43,659 bases of DNA from Nocardioides sp. (GTDB lineage: Bacteria; Actinomycetota; Actinomycetes; Propionibacteriales; Nocardioidaceae), in the NCBI GenBank assembly GCA_025964985.1, contig JAOPXU010000082.1, positions 1-43,659 of the forward strand, in the 5' to 3' direction. Below the pieces are notes generated by a model. That model worked only from the letters and a program-made list of their open reading frames with translations, had not been told where the DNA came from and ran no database searches. The position numbers and the translations under genes are program-made. This document shows positions 1 to 43,659 of this stretch, piece after piece (positions within the stretch are counted from its first letter, which is position 1; every line of letters begins with the position of its first letter).

Positions 1-1473
1 GCCGTCGAGCAGGGCATCTCGGTCAGCGTCACGCTGCTCAACTACCGCAAGGACGGCAGCGAGTTCTGGAACCAGGTCGACCTCAGCCCGGTCCGCGACC
101 CCGAGGGCCGCATCGCGCACTACGTCGGCATCCAGACCGACGTGACCGTGCGGGTCGAGGCCGAGCTGGAGACGCGCCGGGCGCTCGACGCCGAGCGCGA
201 GGCGCGCGCCGACGCCGAGACCGCCCGGAGCCGGGTCTCGTTCCTCATCGAGGCGATGAACCAGCTCAGCGGCACCCTCGACGTGGCCGAGTCGGCCGGC
301 CGCCTGCTGTCGCTGGTCGTGCCCTACCTCGCCGACTGGGCGGTGCTGCTGCCCAGCGGTCGCAGCGACCCGGCGCTCATGGTCGGACGCCACCGCCACG
401 CCGTGCGCCAGCACGACGTCGACGAGCTGCTGGCCGAGCTCCCCGCCGCGATGCGCGACGGCGTCCTGTCCGAGCTGCTGCTGGGCGACCAGCAGGTCCG
501 GCTCCTCGAGCTCAACGACCCCACGAGCCTCTACGAGCGCGCCCGCTACCTGCGCGACATGTCGCTCACCGAGCGCACGCGCGCACTCGGCGGCAACCAG
601 GCGCTGATGGTCGCGCTCAGCGGTCGGTCCGCGGTCCACGACGTCCTGGTGCTGGTCCGCGCCGAGGGGCGCCAGCAGTTCAGCGAGGCCGACGTCGACA
701 TGGCGCTCGACCTCGGCCGCCGCGCCGGCACCATCCTGGAGAACGCCAGCCTCTACGAGGCCCAGGCCCGCATCGCCGAGGTCCTGCAGCGCAGCCTGCT
801 GCCCGACCTGCCCCACATCGAAGGCGTCTCCTCCGCAGCGCGCTACCTCGCCAACGAGACCAGCGCCGAGATCGGCGGCGACTTCTACGAGCTCCTCGAC
901 TTCCACGACGCCGGCATCGGCATCGCCATCGGCGACGTCTCCGGGCACGACATCCTGGCCGCCGCCGCCATGGGCCACCTCAAGGGACTGCTGCGCGCCG
1001 CCGCCTTCGACGACTTCGCCTCACCGGCGACGGTGCTCGAGAAGGTCGACCGCCTCATGCTCGGCCTGGGCATGCCCACCATCGCCACCGCCGTCTTCGC
1101 CCACGCCGTCCCGCACGACGGCGGCTGGCGGCTGACCTGGACCGGCGCCGGTCACCCGCCGATGCTGGTGCGCCAGCCCGACGGCAAGGTCGACGTCCTG
1201 CCGGTGCACCTCAACGACGTGCTCCTCGGTCTGCAGGAGGGCGGCCGCACCCAGCACGAGGTGCGGCTCCCGCGCGGGGCGACCGTGATCGCCTACACCG
1301 ACGGGCTCGTCGAGCGCCGCGGTGAGACCCTCGACGAGGGCCTGCACCGCCTGCTCGACGCGGTCGCGAGCGGCCCGGTCGACGCCGAGCAGCTGTGCGA
1401 CCACGTGCTGGCCGCCATGGGCCGCGGCACCCGCGACGACGACATCGCGCTGCTCGCCGTCACCCTCGACTGA
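1..1473 (+). CDS. LOV/PAS-GAF-PP2C (SpoIIE-type) phosphatase, 5' end outside window
   Basis: The reading frame is open from base 1, so the gene starts upstream of the window; the first in-frame GTG at 142 is internal. The first ~45 residues are the second half of a PAS/LOV domain (NYRKDGSEFWNQ, then HYVGIQTDVT, with the Asn and Gln residues that contact flavin in LOV domains). A short charged coiled coil follows, then a GAF-like region (~75-250), then a PP2C/SpoIIE phosphatase with the metal-binding motifs GGDFYE, GDVSGHD, TDGLVERR and a final DDDIALLAV. Such proteins dephosphorylate STAS anti-anti-sigma factors in partner switching. It is a close paralogue of the complete protein at 24787-26988, whose LOV cysteine is visible; whether this copy has the cysteine cannot be seen here. 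The active-site acidic residues look intact, so it is probably active. Confidence 0.93.
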   Translation, partial: AVEQGISVSVTLLNYRKDGSEFWNQVDLSPVRDPEGRIAHYVGIQTDVTVRVEAELETRRALDAEREARADAETARSRVSFLIEAMNQLSGTLDVAESAGRLLSLVVPYLADWAVLLPSGRSDPALMVGRHRHAVRQHDVDELLAELPAAMRDGVLSELLLGDQQVRLLELNDPTSLYERARYLRDMSLTERTRALGGNQALMVALSGRSAVHDVLVLVRAEGRQQFSEADVDMALDLGRRAGTILENASLYEAQARIAEVLQRSLLPDLPHIEGVSSAARYLANETSAEIGGDFYELLDFHDAGIGIAIGDVSGHDILAAAAMGHLKGLLRAAAFDDFASPATVLEKVDRLMLGLGMPTIATAVFAHAVPHDGGWRLTWTGAGHPPMLVRQPDGKVDVLPVHLNDVLLGLQEGGRTQHEVRLPRGATVIAYTDGLVERRGETLDEGLHRLLDAVASGPVDAEQLCDHVLAAMGRGTRDDDIALLAVTLD

Positions 1474-1488
1474 GCGACGGGGGACGGG

Positions 1489-2553
1489 TCAGGCTACCCG
1501 GGCCGGACGACCTGCGGCGGCGAGCTGGCGGCGTACCTCGTCGAGCGTGGCGAGCACCGAGACCATCTCGGCGTGGTCGTGGAGCGGCGACTCGACGCGG
1601 CCCTCGGCGACGTAGTGCGCGAACGCCGTGGCCTGGAAGGCGTAGCCGTCGGTCGGCCCGCTGGCCGGTGGGTGGGTCCAGGAGGCGACGCGCTCGTCGT
1701 CCCACCCGCCCACGGTGACGGTGAGGCCGGTCGGCGCGAAGAACGGCGCCGTGAGCGCTGCTCTCCCGGCCGACCCGCCGACCTCGGCGGTCGTGGGCAG
1801 CGAGGTGACCAGCGACGTCGACAGCACGGCCGCCGCGTCGTCGGCGTGGGTGAGCAGGACGTGCGCGGTCACGTCGACGCCCGAGGGCGTGACGGTGCCG
1901 GTGGCCACGACGGACGTCGGTCGGCCGAGCACCATCGAGGCGAGGCTGACGGGGTAGATCCCCACGTCCAGCAGGGCTCCGCCGCCCAGGCCGGCGTCCC
2001 ACAGGCGGCTCGTGGGGTCGTAGGGCACGACCGTCCCGAAGTCGGCGCGCACGAGGTGCGGGTCGCCGATGACGCCGTCAGCGAGCACCTGGCGCAGCAC
2101 GTCGGTCTGCGGCAGGTAGCGCGTCCACATCGCCTCCATGGCCAGGACACCCGCGGACCGCGCGGCCGCGGTGATCTCGTCGGCGTCGGCGGCGCTCATC
2201 GCGATCGGCTTCTCCACCATCACGTGCTTGCCGGCGGCGATCGCCGCGAGGGCCTGCTCGCGGTGCAGCGGGTGCGGCGTGGCGATGTGGACGGCGTCGA
2301 CCTCGGGGTCGTCGAGCAGCGCGGCCAGATGGGGGTGGCACCGCTCGACGCCGTGCGCTCGGGCCACGGCCTCGGTCCGGATGGCGTCGCGCGCCGTCCA
2401 GGCGACCACGCGTTGCGCGGAGTGCGCGTGCACGGACGCGACGACCTGGGCGCCGATCCCGGTGCCGACGACCCCCCACCGCAGCGGCCGTACGCCGAGC
2501 GGGTCGAGCAGACGGGGAGCGGGGAGCAGCAACCCGCCCGACGGCCCGCTCAC
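1489..2553 (-). CDS. Gfo/Idh/MocA family NAD(P)-dependent oxidoreductase
   Basis: A 354-residue protein with an N-terminal Rossmann fold (GVVGTGIGA at ~27-35) and the family's EKP motif (E114-K115-P116, where Lys is catalytic), followed by the C-terminal substrate domain (GGALLDVGIYP). Family members oxidise or reduce sugars, inositols and related polyols; the substrate cannot be read from sequence. The GTG start at 2553 overlaps the TGA of the upstream ATPase remnant as GTGA, so translation was probably coupled to a sugar ABC transporter gene. Because that upstream gene is broken, this gene may have lost its original promoter. The ~25 residues before the Rossmann fold are a little long, but no better start exists downstream. 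The stop lies 16 bases from the stop of the convergent phosphatase. Confidence 0.88.
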   Translation of the reverse strand: MSGPSGGLLLPAPRLLDPLGVRPLRWGVVGTGIGAQVVASVHAHSAQRVVAWTARDAIRTEAVARAHGVERCHPHLAALLDDPEVDAVHIATPHPLHREQALAAIAAGKHVMVEKPIAMSAADADEITAAARSAGVLAMEAMWTRYLPQTDVLRQVLADGVIGDPHLVRADFGTVVPYDPTSRLWDAGLGGGALLDVGIYPVSLASMVLGRPTSVVATGTVTPSGVDVTAHVLLTHADDAAAVLSTSLVTSLPTTAEVGGSAGRAALTAPFFAPTGLTVTVGGWDDERVASWTHPPASGPTDGYAFQATAFAHYVAEGRVESPLHDHAEMVSVLATLDEVRRQLAAAGRPARVA

Positions 2554-3102
2554 GCCGACAGTCGGGCGCCGGTGGCCGTGTCGAAGACGTGCACCTGGGC
2601 GGGGTCGGTGGTGACGTGGATGGTGTCGCCCTTGCGCACCTGGTCGCGCCCGGAGACGCGCACGATGATGTTGGCCGGCGCGCCCTCGACGCCGGAGGTG
2701 CCGTAGACGTAGCCGTCGGCGCCGAGGTCCTCGACGACGGTGACCCGCACGGGCAGGCCGCCCTCGGACTCCGAGACGATGCGCCACGACTCCGGCCGCA
2801 CGCCGACCGTGACGTGGCCCGACATCTTCTGGGCCGCGGCGGGGTCGACGGGCAGCAGGTGCTCTCCGAGGCTGGCGCGCCCGTCGACGACGGTGGCCTC
2901 GAGCAGGTTCATCTGCGGCGAGCCGATGAAGCCGGCGACGAAGAGGTTGACCGGCTTGTCGTAGAGGCCGAGCGGGGTGTCGACCTGCTGCAGCACGCCG
3001 TCCTTCTTCACCGCGACGCGGTCGCCCATCGTCATCGCCTCGACCTGGTCGTGGGTGACGTAGACGGTGGTGACGCCGAGCTCGGACTGCAGGTCGCGCG
3101 GC
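2550..3102 (-). pseudogene. Truncated UgpC/MalK-type sugar ABC transporter ATPase (C-terminal half only)
   Basis: The readable part begins near LQSELG and continues through the switch histidine motif (VYVTHDQVEAMTMGDR) into the regulatory C-terminal TOBE-type domain, ending at TGA 2550-2552. About 180 residues remain, against ~370 for full-length carbohydrate importers' ATPases. Walker A, the ABC signature and Walker B are all missing. The frame stays open further upstream on this strand, but those residues are only the antisense of a phosphatase gene and do not resemble any ATPase. Without the nucleotide-binding half it cannot function. Its 5' break abuts the 5' break of the phosphatase remnant on the other strand (see junction). 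Confidence 0.85.
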
Positions 3103-3105
3103 TCG
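3088..3105. other. Rearrangement junction between two 5'-truncated genes
   Basis: Left of this point the minus strand encodes the C-terminal half of an ABC ATPase; right of it the plus strand encodes the C-terminal half of a PP2C phosphatase. Both genes lose their N-terminal halves here. The exact base is ambiguous because the sequence around GCGCGGCTCGAG fits both reading frames. The simplest history is a deletion inside a divergently transcribed gene pair that removed both 5' halves and the shared promoter. An assembly misjoin is the alternative. Confidence 0.75.
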
Positions 3106-3506
3106 AGCCCCTGCCCGACGGCGCCACCCGGCTGCGCTGGTCCAACGCCGGGCACCCGCCGCCGGTCCTGCTGACACCCGACGGCGCGGCCGGCCCGCGC
3201 GCCCGGCTGCTCTGGGCCGACCACGCCGACCCCATGCTCGGCCTCGTCGAGCAGGGGATCGACGACCTGGCACGCGTGGAGTCCGAGGTCGTCGCGCCGG
3301 CCGGGTCGGTGCTGCAGCTCTTCACCGACGGCCTCGTCGAGCGGCGCGGCGAGTCGCTGACCGACGGGCTGGAGCGGCTGTGCGCCGCGATGGACGAGCT
3401 CGGCTCGCAGGGCGACAACCTCGACGTCCTGTGCGACGAGCTGCTCAGCCGCATGCTGCACCTCGCCAACGAGGACGACATCGCGCTGGTCGCCGTCCGG
3501 CTCTAG
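3088..3506 (+). pseudogene. Truncated PP2C (SpoIIE-type) phosphatase, C-terminal fragment
   Basis: About 139 codons of a SpoIIE-like phosphatase are preserved: RLRWSNAGHPPP, then TDGLVERRGESL and the terminal metal-binding motif EDDIALVAV, ending at TAG 3504-3506. The N-terminal half of the catalytic domain (the GGDFYE and GDV.GHG motifs) and any sensor domain are absent. There is no convincing start codon with a ribosome binding site at the fragment's beginning. It differs clearly in sequence from the two LOV phosphatases of the window, so it is the remnant of a separate gene. Its stop is 21 bases from the stop of the convergent sigma factor gene. Confidence 0.85.
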
Positions 3507-3527
3507 CCGACGGCCCGGCCACCGGGC

Positions 3528-4397
3528 TCAGTTGACGATGCTGGCGCGCAGCCGGCGCAGGATGCGCTCGAGCCGCCGGCCGACCTCGGTGCCGCTGATG
3601 CCCAGCCGCTCACCGATCTCGCTCTGGGTCTGCTGCTCGTAGAAGCGCATGAACAGCACCTGGCGGTCGCGCTGGCCGACGCCGTCGAGCGCGTGCTCGA
3701 GCACGGCCCGGTCCTCGACGCGGTCGTAGGTCTCGTGCGGCCCGACCTGGACGACGTCGCCCAGGACCGCACCGCCGGCGTCGTCGCCGATCACGACGTC
3801 GAGGGAGAGGGGTCGTCCGGCGTCCATCGTCGCCTGCACCTCGTCGTACTCCTCACGGGTGATGTCGAGCGCGGCACAGACCTCGGCCGCGTCCGGCTCA
3901 CGACCGAGCTGGCCGGTCAGGTCGGTGACGGTGGCCCGGATCTGGCCGTCGAGCTCGTGCGTTCGTCGCGGCAGCCGCATCGTGCGGACGCGGTCGCGCA
4001 GGAACCGCTGGATCTCCCCGCGCATGGTCGGCACGGCGTAGGTCAGCAGGTTGTCGGCGGATGCGGGGTCGTAGCGCTGGACGGCCTTGACCAGACCCTC
4101 GTACGCCGTCTGCCGCAGGTCCTCGAGCGCGGCGCCGCGGTTCTGGTAGCGCTGGGCCACGGCGTCGGCGACCCGGCAGTTGAGGATGACGACGGTGTCG
4201 AGCAGCTCGGCGCGCAGCCCGGCCTCGGCCGTGCGGGCCCGGGCCAGCAGGTCCCGGGTGCGCTCGGCCCGCTCGGAGCGGCTGAGGGTGGTGAGCCCGC
4301 CGCGGGCCCCTGTCGGGGTCATCCTGGTCGCGGTGTCTCCTGCGGCGTCAGCGGCCGCGGTCCTGCCGGGCGCGCGCGAAGGGGCCTGCTCGGTCAT
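3528..4397 (-). CDS. SigB/SigF/SigG-type RNA polymerase sigma factor
   Basis: A ~289-residue sigma-70 family protein of the stress/partner-switching type. Region 2 is clear (EDLRQTAYEGLVKAVQRYDP, then TYAVPTMRGEIQRFLRD and VRTMRLPRR), as are region 3 and a region 4 helix-turn-helix (TQSEIGERLGISGTEVGRRL). Actinobacterial SigF-like factors are held by RsbW-type kinases and released by unphosphorylated STAS proteins; phosphatase, kinase and STAS genes all occur in this window, which suggests but does not prove a link. The start is uncertain: ATG 4397 is used here, while ATG 4322 has AGGAG ~14 nt upstream and is the main alternative. The frame stays open further upstream, but that part is low-complexity and unlike sigma factors. 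Confidence 0.87.
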   Translation of the reverse strand: MTEQAPSRAPGRTAAADAAGDTATRMTPTGARGGLTTLSRSERAERTRDLLARARTAEAGLRAELLDTVVILNCRVADAVAQRYQNRGAALEDLRQTAYEGLVKAVQRYDPASADNLLTYAVPTMRGEIQRFLRDRVRTMRLPRRTHELDGQIRATVTDLTGQLGREPDAAEVCAALDITREEYDEVQATMDAGRPLSLDVVIGDDAGGAVLGDVVQVGPHETYDRVEDRAVLEHALDGVGQRDRQVLFMRFYEQQTQSEIGERLGISGTEVGRRLERILRRLRASIVN

Positions 4398-4747
4398 GCG
4401 GGTGTCCAATCCGTCCGAGGTGAGGGGGGTGCCGACGCGCCCATCGCCGGTGCTCTTGGACGGTAGCGACGGGTTGCCGCCCGTCTCGTCCCCCGCTCGG
4501 GTGGTCACGGCGCGGCAGACACCCCGGGGGCGGGGCCTCCCGGGGCGCTGCTGCTGCGCCGACGACGGCCACGTCGCTGTGCGCGCAAGGGTGGTCCACC
4601 CCTGTCCCGATGAGAAGTCATCCGTCCCTGCGTGGTGAGCCTGCGTCCAGTGTGCGTCGGTGGAGCGGGCCGTGTCCGCATCTTCGGGTGATCCTGCGGG
4701 TTTCGTGAGGACCGCCCTGATCGGTGCGGTGCTGGGTACCGAACGGC
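4398..4747. other. Intergenic region between divergent genes, no gene seen
   Basis: About 350 bases lie between the sigma factor start and a small divergent gene. Open frames here are low-complexity, GC-driven shadows. There are short GC-rich inverted repeats around 4530-4550 but no tRNA, clear terminator or recognisable small gene. The right end carries GGGTAC at 4734-4739, a possible SigB-type -10 element, 8 nt before the ATG at 4748. Confidence 0.5.
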
Positions 4748-4996
4748 ATGGAGCAGCAGGGCGCCGGGGACGACGTGGGCGCGCGGTTCGAGGACGTCGT
4801 GCAGGAAGCGGTCGACGCGACGTCGACGGCGTACACGAACGACGCCGGGATCGACGTCGAGGACTTCCTGCGGGGTCAGCTGTCGAGCCGCGGGGTCGCC
4901 GACCTCGCCGAGCCCCGGGTCGGCGGGCTGGTGGCGGCGATCCGGTCGGGCCACGGGGTCGAGCTCGGCGAGCACGACGGGTCCGTCCAGCCCTGA
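4748..4996 (+). CDS. Small acidic hypothetical protein
   Basis: An 82-residue open frame from ATG 4748 (MEQQGAG) to TGA. It is acidic and probably helical at the N-terminus, with no signal peptide, membrane segment or cysteine pair. I do not recognise the family. The case for it being real rests on its sensible amino-acid composition, its position alone in a gap between opposed genes, and a GGGTAC element 8 nt before the start. There is no good Shine-Dalgarno sequence, so it would have to be leaderless if expressed. Closeness to the stress-type sigma factor gene suggests a possible regulon member, which is inference only. Confidence 0.5.
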   Translation: MEQQGAGDDVGARFEDVVQEAVDATSTAYTNDAGIDVEDFLRGQLSSRGVADLAEPRVGGLVAAIRSGHGVELGEHDGSVQP

Positions 4997-5078
4997 CCGG
5001 GGGAGCTCGAGGCACACGGGCCGGCCGGTCCGTCCACGCCTGACGGAGCCGACCGGCCCGCGGCCGCTCGGTGGGGGC

Positions 5079-5318
5079 TCAGCCCTGCGGGCTGGTGTTG
5101 TCGGTGCCGCCCAGCTGGGCGAGGAACGCGTGGCAGCGGTGGGCGCGCTGGCTGTCCTGCTCCATCACCTCGCGGAAGAACGCCGCGATCTCGTCCTGGC
5201 CGGCGTTCTCGGCGTCGCGGACGTACTGGCCGTAGTCGTGCCCGGCCTTGAGCGCGTGGTACTGCAGCGAGATGAGGTCGAAGGTGACGTCGTCGAAGCC
5301 GGTCTCTCCGGTGGCCAT
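5079..5318 (-). CDS. Small conserved-looking helical protein
   Basis: A 79-residue protein from ATG 5318, preceded by GAGAGGA as ribosome binding site. Two long amphipathic helices are evident, with Glu/His-containing segments (ISLQYHALKAGHDYGQY and EQDSQRAHRCHAF) reminiscent of half of a ferritin-like bundle. I recall similar short proteins in actinobacteria without known function, so no activity is assigned. It stands alone between a small plus-strand gene and the histidine kinase. A GGGTAC box on its strand (complement of 5373-5378) could be a SigB-type -10 element about 55 nt upstream of the start. Confidence 0.72.
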   Translation of the reverse strand: MATGETGFDDVTFDLISLQYHALKAGHDYGQYVRDAENAGQDEIAAFFREVMEQDSQRAHRCHAFLAQLGGTDNTSPQG

Positions 5319-5519
5319 GGCGGTCCTCTCGGTAGGGGGTGGGGCGGGTCGGAACGGGGTGGAAGGAGGTCGGTACCCCTCTCGCGACGTGCGTTCCCCA
5401 GCCCGAGGGGGTGAAGGGGGCCGGCCCTCGAAGGGGAGCAATTTCGCCGTGTCGGCCCGGCGTGACCGGGGCGGTGCCAGGATGTATGGGACACGATCAC
5501 GGCAGCTGCGGGAGGACCG

Positions 5520-6728
5520 ATGGTGAGACGTCTCGCCACGGAGTGGGAGGCCGACGAGTCCTTCGACCGCTACGCCCGTCTGGTGTGCGGCTCCCTCGGC
5601 GTCCCCGTGAGCATCGTGTCGATCGTCGAGCCCACGCGGCAGGTGTTCCCCGGTGCCCTCGGCCTGCCCGAGCCGCACCAGACGCTGCGCGAGACGCCGC
5701 TGTCGCACTCGTTCTGCCAGTACGTCGTGGCCGACGGCTGCGCCCTCGTCGTGCGCGACGCGCGCGAGGACGAGCGCCTGCGCGACAACCTCGCGATCCG
5801 CGACCTCGACGTCATCGCCTACGCCGGCTACCCGCTCACCGACGGCGACGGGACCGTGATCGGCTCGCTCGCCGCCATCCACTCGACCCCGCACGAGTGG
5901 ACCGAGGCCGAGCTGGCCACCCTGCGCGACCTCGCCGCCGCCTGCTCGACCGAGCTGGCCCAGCGCGACCTCGCCGCGAGCCTGACCGACATGGTCGAGC
6001 ACCTCGAGCGCAGCAACGGCCGGCTGATGGCCTTCGCCGGTCAGGTCAGCCACGACCTCCGCTCACCGCTGGCCGGCATGGCCAGCTCGCTGGAGATGCT
6101 CGACGACATGAGTGGCCTCGACGGCTCCGGTGAGAACCAGGTCCGCTTCCTGCTCGAGCGCGCGCAGCGCAGCACGACCCGGATGGCGACGCTGGTCGCC
6201 AGCGTCTTCGAGTTCGCCCGGGTCGGCGGCCGTCTCCACCTGAAGCCCGTCGACGTCGCCACGGTCGTCGCGGCGGCCTGGGAGGACGTCCACCCCGGGC
6301 CCGGCGCCCGGCTCGACGTCGTCGGCGTCCTCGACGACGTCGTCGCCGACGACGTGCAGCTGCACCTCGTCCTGCAGAACCTGCTGGGCAACGCCGTCAA
6401 GTACGCCCCCGGCTCGCCCATCGAGCTCTCCACCCGCATCGACACCGCCACCAACAGCGACGTCGACGGCGACGGCGACACCTGGACCCTCTGCGTCGTC
6501 GACCACGGACCCGGCATCGCCGCCGACGAGCGCGTGCGGGTCCTCGACTCCTTCGTGCGGCTCGACACCAGCGTGCCGGGCGCCGGCCTCGGCCTGGCAA
6601 CCTGCCGCCAGGCCGTCGAGGCCCACGGTGGCGAGATCGTCATGGAGGCGACCCCCGGCGGCGGCACCACCGTGCGGCTGACCCTGCCCCTCGTCGACCA
6701 GCTGACCCCCGAGCGGAGCCCCTCGTGA
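5520..6728 (+). CDS. GAF-domain sensor histidine kinase
   Basis: A 402-residue soluble kinase with no membrane segment. Residues ~15-155 form a GAF domain (FPGALGLPEP, SHSFCQYVV, YAGYPLTDGDG). The dimerisation/phosphoacceptor region carries QVSHDLRSPL with His178. The catalytic ATPase domain has an N box (NLLGNAVKYA, ~287-296), G1 (DHGPGIA, ~328-334) and G2 (GAGLGLATC, ~354-362). GGGAGGA precedes ATG 5520. Its TGA overlaps the GTG start of the response regulator as GTGA, so the two are almost certainly a cognate pair. The cytoplasmic GAF input suggests it senses an internal ligand, redox state or light; Cys66 and Cys74 in the GAF domain are possible sensor residues, but the signal is unknown. 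Confidence 0.93.
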   Translation: MVRRLATEWEADESFDRYARLVCGSLGVPVSIVSIVEPTRQVFPGALGLPEPHQTLRETPLSHSFCQYVVADGCALVVRDAREDERLRDNLAIRDLDVIAYAGYPLTDGDGTVIGSLAAIHSTPHEWTEAELATLRDLAAACSTELAQRDLAASLTDMVEHLERSNGRLMAFAGQVSHDLRSPLAGMASSLEMLDDMSGLDGSGENQVRFLLERAQRSTTRMATLVASVFEFARVGGRLHLKPVDVATVVAAAWEDVHPGPGARLDVVGVLDDVVADDVQLHLVLQNLLGNAVKYAPGSPIELSTRIDTATNSDVDGDGDTWTLCVVDHGPGIAADERVRVLDSFVRLDTSVPGAGLGLATCRQAVEAHGGEIVMEATPGGGTTVRLTLPLVDQLTPERSPS

Positions 6729-7417
6729 ACATGACAGCCACAGCCGAGACCGCCACCGACCGCTCGGTGCTGCGCGTCGCGGTCGCCAACGACTTCGACA
6801 TCGTGGTGGCCGGCATCGCCGCCGTCCTGCGCGCCTTCCCCGACGACGTCGAGGTGGTCGAGCTCGACGTCCGCGTGCCCGTCGTCTCCGACGTCGACGT
6901 GGTCCTCTACGACTCCTTCGGCCAGGTCCACGGACCCGGCCTCGACTTCGACGAGCTCGTGCGCTCCGACACCGCCAAGGTCGTCGTCTTCAGCTGGGAC
7001 ACCGACGACGAGCTCGTACGCCGCTCGCTCGCCGCCGGAGCCGACGGCTACCTGCCCAAGGCGGTCACCGCCGAGGTGCTGGTCGACGCGCTGCGCCGCG
7101 TCCACGCGGGCGAGCGGGTCACGCCCCGGTCGCTCCCGGCCGAGGGTCTCCCCGCCGACCCGCCGCCCGAGCTCGGCGCCTGGCCCGGCGCCGACGAGGG
7201 CATCAGTGCCCGCGAGTCCGAGATCCTCAGCCTGATCTGCCAGGGCCTGAGCAACGAGGAGATCGCGGCGCGCGCCTTCCTCGGCATCAACACCATCAAG
7301 ACCTACATCCGCACCCTCTACCGCAAGATCGGCGCCGAGAGCCGCACGCAGGCCGTGCTCTGGGGCATCGACCACGGCTTCCGGCCCGTGCCGCGGCGCT
7401 CGCTGCGCGACGCCTGA
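6725..7417 (+). CDS. LuxR/NarL-type response regulator
   Basis: A 230-residue two-domain regulator. The receiver domain has the phosphoacceptor Asp63 (VVLYDSF), a single acidic residue at the first strand (VANDFD), the conserved Ser (VFSW) and the Lys (GYLPK). The C-terminal LuxR helix-turn-helix spans ~157-215 (ARESEILSLICQGLSNEEIA, then INTIKTYIRTLYRKIG). The GTG start at 6725 overlaps the stop of the histidine kinase; ATG 6731, two codons later, is a possible alternative. It probably works as a DNA-binding output of that kinase. A clear paralogue lies at 27106-27735 beside the second LOV phosphatase, so the kinase, phosphatase and regulator parts may have been duplicated as a set. Confidence 0.93.
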   Translation: MNMTATAETATDRSVLRVAVANDFDIVVAGIAAVLRAFPDDVEVVELDVRVPVVSDVDVVLYDSFGQVHGPGLDFDELVRSDTAKVVVFSWDTDDELVRRSLAAGADGYLPKAVTAEVLVDALRRVHAGERVTPRSLPAEGLPADPPPELGAWPGADEGISARESEILSLICQGLSNEEIAARAFLGINTIKTYIRTLYRKIGAESRTQAVLWGIDHGFRPVPRRSLRDA

Positions 7418-7432
7418 CCCCGGTCTGGACGC

Positions 7433-9478
7433 TCAGTCGGTCCACTCCTTGCTGACCAGCGTCAGCACGTCGTAGGTCGCGACCGGGGCGCCCTCGCCGT
7501 TGGCGACGACGGCGTCCCAGCGGACCTCGCCGTAGTCGGCGTTGGTGCGCGGGGTGACCTGCTTGACGGTGAGGGTCACCGCGATGGTGTCGTCGGCCTT
7601 GACCGGGGTGAGGAAGCGCAGGTGGTCGACGCCGAAGTTGGCGAGCACCGGGCCCGGGTCGGGGTCGACGAAGAGACCGGCGGCCAGCGAGACCACCAGG
7701 TAGCCGTGGGCGACGATGCCGCCGAAGAGCGGGTTGGCGGCGGCCGCCTCGGGGTCGGTGTGGGCGTAGAACGTGTCGCCGGTGAACTCCGCGAAGTGGT
7801 CGATGTCGGCGCGGGTCACCTGGCGCGGCGCGGAGGCGATGGTGTCGCCGACGCGCAGGGTGGCCAGGCTCTTGCGGAACGGGTGCACGCCGTCGTCGGT
7901 GCGCCGTGAGCCGGTCGTCCAGCGGCCGGTGATGGCGGTGAGCATGTCGGGGGAGGCCTGGACCGCCGTGCGCTGCATGTGGTGCAGGACGCCGCGGATG
8001 CCGCCGAGCTCCTCGCCCCCGCCGGCTCGGCCGGGGCCCCCGTGCACGAGCACCGGGAGCGGCGAGCCGTGCCCGCCGGCCGCTCCGGCCTCCTTCGCGT
8101 CGTCGCGGTCGAGCACCAGGATCCGGCCGTGCCACGGCGCGAGGCCGAGGACGACCTTCCGGGCGACGTCGGGGTCGTGGGTGACGAGCGAGCCGACGAG
8201 GCTGCCCCGGCCGCGGGCGGCGAGGGTGACGGCGTCGTCGAGGTCGTCGTAGGCGATCAGGGTCGCGACCGGGCCGAAGGGCTCGACGTCGTGGGGCTCG
8301 ACCGCGCCGCGGGCGGCCCGCAGCAGCACCGGCGACATGAAGGCGCCGCGCTCGTGGTCGGCGCCGACGACGTCGACGCGGTCGGGGTCGCCGAACACGA
8401 CGTCGGCGGAGGCGCGCAGCGACTGCACCGCCTTGCGGACCTCCTCGCGCTGGTCGAGCGAGACCAGCGCACCCATGCGTACGTCGTCGGAGCGCGGGTC
8501 GCCGACGGTGATCGTCGCCAGCCGCGCCGCGATCGCCTCGGTCACGGTGTCGGCCACGGCGGCCGGCACCAGCACCCGCCGGATCGCGGTGCACTTCTGG
8601 CCGGCCTTGACCGTCATCTCGGTGACGACGGCCTTGACGAACAGGTCGAGCTCGGGGTCGTCGGCGGCGACGTCGGGGCCGAGGACCGAGCAGTTGAGCG
8701 AGTCGGCCTCGACCGTCAGCTGCACGCCGCCGTGCAGGACGTTGGTGTGGTTGCGCAGCAGCCCGGCGGTGTGGGCCGAGCCGGTGAAGGCGACCTGGTC
8801 CTGGACGGTCAGCTCGTCGAGCAGGCCCGTCGGGCTGCCGCACAGCAGCTGCAGGGTGCCCTCGGGCAGCAGGCCCGACTCGACGATGCGGCGTACGGCG
8901 AGCTCAGTGACGTAGGCCGTCTGCGCGGCCGGCTTGACGATGGTGGGGCTGCCGGCGAGGAACGCCGGGGCGAGCTTCTCGAGGAAGCCCCAGACGGGGA
9001 AGTTGAAGGCGTTGACCTGCACGGCCACGCCGGGCCGGCTGGTCCACACGTGCTGGCCCAGGAAGGTGCCGCCGCGGCCGAGCTGCTCGAGCCCGCCGTC
9101 GAGGACGACGGTGTCGTTGGGCAGCTCACGGGTGCCCTTGCTGGCGATCGAGAACACCGTGCCGATGCCGCCGTCGATGTCGACCGCGGAGTCGCGGCGG
9201 GTGGCGCCGGTGCGGTAGGAGAGCTCGTAGAGCTCCTCCTTGTGCTCGCCCAGGTGCTTGGCGACCGCCTTGAGCAGGCCGGCCCGCTCGTGGAAGGTCA
9301 GGGCCCGCAGCGCCGGTCCGCCGACCTGCGTGGCGTGGGCGACCATCGCGCGCAGGTCGAGGCCGGTCGAGCTGATGCGCGCGGCCCCCTCGCCGGTCAC
9401 GGCGTCGAGCACCGGGCGTCCCTCGTCGGTGGCGCGGAACCAGCGTCCGGCGGCGTAGCTCTCCAGCAGTGGGCTCAC
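7433..9478 (-). CDS. paaZ: PaaZ: oxepin-CoA hydrolase / 3-oxo-5,6-dehydrosuberyl-CoA semialdehyde dehydrogenase
   Basis: A 681-residue bifunctional enzyme of aerobic phenylacetate degradation, opening the oxepin-CoA ring and oxidising the resulting aldehyde. Residues ~1-520 are an aldehyde dehydrogenase with Glu257 (LTVEADS) and nucleophile Cys296 (KAGQKCTA). The last ~140 residues are a MaoC-type hot-dog hydratase with the [11 protein letters not shown] active site. Length and catalytic positions match the known enzyme. GTG 9478 is chosen as start because it begins the conserved N-terminus and has CGGAG 10 nt upstream; the frame runs open further upstream through the divergent promoter. It diverges from paaABCDE across a 121-bp gap that holds a palindromic operator. 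Confidence 0.96.
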
Positions 9479-9554
9479 GGGGGTGGCTCCGATCGTGGGT
9501 TCGGGTCTGGTCTCCGCAGGACGCTTGCGCGGCCCTCGATGCCGTGTCAAGGTA

Positions 9555-9576
9555 TTACAGACCGCACGGTCAGTAA
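9555..9576. promoter_or_regulatory. Palindromic operator in the paaZ-paaA divergent promoter region
   Basis: Two 10-base arms (TTACAGACCG and CGGTCAGTAA) are separated by CA and match in 9 of 10 positions when one is reverse-complemented. The site lies in the 121-bp gap between the divergent paaZ and paaA starts, ending 23 bases before the paaA GTG. The size and symmetry suit a TetR-family dimer, and a TetR gene flanks the cluster at 15417-16037. Repression relieved by phenylacetyl-CoA would be the expected logic from known PaaR systems. Confidence 0.75.
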
Positions 9577-9599
9577 AGACCCGACGCGAGGAGCACGCA

Positions 9600-10586
9600 G
9601 TGACCGCGACCGACCTTGACGCAGCCGCCCCCGCAGTCGACGAGGCCGGGTTGCTCGCCGGTTTCGAGGCCACCATCGCGCGCAGCGACCGGATCGAGCC
9701 GCGCGACTGGATGCCCGACCACTACCGCAAGACGCTGATCCGTCAGGTCGCCCAGCACGCCCACTCCGAGATCATCGGCATGCAGCCCGAGGGCGCCTGG
9801 ATCACCCGGGCCCCCTCGCTGCGGCGCAAGGCGATCCTGCTGGCCAAGGTCCAGGATGAGGCCGGCCACGGCCTCTACCTCTACTCCGCCTGCGAGACGC
9901 TCGGCGTCTCGCGCCAGGAGCTGACCGAGATGCTCATCGAGGTCAAGCAGAAGTACTCCTCGATCTTCAACTACCCGACGCTGTCCTACGCCGACGTCGG
10001 CACCATCGGCTGGCTCGTCGACGGCGCCGCCATCTGCAACCAGGTGCCGCTGTGCCGCACCTCCTACGGTCCCTACGGCCGCGCGATGATCCGCGTCTGC
10101 AAGGAGGAGTCCTTCCACCAGCGCCAGGGCTACGAGCTGCTGTCGACGATGATGCGCGGCACCGACGAGCAGCGCGCGATGGTGCAGGAGTCGGTCGACC
10201 GGTTCTGGTGGCCGGCGCTGATGATGTTCGGCCCGCCCGACGACGAGTCGCCCAACACCGAGCAGTCCATGGCGTGGGGCATCAAGCGCAACACCAACGA
10301 CGACCTGCGCCAGCGCTTCGTCGACATGAGCGTGCCGCAGGCCGAGGCCCTCGGCGTCACCTTCCCCGACCCCGAGCTGCGCTGGAACGCCGAGCGCGGC
10401 CACCACGACTTCGGGCAGCCCGACTGGGACGAGTTCATGCAGGTGGTCAAGGGCAACGGCCCCTGCAACACCCAGCGCATCGCCCACCGCCGCAAGGCCC
10501 ACGAGGACGGCGGCTGGGTCCGCGAGGCCGCGACCGCCTTCGCCGACAAGCAGGCCGCGGCACGGCGCCAGGAGGCGAGCGCCTGA
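9600..10586 (+). CDS. paaA: PaaA: phenylacetyl-CoA 1,2-epoxidase, catalytic subunit
   Basis: A 328-residue ferritin-like diiron subunit of the multicomponent monooxygenase that epoxidises the ring of phenylacetyl-CoA. Iron-ligand regions are visible: [26 protein letters not shown] and [13 protein letters not shown] 9600 is supported by GAGGAG at 9588-9593 with 6-nt spacing. It begins the operon paaABCDE-paaI-paaK, in which successive genes overlap by a few bases or lie within ~16 nt of each other. The operator 23 nt upstream lies where it could block the promoter. Confidence 0.97.
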
Positions 10587-10975
10587 TGGCCGACGCACCC
10601 GACGCTCCCACGGGCGGCGACTTCACCGCCGAGGGCGGCCACGGCGCCGTACCGCTCAAGGACGTGCCGGTCGCCAAGAAGGAGCACAGCCGCGAGCGCG
10701 AGTGGCCGCTCTACGAGGTGTTCGTGCGCGGCAAGCGCGGCCTCAACCACGTCCACGTCGGCTCGCTGCACGCCGCCGACGACGAGATGGCGGTGCGCCA
10801 CGCCCGCGACGTCTACACGCGCCGCAACGAGGGCGTCTCGATCTGGGTCGTGCCGGCCGACGCGATCACCGCGTCGAGCCCCGACGAGAAGGATCCCCTC
10901 TTCGCGCCCGCCGGCGACAAGGTCTACCGCCACCCGACCTTCTACGCCATCCCCGACAACGTCCCGCACATGTAG
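10586..10975 (+). CDS. paaB: PaaB: phenylacetyl-CoA epoxidase subunit B
   Basis: A 129-residue subunit that bridges the PaaA-PaaC heterodimers in the epoxidase complex. The conserved core is clear (EWPLYEVFVRGKRGLNHVHV, then YTRRNEGVSIWVVP). The protein carries about 35 extra N-terminal residues compared with the ~95-residue enterobacterial form; they are polar and probably disordered. The ATG shares one base with the paaA stop (TGATG), and GGAGG lies 11 nt upstream, so it is translationally coupled to paaA. Confidence 0.95.
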   Translation: MADAPDAPTGGDFTAEGGHGAVPLKDVPVAKKEHSREREWPLYEVFVRGKRGLNHVHVGSLHAADDEMAVRHARDVYTRRNEGVSIWVVPADAITASSPDEKDPLFAPAGDKVYRHPTFYAIPDNVPHM

Positions 10976-10990
10976 GGCAGGAGTCCCCCG

Positions 10991-11938
10991 ATGACCGAAC
11001 GGACCGGCCAGACCGACCACAGCAACGCCTACGACGGGCTGCTCGAGCACCACGAGGTCGCCGGCGACGCGTCGCAGTGGGCGTTCGGCACCGACTTCGA
11101 GGACCCGCTCGCCGGCGTCGACACCACGGTGCCCGACGACGTCGACGCGGCCGACCTGGCGACGTACTGCCTGATGCTCGGCGACGACGCGCTCGTCATG
11201 TCGCACCGCCTCAGCGAGTGGGCCAGCAACGCTCCCGACCTGGAGGAGGACATCGCGCTGTCCAACACCGCGCTCGACCTGCTCGGGCAGGCGCGGCTGC
11301 TGCTGGCCCGCGCGGCCGCGGCCGACGCGTCGGTGGTGCCGGTGCTGCCCGAGGGCTCGCCGGTGCCGGCCGAGGACGCGCTCGCCTTCTTCCGCGAGGC
11401 CGGCGGCTTCCACAACGTGCGGCTGGCCGAGGTGCCCAACGGCGACTTCGCCCACACGATGGTGCGGCTGCTGCTGTTCTCGACGGCCCGACTCTCACTG
11501 TTCGTCCGCCTCGTCGAGAGCCGCGACCCGGTGCTGTCGGCGATCGCGGCCAAGGGTGTCAAGGAGCTGACCTACCACCGCGACTTCGCCGGTCGCTGGT
11601 TCCTCACCCTGGCCCAGGGCACCGACGAGTCCCGGCGCCGGCTGCTGGCCGCGCTCACCGAGCTGTGGCCGTTCTACCCCGAGCTGCTCACCACCCACCC
11701 CGTCGAGGCCGCGGTCGCCGCCGCCGGCGTCGGGGTCGACCCCGCCGGGCTGCGCGACGAGGTCGACGTCGTCCTCGAGCAGGTCTTCGCCGTCAGCGGC
11801 GTCGAGCGTCCCGACAAGGGCCCGCTGGCCGGCGTACGCGGACGCACCGGGCGCGACGGCCTGCACACCGAGGCCCTGTCGCTGATGCTCGCCGAGATGC
11901 AGGTCGTGGCCCGCGCGCACCCGATGGGCCTGTGGTGA
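10991..11938 (+). CDS. paaC: PaaC: phenylacetyl-CoA epoxidase structural subunit
   Basis: A 315-residue ferritin-like protein, the non-catalytic partner of PaaA in the phenylacetyl-CoA epoxidase. Recognisable segments are LMLGDDALVMSHRLSEW, LDLLGQARLLL and KELTYHRDFAGRW. It is longer than the ~250-residue enterobacterial protein, with an N-terminal extension of about 50 residues before the first helix. ATG 10991 has AGGAG 6 nt upstream. Its stop overlaps the paaD start as GTGA. Confidence 0.95.
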   Translation: MTERTGQTDHSNAYDGLLEHHEVAGDASQWAFGTDFEDPLAGVDTTVPDDVDAADLATYCLMLGDDALVMSHRLSEWASNAPDLEEDIALSNTALDLLGQARLLLARAAAADASVVPVLPEGSPVPAEDALAFFREAGGFHNVRLAEVPNGDFAHTMVRLLLFSTARLSLFVRLVESRDPVLSAIAAKGVKELTYHRDFAGRWFLTLAQGTDESRRRLLAALTELWPFYPELLTTHPVEAAVAAAGVGVDPAGLRDEVDVVLEQVFAVSGVERPDKGPLAGVRGRTGRDGLHTEALSLMLAEMQVVARAHPMGLW

Positions 11939-12441
11939 GCGCCGTGGCGGCGGCCGCCCCGGCCTACGACGTCGCGGCGTCGGTCACCGACCCCGAGATG
12001 CCGATGCTCACGCTCGAGGACCTCGGCGTGCTGCGCGACGTCCGCGAGGCCGAGGACGGCGCCGTCGTCGTCACCATCACCCCCACCTACTCCGGCTGCC
12101 CAGCCATGGCCGCGATGCGCGACGACCTGGTGCACCGCCTCGTCGACGCCGGCTACACCGCCCGCGTCGAGGTCTCGCTGAGCCCGGCGTGGTCGAGCGA
12201 CTGGATCACCGAGCGCGGACGCCGTGCCCTGCGCGAGCACGGCCTCTCGGCACCCGGACCGGCCACGCACGGCGGCGGCCCCGTCGCCTTGACCCTGGTG
12301 CCCCGGCGGCGCGAGATCGACTGCCCGCGCTGCGGGTCCGACGCCGTCGAGCTGACCTCGGAGTTCGGGGCGACCGCGTGCAAGGCCCTCTACCGCTGCA
12401 CCGGCTGCCTCGAGCCGTTCGAGCACGTCAAGGAGATCTGA
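11935..12441 (+). CDS. paaD: PaaD: epoxidase iron-sulfur maturation factor (MIP18/DUF59 family)
   Basis: A 168-residue protein needed for activity of the epoxidase, probably in iron-sulfur assembly on PaaE. The N-terminal DUF59/MIP18 domain (SVTDPEMPMLTLEDLGV, TPTYSGCPAM with its conserved Cys) is followed by a C-terminal four-cysteine zinc-ribbon (CPRCGSDAVEL, then YRCTGCLEPF). GTG 11935 overlaps the end of paaC by four bases, indicating coupled translation. The paaE start overlaps its stop by one base. Confidence 0.95.
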   Translation: MSAVAAAAPAYDVAASVTDPEMPMLTLEDLGVLRDVREAEDGAVVVTITPTYSGCPAMAAMRDDLVHRLVDAGYTARVEVSLSPAWSSDWITERGRRALREHGLSAPGPATHGGGPVALTLVPRRREIDCPRCGSDAVELTSEFGATACKALYRCTGCLEPFEHVKEI

Positions 12442-13529
12442 TGACCGTCCTCGACACCCCCGCGCGCCCGGCGCGGTCGGCGCCGTTCCACACGCTGACC
12501 GTCGCCGACGTCGAGAGCCTCTGTGACGACGCGGTCGCGGTGACCTTCGACGTGCCGTCCGAGCTCGCCGACGACTTCGCGTTCGCGCCCGGCCAGTCGC
12601 TGACCCTGCGCCGCGACGTCGGCGGGCGCGAGGAGCGGCGGTCCTACTCCATCTGCGCCCCGGCCGGCGCCCGCCCGCGCATCGGCGTCCGCGAGATCCC
12701 CGACGGCGTCTTCTCGTCCTGGTTGGTGCGCGACGTCCGTCCCGGCGACCGCGTCGACGTCCAGGTCCCGACCGGCACCTTCACCGCCGACCCCGCCGCC
12801 GGCGGACGCCACCTCTGCATCGCCGCCGGCTCGGGCATCACCCCGATGCTGTCGATCGCCGGGTCGCTGCTCGCCCACGGCGACGCCGAGGTCGCGCTGC
12901 TCTACGGCAACCGCACCAGCGGGTCGGTGATGTTCGCCGAGGAGCTCGGCGACCTCAAGAACGTCCACGGCCCGCGCTTCCAGCTCGTCCACGTGCTCTC
13001 GCGCGAGCCCCGCGACGCCGAGCTGTTCTCCGGTCGCCTCGACGCCGACCGGGTGCGCCGGATCCTCCAGGTGCTGCTGCCGGTCGACCGCTTCGACGAC
13101 GTCTGGCTCTGCGGCCCGTTCGCGATGATCAACGACGCGAGAGCGGTGCTCACCGAGCTCGGCTTCCCCGCCGACCGCGTCCACTTCGAGCTCTTCTACG
13201 TCGACGAGCCGCCGCCCGAGCTGACCCGCGAGGTCGCGGCCCACGACGGCGCGACGACCGACGTCACCCTCGTGCTCGACGGGCTGTCGGCGACGACGGC
13301 CCTGCCGCAGGACCAGACCCTGCTCGACGCCGCCCAGGCGACCCGCTCCGACCTGCCGTTCGCGTGCAAGGGCGGCGTGTGCGGCACCTGCCGCGCCAAG
13401 GTCACCGACGGCGCGGTCGACATGCGCCGCAACTACGCGCTCGAGGCGGCGGAGGTCGAGGCGGGGTTCGTGCTGACCTGCCAGTCCTACCCGGTCGGCG
13501 AGCGCGTCACGGTCGACTTCGATGCCTGA
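12441..13529 (+). CDS. paaE: PaaE: phenylacetyl-CoA epoxidase reductase
   Basis: A 362-residue NAD(P)H-dependent ferredoxin-reductase fused to a plant-type ferredoxin, passing electrons to the PaaA diiron centre. The FAD domain has RRSYSICAP, the NAD(P) domain has AAGSGITPMLS and WLCGPFAMI, and the C-terminal domain has the [2Fe-2S] ligands in CKGGVCGTC plus a later Cys in LTCQSYP. ATG 12441 has AAGGAG upstream at 12430-12435 and shares one base with the paaD stop. The paaI start lies 8 bases inside its end. Confidence 0.96.
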   Translation: MTVLDTPARPARSAPFHTLTVADVESLCDDAVAVTFDVPSELADDFAFAPGQSLTLRRDVGGREERRSYSICAPAGARPRIGVREIPDGVFSSWLVRDVRPGDRVDVQVPTGTFTADPAAGGRHLCIAAGSGITPMLSIAGSLLAHGDAEVALLYGNRTSGSVMFAEELGDLKNVHGPRFQLVHVLSREPRDAELFSGRLDADRVRRILQVLLPVDRFDDVWLCGPFAMINDARAVLTELGFPADRVHFELFYVDEPPPELTREVAAHDGATTDVTLVLDGLSATTALPQDQTLLDAAQATRSDLPFACKGGVCGTCRAKVTDGAVDMRRNYALEAAEVEAGFVLTCQSYPVGERVTVDFDA

Positions 13530-13944
13530 CCCGGTCGACCCGCTCGCCACCTCCCGGGCGATGTGGGACGGCGACGCCGCGTCGCGCGCGCTCGGCATGG
13601 AGCTGCTCGACCTCGGCCCCGGCACGGCCGAGGTGGCGATGACCGTGCGCGACGACATGGTCAACGGCCACGCCATCGCCCACGGCGGCCTGGTCGCCAC
13701 CCTCGCCGACAGCGCCTTCGCCCTGGCCTGCAACTCCCGCGGCCGGGTCACCGTCGCCGCCGGCTTCGACGTCACCTTCCTCGAGGCGGGGCGGCTGGGC
13801 GACCGCCTCGTCGCCCGGGCCCGCGAGACCGCGCTGCGCGGACGCTCCGGCCTCTACGACGTCAGCGTCAGCCGCGCCGCCGACGGCGTCGTCATCGCCG
13901 AGCTGCGGGGACGCAGCCGCACCCTGCCGCCCCCCAAGGAGTGA
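13522..13944 (+). CDS. paaI: PaaI: hot-dog fold acyl-CoA thioesterase
   Basis: A 140-residue single hot-dog domain with the PaaI signature NGHAIAHGGLVATLADS; the Asn-Gly-His stretch and the following Asp belong to the thioesterase active site. In phenylacetate degradation it is thought to rescue CoA from dead-end ring-hydroxylated or oxepin-derived CoA esters. ATG 13522 overlaps the end of paaE by 8 bases. It is followed immediately by paaK. Length fits the family. Confidence 0.93.
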   Translation: MPDPVDPLATSRAMWDGDAASRALGMELLDLGPGTAEVAMTVRDDMVNGHAIAHGGLVATLADSAFALACNSRGRVTVAAGFDVTFLEAGRLGDRLVARARETALRGRSGLYDVSVSRAADGVVIAELRGRSRTLPPPKE

Positions 13945-13946
13945 CC

Positions 13947-15254
13947 GTGCACGACCTGAGCCCCCGCCCCGGCGACCTCGAGCCGATCGAGACGGCGTCC
14001 GTCGACGAGCTGCGGGCCCTGCAGACCGAGCGGCTGCGCCGGACGCTCCACCACGCCTACGACCACGTGGCGCACTACCGCGCGTCCTGGGACGCCGCGG
14101 GCGTGCACCCCGACGACGTGCGCGAGCTGGCCGACCTGGCGCGGCTGCCGTTCACGATGAAGGCCGACCTGCGCGACAACTACCCCTTCGGCATGTTCGC
14201 GGTGCCGCGCGAGCAGGTCGCGCGCGTGCACGCCTCCTCGGGCACCACCGGCAAGCCGACCGTCGTGGGCTACACCCGCGACGACCTCGACATGTGGGCC
14301 GGCGTCGTGGCGCGCAGCATCCGCGCCGCCGGCGGACGTGCCGGCCACGTGCTCCACAACGCCTACGGCTACGGGCTCTTCACCGGCGGGCTGGGCGCCC
14401 ACTACGGCGCCGAGCAGCTCGGCTGCACCGTCGTACCCGTCTCCGGCGGCATGACCGAGCGGCAGGTGCAGCTCATCCGGGACTTCCAGCCCGACCTGAT
14501 CATGGTCACGCCGTCCTACATGCTGTCGATCATCGACGAGATGGAGCGCCAGGGCGTCGACCCGCGCTCGACCTCGCTCAAGGTCGGCATCTTCGGCGCC
14601 GAGCCGTGGACCAACGACATGCGCCGCGAGATGGAGGAGCGGCTCGACATGCACGCCGTCGACATCTACGGGCTCTCCGAGGTCATCGGGCCCGGCGTCG
14701 CGAGCGAGTGCGTCGAGACCAAGGACGGGCTGACCGTCTGGGAGGACCACTTCTACCCCGAGGTCATCGACCCCGTCACCGGCGAGGTGCTGCCGGACGG
14801 CGAGGAGGGCGAGCTCGTCTTCACCTCGCTGACCAAGCAGGCCATGCCGATCGTCCGCTACCGCACCCGCGACCTGACCCGGCTGCTGCCCGGCACCGCG
14901 CGCACCATGCGCCGCATCGAGAAGATCACCGGCCGCACCGACGACATGATCATCCTGCGCGGGGTCAACCTGTTCCCCACCCAGATCGAGGAGCTCATCC
15001 TCCGCACCCCCGCGCTCTCCCCGCACTTCCAGTGCGTCCTCGACCGCGACGGCACCCTCGACTCGATGACCGTGCGCGTCGAGCGCCGCGAGGCCACCGC
15101 CCCCGGCGACGCCGACGCCGCCGGCCTCGAGCTGCAGCGCCTGGTCAAGGCCTCCATCGGCGTCACCGTCGGCGTCGACGTCCTCGACCCCGACGGCGTC
15201 GAGCGCTCCGTCGGCAAGATGCGCCGCATCGTCGACCACCGCCCCCGCCGCTGA
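13947..15254 (+). CDS. paaK: PaaK: phenylacetate-CoA ligase
   Basis: A 435-residue adenylate-forming enzyme that activates phenylacetate to phenylacetyl-CoA, the first step of the pathway. The phosphate-binding loop is at residues ~96-105 (ASSGTTGKPT), and the later core motifs include YGLSEVIGPG, YRTRDLT and GRTDDMIILRGVN. Two GTG starts are possible. GTG 13947 is chosen because AAGGAG at 13936-13941 sits 5 nt upstream of it, while it directly abuts the alternative GTG 13941. It closes the operon; its stop codon runs into a hairpin array that probably terminates transcription. Confidence 0.96.
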   Translation: MHDLSPRPGDLEPIETASVDELRALQTERLRRTLHHAYDHVAHYRASWDAAGVHPDDVRELADLARLPFTMKADLRDNYPFGMFAVPREQVARVHASSGTTGKPTVVGYTRDDLDMWAGVVARSIRAAGGRAGHVLHNAYGYGLFTGGLGAHYGAEQLGCTVVPVSGGMTERQVQLIRDFQPDLIMVTPSYMLSIIDEMERQGVDPRSTSLKVGIFGAEPWTNDMRREMEERLDMHAVDIYGLSEVIGPGVASECVETKDGLTVWEDHFYPEVIDPVTGEVLPDGEEGELVFTSLTKQAMPIVRYRTRDLTRLLPGTARTMRRIEKITGRTDDMIILRGVNLFPTQIEELILRTPALSPHFQCVLDRDGTLDSMTVRVERREATAPGDADAAGLELQRLVKASIGVTVGVDVLDPDGVERSVGKMRRIVDHRPRR

Positions 15255-15410
15255 CCCGTCGCCTCGAGGCGACGGGTCGACCCACCCGAGGACGCCGACC
15301 CGTCGCCTGGAGGGGACGGGTCGACGTACTCCGGGACGCCGACCCGGCGCACAAACGCGCCGGGTCGACCTGCTCCGGGACGCTGACCCGGCGCACAAAC
15401 GCGCCGGGTC
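15253..15410. repeat. Four-unit 44-bp tandem hairpin array between paaK and tetR
   Basis: Four 26-base inverted repeats start at 15253, 15297, 15341 and 15385, exactly 44 bases apart, joined by conserved 18-nt linkers (CCGGGACGC-type). Unit 1 is a perfect palindrome. Units 3 and 4 are identical, with 10-bp stems (GACCCGGCGC/GCGCCGGGTC) and an ACAAAC loop. Between the unit types a T-A pair in the stem has become G-C, a compensatory change. It lies between convergent genes and so may act as a bidirectional terminator. Confidence 0.85.
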
Positions 15411-15416
15411 GACGGG

Positions 15417-16037
15417 TCAGGTGGCGGCGAGGCCCTCGAAGGCGAGGGTGCTGATGGCGTCGGCGAGCTGGTCGACGCTGACGGGGCCGCTGGCGCGGTA
15501 CCACTCGACCAGCGAGTTGACCATGCCGAAGAGCAGCCGGCTGACGAGGTCGGGGTCGAGGTCGCGGCGCAGGACGCCCTCGTCGGCGGCGAGGCGGACG
15601 AGGCCGGCGAGGTCGGCGTCGATGGTGCGACGTCGCTGCAGCGCACTGCGCTCGGTCTCGCTGTTGCCGTGCACGCGCAGGAGCAGGGTCACGGCCGGCT
15701 GGTGCGCGACGAGCACCTCCACGCTCCGTCGTACGACGAGGCGCAGGCGGTCGTGGGCCGACCCGTCGGCCGTCGCTGCGGCCCGCACCGCGGCCTCCAG
15801 GCCGACGAGGGCCTCGTCGAGGGCCTCAGCGAGCAGCTGGTCCTTGCTGGCGACGTGGTGGTAGATCGCGGACTTGGTGACGCCGAGCGACTCGGCGATG
15901 TCGCCGATGCTGGTGGCGTCGTAGCCCTTGCGGTTGAACAGCTCGATGGCCGCCGCGAGCACCGCTGCCTGGTCGTGGCCGGGGCGTCCTCGCCTGGCCG
16001 GTGCAGCGCCCTCGGTCACCGGCGAAGCCTCGCACAC
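15417..16037 (-). CDS. TetR-family transcriptional regulator, probably PaaR-like
   Basis: A 206-residue protein with an N-terminal TetR helix-turn-helix (residues ~43-62: SIGDIAESLGVTKSAIYHHV) and a C-terminal ligand-binding helical domain. It is convergent with paaK and flanks the whole paa cluster, so control of that cluster through the palindrome at 9555-9576 is the natural inference. GTG 16037 gives the full frame; GTG 16019 (MTEGAAP) is an equally good start. It diverges from the aldo-keto reductase gene, with only 20 nt between the annotated starts, so promoters must overlap coding sequence. Confidence 0.9.
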   Translation of the reverse strand: MCEASPVTEGAAPARRGRPGHDQAAVLAAAIELFNRKGYDATSIGDIAESLGVTKSAIYHHVASKDQLLAEALDEALVGLEAAVRAAATADGSAHDRLRLVVRRSVEVLVAHQPAVTLLLRVHGNSETERSALQRRRTIDADLAGLVRLAADEGVLRRDLDPDLVSRLLFGMVNSLVEWYRASGPVSVDQLADAISTLAFEGLAAT

Positions 16038-16057
16038 CGGCCGCTACGGTCGGAGGC

Positions 16058-17050
16058 ATGGAGCACAGGGTCTTGGGTCGCACCGGTCGGGAGGTGTCGG
16101 TCGTCGGGCTGGGCACGTGGCAGCTCGGCGCCGACTGGGGCGAGGTCAGCGAGGACGACGCGCACGCCGTCCTCGACGCCTCGCTCGAGGCAGGGGTGAC
16201 CGTGTTCGACACCGCCGACGTCTACGGCGACGGGCGCAGCGAGCAGGTCATCGGCTCGTTCCTGGCCTCGCACCCCGACGCGGGCATCACCGTCGCGACC
16301 AAGATGGGCCGCCGGGCCGAGCAGGTGCCCGAGAGCTACACCGCCGCCGCGTTCCGCGAGTGGACCGACCGCTCGCGCCGCAACCTCGGCGTCGACACCC
16401 TCGACCTGGTGCAGCTGCACTGCCCGCCGAGCGCGGTCATCGAGGCCGACGCGACCTACGAGGCGCTCGACGCGCTGGTCGAGAGCGGCGCGATCGCGGC
16501 GTACGGCGTCAGCGTCGAGACCGTCGACCAGGCCCTGGCCGCCATCGCCCGCCCCGGGGTCTCGTCGGTGCAGATCATCCTCAACGCCTTCCGCCTCAAG
16601 CCGCTCGACCGCGTGCTGCCTGCCGCCCTCGACGCCGGGGTCGGCATCGTCGCGCGGGTGCCGCTGGCCTCCGGCCTGCTCTCGGGGCGGTACGACGCCA
16701 CGACGACGTTCGCGGCCGACGACCACCGCACCTACAACCGTGACGGCTCGGCGTTCGACGTCGGCGAGACGTTCTCGGGCGTCGACTTCGCCACCGGTGT
16801 CGAGGCCGCGCAGGAGTTCAGCCGCCTGGTCGCCGACGCCGGGCTCGACCTGACGCCGGCTCAGGCCGCGATCGCCTGGGTCGCGCAGCAGCCGGGCGTC
16901 TCGACCGTCATCCCCGGCGCCCGCGACGCCACCCAGGCGCGCGCCAACGCGGCCGCCGGCGAGGCCGGACCGCTGCCCGCGCCGCTGCTCGACGGCGTGC
17001 GCGAGCTCTACGACCGCCACTTCGCGGAGGCGTTCGGCTCCCGCTGGTGA
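16058..17050 (+). CDS. Aldo-keto reductase
   Basis: A 330-residue TIM-barrel NADPH-dependent oxidoreductase. The catalytic tetrad is visible as Asp51 (FDTADVYG), Tyr56, Lys82 (ATKMG) and His121 (LVQLHCPP), and the N-terminus (RVLGRTGREVSVVGLGTWQL) is typical of the AKR11/AKR12-like bacterial group. The substrate is unknown. ATG 16058 follows TACGGT at 16045-16050 by 7 nt, and the GGAGG is only 1 nt from the ATG, too close to act as Shine-Dalgarno, so a leaderless transcript is likely. It is divergent from the TetR gene, which could regulate it. Confidence 0.94.
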   Translation: MEHRVLGRTGREVSVVGLGTWQLGADWGEVSEDDAHAVLDASLEAGVTVFDTADVYGDGRSEQVIGSFLASHPDAGITVATKMGRRAEQVPESYTAAAFREWTDRSRRNLGVDTLDLVQLHCPPSAVIEADATYEALDALVESGAIAAYGVSVETVDQALAAIARPGVSSVQIILNAFRLKPLDRVLPAALDAGVGIVARVPLASGLLSGRYDATTTFAADDHRTYNRDGSAFDVGETFSGVDFATGVEAAQEFSRLVADAGLDLTPAQAAIAWVAQQPGVSTVIPGARDATQARANAAAGEAGPLPAPLLDGVRELYDRHFAEAFGSRW

Positions 17051-17157
17051 CCCGTGCCGGCTTCGCCCGATGAGGTGACGACCGGCGGCGTCCGTGCGGT
17101 CCAGGGTGAGGCCACCCGGGCCGAGGACGTCCCGCGTTCCCCGGGCCTGGAGGTCTC

Positions 17158-18621
17158 GTGGAACCCATCGATCCCGTCTACGGCACCGCGACGCTGCTGC
17201 TCATCGCAGCGGCAGCGGTCGCCGTCCTGCTCGTGCTCATCATCGTGGTCAAGCTGCACGCGTTCGTCGCCCTGGTGCTGGTCAGCGTGGCCACGGCCGT
17301 CGCGGCCGGCTTCCCGCTGGCCGACATCCCCGACGTCCTGCTGTTCGGCTTCGCCGGCACGCTCGGTGAGGTCGCGCTGCTGGTCGCCTTCGGCGTCATG
17401 CTGGGCCGCCTGCTCGAGGTCACCGGCGGCGCGCAGGTGCTGGCCGACCGGCTGATCTCGCGCTTCGGTGAGCAGCGCGCGCCGCTCGCCCTCGGCGTCG
17501 CCGCGCTGCTGTTCGGCTTCCCGATCTTCTTCGACGCCGGCCTGGTCGTGTTCCTGCCGATCATCCTCACCGTGGCCCGCCGCTTCGGCGGCTCGCTGCT
17601 CCTCTACGCCCTGCCGGCCGCCGGCGCGTTCGCCGCCATGCACGCGATCGTGCCGCCGCACCCGGGCCCCGTGGCCGCCGCCGGAGCGCTCGACGCCGAC
17701 ATCGGCGTGGTGCTGCTCGTCGGCACGCCCATCGCCGTCATTGCCTGGTACGTCGGCGTGATGCTGCCCTCGCGCTGGCTCGGCGCCCGCATCGACATCC
17801 CGGTGACCGACGCGGTCTTCGGCCAGGTCCGTACGACGGTCGGTGCCGGCGCCCCCACCGGCGGGGCCTCCGGCGGGCCCGACGACCCGGCCGGCCACGA
17901 GCCGGGCCCGGTCGACGGGAGCGAGAAGGAGAGCCGCCCGCCGGCGTTCGGCGTCGTCCTCGGCCTGCTCCTCGTCCCGCTCGTCCTCATCGCCGGCGAC
18001 ACGATCACCGACACGCTGGTCACCGCCGGCAGCGTCGACGAGGGCGCGGGCTGGGCCGAGGTGCTGAGCCTGCTGGGCCAGACGCCGATCGCCCTGCTCA
18101 TCACGGTGCTCCTGGCGATCGCCGTCCTCGGGCGGCCGCACGCGTCGATGGCCAAGGTCTCCGACATGCTCGACGACGCGCTCGGCCCGATCTGCTCGGT
18201 CATCCTGATCACCGGCGCGGGCGGCATGTTCGGCGGCGTCCTCGAGCTCAGCGGCATCGGCGACGCGCTGAGCGAGTCGCTCAGCGACCTCGGCTTCTCG
18301 CTGATCGTGCAGGCGTTCCTCATCGCCACGCTGCTGCGCGTCGCGCAGGGCTCGGCCACCGTCGCGATCACCACGACCGCCGGCCTGGTCGCCGGGCCGG
18401 TCGGCGACGCCGACCTCACCAGCGTCCAGGTCGCGCTCATCGTCGCCGCGATCGCCGCCGGCGCGACCGTGCTCTCGCACGTCAACGACTCCGGCTTCTG
18501 GCTCGTCGGCAAGTTCCTCGGGCTCGACGTCAAGACCACGCTGAAGACCTGGACGGTCATCGAGACCACCCTCGGCACCTCGGTGTTCGTCCTCGCCCTG
18601 GCCGTCTGGCTGGTCGTGTGA
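17158..18621 (+). CDS. GntP-family gluconate:H+ symporter
   Basis: A 487-residue polytopic membrane protein with a dozen or so hydrophobic segments and typical GntP motifs (FGFPIFFDAGLVVFLPII, AIVPPHPGPVAAA, LRVAQGSATVAITTTAGL, SHVNDSGFWLVGKF). A hydrophilic, Gly/Pro/Glu-rich loop at ~220-262 divides the protein into halves. GTG 17158 has GGAGG 6 nt upstream. Gluconate import fits the nearby Entner-Doudoroff genes on the other strand, although no gluconate kinase is in the window; the substrate could be another sugar acid. Its stop shares one base with the next start (TGATG). Confidence 0.92.
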   Translation: MEPIDPVYGTATLLLIAAAAVAVLLVLIIVVKLHAFVALVLVSVATAVAAGFPLADIPDVLLFGFAGTLGEVALLVAFGVMLGRLLEVTGGAQVLADRLISRFGEQRAPLALGVAALLFGFPIFFDAGLVVFLPIILTVARRFGGSLLLYALPAAGAFAAMHAIVPPHPGPVAAAGALDADIGVVLLVGTPIAVIAWYVGVMLPSRWLGARIDIPVTDAVFGQVRTTVGAGAPTGGASGGPDDPAGHEPGPVDGSEKESRPPAFGVVLGLLLVPLVLIAGDTITDTLVTAGSVDEGAGWAEVLSLLGQTPIALLITVLLAIAVLGRPHASMAKVSDMLDDALGPICSVILITGAGGMFGGVLELSGIGDALSESLSDLGFSLIVQAFLIATLLRVAQGSATVAITTTAGLVAGPVGDADLTSVQVALIVAAIAAGATVLSHVNDSGFWLVGKFLGLDVKTTLKTWTVIETTLGTSVFVLALAVWLVV

Positions 18622-19184
18622 TGGCGAAGGACGACAAGTACACCGACCCCGAGCTGCGCGAGCGGATCAAGGAGGAGCTGAAGGCCGGCGACAAGGGCGG
18701 CCGCGAGGGCCAGTGGTCGGCGCGCAAGTCGCAGATGCTCGTGCAGGAGTACGAGCGCCAGGGCGGCGGCTACCGCGGTCCCAAGGACGACAGCCAGCGC
18801 CACCTCGAGCAGTGGACCCACGAGGAGTGGCAGACCAAGGACGGCTCGGCCGACGCCCGCGACGGTGACGAGACCGGCCGCTACCTGCCCAAGGAGGCGT
18901 GGGACCGGCTGAGCGACGAGGAGAAGGCCGCCACCGACCGCAAGAAGCGGAAGGGCTCGCGCACCGGCGAGCAGCACGTCGCCAACACCGGCAAGGCGAA
19001 GAAGGCGCGCCAGCAGGCCACCTCACCGCTCGACGGCTACGACGACCTGACCGCCAAGGAGGTCGTCTCCAGGCTGTCCGGCCTGGGCCGCGGCGACCTG
19101 GAGAAGGTCCGCGACCACGAGCGCGGTGCCAAGTCACGCAAGACCGTGCTCGAAGCCCTCGACAAGGCGCTCGAGCGGGACTGA
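18621..19184 (+). CDS. DUF5872-like conserved protein
   Basis: A 187-residue, highly charged soluble protein. The N-terminal ~125 residues match what I recall of the DUF5872 family: YTDPELRERIKEELKAGDKG, GQWSARKSQ, GGGYRG, WTHEEWQTKDG, RYLPKEAWDRLS and DRKKRKGSR. The C-terminal ~60 residues form a separate helical segment (YDDLTAKEVVSRLSGLGRGD, then RKTVLEALDKAL) common in actinobacterial small proteins. The function of both parts is unknown; basic and acidic patches suggest nucleic-acid or protein contact. It overlaps the permease stop by one base and may simply be co-transcribed with it. Confidence 0.85.
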   Translation: MAKDDKYTDPELRERIKEELKAGDKGGREGQWSARKSQMLVQEYERQGGGYRGPKDDSQRHLEQWTHEEWQTKDGSADARDGDETGRYLPKEAWDRLSDEEKAATDRKKRKGSRTGEQHVANTGKAKKARQQATSPLDGYDDLTAKEVVSRLSGLGRGDLEKVRDHERGAKSRKTVLEALDKALERD

Positions 19185-19244
19185 CGGAGAGGGCCCGGGC
19201 CGGGGTGGACGGCGCTGGTGCCCACCCCGGTCCGGGAGTCGGGG

Positions 19245-19851
19245 TCAGCGCAGTGCTGCGGCCTCGCGGGCCAGGCCGGCGATCGCGTCCCAGTCGCGGG
19301 CAGCGACGAGGTCGCCCGGTGTCAGCCAGGAGCCGCCCACGCAGCCCACGTTGGGCAGCGCCAGGTACGACGCCGCGTTGGTCGGCGTGATGCCGCCGGT
19401 GGGGCAGAAGCGCACCGCCGGCACGGGCGCGGCGACCGAGGCGAGGAACGCCGCGCCGCCGGAGGCCTCGGCCGGGAAGAACTTCAGCGAGGTGCAGCCG
19501 GCCTCGAGCGCGGCCAGCGCCTCGGAGACCGTGGCCACGCCCGGCAGGAACGGCAGGCCGGTCTCGTCCATCGCGGCGAGCAGCGACGGCGTCGCGCCGG
19601 GGGAGACCAGGAAGCGGGCGCCGGCGTCGGCGGCCTCCTTGGCCTGTCCCGGGGTGACGACCGTGCCGGCCCCGACGAGGATCTCGGGCACCTCGGCGGC
19701 GATCGCGGCGACGGCGTCGAGCGCGACCGGCGTACGCAGGGTGAGCTCGATGGCCGGCAGGCCGCCGGCGACGAGCGCCCGGGCGACCGGGACGGCGTCC
19801 TCGAGTCGGTGCAGCACGACGACCGGCAGCACCGGTACGACGTCGAGCAGG

Positions 19852-19865
<14 letters not shown>
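19245..19865 (-). CDS. eda: 2-dehydro-3-deoxy-phosphogluconate (KDPG) aldolase
   Basis: A 206-residue class I aldolase cleaving KDPG to pyruvate and glyceraldehyde 3-phosphate, the last step specific to the Entner-Doudoroff pathway. The Schiff-base Lys is K128 ([10 protein letters not shown]) and the catalytic Glu is E40 (PAIELTLRT); [10 protein letters not shown] and CPTGGI are further family motifs. GTG 19865 has GGAGGT 6 nt upstream and lies 14 bases inside the end of edd. The long open extension upstream is edd read in another frame. It is the last gene of the zwf-edd-eda operon. Confidence 0.96.
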
Positions 19866-23203
<3,338 letters not shown>

Positions 23204-23234
23204 CGGTCCACCGTAAGCGCCGAAGCCTGTATCT

Positions 23235-23290
23235 CACAAGCATACTTACGCATCTGCGAGACATAAGTGCACCTGACTTGTGTCTAGGAT
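23235..23290. promoter_or_regulatory. Operator/promoter region between zwf operon and ROK regulator
   Basis: Two inverted repeats occur in an unusually AT-rich stretch: CACAAG-CATA-CTTACG at 23235-23250 and CATAAGT-N7-ACTTGTG at 23262-23282 (6 of 7 arm positions pair). Both share the half-site (C)AYAAG/CTTGTG-like. TAGGAT at 23285-23290 is a good -10 element for the ROK gene, 6 nt before its ATG. The divergent arrangement suggests the ROK protein binds here to control both itself and zwf-edd-eda. Confidence 0.65.
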
Positions 23291-23296
23291 GCGTCC

Positions 23297-24463
23297 ATGA
23301 CGTCCGCCGGAGACCTGCTCCAGCTGGTCCGCCGGGGGCGGGCCAGCAGCCGTTCCGACCTCGGGCGCCTCACCGGCCTGTCCCGTACGGCGGTCGGCGC
23401 CCGCCTCTCCACGCTCGAGGCCGCAGGCCTCGTGCTGTCCGGTGACGAGCTGGCCTCGACCGGCGGCCGCCCCGCGGCCGGGCTGGTGCTCAACGCCGAC
23501 GCCGGCGTCGTGCTGGCCGCGGCGATCGGTCGCTCGCGCTCCCAGCTCGCCGCCTTCGACCTGCACGGCCGCGAGCTCGGCTCCTCCTCCGTCGACCACG
23601 AGGTCGGCGCGAGCCCCGACGTCGTCATGCCCGCCGTGGCCGACCACCTGTGCACGATCGTCGCCGACCTGCCTGACGCCCGCCCCGTCCTCGGCACCGG
23701 CATCAGCCTGCCGGGCACCGTCGACCCGGTGCGTGGGGTCAGCATCGACTCCCCGGCCATGCCCGGCTGGGACCGCGTCGACCTGCGCGAGGCGCTGGTC
23801 GCCGGCGGTGTCGAGCCCGGCGCGACCTTCGTCGCCAACGACGCCGACGTCCTGGCCCGCTCCGAGCGGCTCGGCCACGCCGTCCACCACCCCGACCTGC
23901 TCGTGCTCAAGGCCTCCACCGGCCTCGGCCTCGGCATCCTGGCCGAGGGTCGCGTCGTCGCCGGTCACCTCGGAGCGGCCGGCGAGATCGGCCACACCAA
24001 GGTCGACGCGGCCGCCGGTCGGCCCTGCCGCTGCGGCGACGTCGGCTGCCTCGAGACCATCGCCGCCGGCTGGGCGCTGGTCGCCAGCCTGCGCGAGGCC
24101 GGCCACCCCGTCGTCCACGTGCGCGACCTCGCCGCGCTCGCCGCTGCCGGCGACCCCGAGGCCAAGCACCACCTGCGCGAGAGCGGCCGGCGCCTCGGCG
24201 AGGTGCTCGCCGTGGCCATCAACATCCTCAACCCTGAGGCCGTCGTCATCGGCGGTGACATGGCCGCCGCCTTCGACGTCTACGCCGCCGGCGTGCGCGA
24301 GTCGGTCTACGCCCGCTCCTCCGCGCTGGCCACCCGCGAGCTGCGCTTCCTTCCGTCGACCTACGGCGACCGGGCGGGCCTGGTCGGCTGTGCGGCCATG
24401 GCCCTCGACCAGGTGCTCAGCCCGGCGGCCGTCGACGCCCGGCTGGCGGTCGGCGTCGCCTGA
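23297..24463 (+). CDS. ROK-family transcriptional regulator (sugar-responsive)
   Basis: A 388-residue protein with an N-terminal winged helix-turn-helix (~10-60: RSDLGRLTGLSRTAVGARLS) and a ROK domain. The zinc motif GRPCRCGDVGCLET and the sugar-binding VANDADVLA and STGLGLGIL motifs are present. The kinase phosphate-binding DxGxT motif is degenerate (AIGRSRSQLAAFD), so it is more likely a sugar-sensing repressor than a glucokinase. It diverges from zwf-edd-eda across a palindrome-bearing gap and probably regulates that operon. There is no Shine-Dalgarno sequence; TAGGAT ends 6 nt before the ATG, indicating a leaderless mRNA. Confidence 0.92.
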   Translation: MTSAGDLLQLVRRGRASSRSDLGRLTGLSRTAVGARLSTLEAAGLVLSGDELASTGGRPAAGLVLNADAGVVLAAAIGRSRSQLAAFDLHGRELGSSSVDHEVGASPDVVMPAVADHLCTIVADLPDARPVLGTGISLPGTVDPVRGVSIDSPAMPGWDRVDLREALVAGGVEPGATFVANDADVLARSERLGHAVHHPDLLVLKASTGLGLGILAEGRVVAGHLGAAGEIGHTKVDAAAGRPCRCGDVGCLETIAAGWALVASLREAGHPVVHVRDLAALAAAGDPEAKHHLRESGRRLGEVLAVAINILNPEAVVIGGDMAAAFDVYAAGVRESVYARSSALATRELRFLPSTYGDRAGLVGCAAMALDQVLSPAAVDARLAVGVA

Positions 24464-24481
24464 CATTCACCCCTCGGTGCA

Positions 24482-24507
24482 GTTTCCGGTCGCGCGCGGC
24501 CGGGGAT
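24482..24507 (+). promoter_or_regulatory. Possible SigB/SigF-type promoter
   Basis: GTTT at 24482-24485 and GGGGAT at 24502-24507 are separated by 16 nt, resembling the actinobacterial SigB/SigF pattern GTTT-N15-17-GGGTAT with one mismatch in the -10 block. It would give a ~40-nt leader for the small gene at 24553. The motif is short and the region GC-rich, so this is tentative. Confidence 0.3.
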
Positions 24508-24552
24508 CTGGGAGGGGTGCGCACTGGGGCGCACGTGACGAAAGGTGCTCCC

Positions 24553-24756
24553 ATGAAGCTCAAGGTTGTCGTCTCCGGGACCGTCGAGGCCACGCGCCTG
24601 GTCGACGCGCTCAGCGCGCTGGGCCACGTCGCGAGCACCCGCACCGGGCTACCGGGCCTCGTCGAGGTCGACCTCGTCGACCCGTCCGACGCCCCCACCG
24701 TGCAGCGCATCGCCGCGATGGTCGACCACCCGTCGGCCCGCGCCGTCTCCGCCTGA
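24553..24756 (+). CDS. Small alpha/beta hypothetical protein
   Basis: A 67-residue protein from ATG 24553, with AAAGG 7 nt upstream. The pattern of strands and helices (KLKVVVSG, helix TRLVDALSALG, strand LVEVDLVD, helix PTVQRIAAMVDH) suggests a single small alpha/beta domain, perhaps ACT- or ferredoxin-like. I do not recognise the family and there are no catalytic or metal motifs. It lies between the ROK regulator and the convergent LOV phosphatase; a SigB-like promoter candidate precedes it, which would make it a possible stress regulon member. Confidence 0.65.
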   Translation: MKLKVVVSGTVEATRLVDALSALGHVASTRTGLPGLVEVDLVDPSDAPTVQRIAAMVDHPSARAVSA

Positions 24757-24786
24757 TCCTCACGACCAGGCTGCCGGCCGTCACCC

Positions 24787-26988
24787 TCAGACGAGGGTGA
24801 TGGCCAGCAGCGCGATGTCGTCGTCTCGCGCGGCGTCGCTCATGCCGGCGAGCACGTGGTCGCACAGGCCCTCGACGTCCTCGGGGCCCTCGGCGACGAC
24901 GGTCAGCAGCCGCTCGAGCCCGTCGTCCATCACCTCGTGGCGCCGCTCGACCAGGCCGTCGGTGTAGGCGACCAGCGTGCTACCGCGCGGCAGCAGCACC
25001 TCGTGCTGGGTCCGGGTCGACTCCGAGAGCCCCAGCAGGATGTCGTTGGCGCCGACCGCCAGCAGCTCGGTGGTGCCGTCGGGACGGCGTACGAGCGGCG
25101 GCGGGTGTCCGGCGTTGGTCCACGTCACCCGCCACCCCTCGTCGTCGGGCACGGCGTGCACGAACGCCGCCGTCGCGATGGTCGGCATGCCGAGCCCGAG
25201 CATCAGGTGGTCGACGTGCTCGAGGACCGCAGCGGGCTGGGAGAAGTTGTCCCAGGCCGCGGCACGGAGGAGTCCCTTGAGGTGGCCCATGGCCGCGGCC
25301 GAGAGGATGTCGTGGCCGGTGACGTCGCCGATGGCGATGCCCACACCGGCCTCGCGCAGGTCGAGCAGCTCGTAGAAGTCGCCGCCGATCTCGGCGCCGC
25401 TCTCGTTGGCGAGGTAGCGGGCCGCCGCCGCCACCGACTCCACCTCCGGCAGCGCGGGCAGCAGGCTGCGCTGCAGCACCTCGGCGATGCGCGCCTGGTC
25501 GCGGTAGAGGCTGAGGTTCTCGAGGATCAGGCCGGTACGGCGCCCGAGGTCGAGGGCCATGCTGACGTCCTCGTCGTTGAACGACGACCGCCCGGAGGTG
25601 CGCACGAGGACCAGCACGTCCTGGACCACCGTGCGCCCGGTGAGCGCGACGAGGAGCGCCTCGCGGCCGCCCAGCTCGGCGGTGCGCGCGGTGAACGACA
25701 CGTCCTGCAGGTAGGCCGAGCGCTCGTCGAGGCTGGCGTCGTCGTCGAGGCCGGTGATGACCCGCAGCTCCTCGCCGCCGAGCAGCAGGTCGACGAGGTC
25801 GCCGTCGTGCAGCGCGTCGGGCAGGGCCCGGACGAAGTCGTCGACCTCCTCCTGCCGGGCCGCGTGGCGGTGCCGGCCGACCATGAGTGTCGCCCCGTGC
25901 TCGCCGGGGTTGTCGCCGACGTGCAGCAGCAGGGCCCAGTCGGCCAGGTAGGGGACGACCAGCGACAGCAGCCGGTCGGCCGCCTCGCCGATGTCGAGCG
26001 TGCCGCTGAGGCGGTTGACGGCGTCGAAGAGGAACGACAGGCGCCCTCGGGCGGCCTCGGCGTCGGCCCGCGCCTCGCGCTCGGCCACCAGGGCGCGGCG
26101 CGTCTCGAGCTCGGCCTCGACCCGCTCGGTGACGTCGGTCTGGATGCCGACGTAGTGGGCGATGGTCCCGCGGACGTCGCGCACCGGGCTCAGGTCGACC
26201 TGGTTCCAGAACGGCGAGCCGTCCTTGCGGAAGTTGCGCAGCACGACGCTCGCGGAGGTTCCCTGCTCGATCGCGTCGCGCAGCTGGCGCCGACCGATCT
26301 GGTCGCTCTCCTCGCCCTGCAGGAAGCGGCAGTTGCGGCCCACGACCTCCTCGAGCTCGTAGCCGGTGGTGCGGGTGAAGGCCGGGTTGACCCAGAGGAG
26401 CGGCTGCTCGGGGTGGAGGGCGTCGGCGACCGTGAACGACAGGGCGGTCGCGGTGAGCGCCCGGTCTCGGAGGTCCTGGCCGACCGGGTGGGTCTCGACC
26501 TCGCTGACGGTCTCGGCGACGGCCTCGCGCACGAGGGCGGCAGCGCCGTCGTCGGCGCCCGCCTCGTGGGCCTCGCCGGCCGCCTCGCGGATCGAGGCGG
26601 TGCGCGAGTCGTTGAGCGGCAGCAGGACGACCAGGGCGTGCTCGTCGAGCATGGGCGCGCCCGACATCGGCATCGCGACCACCCACAGCGGCACCCGGCG
26701 GGCGCCCATCACGCTGTGCCGGGCGGCGGAGACGGCCTGGCCGGACACGGGCTCGGCGCGCGCGATGCGCGACAGCGGGTGCCACGTCTCGGACAGCTCG
26801 GCGCCGTCGCGGTCGAGGAGCTCGGCAGCGTCGGACCAGGTGTCGAGGTCGACGGGCAGGCCGATCCCGGGGGCGAGCTGCTCCGCGACCTCGTTGACGT
26901 GGACGACCCGGCGGGTCGTCAGGTCGACGACCAGCACCGCGGCCGGGGCCTCCTCGAGCGCCTCGACCGCGATCCCCTCATCCAGCAT
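24787..26988 (-). CDS. Blue-light-type LOV-GAF-PP2C phosphatase
   Basis: A 733-residue soluble protein. Residues ~1-125 form an N-terminal PAS-like domain. Residues ~180-290 are a LOV domain with the photoactive motif GRNCRFLQ and Cys220, plus the flavin-contact residues Asn252 (RNFRKDG), Asn262 (WNQV) and Gln283 (GIQTD). A charged coiled coil leads to a GAF-like domain (~320-500) and a SpoIIE-type PP2C phosphatase (~505-733) with GGDFYE, GDVTGHD, TDGLVERR and DDDIALLAI intact. Light or redox would thus control dephosphorylation of a STAS protein, releasing a sigma factor. AGGAG lies 9 nt before ATG 26988. A close paralogue occupies 1-1473 on the other strand, and a LuxR regulator and STAS genes lie just upstream. 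Confidence 0.94.
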   Translation of the reverse strand: MLDEGIAVEALEEAPAAVLVVDLTTRRVVHVNEVAEQLAPGIGLPVDLDTWSDAAELLDRDGAELSETWHPLSRIARAEPVSGQAVSAARHSVMGARRVPLWVVAMPMSGAPMLDEHALVVLLPLNDSRTASIREAAGEAHEAGADDGAAALVREAVAETVSEVETHPVGQDLRDRALTATALSFTVADALHPEQPLLWVNPAFTRTTGYELEEVVGRNCRFLQGEESDQIGRRQLRDAIEQGTSASVVLRNFRKDGSPFWNQVDLSPVRDVRGTIAHYVGIQTDVTERVEAELETRRALVAEREARADAEAARGRLSFLFDAVNRLSGTLDIGEAADRLLSLVVPYLADWALLLHVGDNPGEHGATLMVGRHRHAARQEEVDDFVRALPDALHDGDLVDLLLGGEELRVITGLDDDASLDERSAYLQDVSFTARTAELGGREALLVALTGRTVVQDVLVLVRTSGRSSFNDEDVSMALDLGRRTGLILENLSLYRDQARIAEVLQRSLLPALPEVESVAAAARYLANESGAEIGGDFYELLDLREAGVGIAIGDVTGHDILSAAAMGHLKGLLRAAAWDNFSQPAAVLEHVDHLMLGLGMPTIATAAFVHAVPDDEGWRVTWTNAGHPPPLVRRPDGTTELLAVGANDILLGLSESTRTQHEVLLPRGSTLVAYTDGLVERRHEVMDDGLERLLTVVAEGPEDVEGLCDHVLAGMSDAARDDDIALLAITLV

Positions 26989-27105
26989 CGTCCCGAGCTC
27001 CTACCCGTCCTGTGCACGACCCTCGACACCATTCCCCACGCGCGGGCGGGAGATGGCAACCCGTCACCCGTTCGGGTGGCGCAGCCCGTGCCACGGGTCG
27101 GGCCT

Positions 27106-27735
27106 CTAGCGCGAGGCGCCGCTCGACATGGCCTCGGCCATGCCGTGGTGGACGCCCCAGAGCACGGCCTGCGGGCGGCGGGTGACGCCGATCTTGCGGT
27201 AGGCGGTGCGGATGTAGGTCTTGACCGAGTTGATGCTGAGGTAGAGCTGGCGCGCGATCTCCTCGTTGCTCAGGCCCTGCGTGATCAGCTGCAGCATCTC
27301 GACCTCGCGGGCGGTCAGCCCGTCGGGACGGCGCTCGCGGCGGCCGGTACTCGCGCCCGGCTCGTTGCTGACCGTGTAGTCGAGGCGCTCGCCGGCGTGG
27401 ATGGCGCGGATTGCGGCCAGGAACCGCGCCGAGGACAGGTCCTTCGACAGCAGCCCGGCGGCGCCCTGGGCGCGCGCCTGCAGGGCGACCTCGCCACCGA
27501 TGGACCAGGAGTAGGCGATCAGGGTCGGCGCGGGCCGACCCGAGGTCGCGGCTACGGCCGGCGGCGCGGTGCGCTGCGGGTCGTAGAGGATCACGTCGGC
27601 CTCGGGCACGGGCGCCATGTCGACGTCGGGGCCGGCGGCTCCCACGATCGCCTCGACCCCGGCCATGACGACAGGGGCGTCTGCGGCGACGGCCACCCGG
27701 ATCGAGCGACGAGCACCGAAGGGTTCAGGACGCAC
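27106..27735 (-). CDS. LuxR/NarL-type response regulator
   Basis: A 209-residue regulator, paralogous to the one at 6725-7417. The receiver has Asp52 (VILYDPQ), the conserved Ser (AYSWS) and Lys (GLLSKDL), but the first-strand acidic pair is reduced (VAVAADAP). The C-terminal LuxR helix-turn-helix is intact (TAREVEMLQLITQGLSNEEI, then INSVKTYIRTAYRKIG). GTG 27735 is chosen because it begins the receiver fold and overlaps the end of the upstream multidomain gene by 11 bases. No histidine kinase is adjacent, so it may be an orphan, cross-talk with the GAF kinase at 5520, or respond to the fused partner-switch protein it is co-transcribed with. Confidence 0.9.
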   Translation of the reverse strand: MRPEPFGARRSIRVAVAADAPVVMAGVEAIVGAAGPDVDMAPVPEADVILYDPQRTAPPAVAATSGRPAPTLIAYSWSIGGEVALQARAQGAAGLLSKDLSSARFLAAIRAIHAGERLDYTVSNEPGASTGRRERRPDGLTAREVEMLQLITQGLSNEEIARQLYLSINSVKTYIRTAYRKIGVTRRPQAVLWGVHHGMAEAMSSGASR

Positions 27736-29173
27736 GGTGGTCGATCCCGGCACGCTCGAGCTCGACCTGGGACACCGATCCACGCCGGGCTCGCAGCGTG
27801 ACGGCGGCGCGGCCGGCGGGCTCGCGGACCAGGTCGCCGAGCATGCCGAGACCGCCGGCGGAGACCGAGGTGACGTCGGTGAGGTCGATGTCGAGGTCCT
27901 GGGTGCGGCCCTGGGAGGCCAGCAGCAGGGCATAGCTGATCTGGTCGACCTCGTCGTGGCCCAGCTCGCCGCTCAGGCGCACGGCGCCGGGAGCGACCTG
28001 CTCGATGACCAGCGGCTCGGCCGCGATCCAGGCGGCGCGCAGCGGGGTGCGGTCGACGACCACGGGACGCGACAGGCGGTGGAGCAGACGGGCGCGGGTG
28101 CCCTCGTCGGTGGTGGTGACCACCAGGTCGTCGACGAGACCGGCGGCCATCGCGAGGCCGCGGCCGCGACCGATGTCGTCCTCACCGGGCGGTCGCCACT
28201 GACCGGCGTCGACGACGTCGACCTGGACCTCGCCGTCGTCGGTGTGGGACGCGTGCAGGTGGACCTGGACGTCGGTGCCGTCGGCCGCGCCGGCGTAGGC
28301 GTGCTCGACGGCGTTGGTGACCAGCTCGGCGGCGGCGTGGGTCAGCGAGAGCACGTCGGTCTGGCTCGCGCTGACGGTAGAGAGCCAGTCGGCCAGCGCG
28401 TGACGTGCCTGGCGGGTGGTGTCGGTGTCGACCGGCAGGTCGAGGTCGAGGTCGGGCCACACGATGTCGCGCACCTCGGCGACCAGGACGCTCACCGCGC
28501 CCTTGGTCTGCTGGCGGGCGAGCCCGCCGGCGTAGGCCTCGCAGGTCGCGGCGGCGTCGCCGGGGACCCGCGCGGAGTCGAGCAGCGCACCGCGGTCGTG
28601 ACCGACGGGCGGCTCGTTCTCGGTGGTCGGCTCGGAGCTCAGGACCACGAGGTCGCCGACGTCGAGGGACAGGCGGGCGGCGACGGCCTCGGCGCCCGGG
28701 CCCAGGGGGCGGCTCCCGGTGCGGGCCAGGTCGCGGACGCCGCCGGCAGCGGTCGCCAGCAGCGGCGACGCGTGACCGGCCGTGGCGTAGGAGAGCTCGC
28801 GCTTGACCGGGTCGAGCACGGAGACCGCGACGGTCGTGCCGGCGACGGAGGGGGTGTGCTCGGCGTAGAGGGCGGCGTTCTCGACCGCGGCGGCGGCGTC
28901 CTCCTCACAGAGCAGCGTCGAGCGCAGGACGGCGCCGACAGCGCTCGCCCCGGCGACCGCGGCGGGGCCGCTGCCGGGGACCTGCCCCATGAGCAGCCCG
29001 ATGCGACCCGACCTCAGCTGGACGACGTCGAACCAGGCACCCGTCGACTCGCCGGGGTCGGCCGGCACCGAGAAGTGGGCAGCGAGGTCGAGTCCGGGCA
29101 GCACGGGCACGCCCAACGGCAGGACGACGTCGTGCAGGGCAGCGGTGAACTCGTCGAGCTCGTCATCGTTCAC
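27725..29173 (-). CDS. Fused PP2C-like (degenerate) - RsbW-type kinase - STAS protein
   Basis: A 482-residue protein that strings the three partner-switching parts together, like mycobacterial Rv1364c but without a PAS domain. Residues ~1-235 have the SpoIIE/PP2C fold, but its metal ligands are gone: GGDWYD has become TGAWFD (~44-49), GDVxGHG has become GQVPGSG (~63-69), and the terminal Asp pair is replaced by GAVSVLV. Residues ~245-370 are an HATPase domain with intact N box (AAELVTNAVEHAY, ~281-293), VDAGQW and GRGLAMAAGLVDD. Residues ~390-482 are a STAS domain (DLTDVTSVSAGGLGMLG), where the usual phosphoacceptor Ser aligns with Gly440. The phosphatase part is therefore probably a pseudoenzyme with a regulatory role. 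It is co-transcribed with the LuxR regulator. Confidence 0.9.
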   Translation of the reverse strand: MNDDELDEFTAALHDVVLPLGVPVLPGLDLAAHFSVPADPGESTGAWFDVVQLRSGRIGLLMGQVPGSGPAAVAGASAVGAVLRSTLLCEEDAAAAVENAALYAEHTPSVAGTTVAVSVLDPVKRELSYATAGHASPLLATAAGGVRDLARTGSRPLGPGAEAVAARLSLDVGDLVVLSSEPTTENEPPVGHDRGALLDSARVPGDAAATCEAYAGGLARQQTKGAVSVLVAEVRDIVWPDLDLDLPVDTDTTRQARHALADWLSTVSASQTDVLSLTHAAAELVTNAVEHAYAGAADGTDVQVHLHASHTDDGEVQVDVVDAGQWRPPGEDDIGRGRGLAMAAGLVDDLVVTTTDEGTRARLLHRLSRPVVVDRTPLRAAWIAAEPLVIEQVAPGAVRLSGELGHDEVDQISYALLLASQGRTQDLDIDLTDVTSVSAGGLGMLGDLVREPAGRAAVTLRARRGSVSQVELERAGIDHRAS

Positions 29174-29299
29174 GAAGTCTTCTTAGCAGTGGGGAGACCG
29201 GGGTGTTCGACCGGTGTGACAACCGACGGTCGTCGGCACGCACACCATGCCAGAGGCGCCCAGGGGGATGCTCACCCGCGAGTCGATAGTGCGACCCCC

Positions 29300-29305
29300 T
29301 ATCGT
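29300..29305 (+). promoter_or_regulatory. -10 element of the STAS gene
   Basis: TATCGT sits 7 nt before GTG 29313 with no Shine-Dalgarno sequence between, which fits a leaderless transcript starting at or next to the start codon. This element decides the start chosen for the STAS gene over the upstream ATGs at 29247 and 29268. Confidence 0.5.
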
Positions 29306-29312
29306 GTGTCCT

Positions 29313-29621
29313 GTGCGACCAGGTTCCTTCACCGCTGAGTTCGACGACACCACCCAGATCCTGACGGTGGGCGGCGAGCTCGACGAGAGCGCGTCCGCGG
29401 CTCTGCGCGACGCCATCGATGCCCGATCCGAGGCCTACACCCGGACGCTGGTGATCGACCTCACCGCGGTCGACTACCTGCCCAGTGCGGCGGTCGGCGT
29501 CCTCGCCCGCGCGCACAAGCAGGCCACCACCGCCGGGCACGAGCTCGACCTCGTCGCCGCCGAGGGCACCATCGCCCAACGCGTGCTGCTGGTCTGCGGG
29601 CTCCCGCACCGCACCTCCTGA
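29313..29621 (+). CDS. STAS-domain anti-anti-sigma factor
   Basis: A 102-residue single STAS domain (TQILTVGGELDESASAALRD, then LVIDLTAVDYLPSAAVGVL). Such proteins bind anti-sigma kinases when unphosphorylated and so free the sigma factor. At the phosphorylation loop, canonical DSSGLG is PSAAVG here: Ser58 is kept one residue before the usual acceptor, which is Ala59. GTG 29313 is preferred because it begins the domain and lies 7 nt after a -10 element. It is divergent from the fused phosphatase-like/kinase/STAS gene; it could be a substrate or competitor of that kinase and of the LOV phosphatases. Confidence 0.87.
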   Translation: MRPGSFTAEFDDTTQILTVGGELDESASAALRDAIDARSEAYTRTLVIDLTAVDYLPSAAVGVLARAHKQATTAGHELDLVAAEGTIAQRVLLVCGLPHRTS

Positions 29622-29637
29622 GGCCTCACGGGCCTCG

Positions 29638-29696
29638 GGTTTCACCGGCCGGCCGGTGAAACCCTCACCTGGCCGATGAAGTTCCGTCGGCCAAGT
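29638..29696. repeat. Perfect 26-bp palindrome plus second hairpin between convergent genes
   Basis: A perfect palindrome at 29638-29663 (arm GGTTTCACCGGCC) is followed at 29667-29696 by a 10-bp stem with one mismatch (ACCTGGCCGA/TCGGCCAAGT) around a 10-nt loop. They lie between the stops of the STAS gene and the SRPBCC gene, so a bidirectional terminator is the simple reading. The palindrome has no loop bases, which is unusual for a terminator and equally suits a protein-binding site. Confidence 0.7.
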
Positions 29697-29736
29697 ACCA
29701 GGTTCGCCGGCCCAGTGGTGCAGCCGGGACGACGCG

Positions 29737-30252
29737 TCAGGCAGGTACGCCGTCGGCCGTCAATCGCTGCAGGTCGCGCAGGAACCGGCGGAAGACCAGG
29801 TCCGTGACCGGTCGGGTGAGCGGCGACAGGTGGCGCGAGGGGCCCTTGAGCTCCTGGGCCAGCGACCACGTCAGGTCGCAGCCGGCCGCGGTCGGCTCGA
29901 TCGTGTAGACCTCGAGGAACGCGGCGAGCGCCGAGGTCGAGCAGGAGTTGAACCGGAACGCCAGGCGGCGTCCGGGCTCCCAGGCCAGGAACTCCTCGTC
30001 GGCCAGCAGGCCGCCACGCATCGTCACCGTGCGAGTGGCGCCGACGCCGTGCGGCTCGGGGCTCGTGTAGTCGACGTCGGTGATGACCTTCGCCCAGCGC
30101 GACCAGGTGTCGGGGCGGGCCAGCACGCCGAAGAGGTCGTCGGGGCTCAAGGCGATCGCCACGGTGTTGTCGAAGCGGACCGGCGCGGACTCGAGGTAGT
30201 CGAGGCCGACCTGGCGGCAGGGGTGCATCGTCGGACGGGTGGTCGCAGCCAT
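29737..30252 (-). CDS. SRPBCC (polyketide cyclase/START-like) family protein
   Basis: A 171-residue single-domain protein with the helix-grip pattern: an initial strand (PVRFDNTVAIAL), a helix with the family-typical LFGVLARPDTWSRWAKVI, then successive beta strands and a long C-terminal helix (TDLVFRRFLRDLQRLTA). The fold binds hydrophobic ligands in a deep cavity; the ligand is unknown. ATG 30252 follows TACGCT by 6 nt with no Shine-Dalgarno sequence, so it is probably leaderless. It diverges from the secreted lipase gene across 66 bp. Confidence 0.85.
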   Translation of the reverse strand: MAATTRPTMHPCRQVGLDYLESAPVRFDNTVAIALSPDDLFGVLARPDTWSRWAKVITDVDYTSPEPHGVGATRTVTMRGGLLADEEFLAWEPGRRLAFRFNSCSTSALAAFLEVYTIEPTAAGCDLTWSLAQELKGPSRHLSPLTRPVTDLVFRRFLRDLQRLTADGVPA

Positions 30253-30318
30253 GCGCGGAGCGTAGGACAATCGCCGCGCAGGCGTGCCGACCGTCACGTC
30301 GCGAGACCCGGAGGTCCG

Positions 30319-31662
30319 ATGAGCGTCCGCTCGGCCATGGCCGCACTCACCGCCGCCGTCACCACCGTGGTGCTGCTGGCGGTGCCGGCGCCCGCGCCGG
30401 CCACCACCGCCGCCGTCAGCCAGCCCGCGGCAGCCGCCCGCGCCCAGACCTTCCACCAGTACGCCGGCACCCGCGCGCAGCTGGCACGCATGGAGCGGGG
30501 CACGGTCATCAAGACGCGCACGGTCCGCTACTCGCTGCAGGGCCTGCCGGTGCCGATCCGCGTCGTGCAGCTGCTCTACCGCACCACCGACCAGCTCGGC
30601 CGCCCGACGACCAACGTCACCTCGGTCCTGCAGCCGCCGGTCGCCCTGCGCCCCGACAAGGTGGTCGCCTACGGCTCGTTCTACGACTCGCTCAACCCCT
30701 TCGACGGCCCGTCGTACGCCGTCAACGGGGGTCGCAGCCCGGGCACCAACATCGTGCACGCCGAGCTCGCGTTCGTCGCGCCGCTGCTGCTCGCTGGCTC
30801 GCCGGTGGTCGTGGCCGACACCCAGGGCCGCACCGCCGACTTCGCCGCGGGCCCGGAGTACGGGCGCACCACGCTCGACTCGCTGCGCGCCGCGCTCCGC
30901 TCGCCGGAGGCCGGCCTCGCGCCGCGTCCCGACATCGCGCTGCTGGGCTACTCCGGCGGCGCGATCGCCACCGGCTGGGCGGCGGCCCTCGCGCCGTCGT
31001 ACGCACCGGGGATCGACCGGCTGCTCGTCGGTGCGGCCGAGGGCGGCGTGCTCGTGGCGCCCGACAACAACCTGGGCTACGTCTCCGGGTCGCAGGTGTG
31101 GGCCGGCGTGCTGGCCATGGCGCTGATCGGGGCGGCGCGGGCCTTCGAGCTCGACCTCGACCCCTACCTCAACGACTACGGCCGGCGGCTGTTCGCCCGG
31201 CTCGACAAGGCCTCGATCTCCGAGGTGCTCGGGGCCTACCCGGGGCTGACCTGGCAGCAGATCGCCCGGCCGCGCTACCGCGACCCGCAGTCGGTGCGCG
31301 TCTACGTCCAGGCGGTCAACAAGCTCAACCTCGGCCAGCGCCCGAGCCCGACCGTGCCGATGTACATCGGCCAGGGCACCGGCGGCGACCTCGAGGGCAC
31401 GCCCGGCACCAAGCCCGGCATCGGTGCGGGCGACGGCGTGATGATCGCCGGCGACGTGCGGACCCTGGCGCGCACGTACTGCGCCGCCGGCACCCGGGTG
31501 CAGTACCGGCAGTACCCGCTGAGCCACTTCACCTCGGTGCCGCTGTTCCTGCCCGACGCGATCGCCTGGGTCGAGGCGCGCTTCGCCGGGCTGCCGGCGC
31601 CGTCGTCGTGCGGGAGCATCCCGCGCGGCAACTCGCTGGCCCCGGTGCCCGTCCCGCGCTGA
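30319..31662 (+). CDS. Secreted LIP-family lipase/esterase
   Basis: A 447-residue secreted alpha/beta hydrolase. Residues 1 to ~42 are a Sec signal peptide (basic start, hydrophobic core TAAVTTVVLLAVPA, Ala-rich cleavage region). The nucleophile motif GYSGG lies at ~210-215, and the sequence follows the secretory lipase (LIP) family: YGSFYDSLNP, VVVADTQGR, GYSGGAIATGWAA and a late conserved His in YPLSHFTS. These enzymes hydrolyse lipids or esters outside the cell. ATG 30319 has GGAGGT 3 nt upstream. Two late Cys residues could form a disulfide. It ends in a strong hairpin shared with the convergent gene. Confidence 0.9.
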   Translation: MSVRSAMAALTAAVTTVVLLAVPAPAPATTAAVSQPAAAARAQTFHQYAGTRAQLARMERGTVIKTRTVRYSLQGLPVPIRVVQLLYRTTDQLGRPTTNVTSVLQPPVALRPDKVVAYGSFYDSLNPFDGPSYAVNGGRSPGTNIVHAELAFVAPLLLAGSPVVVADTQGRTADFAAGPEYGRTTLDSLRAALRSPEAGLAPRPDIALLGYSGGAIATGWAAALAPSYAPGIDRLLVGAAEGGVLVAPDNNLGYVSGSQVWAGVLAMALIGAARAFELDLDPYLNDYGRRLFARLDKASISEVLGAYPGLTWQQIARPRYRDPQSVRVYVQAVNKLNLGQRPSPTVPMYIGQGTGGDLEGTPGTKPGIGAGDGVMIAGDVRTLARTYCAAGTRVQYRQYPLSHFTSVPLFLPDAIAWVEARFAGLPAPSSCGSIPRGNSLAPVPVPR

Positions 31663-31684
31663 CCCGCCGGCAGACCGCGAAAAG

Positions 31685-31725
31685 CCGGAACCGGCAGCCC
31701 CCACAGGGTGCTGCCGGCTCCGGCG
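31685..31725. terminator. Bidirectional stem-loop terminator
   Basis: A 15-bp stem with a single mismatch (GCCGGAACCGGCAGC pairing with GCTGCCGGCTCCGGC) encloses a ~11-nt loop. It lies between the lipase stop and the stop of the convergent secreted-protein gene. An A-rich run precedes it, giving a short U-run for the minus-strand transcript. Confidence 0.75.
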
Positions 31726-31737
31726 GGGGGACTGGGG

Positions 31738-32115
31738 TCAGGCCTGGGCGGCCTGGCACTCCTCGAGACGCTCCTGGGCCTTCGCGAGACGCTGCTGCTG
31801 GGCGCCCTTGGCCTCCTTAGCCTCGGCCTTCTCGGCCTTGGCCGTGCGCAGCGCCTTGCGGGCGGCGTTGCGCTCCTGGGCGGTGTCGGCGGCGGCGGCG
31901 CGGTCCTTGGCCTTCTCGACCTTGGCCTGCTTGCGCTCGAAGACGGCGGTCAGGCGGGTGAGGGCGTCCTCGGCGCGATCGACCTGGGTCTGCTGCTGGG
32001 CGCAGGGTGCCTTCTCGGGCGCGTCCGCGGCCACGGCGGGCGCGACGGCACCGAGGGAGCCGAAGGTCAGGGTGAGTCCGGCGAGGACGCCGGCAGCGCG
32101 GGTGGCGGTGTGCAT
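31738..32115 (-). CDS. Secreted two-cysteine helical-hairpin protein
   Basis: A 125-residue protein with a clear Sec signal peptide (MHTATRAAGVLAGLTLTFGS, with cleavage after AVAA near residue 30). The mature part is almost entirely Ala/Lys/Glu/Gln helix, consistent with an antiparallel coiled-coil hairpin, and has just two cysteines, Cys38 and Cys120, at the two ends of the hairpin where they could form a clasping disulfide. I do not know a family. AGGAG lies 6 nt before the ATG. Its promoter carries TGTAAC-N17-GGAGGT, identical in layout to the promoter of the ECF sigma operon directly upstream, so it is probably a target of that sigma factor. Confidence 0.8.
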   Translation of the reverse strand: MHTATRAAGVLAGLTLTFGSLGAVAPAVAADAPEKAPCAQQQTQVDRAEDALTRLTAVFERKQAKVEKAKDRAAAADTAQERNAARKALRTAKAEKAEAKEAKGAQQQRLAKAQERLEECQAAQA

Positions 32116-32163
32116 GGGGGACTCCTGGAGACGTGGGACGGACCCCGACGGGGCTTGTCCTCC

Positions 32164-32192
32164 ACCTCCGGCGGCGGGGACGTGGTGTTACA
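32164..32192 (-). promoter_or_regulatory. Candidate ECF promoter of the secreted helical-hairpin gene
   Basis: On the minus strand, TGTAAC (complement of 32187-32192) is followed after exactly 17 nt by GGAGGT (complement of 32164-32169). The same two blocks with the same spacing precede the sigma operon. The predicted start point leaves a ~40-nt leader. GGAGGT is too far from the ATG to be its ribosome binding site. Confidence 0.65.
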
Positions 32193-32205
32193 CCCGCCAC
32201 GTCCC
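32177..32205. repeat. Perfect 9-bp inverted repeat over the -35 region
   Basis: GGGACGTGG and CCACGTCCC flank an 11-nt loop that contains the TGTAAC block of the ECF-type promoter. It also lies 8 bases beyond the stop of the ECF sigma gene, so it could be that gene's terminator, an operator over the promoter, or both. Confidence 0.65.
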
Positions 32206-32212
32206 GGTCCAG

Positions 32213-32788
32213 TCAGGTGGGGCTGAGGTCGCCCTCGCGCTCGGCCGCCAGCCGCTGCAGGCGGCGCAGCCCGCGGTGGCGGGCCACCCGGACGGCGACC
32301 GGGCTGATGCCCAGCGCCTCGGCGGCCCCGTGGTTGTCGAGGCCCAGGCCGTCGACGAGCCCGAGGACGTCGCGCTCTCGCGCGGGCAGCAGCTCGAGCG
32401 TCTGCTTCACCCAGAACTGCTGGTCGACCAGCAGCGTCGGGTCGGGCACGACGTCGAGGTGCTCGCCGACCTCGCCGACCTCACCGGGCGACGTGCGCCG
32501 GCGGTCGGAGCGCTCCTTGGCGCGCATGCTGGTCTTGCGGGCGATGCCGAACAGCCAGCCGGCGAAGTCGGACGACGTCCCGTGGAAGTCGGCGATCTTG
32601 GAGGCGGCGACCACCCACGCGTCGGCGGCGATGTCGTCGGCGGTCATCGCGCTGTCGCCGGTCGGGCGGAGGCCCAGCCACGCGACGAGACGCCCGGCGT
32701 GAGCTCGGTAGAGCTCTCGCCAGGCGTCGGGATCGCCGTCCTTCGCGCGGGTGACGACGTCGTCGTCGTCGTCGTACCTCTCAGCCAT
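32213..32788 (-). CDS. ECF-type RNA polymerase sigma factor
   Basis: A 191-residue protein with only sigma regions 2 and 4. Region 2 includes GDPDAWRELYRAHAGRLVAW, DDIAADAWVVAASKIADF and WLFGIARKTSMRAKERS; region 4 includes LLPARERDVLGL and a helix-turn-helix (NHGAAEALGISPVAVRVARH). The linker is short. ATG 32788 lies inside the end of the upstream membrane-protein gene (8-base overlap), and a run of aspartates follows the start; GTG 32794 is an alternative. The paired membrane protein is the likely anti-sigma or sensor, although gene order (membrane protein first) is the reverse of the usual. The operon promoter has the TGTAAC-N17-GGAGGT motif, suggesting autoregulation. Confidence 0.92.
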   Translation of the reverse strand: MAERYDDDDDVVTRAKDGDPDAWRELYRAHAGRLVAWLGLRPTGDSAMTADDIAADAWVVAASKIADFHGTSSDFAGWLFGIARKTSMRAKERSDRRRTSPGEVGEVGEHLDVVPDPTLLVDQQFWVKQTLELLPARERDVLGLVDGLGLDNHGAAEALGISPVAVRVARHRGLRRLQRLAAEREGDLSPT

Positions 32789-33494
32789 GGGCACCCGGGC
32801 CGCTGCCTGCCGGGAGAGTCAGGAGCAGGGGACCCCTCGGGGGCTTCGGGTCCTGGGGAGGCTTGCCGCTGCCGGCCGGCTTGTCCTTCTTCGGCTTCTT
32901 CGGCTTGACGGGCTTCGACGGCTTGGCGGGCTTGACCGGCTTCGTGGGCTTGCCCGGGCGGGCGGGCTTGCCGGGACGGACGGGCTTGCCGGGCTTGACC
33001 GGCTTGCCGGGCTCCGCGGGCCTGCCCGGCTTCACGGGCTTCACGGGCTTGCCGGGCCGCACGGGCTCGGCCGGCTTCGCGGGCTTGCCCGGCTGGGCCG
33101 GGGTCGCGGGGGTGGCCGGGACGCCGGGGCCACCGGGCCGGGCCGGGACCGCAGGAACGGTCGGCGGCGTGCTGGCGCCGGAGCCGGGGTTGGTCGTGAC
33201 GGCGGTGTCCTCGGCGACCTGGGCCGTCGGGTCGTCGTCGGACGGGCCCGCCCCGGCCTCCTCGACCAGCGGGCTGGGGACGCCGGGCACCTCGATCGCA
33301 CCGGTGGCCCAGGCCGCGCCGACCGAGAGGAACAGCGCGCTGGCGCCGGCGGCGATGAACGCCGTGAAGCGGGTCCAGAACGGGCTGCGCGTCGGGGTGC
33401 TGGCCCGGGCGAGGGCGGACAGCCGGTGCACGAGGTCGTCGGTCGGCTCGACGGACGGCACCTCGAGGCGGAGGTCGCTCGCGTTCTGGATCAT
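32781..33494 (-). CDS. Single-pass membrane protein with PGKP-repeat stalk, possible anti-sigma/sensor
   Basis: A 237-residue protein. Residues 1 to ~42 are cytoplasmic and helical (DDLVHRLSALARAS), ~43-67 form one membrane helix (FTAFIAAGASALFLSVGAAW), ~68-133 are acidic then Pro/Thr-rich, and ~134-206 are a repeat of PGKP, PVKP and PAKP units giving a stiff, strongly basic stalk; the end is PPRGPLLLTLPAGSG. The layout suggests a protein that reaches through the cell wall and reads its state, with the short N-terminal segment holding the sigma factor. No known anti-sigma domain is evident, so this role is inference from the 8-base overlap with the ECF sigma gene. It opens the operon, behind a TGTAAC-N17-GGAGGT promoter. 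Confidence 0.85.
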   Translation of the reverse strand: MIQNASDLRLEVPSVEPTDDLVHRLSALARASTPTRSPFWTRFTAFIAAGASALFLSVGAAWATGAIEVPGVPSPLVEEAGAGPSDDDPTAQVAEDTAVTTNPGSGASTPPTVPAVPARPGGPGVPATPATPAQPGKPAKPAEPVRPGKPVKPVKPGRPAEPGKPVKPGKPVRPGKPARPGKPTKPVKPAKPSKPVKPKKPKKDKPAGSGKPPQDPKPPRGPLLLTLPAGSGPGAHG

Positions 33495-33551
33495 GGGTGG
33501 TGCGTCCTCGTCGGTCAGGGGCGGCCGGGTGCCGGGTCAGTTCTGCGCGAC

Positions 33552-33580
33552 ACCTCCCGCGGGCCCCCGCCGACGTTACA
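33552..33580 (-). promoter_or_regulatory. Candidate autoregulated ECF promoter of the sigma operon
   Basis: On the minus strand, TGTAAC (complement of 33575-33580) is followed by exactly 17 nt and then GGAGGT (complement of 33552-33557). The transcript would start near 33545 and have a ~50-nt leader before ATG 33494. The same motif occurs at 32164-32192. Confidence 0.65.
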
Positions 33581-33617
33581 TCCAGACCGGCCCGCAGGCG
33601 ACCGATCAGGCGGGCGA

Positions 33618-34139
33618 CTAGGCCAGCGAGCGCAGGTGGGTGACGAACCCGGGATTGGTGAGCGCCCACGGTCCGCGCGCCGCCCGCACCAGCGCCAGGG
33701 CGTCGTCGACGTCGTGGCCGGTGCGCACCAGGGCCAGGGCGACCACCAGGCCCGACCGGTTGAGGCCACCGGAGCAGCGCACCAGCACCGTCCGACCCGC
33801 GGCCACGGCGGCGGCCACCGTCGCGGCCAGCCCGTCGAGCCGCTCGGCCGTCAGCGCGTCGACGCCGGCGTCGGCGAGGCGGGCGACGACGTGCTCGACG
33901 CCGTCACGCGGCCCGTAGCCGCGGCGGGTCGCCAGGCTCACCACGAGGTCGAACTCGTCGTCGACCACGCAGGCCTTCGCCGACTGCGAGCGGACGTCGT
34001 GCCCGCCCTGCCACAGCCCCGGCACCACCTCGTCCCACGGGCTCGCGCACAAGGGCATCCGCGTCGCCCGGCCGGTCCCGTCGCAGGCGGCGCAGGTGGC
34101 GACCAGCGCCGGCTCGGCGTAGCAGGAGTGGCACAGCAT
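33618..34139 (-). CDS. Zinc-ribbon dual-specificity-type protein phosphatase
   Basis: A 173-residue protein. The N-terminus has two CxxC pairs (Cys3/Cys6 and Cys16/Cys19) that could hold zinc. The rest resembles a small cysteine-based phosphatase: a VVPGLWQGGHD strand-turn, then the P-loop CSGGLNR with Cys122 and Arg128 (CX5R), followed by a helix (SGLVVALALVR). The general-acid Asp is not obvious by eye. Substrates could be phosphotyrosine/phosphoserine proteins or small molecules. TAGTCT ends 6 nt before the ATG with no Shine-Dalgarno sequence, pointing to a leaderless mRNA. It diverges from the GlcD-like oxidase across 62 bp. Confidence 0.82.
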   Translation of the reverse strand: MLCHSCYAEPALVATCAACDGTGRATRMPLCASPWDEVVPGLWQGGHDVRSQSAKACVVDDEFDLVVSLATRRGYGPRDGVEHVVARLADAGVDALTAERLDGLAATVAAAVAAGRTVLVRCSGGLNRSGLVVALALVRTGHDVDDALALVRAARGPWALTNPGFVTHLRSLA

Positions 34140-34201
34140 CGCCCGAGACTACGAGCACGAGAGGACGCCCCGGGGCCGGCGCGTCGTGCTTTGCTGAGCC
34201 C

Positions 34202-35560
34202 GTGCTCGACAACGCCGTCGCCCAGCTCGTCGCGTCCCTGCCCGAGGGGGTCGTCACGACCGACCCCGACGTCGTCGAGCCCTACCGCTGGGACTGGTCG
34301 CACGACGTCTCCGCCGGCACCCCGGTCGCGGTGGTCCGCGCCGAGGACGCCGCCCAGGTGCAGACCGCCGTGCGCTGGGCCGCCGAGCACCGGGTGCCCG
34401 TCGTGCCGCGGGGCGCGGGCAGCGGGCTGTCGGGCGGCTCGTCGGCCGTCGACGGCGGCATCGTCCTGAGCCTGGAGCGGATGCGCGCGATCGACATCGA
34501 CACCGAGTGCCGCGTCGCCGTCGTCCAGCCCGGTGCGCTCAACATCGAGGTCAAGGCGGCGGCCGCCGAGCACGGCCTCTGGTACCCGCCCGACCCCTCG
34601 TCGTACGAGATCTGCTCGATCGGCGGCAACGTCGCGACCAACGCGGGCGGGCTGTGCTGCGTCAAGTACGGCGTCACCACCGACTACGTCCTCGGCCTCG
34701 ACGTCGTGCTCGCCGACGGCACCCTGGTCACCCTCGGCGGCAAGCGCGTCAAGGACGTCGCCGGGCTCTCGCTGCTCAAGCTGTTCGTCGGCAGCGAGGG
34801 CACGCTCGGCGTCGTCACCTCGGCGACCCTGCGGCTGGTGCCGGCCCAGGCCGCGCGCTCTACCCTCGTCGCCTCCTTCGCCTCGGTGGCCGCTGCCGCC
34901 GACGCCGTCGTCGAGGTCGGCCGCACGCTGCGGCCCTCGATGATGGAGCTGATGGACCAGGCCTCGATCAACGCCGTCGAGGACTTCAAGCCGATGGGCC
35001 TCGACCGCGCCACCGCCGCGCTGCTCGTCGCCCAGTCCGACGCCCCGGGCGCCGCCCGCGCCGAGGAGGTCGCCGTCATGCAGGCCGCCTGCGAGGCCGC
35101 CGGCGGCACCGTCTTCGTCACCGACGACCCCGACGAGGGCGAGATGTTCGTGGCCGCCCGCCGGATGGCGTTCCCCGCCATCGAGGCCCGCGGCTCGCTG
35201 CTGCTCGAGGACGTCGGAGTACCGGTCCCGCTGCTGCCCGAGCTGCTCGCCCGGATCGCCGAGATCGCTCGCGAGCGCGACGTCGAGATCCCCGTCGTCG
35301 CCCATGCCGGCGACGGCAACACCCACCCGATCATCGTCTACACGCCCGAGTCCGAGGACCGAGCGCGGCTCGCCTTCGCCGACGTGATGGCCGCCGCCAT
35401 CGCCCTCGGCGGCACCATCACCGGCGAGCACGGCGTCGGCCGCGCCAAGGCCGCCGCCCTGCCCGACCAGCTCGGCCCCGACGTCATGGAGCTCAACCGA
35501 CGCGTCAAGCGCGCCCTCGACCCCGCCGGCATCCTCAACCCGGGAGCCTCGGGCTTGTAG
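34202..35560 (+). CDS. GlcD-like FAD-binding oxidase (glycolate/D-lactate dehydrogenase type)
   Basis: A 452-residue FAD-linked oxidoreductase of the vanillyl-alcohol oxidase fold. The FAD domain has PRGAGSGLSGGS (~75-86), WYPPDPSSYEICSIGGNVAT and FVGSEGTLGVVT; the C-terminal domain has VVAHAGDGNTHP and TGEHGVGRAK, typical of the GlcD/D-lactate dehydrogenase group with its metal-binding histidines. It probably oxidises a 2-hydroxy acid such as glycolate or D-lactate. No GlcE or iron-sulfur GlcF partner is adjacent. GTG 34202 is the first start; there is no good ribosome binding site, so it may be leaderless. Confidence 0.92.
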   Translation: MLDNAVAQLVASLPEGVVTTDPDVVEPYRWDWSHDVSAGTPVAVVRAEDAAQVQTAVRWAAEHRVPVVPRGAGSGLSGGSSAVDGGIVLSLERMRAIDIDTECRVAVVQPGALNIEVKAAAAEHGLWYPPDPSSYEICSIGGNVATNAGGLCCVKYGVTTDYVLGLDVVLADGTLVTLGGKRVKDVAGLSLLKLFVGSEGTLGVVTSATLRLVPAQAARSTLVASFASVAAAADAVVEVGRTLRPSMMELMDQASINAVEDFKPMGLDRATAALLVAQSDAPGAARAEEVAVMQAACEAAGGTVFVTDDPDEGEMFVAARRMAFPAIEARGSLLLEDVGVPVPLLPELLARIAEIARERDVEIPVVAHAGDGNTHPIIVYTPESEDRARLAFADVMAAAIALGGTITGEHGVGRAKAAALPDQLGPDVMELNRRVKRALDPAGILNPGASGL

Positions 35561-35586
35561 GCACAGCCACGCACACCTCCACCCCA

Positions 35587-35715
35587 CGTTGGTCGAGGAG
35601 GTCGCGCTGGCGACCGTCACGAGACCCCTCCACCGCAAGTACACAGCCGACCCCGCCTTGCACCTGCGGTCGTCTGGTCTCGTGACGCTCCCCAGCGGGA
35701 GCTCCTCGACCGGCG
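35587..35715 (-). repeat. Dispersed cruciform-forming repeat, copy in inverted orientation
   Basis: An outer stem (GGTCGAGGA/TCCTCGACC) and an inner stem (GTCACGAGACC/GGTCTCGTGAC) are each interrupted at the same place by a small hairpin: GGTCGC-GCTG-GCGACC on one side, GCTCCC-CAGC-GGGAGC on the other. It is the reverse complement in layout of the two copies at 41856-42131. It has no open frame of its own worth noting and lies between two plus-strand genes. Confidence 0.85.
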
Positions 35716-35755
35716 TTCAGGGGGAGCGGTTGGCCGGGCTCCGTACGGTGTCGGC

Positions 35756-36850
35756 ATGCGCCGTCGGCTGCTCGGACCGGTCATCGCCGTGCTCGTCCTG
35801 GCCGGGTGCTCCGGCGAGGACGCCGAGCCGGACGCGGCACCGCCGCCGTCCTCGAGCGCGTCATCGTCCCAACCCGCCGAGCCGACCGGGACCCCCTCCA
35901 ACGCGAGCCCGTCCGCGGAGCCCGAGCCCGAGCCGGAGCCCGCGCCGGCCGAGCCAGCGCCGGCCGTGTCGGTCGCGGGGCTGGCCGAGCAGACGCACCA
36001 GGGCGACCGGCTGCGGCTCGGCGCGGTCCGCGAGGACACCGCCACCTACACCTCGTACGACGTCACCTACCGCAGCCGCAGCACCACCGGTCGCGGGCCG
36101 GAGAGCCTGACGATCTCGGGGGTGCTCAACGTGCCGAAAGGGCGCGGGCCGTTCCCGGCGGTGGTGCTGGCGCACGGCTACATCGACCCCGACGTCTACG
36201 TGCGCGGGCAGGGGATGACGCGCGAGCGCGGATACCTGGCCGAGCGCGGCTACGTCGCGCTGCACGTCGACTACCGCAACCACGCCGAGTCGACCGACGA
36301 CCCGGACTACCAGCTCAAGATGCGGCTGGGCTACAGCGCCGACGTCATCAACGCGGTCAAGGCGCTGCGCGCCGCCGACCTGCCGGTGGCCGACGACCGC
36401 GTGGCGCTGTTCGGCCGCTCGATGGGCGGCGGCGTGATCCTCAAGGCGCTGGTGGCCGAGCCCGGTCTGGTGCAGGCCGCGGCGCCGTGGGCGTCGGTCT
36501 CGTCGCTGGAGGCGCAGAACTTCGAGCAGTTCCAGCGCGACGACGCCGCCGACGACGCCGACACCGCCGAGCTGCGGCAGCGCTACGGCCTGCCCGAGGA
36601 CAACCCGCGCTTCTGGCGGCAGAACTCCTCGCGCCCCCTCTTCGACCGGATCACCGAGCCGGTGCTGATGGTGCACGGCCGCTTCGACGACACCTGCCCG
36701 CTTCCGTGGGCCGAGGCGACGCAGGCCGCGCTGGTCGACGCCGGGGTCGACTCCCGCCTGGCCCTGTACGACGACGGGCACGCGTTCGGCCCGGCGTTCT
36801 TCGCCGCCATGGACCGCACGATCGCGTTCTTCCGCAACCAGGGCGTCTGA
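35756..36850 (+). CDS. Lipoprotein alpha/beta hydrolase (dienelactone-hydrolase/peptidase S9-like)
   Basis: A 364-residue exported lipoprotein. The signal peptide ends in the lipobox LAGC with Cys18, followed by a ~55-residue low-complexity linker rich in Ser, Pro and Glu (PEPEPEPAPAEPAPA). The catalytic alpha/beta hydrolase domain has an oxyanion region (VVLAHGY), the nucleophile Ser in FGRSMGGG (~219-225), an Asp in HGRFDDTCP and a His in YDDGHAFG. Substrate unknown; an esterase or peptidase acting at the cell surface. TACGGT ends 6 nt before the ATG without a Shine-Dalgarno sequence, suggesting a leaderless mRNA that starts just after the cruciform repeat. Confidence 0.9.
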   Translation: MRRRLLGPVIAVLVLAGCSGEDAEPDAAPPPSSSASSSQPAEPTGTPSNASPSAEPEPEPEPAPAEPAPAVSVAGLAEQTHQGDRLRLGAVREDTATYTSYDVTYRSRSTTGRGPESLTISGVLNVPKGRGPFPAVVLAHGYIDPDVYVRGQGMTRERGYLAERGYVALHVDYRNHAESTDDPDYQLKMRLGYSADVINAVKALRAADLPVADDRVALFGRSMGGGVILKALVAEPGLVQAAAPWASVSSLEAQNFEQFQRDDAADDADTAELRQRYGLPEDNPRFWRQNSSRPLFDRITEPVLMVHGRFDDTCPLPWAEATQAALVDAGVDSRLALYDDGHAFGPAFFAAMDRTIAFFRNQGV

Positions 36851-36873
36851 GCCGCCTCGGTAGGTTCGGGGCC

Positions 36874-37976
<1,103 letters not shown>

Positions 37977-37980
<4 letters not shown>

Positions 37981-38927
37981 TCCGTAGGCTCCGCCAGCAC
38001 GACGTCGGAGCCGGAGCCGGCCACCTGGACGTCCTCGCCGACCGGGGTGACCCGCTCGCACTGGCCGTTGCTGCGGCACCGCACGACGACGGAAGTCAGT
38101 GACCCGTCCGGGGCGGGACCGGTGGACACGAGCGCCACGAACGACCGGGCGCTCTCGACGGCGACCTGCTCGACGAGCACGGTCGCCTCGCCGTACTCGC
38201 TCGCCGGGAAGAGGAACGACGTCCCGGCGCCGCCGCCGGTGCGACGCAGGGTGAGCACCTGGCGGCTCGCGTAGCGGTCGCCGGCCGTGACCACCTCCGC
38301 GGCGCCGTCGGCCGACCGGGCCGCCACCTCAGCCGGCCGGTCGACGCTCCCGCCGCCGGCCCAGAGCTCGGCCAGCTCGCGGTCGGCCGGCTCGAGGTCG
38401 CCGAAGTCGTTGCCGCGGACCCGTCCGACGTCCTCGCCCGTGCGGGCGTCGACGACCCACAGGACCCCGGGCCCGTTGCGGTTCTGCATGATCATCAGCA
38501 CGTGCCCGGTCTCGCGCACGAGCTGCGGGAAGTGGTTGTACGTCGGGTGCGGCCGGCCGACCCCCGTCAGCGACCCGTCGTCGTCGACGACGACGAGCTG
38601 GTCGCCCTCGACAGCGTAGGTCCGGCCCTCGAAAGACCCGAGCGGGCGGGACAGGTGGCGCGACACCTCGATCGCCCGGCCCTCGTGGAACAGCAGCGTG
38701 CCGTCGACGAGCACGTCGACCCGCGGCGGCGGCCCGTCGGGCAGCCGGCCGACGACGACCCGGATCCCGGTCGGGGCCGGCTTCCTGACCTCCGGCTCCG
38801 GAGCAGCGGTCGTCGGGGTCGACGAGACGACGGCCGGGCTCGTCGGGTCGGCGGTCGGGGCGGCCCCGTCACCGCAGGCGGTGAGCCCGAGGAGCAGGGC
38901 GGCGAGCACGGCGTACGCGCGGTTCAT
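37977..38927 (-). CDS. Hypothetical lipoprotein with beta-propeller-like region
   Basis: A 316-residue exported lipoprotein: the signal peptide ends in LTAC with Cys18, followed by a Pro/Thr/Ala linker to ~residue 52. The rest is rich in short beta strands with turns (YAVEGDQLVVVDDDGSLTGV, LWVVDARTGEDVGRVRG), compatible with a small beta-propeller, but I do not recognise a family. Two Cys near the C-terminus (VRCRSNGQCERV) could form a disulfide. GGAGG precedes the ATG at 38927. Its TAG shares CTAG with the aminotransferase stop. Confidence 0.85.
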
Positions 38928-39022
38928 GGGGGCCTCCGGGGCAGTGAGCGGTCGGGCGGGTGAGCGTGGGACGCACGCGGCCCCCGAGAAGTTGTCACCC
39001 GGCCCGTGGCACGGTGGAGGAC

Positions 39023-39946
39023 ATGAGCGAGACCTCCGTCCCCACCCCTCCCGTCGTCGTCGTGACCGGGGCCAACGGCCTGGTCGGCGCCGCCGTCTGC
39101 GCCGCGCTGGTCGAGCGCGGAGCGCGCGTGCGCGCCGTCGTACGACGAGCCGGTACGGCGCCCGCGGCCCGCGACGTCGCAGAGCGGGTCGGCGACTTCA
39201 CCGACGCCGGGTTCGCGGCCGAGGTGGTGACCGGCGCCGACGCGGTGGTCACGACCGTGCACCCGATGGGCGACGACCGCGAGACCCAGGAGCGCATCGG
39301 CGTGCAGGGCACGCGGACGGTGGCCGAAGCAGCCGCCGAGGCCGGCGTCGCCCGGTTCGTGCACGTCTCGACCGCCGCGGTCTACGACCGCTCGCCCGGG
39401 ACCGGCGACGTCGACGAGGACTCCGCACTGGTCGGCGACGACGACAACGACTACGCGATCACCAAGCGCGACACCGACGCGGCCGTCGCCGCGGTCGAGG
39501 GGATGACCCGGGTGCTGCTGCGGCCGCCCGCCATCCTCGGGGCGGGGGAGTCGTCGGTCTGGAACACGCTGCGCCCGCAGGCCGTCCGCGACGACGAGTC
39601 GCAGCGCCACGACGTCGCCGCGCGCTCCTTCGCCTGGGTCCACGTCGACGACCTCGCGGCCCTGGCCGCCGAGGTCGCGATCGGCCGGGTCGCGACGTCC
39701 GACGACGACCCGGACCTCGGACCGGTCGAGGGCGGCTGCACCCCGGTCAACGTGGCGGCCTCGCCCGCCACCGTCCGCGACTACCTCGGCACCGTCACCG
39801 GCGCCCTCGGCGTCGAGCCCGTCTGGGAGGACGGGCGCGTCTGGACCGGTCGGGTCGTCGCCGAACGGGCCGGCCGCTGGGGCTGGACGCCGGCCGTCAC
39901 GCTCGAGCAGGCGCTCGGCGAGCTCGACGCCGGGCTGCGCTCCTAG
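39023..39946 (+). CDS. NAD-dependent epimerase/dehydratase (extended SDR) family protein
   Basis: A 307-residue extended short-chain dehydrogenase/reductase. The nucleotide-binding motif is TGANGLVG (residues 15-22) and the active site has STAAVYD (~116-122) and Tyr144/Lys148 (YAITK). It acts on a nucleotide sugar, a steroid or similar; the substrate is unknown. GGTGGAGG 3-10 nt before ATG 39023 is the ribosome binding site. The frame is open upstream, but the extension is low-complexity. It diverges from the lipoprotein gene and is followed after 22 bases by the next plus-strand gene. Confidence 0.91.
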   Translation: MSETSVPTPPVVVVTGANGLVGAAVCAALVERGARVRAVVRRAGTAPAARDVAERVGDFTDAGFAAEVVTGADAVVTTVHPMGDDRETQERIGVQGTRTVAEAAAEAGVARFVHVSTAAVYDRSPGTGDVDEDSALVGDDDNDYAITKRDTDAAVAAVEGMTRVLLRPPAILGAGESSVWNTLRPQAVRDDESQRHDVAARSFAWVHVDDLAALAAEVAIGRVATSDDDPDLGPVEGGCTPVNVAASPATVRDYLGTVTGALGVEPVWEDGRVWTGRVVAERAGRWGWTPAVTLEQALGELDAGLRS

Positions 39947-39968
39947 CCCGTCCCGCTACCGTCGGGCC

Positions 39969-41006
39969 GTGCCCACCCTCGCCCAGCGCCTGCTCGACGC
40001 CCAGGTCGCCTTCCACCTCGACCGGCTCACCGGTGACGAGCTCGACGTGACCGTCGCCCGGCTGGCCGAGGGCGTCCTCGACGCCGCCGACGGCCACCAG
40101 CTCGCCGACCTCGTCGACGCCGACGCGCTCAAGGACGTCGTCGGACGCGCGCTGACCGAGGTACCGGCCAGCGCGGCGGTGAGCGGGTTCGTCGAGCTCG
40201 CCCGCGACGTCATACGGGCTGGGCCGGTCGAGCCGTTCCCGCTGGCCGAGGTCGTCGACCGCGAGCAGGTCGAGCGGCTGCTCGACGAGGTGCTGGCGAT
40301 GACGCCGGTGCTCGACCGCGGGCTGGAGCGGCTGACCGCCAGCCCCATGGTCGGTGCGATGACCACCCGCTTCATGGCGCGCATCGTCGCCGAGGCGCTG
40401 GCCGCCAACCAGGCCGTCGCCGACAAGGTGCCCGGGCTCGGCTCCCTGCTCTCGATGGGCACCCGTGCGGCGGCCGGGATGGTCGGCGCCGCCGACAAGC
40501 AGCTCGACGGGTTCCTCGCCGACACCGCCGGCAAGGGCGGCACCCTCGCCGTGCGCCGGATGAACCGCATCGTCATCGAGACCATGCGCGACCCCACGAC
40601 CCGCGAGGCCGTCCTCCAGGTCTGGGACCTCGCCGCCGCCGAGCCCCTGCGCGGCCTCGGCGACCACGTCAGCGACGACGAGGTGTCCGGCGTCGTCGAC
40701 GCCGCCCACGACCTGGTCGTCTCGACGCTCGCCCACCCGCACACCGTCGCCATCGCCCACGCCGTCGTCGACGCCTTCCTCGAGGCCTTCGGCGGCTTCA
40801 CGCCCGGCGAGCTGCTCGCCGAGCTCGAGCTCGACCGCGCCACCGTCGTCGGCGACCTGGTGCGGTTCGCCCCGGCCCTGATGGGGGCGCTCGTCGAGTC
40901 CGGCGACCTCGAGCGGCTGCTGCGCGCCGAGCTGGCTCCGTTCTACGAGTCCGAGGTCGTGACCGGCCTGCTGGCCGACCAGCCCACCGACCAGCCCACC
41001 GACTAG
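39969..41006 (+). CDS. Hypothetical helical protein
   Basis: A 345-residue, mostly alpha-helical protein with no signal peptide. A central Gly/Ala-rich stretch (GLGSLLSMGTRAAAGMVGAA) is weakly hydrophobic. It ends in a duplicated DQPTDQPTD tail. I do not recognise the family; the style resembles actinobacterial conserved proteins of unknown function. TACCGT ends 6 nt before GTG 39969 and there is no Shine-Dalgarno sequence, so a leaderless mRNA is likely despite the short gap to the upstream gene. Its stop interlocks with that of the convergent transglutaminase gene in CTAG. Confidence 0.85.
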   Translation: MPTLAQRLLDAQVAFHLDRLTGDELDVTVARLAEGVLDAADGHQLADLVDADALKDVVGRALTEVPASAAVSGFVELARDVIRAGPVEPFPLAEVVDREQVERLLDEVLAMTPVLDRGLERLTASPMVGAMTTRFMARIVAEALAANQAVADKVPGLGSLLSMGTRAAAGMVGAADKQLDGFLADTAGKGGTLAVRRMNRIVIETMRDPTTREAVLQVWDLAAAEPLRGLGDHVSDDEVSGVVDAAHDLVVSTLAHPHTVAIAHAVVDAFLEAFGGFTPGELLAELELDRATVVGDLVRFAPALMGALVESGDLERLLRAELAPFYESEVVTGLLADQPTDQPTD

Positions 41007-41803
41007 CGCAGCGCGACCAGCTGGTCGAGGTCGTCGCCCGGCAGGCCGTCGTCGGCGACGGCGGTGACCGACGACCAGTCGAGGTCGGCCCCGCCGGAGA
41101 CCGTCGTCATGAACGCCGTGTCCGCGGCGTCACGGCCGGTGGCGATCCGCACCAGCGACGAGCGCGGGGCGAGCGCGGTCGCGTCGACGACGTACCAGCC
41201 GCCGGCGACGAAGGCCTCGACCACGGCGTGGAAGTCCATCGGGTCGCAGCCGGGGGCGTAGACGGCGGTCAGCCGCGCGGGGACGCGCAGCGCGCGCAGC
41301 ATCGCGATGACCAGGTGGGCGTAGTCGCGGCACACGCCTGCGCCGCTGAGCAGGGTGTCGGTGGCGCCGTCGGTCGGGCCGCTGCTGCCCGGCACGTAGG
41401 CCAGCCGCGTGCCCACCCACGACGACACGGCCTCGAGCAGCGCGCCGTCCTGGACGCCCGCGAACTCCGAGGCCGCGAACCCGCCGAACGTGTCGGACTC
41501 GATGTAGCGGCTCGGGCGCCGGTAGAGCGACAGGTCGGCCAGCGCCGGCTCCGGCACCTCGGCGGTCCCGCGGACCCGGGCGTCGTAGGTCACCGTCGTG
41601 TAGCCGGCCGGCAGCGTCACCAGGTGCAGGCGGCCGTCGTGGACGGTGTCGACCTCGACCGTGGCCAGCTCGCCGGTCTCGTGCAGCACCGTCAGGGTCT
41701 CGACCACCTCGAGCCCCGGCGTGCGCGCCACCGCCACCTGCAGCTCGATCTCGCACCCGCCGTACGCGGTGATGCCCAGCTCGGCGCGCACGGTGCGGTC
41801 CAT
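41003..41803 (-). CDS. Transglutaminase-like cysteine protease family protein
   Basis: A 266-residue protein with an N-terminal beta domain (ELGITAYGGCEIELQVAVA) followed by a transglutaminase-like core. The catalytic triad is visible: Cys158 in GAGVCRDYAHL, His192 in DFHAVVEAF and Asp207 in WYVVDATA. Bacterial members usually act as proteases or amidases. ATG 41803 begins the conserved domain; the frame is open for 16 more codons upstream, but these are atypical. No ribosome binding site is strong. It is preceded by the repeat-rich gap at 41804-42387. Confidence 0.9.
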   Translation of the reverse strand: MDRTVRAELGITAYGGCEIELQVAVARTPGLEVVETLTVLHETGELATVEVDTVHDGRLHLVTLPAGYTTVTYDARVRGTAEVPEPALADLSLYRRPSRYIESDTFGGFAASEFAGVQDGALLEAVSSWVGTRLAYVPGSSGPTDGATDTLLSGAGVCRDYAHLVIAMLRALRVPARLTAVYAPGCDPMDFHAVVEAFVAGGWYVVDATALAPRSSLVRIATGRDAADTAFMTTVSGGADLDWSSVTAVADDGLPGDDLDQLVALR

Positions 41804-41855
41804 GGTGGAAGGCTCACACGAAGTCGCTGCCGGTGCACATCCGGTCCGCACCGAA

Positions 41856-41982
41856 CGTCGTCGAGGAGCTCCCGCTGGGGAGCGTCACGAGACCGATCGA
41901 CCGCAGGTGCGGGTCGAGTCGGCCAACGACGCTGCGGCGGTGTGGTCTCGTGACGGTCGCAGGGCGACCTCCTCGACCGACG
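41856..41982 (+). repeat. Dispersed cruciform-forming repeat, copy A
   Basis: Inner stem GTCACGAGACC (41884-41894) pairs perfectly with GGTCTCGTGAC (41944-41954). On either side sit opposed small hairpins (GCTCCC-GCTG-GGGAGC and GGTCGC-AGG-GCGACC) and an outer TCGAGGA/TCCTCGA stem. The centre contains CGCAGGTGCGGGTCGAGTCG. Copy B, 21 nt downstream, is nearly identical. Confidence 0.88.
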
Positions 41983-42003
41983 TCTGGCCTGGTCTGCACC
42001 ACA

Positions 42004-42131
42004 CGTTGGTCGAGGAGCTCCCGCTGGGGAGCGTCACGAGACCACTCGACCGCAGGTGCGGGTCGAGTCGACTGACGACGCTGCGGTGCGGTGGTCTCGT
42101 GACGGTCGCAGGGCGACCTCCTCGACCGACG
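42004..42131 (+). repeat. Dispersed cruciform-forming repeat, copy B
   Basis: Same layout as copy A and in the same orientation, with a slightly different central loop (ACTGACGACGCTGCGGTGCG) and the full outer stem GGTCGAGGA/TCCTCGACC. The right end runs directly into a 61-bp tandem repeat that begins within its last ten bases. Confidence 0.88.
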
Positions 42132-42258
42132 TGTGGTGACGCCGTACTGGACGTGGCGGTCGTGTGTCGCAGGAGGACCCCTTCGACCGACGTGTGGTGA
42201 CGCCGTGCTGGACGTGGCGGTCGTGTGTCGCAGGAGGACCCCTTCGACCGACGTGTGG
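42122..42258 (+). repeat. 61-bp tandem duplication attached to copy B
   Basis: Two complete 61-base units (42122-42182 and 42183-42243) differ at one base, and a third begins with TCGACCGACGTGTGG at 42244-42258. The end of each unit (GTCGCAGGAGGACCCCTTCGACC) is a decayed form of the right arm of the cruciform repeat, so the tandem seems to have grown from it. Confidence 0.85.
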
Positions 42259-42283
42259 CCCGGCCCGGTGGTCCGCCCGGTCT

Positions 42284-42340
42284 CGGCTTTAACGATCCAA
42301 GCCGGGCGGGGGGTCAGGGGTGGCGGGGGATGGGTAGCGT
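42284..42340 (+). promoter_or_regulatory. Probable pckG promoter region
   Basis: An inverted repeat CGGCTT-N9-AAGCCG (42284-42304) lies in an AT-richer pocket just after the repeats. TAGCGT at 42335-42340 is a reasonable -10 element and would give a ~40-nt leader to ATG 42388. The inverted repeat could be an operator near the -35 region. Both assignments are tentative. Confidence 0.4.
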
Positions 42341-42387
42341 GACCCGCCACAAGCACCCCGGCGACGGTTCTGAGAAGGCGGATGAGC

Positions 42388-43659
42388 ATGGTCGATGTGG
42401 ATCGGGTCCTGGACGAGGCGGGGCTGAAGAACCCCCACGTCCGCGAGTACGTCAGCTACTGGGCCGGCGTGACCGAGCCCGAGCGCATCGAGGTGGTCAA
42501 CACCTCCGACGACGCACGGCTCTGCGCGGAGGCGCTCGAGGCCGGCGAGCTGATGCCGGCCGGCGAGGGGCGCTACTACTCCCGGAGCTACTTCAAGGAC
42601 ACCGCACGCTCCGAGGAGCGCACGATCGTCGCGACCAGCAACCCCGACGACAAGGGCGTCTACAACAACTGGCGCGACGCCGAGGAGATGACGGCCGGCC
42701 AGCTCGAGCGGATGCGCGGGCAGAGCAAGGGCAAGACGATGTACGTCGTCCCCTACCTGATGGCCCCTCCCGGCTCGCCCCTCGAGCAGTACGCCGCCGG
42801 CGTCGAGCTGACCGACAACCGCCCGGTCGTGCTCCACATGATCCGGATGGCCCGCGTCGGCGTCGCCCACCTCGACAACCTGGCCGACCCGGCGACGTTC
42901 GTGCGCGCCGTCCACGTCACCGGCGACCTGGAGAACCTCGGCCAGGGCACCCCCGAGGACCAGCGCTACTTCGTGACGGTCGCCGACCAGCGCACGATCC
43001 GGCACTTCGGCTCGTCCTACGGCGGCAACGCGCTGCTCGGCAAGATCGCCCACGGCCTGCGCCAGGCCTGCTACGACGGTCGGGCGAGCGGCGTCTTCCT
43101 GGCCGAGCAGTTCATGCTGCTGGGCATCACCGACAAGCAGACCGGCCAGAAGTGGCACGTCTGCGGCGGGTTCCCCAGTGCCTCGGGCAAGACCAACCTG
43201 GCGATGACGCTGGCCCCCGACGCCATGGGCGACCGCTACCACGTCGACTTCTACGGCGACGACATCGCCTGGCTCTGGGTAGGCGACGACGGCCGCGTCT
43301 ACGGCATGAACCCCGAGTTCGGCGTCTTCGGCGTCGCCAAGGACACCAACGAGCTCACCAACCCGACGGCGCTCGACTCGATCGCCGAGGGCAGCGGGGC
43401 GATCTTCACCAACGTCGCCTACAACTCCGAGACCGAGGAGGTGTGGTGGGAGGGCAAGACCAAGGACTACCCCACCGACCTGTCCGGCTGGGAGGACTGG
43501 AAGGGCGAGAAGATCGCCGACCGCGAGCCCGGCGACGACTCCCCGTGGGCCCACCCCAACAGCCGCTTCACCACGACGCTGGCCAACGTGCCCAACGTGG
43601 CGAAGGACTTCGAGGAGCCGGCGGGCGTCCCCATCGACGCGATCATCTTCGGCGGCCGC
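42388..43659 (+). CDS. pckG: Phosphoenolpyruvate carboxykinase (GTP), 3' end outside window
   Basis: The first 424 codons of GTP-dependent PEP carboxykinase, which converts oxaloacetate to phosphoenolpyruvate in gluconeogenesis; about 190 residues are missing at the C-terminus. Conserved stretches are GEGRYYSRSYFKDTARSEER, YLMAPPGSPL, FGSSYGGNALLGKIAHGLRQ, the kinase-1 loop GGFPSASGKTN (~260-270), FYGDDIAWLW and TTTLANVPN. The P-loop position that is Cys in vertebrate and many other GTP enzymes (FPSACGKTN) is Ser here. Two ATGs are close: 42388 is preferred because GAAGG lies 9 nt before it, while it is only ~3 nt from ATG 42382. Confidence 0.95.
   Translation, partial: MVDVDRVLDEAGLKNPHVREYVSYWAGVTEPERIEVVNTSDDARLCAEALEAGELMPAGEGRYYSRSYFKDTARSEERTIVATSNPDDKGVYNNWRDAEEMTAGQLERMRGQSKGKTMYVVPYLMAPPGSPLEQYAAGVELTDNRPVVLHMIRMARVGVAHLDNLADPATFVRAVHVTGDLENLGQGTPEDQRYFVTVADQRTIRHFGSSYGGNALLGKIAHGLRQACYDGRASGVFLAEQFMLLGITDKQTGQKWHVCGGFPSASGKTNLAMTLAPDAMGDRYHVDFYGDDIAWLWVGDDGRVYGMNPEFGVFGVAKDTNELTNPTALDSIAEGSGAIFTNVAYNSETEEVWWEGKTKDYPTDLSGWEDWKGEKIADREPGDDSPWAHPNSRFTTTLANVPNVAKDFEEPAGVPIDAIIFGGR

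What the first reader, a model, noticed from the sequence alone, without database searches (positions are those of the whole stretch)
32164..33580. Two identical two-block promoters (TGTAAC-N17-GGAGGT) define a small ECF sigma regulon
On the minus strand, TGTAAC followed by exactly 17 nt and GGAGGT(G) occurs at 33580-33552, before the membrane-protein/ECF sigma operon, and at 32192-32164, before the secreted helical-hairpin gene. Both lie 50-60 nt upstream of their ATG, so GGAGGT cannot be the ribosome binding site. Matching hexamers and spacing at two neighbouring genes, one the sigma gene's own operon, is the classic sign of an autoregulated ECF promoter. I do not recall this -10 sequence for a described ECF group.
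Basis: partly seen in the sequence, partly recalled or inferred. Interest (0 to 1): 0.72.

Follow-up and report, generated by a model that had tools for sequence, protein, structure and literature searches.

The report
Self-regulating sigma factor's shifted promoter code
Two matching DNA start signals in a soil bacterium very probably belong to one stress-type gene switch that turns on its own genes and a small secreted protein, and relatives suggest that the switch and its start signals changed spelling together during evolution.

Summary
In detail: TGTAAC-N17-GGAGGT occurs twice in the window and nowhere else in the 4.48 Mb assembly. Comparison across Nocardioides supports an autoregulated ECF promoter. 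46 of 53 genomes with the sigma have GTAAC-N16-GACAKGT, against 3 of 65 without it. The element also precedes the secreted-hairpin gene when that gene lies on another contig. The window's GGA is a derived spelling: most relatives have ACA at that place, a sister group GCA, and only the window genome and its closest relative GGA. Both GGA genomes show it at the operon, the hairpin gene and a DUF6458 gene on another contig. The first base of this triplet follows one sigma residue, aligned to a DNA-contacting residue of M. tuberculosis SigH, in all 108 operons scored; but there are only two independent changes, and one genome outside the rule (G078) is mixed. The -35 equals that of SigD. Of 12 hairpin genes in genomes lacking this sigma, 8 carry the promoter type of a second ECF family, all in genomes that have that family. 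Not shown: transcription, sigma dependence, anti-sigma function, signal.

The parts
33552..33580 (-). Promoter 1, TGTAAC-N17-GGAGGT, before the membrane-protein/sigma operon. Predicted -11/-10/-9 = GGA at 33557-33555, predicted +1 near 33546
   Evidence: homologous element before orthologous operons; register and start inferred from residue-base covariation and the SigH structure text
32781..33494 (-). Membrane-protein gene, 237 aa: conserved N-terminal segment, a hydrophobic probably membrane-spanning stretch, Pro/Lys-rich C-terminal part; candidate anti-sigma factor
   Evidence: N-terminal segment conserved in orthologous operons; no usable Pfam or PDB match; membrane topology and anti-sigma role inferred
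32213..32794 (-). ECF sigma factor gene, 193 aa from GTG 32794 (ATG at 32788 more likely; overlaps the upstream stop by 8 nt)
   Evidence: Pfam Sigma70_r2 and r4_2 above cut-off; matches at E 1e-28 or better in 53 of 118 and 108 of 215 genus genomes
32522..32524 (-). Codon of sigma residue R91 (193-aa numbering), the position aligned by hand with M. tuberculosis SigH N92 / E. coli SigE N84
   Evidence: follows the first base of the -10 triplet in 108 of 108 scored operons; two independent changes only
32164..32192 (-). Promoter 2, TGTAAC-N17-GGAGGT, before the secreted-hairpin gene. Predicted GGA at 32169-32167, predicted +1 near 32158
   Evidence: homologous element before hairpin genes in other genomes
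31738..32115 (-). Small protein gene, 125 aa, signal-peptide-like start (by sequence) then a two-helix hairpin with Cys near both ends; regulon target
   Evidence: single-sequence AlphaFold2 model: helices 38-75 and 79-124, 84 of 125 residues at pLDDT 90 or more; homologues in 42 of 118 genus genomes

Best explanation
The two sites are promoters of the ECF sigma factor encoded at 32213-32794. Its sigma4 domain reads GTAAC at -35, and its sigma2 domain reads a triplet 17 nt further on (ACA in most relatives, GGA in the window lineage). Promoter 1 drives the sigma's own operon together with a membrane protein, most likely its anti-sigma factor, giving feedback. Promoter 2 drives a secreted helical-hairpin protein. 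A third site with the same spelling on contig C111 probably drives a DUF6458 membrane protein, so this is a small cell-surface regulon. In the window lineage the -10 triplet has been respelled at the three targets identified, alongside a change of the sigma residue expected to contact its first base. Shown: the motifs, their conservation, fixed spacing, co-occurrence with the sigma gene and covariation. Inferred: transcription from them, sigma dependence, anti-sigma function and the signal.
For: Only two TGTAAC-N15-19-GGAGGT in 4.48 Mb, both here. GTAAC-N14-18-GACAKGT in 118 genus genomes: 99 matches, against 31 for the reversed pattern. Spacing N16 holds 71 of 85 matches in the 53 sigma-bearing genomes and 4 of 14 in the other 65; genomes with an N16 match are 46 of 53 against 3 of 65, Fisher p 1.5e-21 (genomes are related, so p is a guide). 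Hairpin gene: strict GTAAC-N16-G[AG][CG]A near the start in 24 of 33 genes of sigma-bearing genomes and 0 of 12 elsewhere; shuffles mean 0.05, at most 1 of 45. Several of the 24 lie on another contig than the sigma gene (e.g. G014, G034, G081, G083, G086). Same spelling within a genome: GGA at operon, hairpin and DUF6458 in G000 and G043; GCA at operon and hairpin in G057, G099, G248, G283, and at operon and a glycosyltransferase-like gene in G283 and G317. First triplet base against residue 91: 108 of 108. The base after GTAAC is G or A in 67 of 71 N16 matches of sigma-bearing genomes, as in the published SigD -35 (PMC6338062). Best PDB sequence matches: 9isn (an ECF sigma factor) and the M. 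tuberculosis SigD region-4 chain 3vep.
Against: No transcription data of any kind. Nine of 33 hairpin genes in sigma-bearing genomes miss the strict rule: the window's own copy (C instead of G at N16), G078 (GACGAGT), and seven with nothing recognisable. 27 of 135 sigma genes gave no operon promoter by the rule; short flanks and divergent genes may explain some. Residue-base covariation rests on two independent changes and cannot reach significance. G078 (residue S) is mixed: ACG before its hairpin/sigma cluster, ACA before a glycosyltransferase-like gene, GCA before a DUF6458 gene. G057, of the GCA group, also has one unexplained GTAAC-N16-GACAGGT, and the window genome one unexamined GTAAC-N17-GCAGGT at C189:4008. 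The C-to-G change at the second triplet base has no matching residue beyond E94 in the same two genomes. The anti-sigma candidate has no recognisable homologue.
Confidence: 0.88

Rival explanations
1. The motif is the promoter of a different ECF sigma, such as a SigD or ShbA orthologue with the same GTAAC -35, and the neighbouring sigma gene is only one of its targets.
For: GTAAC[A/G] is the published SigD -35; a second Nocardioides ECF family also uses GTAAC with another -10.
Against: Motif presence follows this sigma (46 of 53 against 3 of 65); the 12 hairpin genes in genomes without it carry the other -10 (8) or no element by the rules used (4); the -10 spelling follows a residue of this sigma.
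Confidence: 0.07
2. The two blocks are an operator for a DNA-binding regulator, not a promoter.
For: Two-block sites at fixed spacing can also be operators; no 5' ends are mapped.
Against: The blocks are not inverted copies of each other (by inspection); the 5' block equals a known ECF -35; spacing and distance to the start codons fit a promoter; the 3' block varies with a sigma2 residue.
Confidence: 0.04
3. The pair is a chance or recent duplication of a short stretch.
For: Only two exact copies in the genome.
Against: The 17-nt spacers of the two copies differ, and homologous elements exist at both genes in other genomes, on the same or another contig.
Confidence: 0.01

Closest known systems
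SigD of Corynebacterium glutamicum and Mycobacterium (ECF, cell-envelope regulon; with RsdA)
   Same: -35 GTAAC[A/G] (PMC6338062, passages); comparable spacing to the -10 (PMC11588781, passages, gives N17-18 in one place and N18-20 in another); region 4 among the best PDB sequence matches (3vep, E 5.1e-7)
   Different: -10 read here as ACA/GCA/GGA at N17, not GAT (read one base earlier the common form would be GAC, one letter from GAT); the candidate anti-sigma gene lies upstream of or divergent from the sigma gene and matches no known anti-sigma family
ShbA (NCBIfam NF007230)
   Same: Best NCBIfam hit (7e-20); in vitro only shbA and hrdB were found as ShbA targets, i.e. autoregulation and a very small regulon (PMC9205884, passages)
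   Different: 71.6 bits against a cut-off of 209; no hrdB-type target examined here; membrane-protein partner gene
ECF283 (representative from Nocardioides sp. Root190; listed under phosphorylation in PMC8999054, table passage)
   Same: Same genus; a protein-kinase-like gene lies near the sigma gene in two of the most distant orthologue loci (L064, L065)
   Different: A simple kinase pattern was not found in the other loci held; group membership could not be tested (no ECF group models here)
Code between ECF residues and autoregulated promoter bases (summarised in PMC8103513, passages; PMC11588781, passages; the original study not read)
   Same: A sigma2 residue follows a -10 base at autoregulated promoters
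   Different: Here followed through one genus and at more than one target per genome

Membership tests
ECF (group 4) sigma factor | Sigma70 region 2 and region 4 only | tested here: met
   PF04542 27.5 bits (cut-off 24) and PF08281 34.6 bits (cut-off 25.7); TIGR02937 sigma70-ECF 51.5 bits (cut-off 42.9)
ECF (group 4) sigma factor | Two-block motif conserved before its own operon (typical of autoregulated ECFs) | tested here: met
   Found at or divergent from 108 of 135 sigma genes by the rule; transcription itself untested
ECF (group 4) sigma factor | Cognate anti-sigma factor that inhibits it | tested here: inconclusive
   Conserved membrane-protein partner in operon or divergent; no homology to known anti-sigma factors; inhibition needs experiment
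SigD | -35 GTAAC[A/G] | tested here: met
   GTAAC followed by G or A in 67 of 71 N16 matches of sigma-bearing genomes
SigD | -10 GAT | tested here: not met
   Triplet at N17 is ACA, GCA or GGA in nearly all scored operons; the rules searched for forms of this kind, and 27 of 135 genes had none
ShbA (NF007230) | Score above the curated cut-off | tested here: not met
   71.6 of 209 bits
ECF283 or another numbered ECF group | Match to the group model | not testable with these tools
   No ECF classification models in the libraries

The most novel reading that the evidence does not exclude
A natural, regulon-wide recoding of a sigma factor's -10 element. In one Nocardioides lineage the sigma residue facing the first -10 base went from Asn/Thr through Gly/Ser to Arg, while the identified targets (three, at two separate places, in the window genome and in its closest relative) changed ACA to GCA to GGA in step. 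Separately, a conserved secreted-hairpin gene is served by either of two ECF families that share GTAAC but differ in -10, so a target gene changed sigma by swapping only its -10.
Probability: 0.55. Interest if true: 0.7.

Novelty: new member of a known kind. Interest (0 to 1): 0.56.

Why it matters
It gives an uncharacterised ECF system of a large soil genus a defined promoter, a predicted core target set and an in vitro test with two short promoters. The ACA/GCA/GGA series with matching sigma residues is a ready-made natural experiment on how a sigma factor and its promoters change specificity together, and on how close relatives become insulated from each other.

Tried and rejected
Relaxed scan of the window genome (2 mismatches): 80 matches against 52 in the reversed control, uninformative. 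Pfam and NCBIfam for the membrane and hairpin proteins and a PDB profile search for the membrane protein's N-terminus: nothing usable. Fold search of the hairpin model: no match at E 0.001 or better; the best are mostly coiled-coil or helical proteins. Sigma-70 promoter and terminator scan of 31500-34300: none. Specificity-loop change as the cause of the new -10: rejected, the loop is not distinctive in the GGA group. DUF6458 as a general target: rejected; of 73 matches 33 upstream regions were examined, and GTAAC-N17-[AG][CG]A stood in 5 of 20 from sigma-bearing genomes and 0 of 13 others. Literature: searches listed no paper that I recognised as describing this Nocardioides motif; only listings were seen, apart from the papers named, and only that library.

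Rows dropped before counts: sigma rows spanning under about 110 residues of the query or under 120 aa long, and rows identical over 120 aa. L235 lies on a contig of the same length as L033 (5,367,947) with the same promoter string, so it is a duplicate: the held-out set is 44, the total 107. The rule asks for [CG]A at the second and third triplet bases and so leaves out G078 (ACG, residue S). The sigma-bearing set was cut by hand at E 1e-28 (53 genomes), the second sigma family at 1e-57 (21 genomes).

Full report
OBSERVATION. They are the only two matches (spacing 15-19) in the 4,475,541-base assembly, reversed-pattern control 0. The spacers of the two copies differ, so this is not a recent copy. 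From GGAGGT to the ATG there are 57 and 48 nt, and each ATG has its own purine-rich stretch close by.

GENES. Protein 32213-32794 is an ECF sigma factor. Its best NCBIfam model is ShbA, but far below the cut-off (71.6 of 209 bits). Its best PDB sequence matches are an ECF sigma factor (9isn) and, for region 4, M. tuberculosis SigD (3vep). The gene before it (32781-33494) encodes a protein with a conserved N-terminal segment and a hydrophobic, probably membrane-spanning stretch, with no usable match in Pfam or the PDB. Protein 31738-32115 has a signal-peptide-like start and a confidently predicted two-helix hairpin, with a cysteine near each end of the mature part (sequence). The genus is Nocardioides: L033, Nocardioides sp. 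SLBN-35, and G271, same genus as the window, lie on contigs of the same length.

THE FAMILY MOTIF. The sigma has matches at E 1e-28 or better in 53 of 118 genus genomes and in 108 of 215, all that are held; in a sample of 245 family genomes 5 of 26 genera have one at 1e-22. Before many orthologous operons lies GTAAC-N16-GACAGGT or GACATGT. A genus scan for GTAAC-N14-18-GACAKGT gave 99 matches, against 31 for the reversed pattern. In the 53 sigma-bearing genomes 71 of 85 matches have spacing 16; in the other 65 genomes 4 of 14 do. Genomes with a spacing-16 match: 46 of 53 against 3 of 65, Fisher p 1.5e-21. Genomes are related, so the p-value is only a guide. The seven sigma-bearing genomes without one include the window genome, G043 and G099, which have other spellings.

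TARGETS. The hairpin gene has homologues in 42 of 118 genomes, 45 genes in all. By a strict rule (GTAAC-N16-G[AG][CG]A within about 150 nt upstream), 24 of 33 genes in sigma-bearing genomes have the element and 0 of 12 elsewhere. The window's own copy misses the strict rule because its N16 base is C, and G078 misses it as GACGAGT; seven genes have nothing recognisable. Shuffles gave a mean of 0.05 of 45, at most 1. Several of these genes lie on another contig than the sigma gene (for instance G014, G034, G081, G083, G086), so linkage does not explain the motif. Other genes after the element include glycosyltransferase-like proteins (by sequence only; G078, G109, G112, G283, G317) and small secreted proteins. 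In the window genome GTAAC-N15-19-GGAGGW has 6 matches (reversed control 2), 3 of them at N17: the two in the window and C111:9385, which lies 108 nt before a DUF6458 membrane-protein gene (PF20059). In G043 it has 5 matches (control 3), 3 at N17: its operon, its hairpin gene and C4:49859, 81 nt before a DUF6458 gene. Seven other genomes gave 11 matches, 1 at N17. Of 73 DUF6458-like matches, 33 upstream regions were examined: GTAAC-N17-[AG][CG]A in 5 of 20 from sigma-bearing genomes and 0 of 13 others, so only a subgroup of DUF6458 genes belongs to the regulon.

A SHIFTED -10. Reading the triplet at N17, most genomes have ACA. A sister group has GCA at both operon and hairpin promoters (G057, G099, G248, G283) and, in G283 and G317, at operon and a glycosyltransferase-like gene. 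The window genome and its nearest relative G043 have GGA at operon, hairpin and DUF6458. This follows relatedness to the window sigma: G043 77% identical, the GCA group 64-68%, full-length matches of other groups 63% or less. Among sigma residues, position 91 (193-aa numbering) separates the groups: R in GGA, G/S/A in GCA, N/T and one S in AC-type. I then fetched further loci and repeated the comparison with a rule blind to the first triplet base. In 63 of 63 operons of the first set and 45 of 45 of the new set (44 after dropping a duplicate), N or T goes with A, and R, G, S or A with another base. Against this: only two independent changes on the tree, so no significance can be claimed; the two new non-A cases (G317, G309) add no further change; and G078 (residue S), outside the rule, is mixed: ACG before its hairpin/sigma cluster, ACA before a glycosyltransferase-like gene and GCA before a DUF6458 gene. 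By alignment counted by hand, residue 91 is N92 of M. tuberculosis SigH, which contacts the -11 base pair of the -10 element (PMC6411747, passages). This suggests the register -11/-10/-9 = GGA. The specificity loop that reads -9 in SigH is not distinctive in the window group, in keeping with the nearly constant third base A.

A SECOND SIGMA ON THE SAME TARGET. A second ECF family (sigma2) is present in 21 of 118 genomes at 1e-57. In genomes that have sigma2 but not the window-type sigma, 8 of 9 hairpin genes have GTAAC-N17-CGCTG instead; it stands before none of the other 36, and the 3 genes in genomes with neither sigma have no element by these rules. The same element lies just after the sigma2 gene in 11 of 14 sigma2 loci read. 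A genus scan for the narrower GTAAC-N13-19-GACGCTG was noisy, but found it at the end of sigma2 in several further genomes. The hairpin gene therefore seems to be a shared target whose sigma is set by its -10.

MECHANISM. Most likely a surface signal releases the sigma from the membrane protein; sigma-RNAP reads GTAAC and the triplet, and transcribes its own operon and a few envelope or secreted proteins. Motif, conservation, co-occurrence and covariation are shown; transcription, inhibition and signal are inferred.

COMPARISON WITH THE KNOWN. The -35 is that of SigD (GTAAC[A/G]; PMC6338062 and PMC11588781, passages), but SigD's -10 GAT is not met in the register used, so it is not filed as SigD. 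The idea that sigma2 and sigma4 residues code for promoter bases is established (summarised in PMC8103513, passage; the original study was not read). ECF283, with a Nocardioides representative (PMC8999054, table passage), is a lead only. Hence a new member of a known kind, with an unusually clear series of -10 changes.

Noticed in passing
L185-L190, L192-L195, L200 (sigma2 loci): A second ECF family in Nocardioides has GTAAC-N17-CGCTG directly after its sigma gene (11 of 14 loci read), before a gene that may be its anti-sigma (not tested), and the same element before the hairpin gene in genomes lacking the window-type sigma.
   Followed up: partly
L036, L039, L043, L045, L046, L049: Tandem copies of the membrane-protein/sigma pair; the second copy has its own GTAAC-N16 element, reading TACATG instead of GACAGG in all six.
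   Followed up: no
L064, L065: A Ser/Thr protein-kinase-like gene lies near two of the most distant sigma orthologues, reminiscent of phosphorylation-linked ECF groups.
   Followed up: no
L052, L054, L056, L058, L062: In more distant orthologues the membrane-protein gene is divergent from the sigma gene, and the element faces the membrane-protein gene, not the sigma gene.
   Followed up: partly
L014, L015, L016, L019, L025, L085, L096: In another branch a small secreted-looking protein (motif like NKNGHEV..HAA.GQARAAEARA) is the first gene after the element upstream of the sigma genes.
   Followed up: no
window 33618-34139, minus strand: Dual-specificity-phosphatase-like protein (PF00782, above cut-off) directly upstream of the operon promoter; not part of the regulon as far as seen.
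   Followed up: no
G000:C308:6541-6771 (L309): A second DUF6458 gene in the window genome has no GTAAC within 230 nt upstream.
   Followed up: yes
G000:C189:4008-4035: One GTAAC-N17-GCAGGT in the window genome (the sister group's spelling) was seen and not examined.
   Followed up: no
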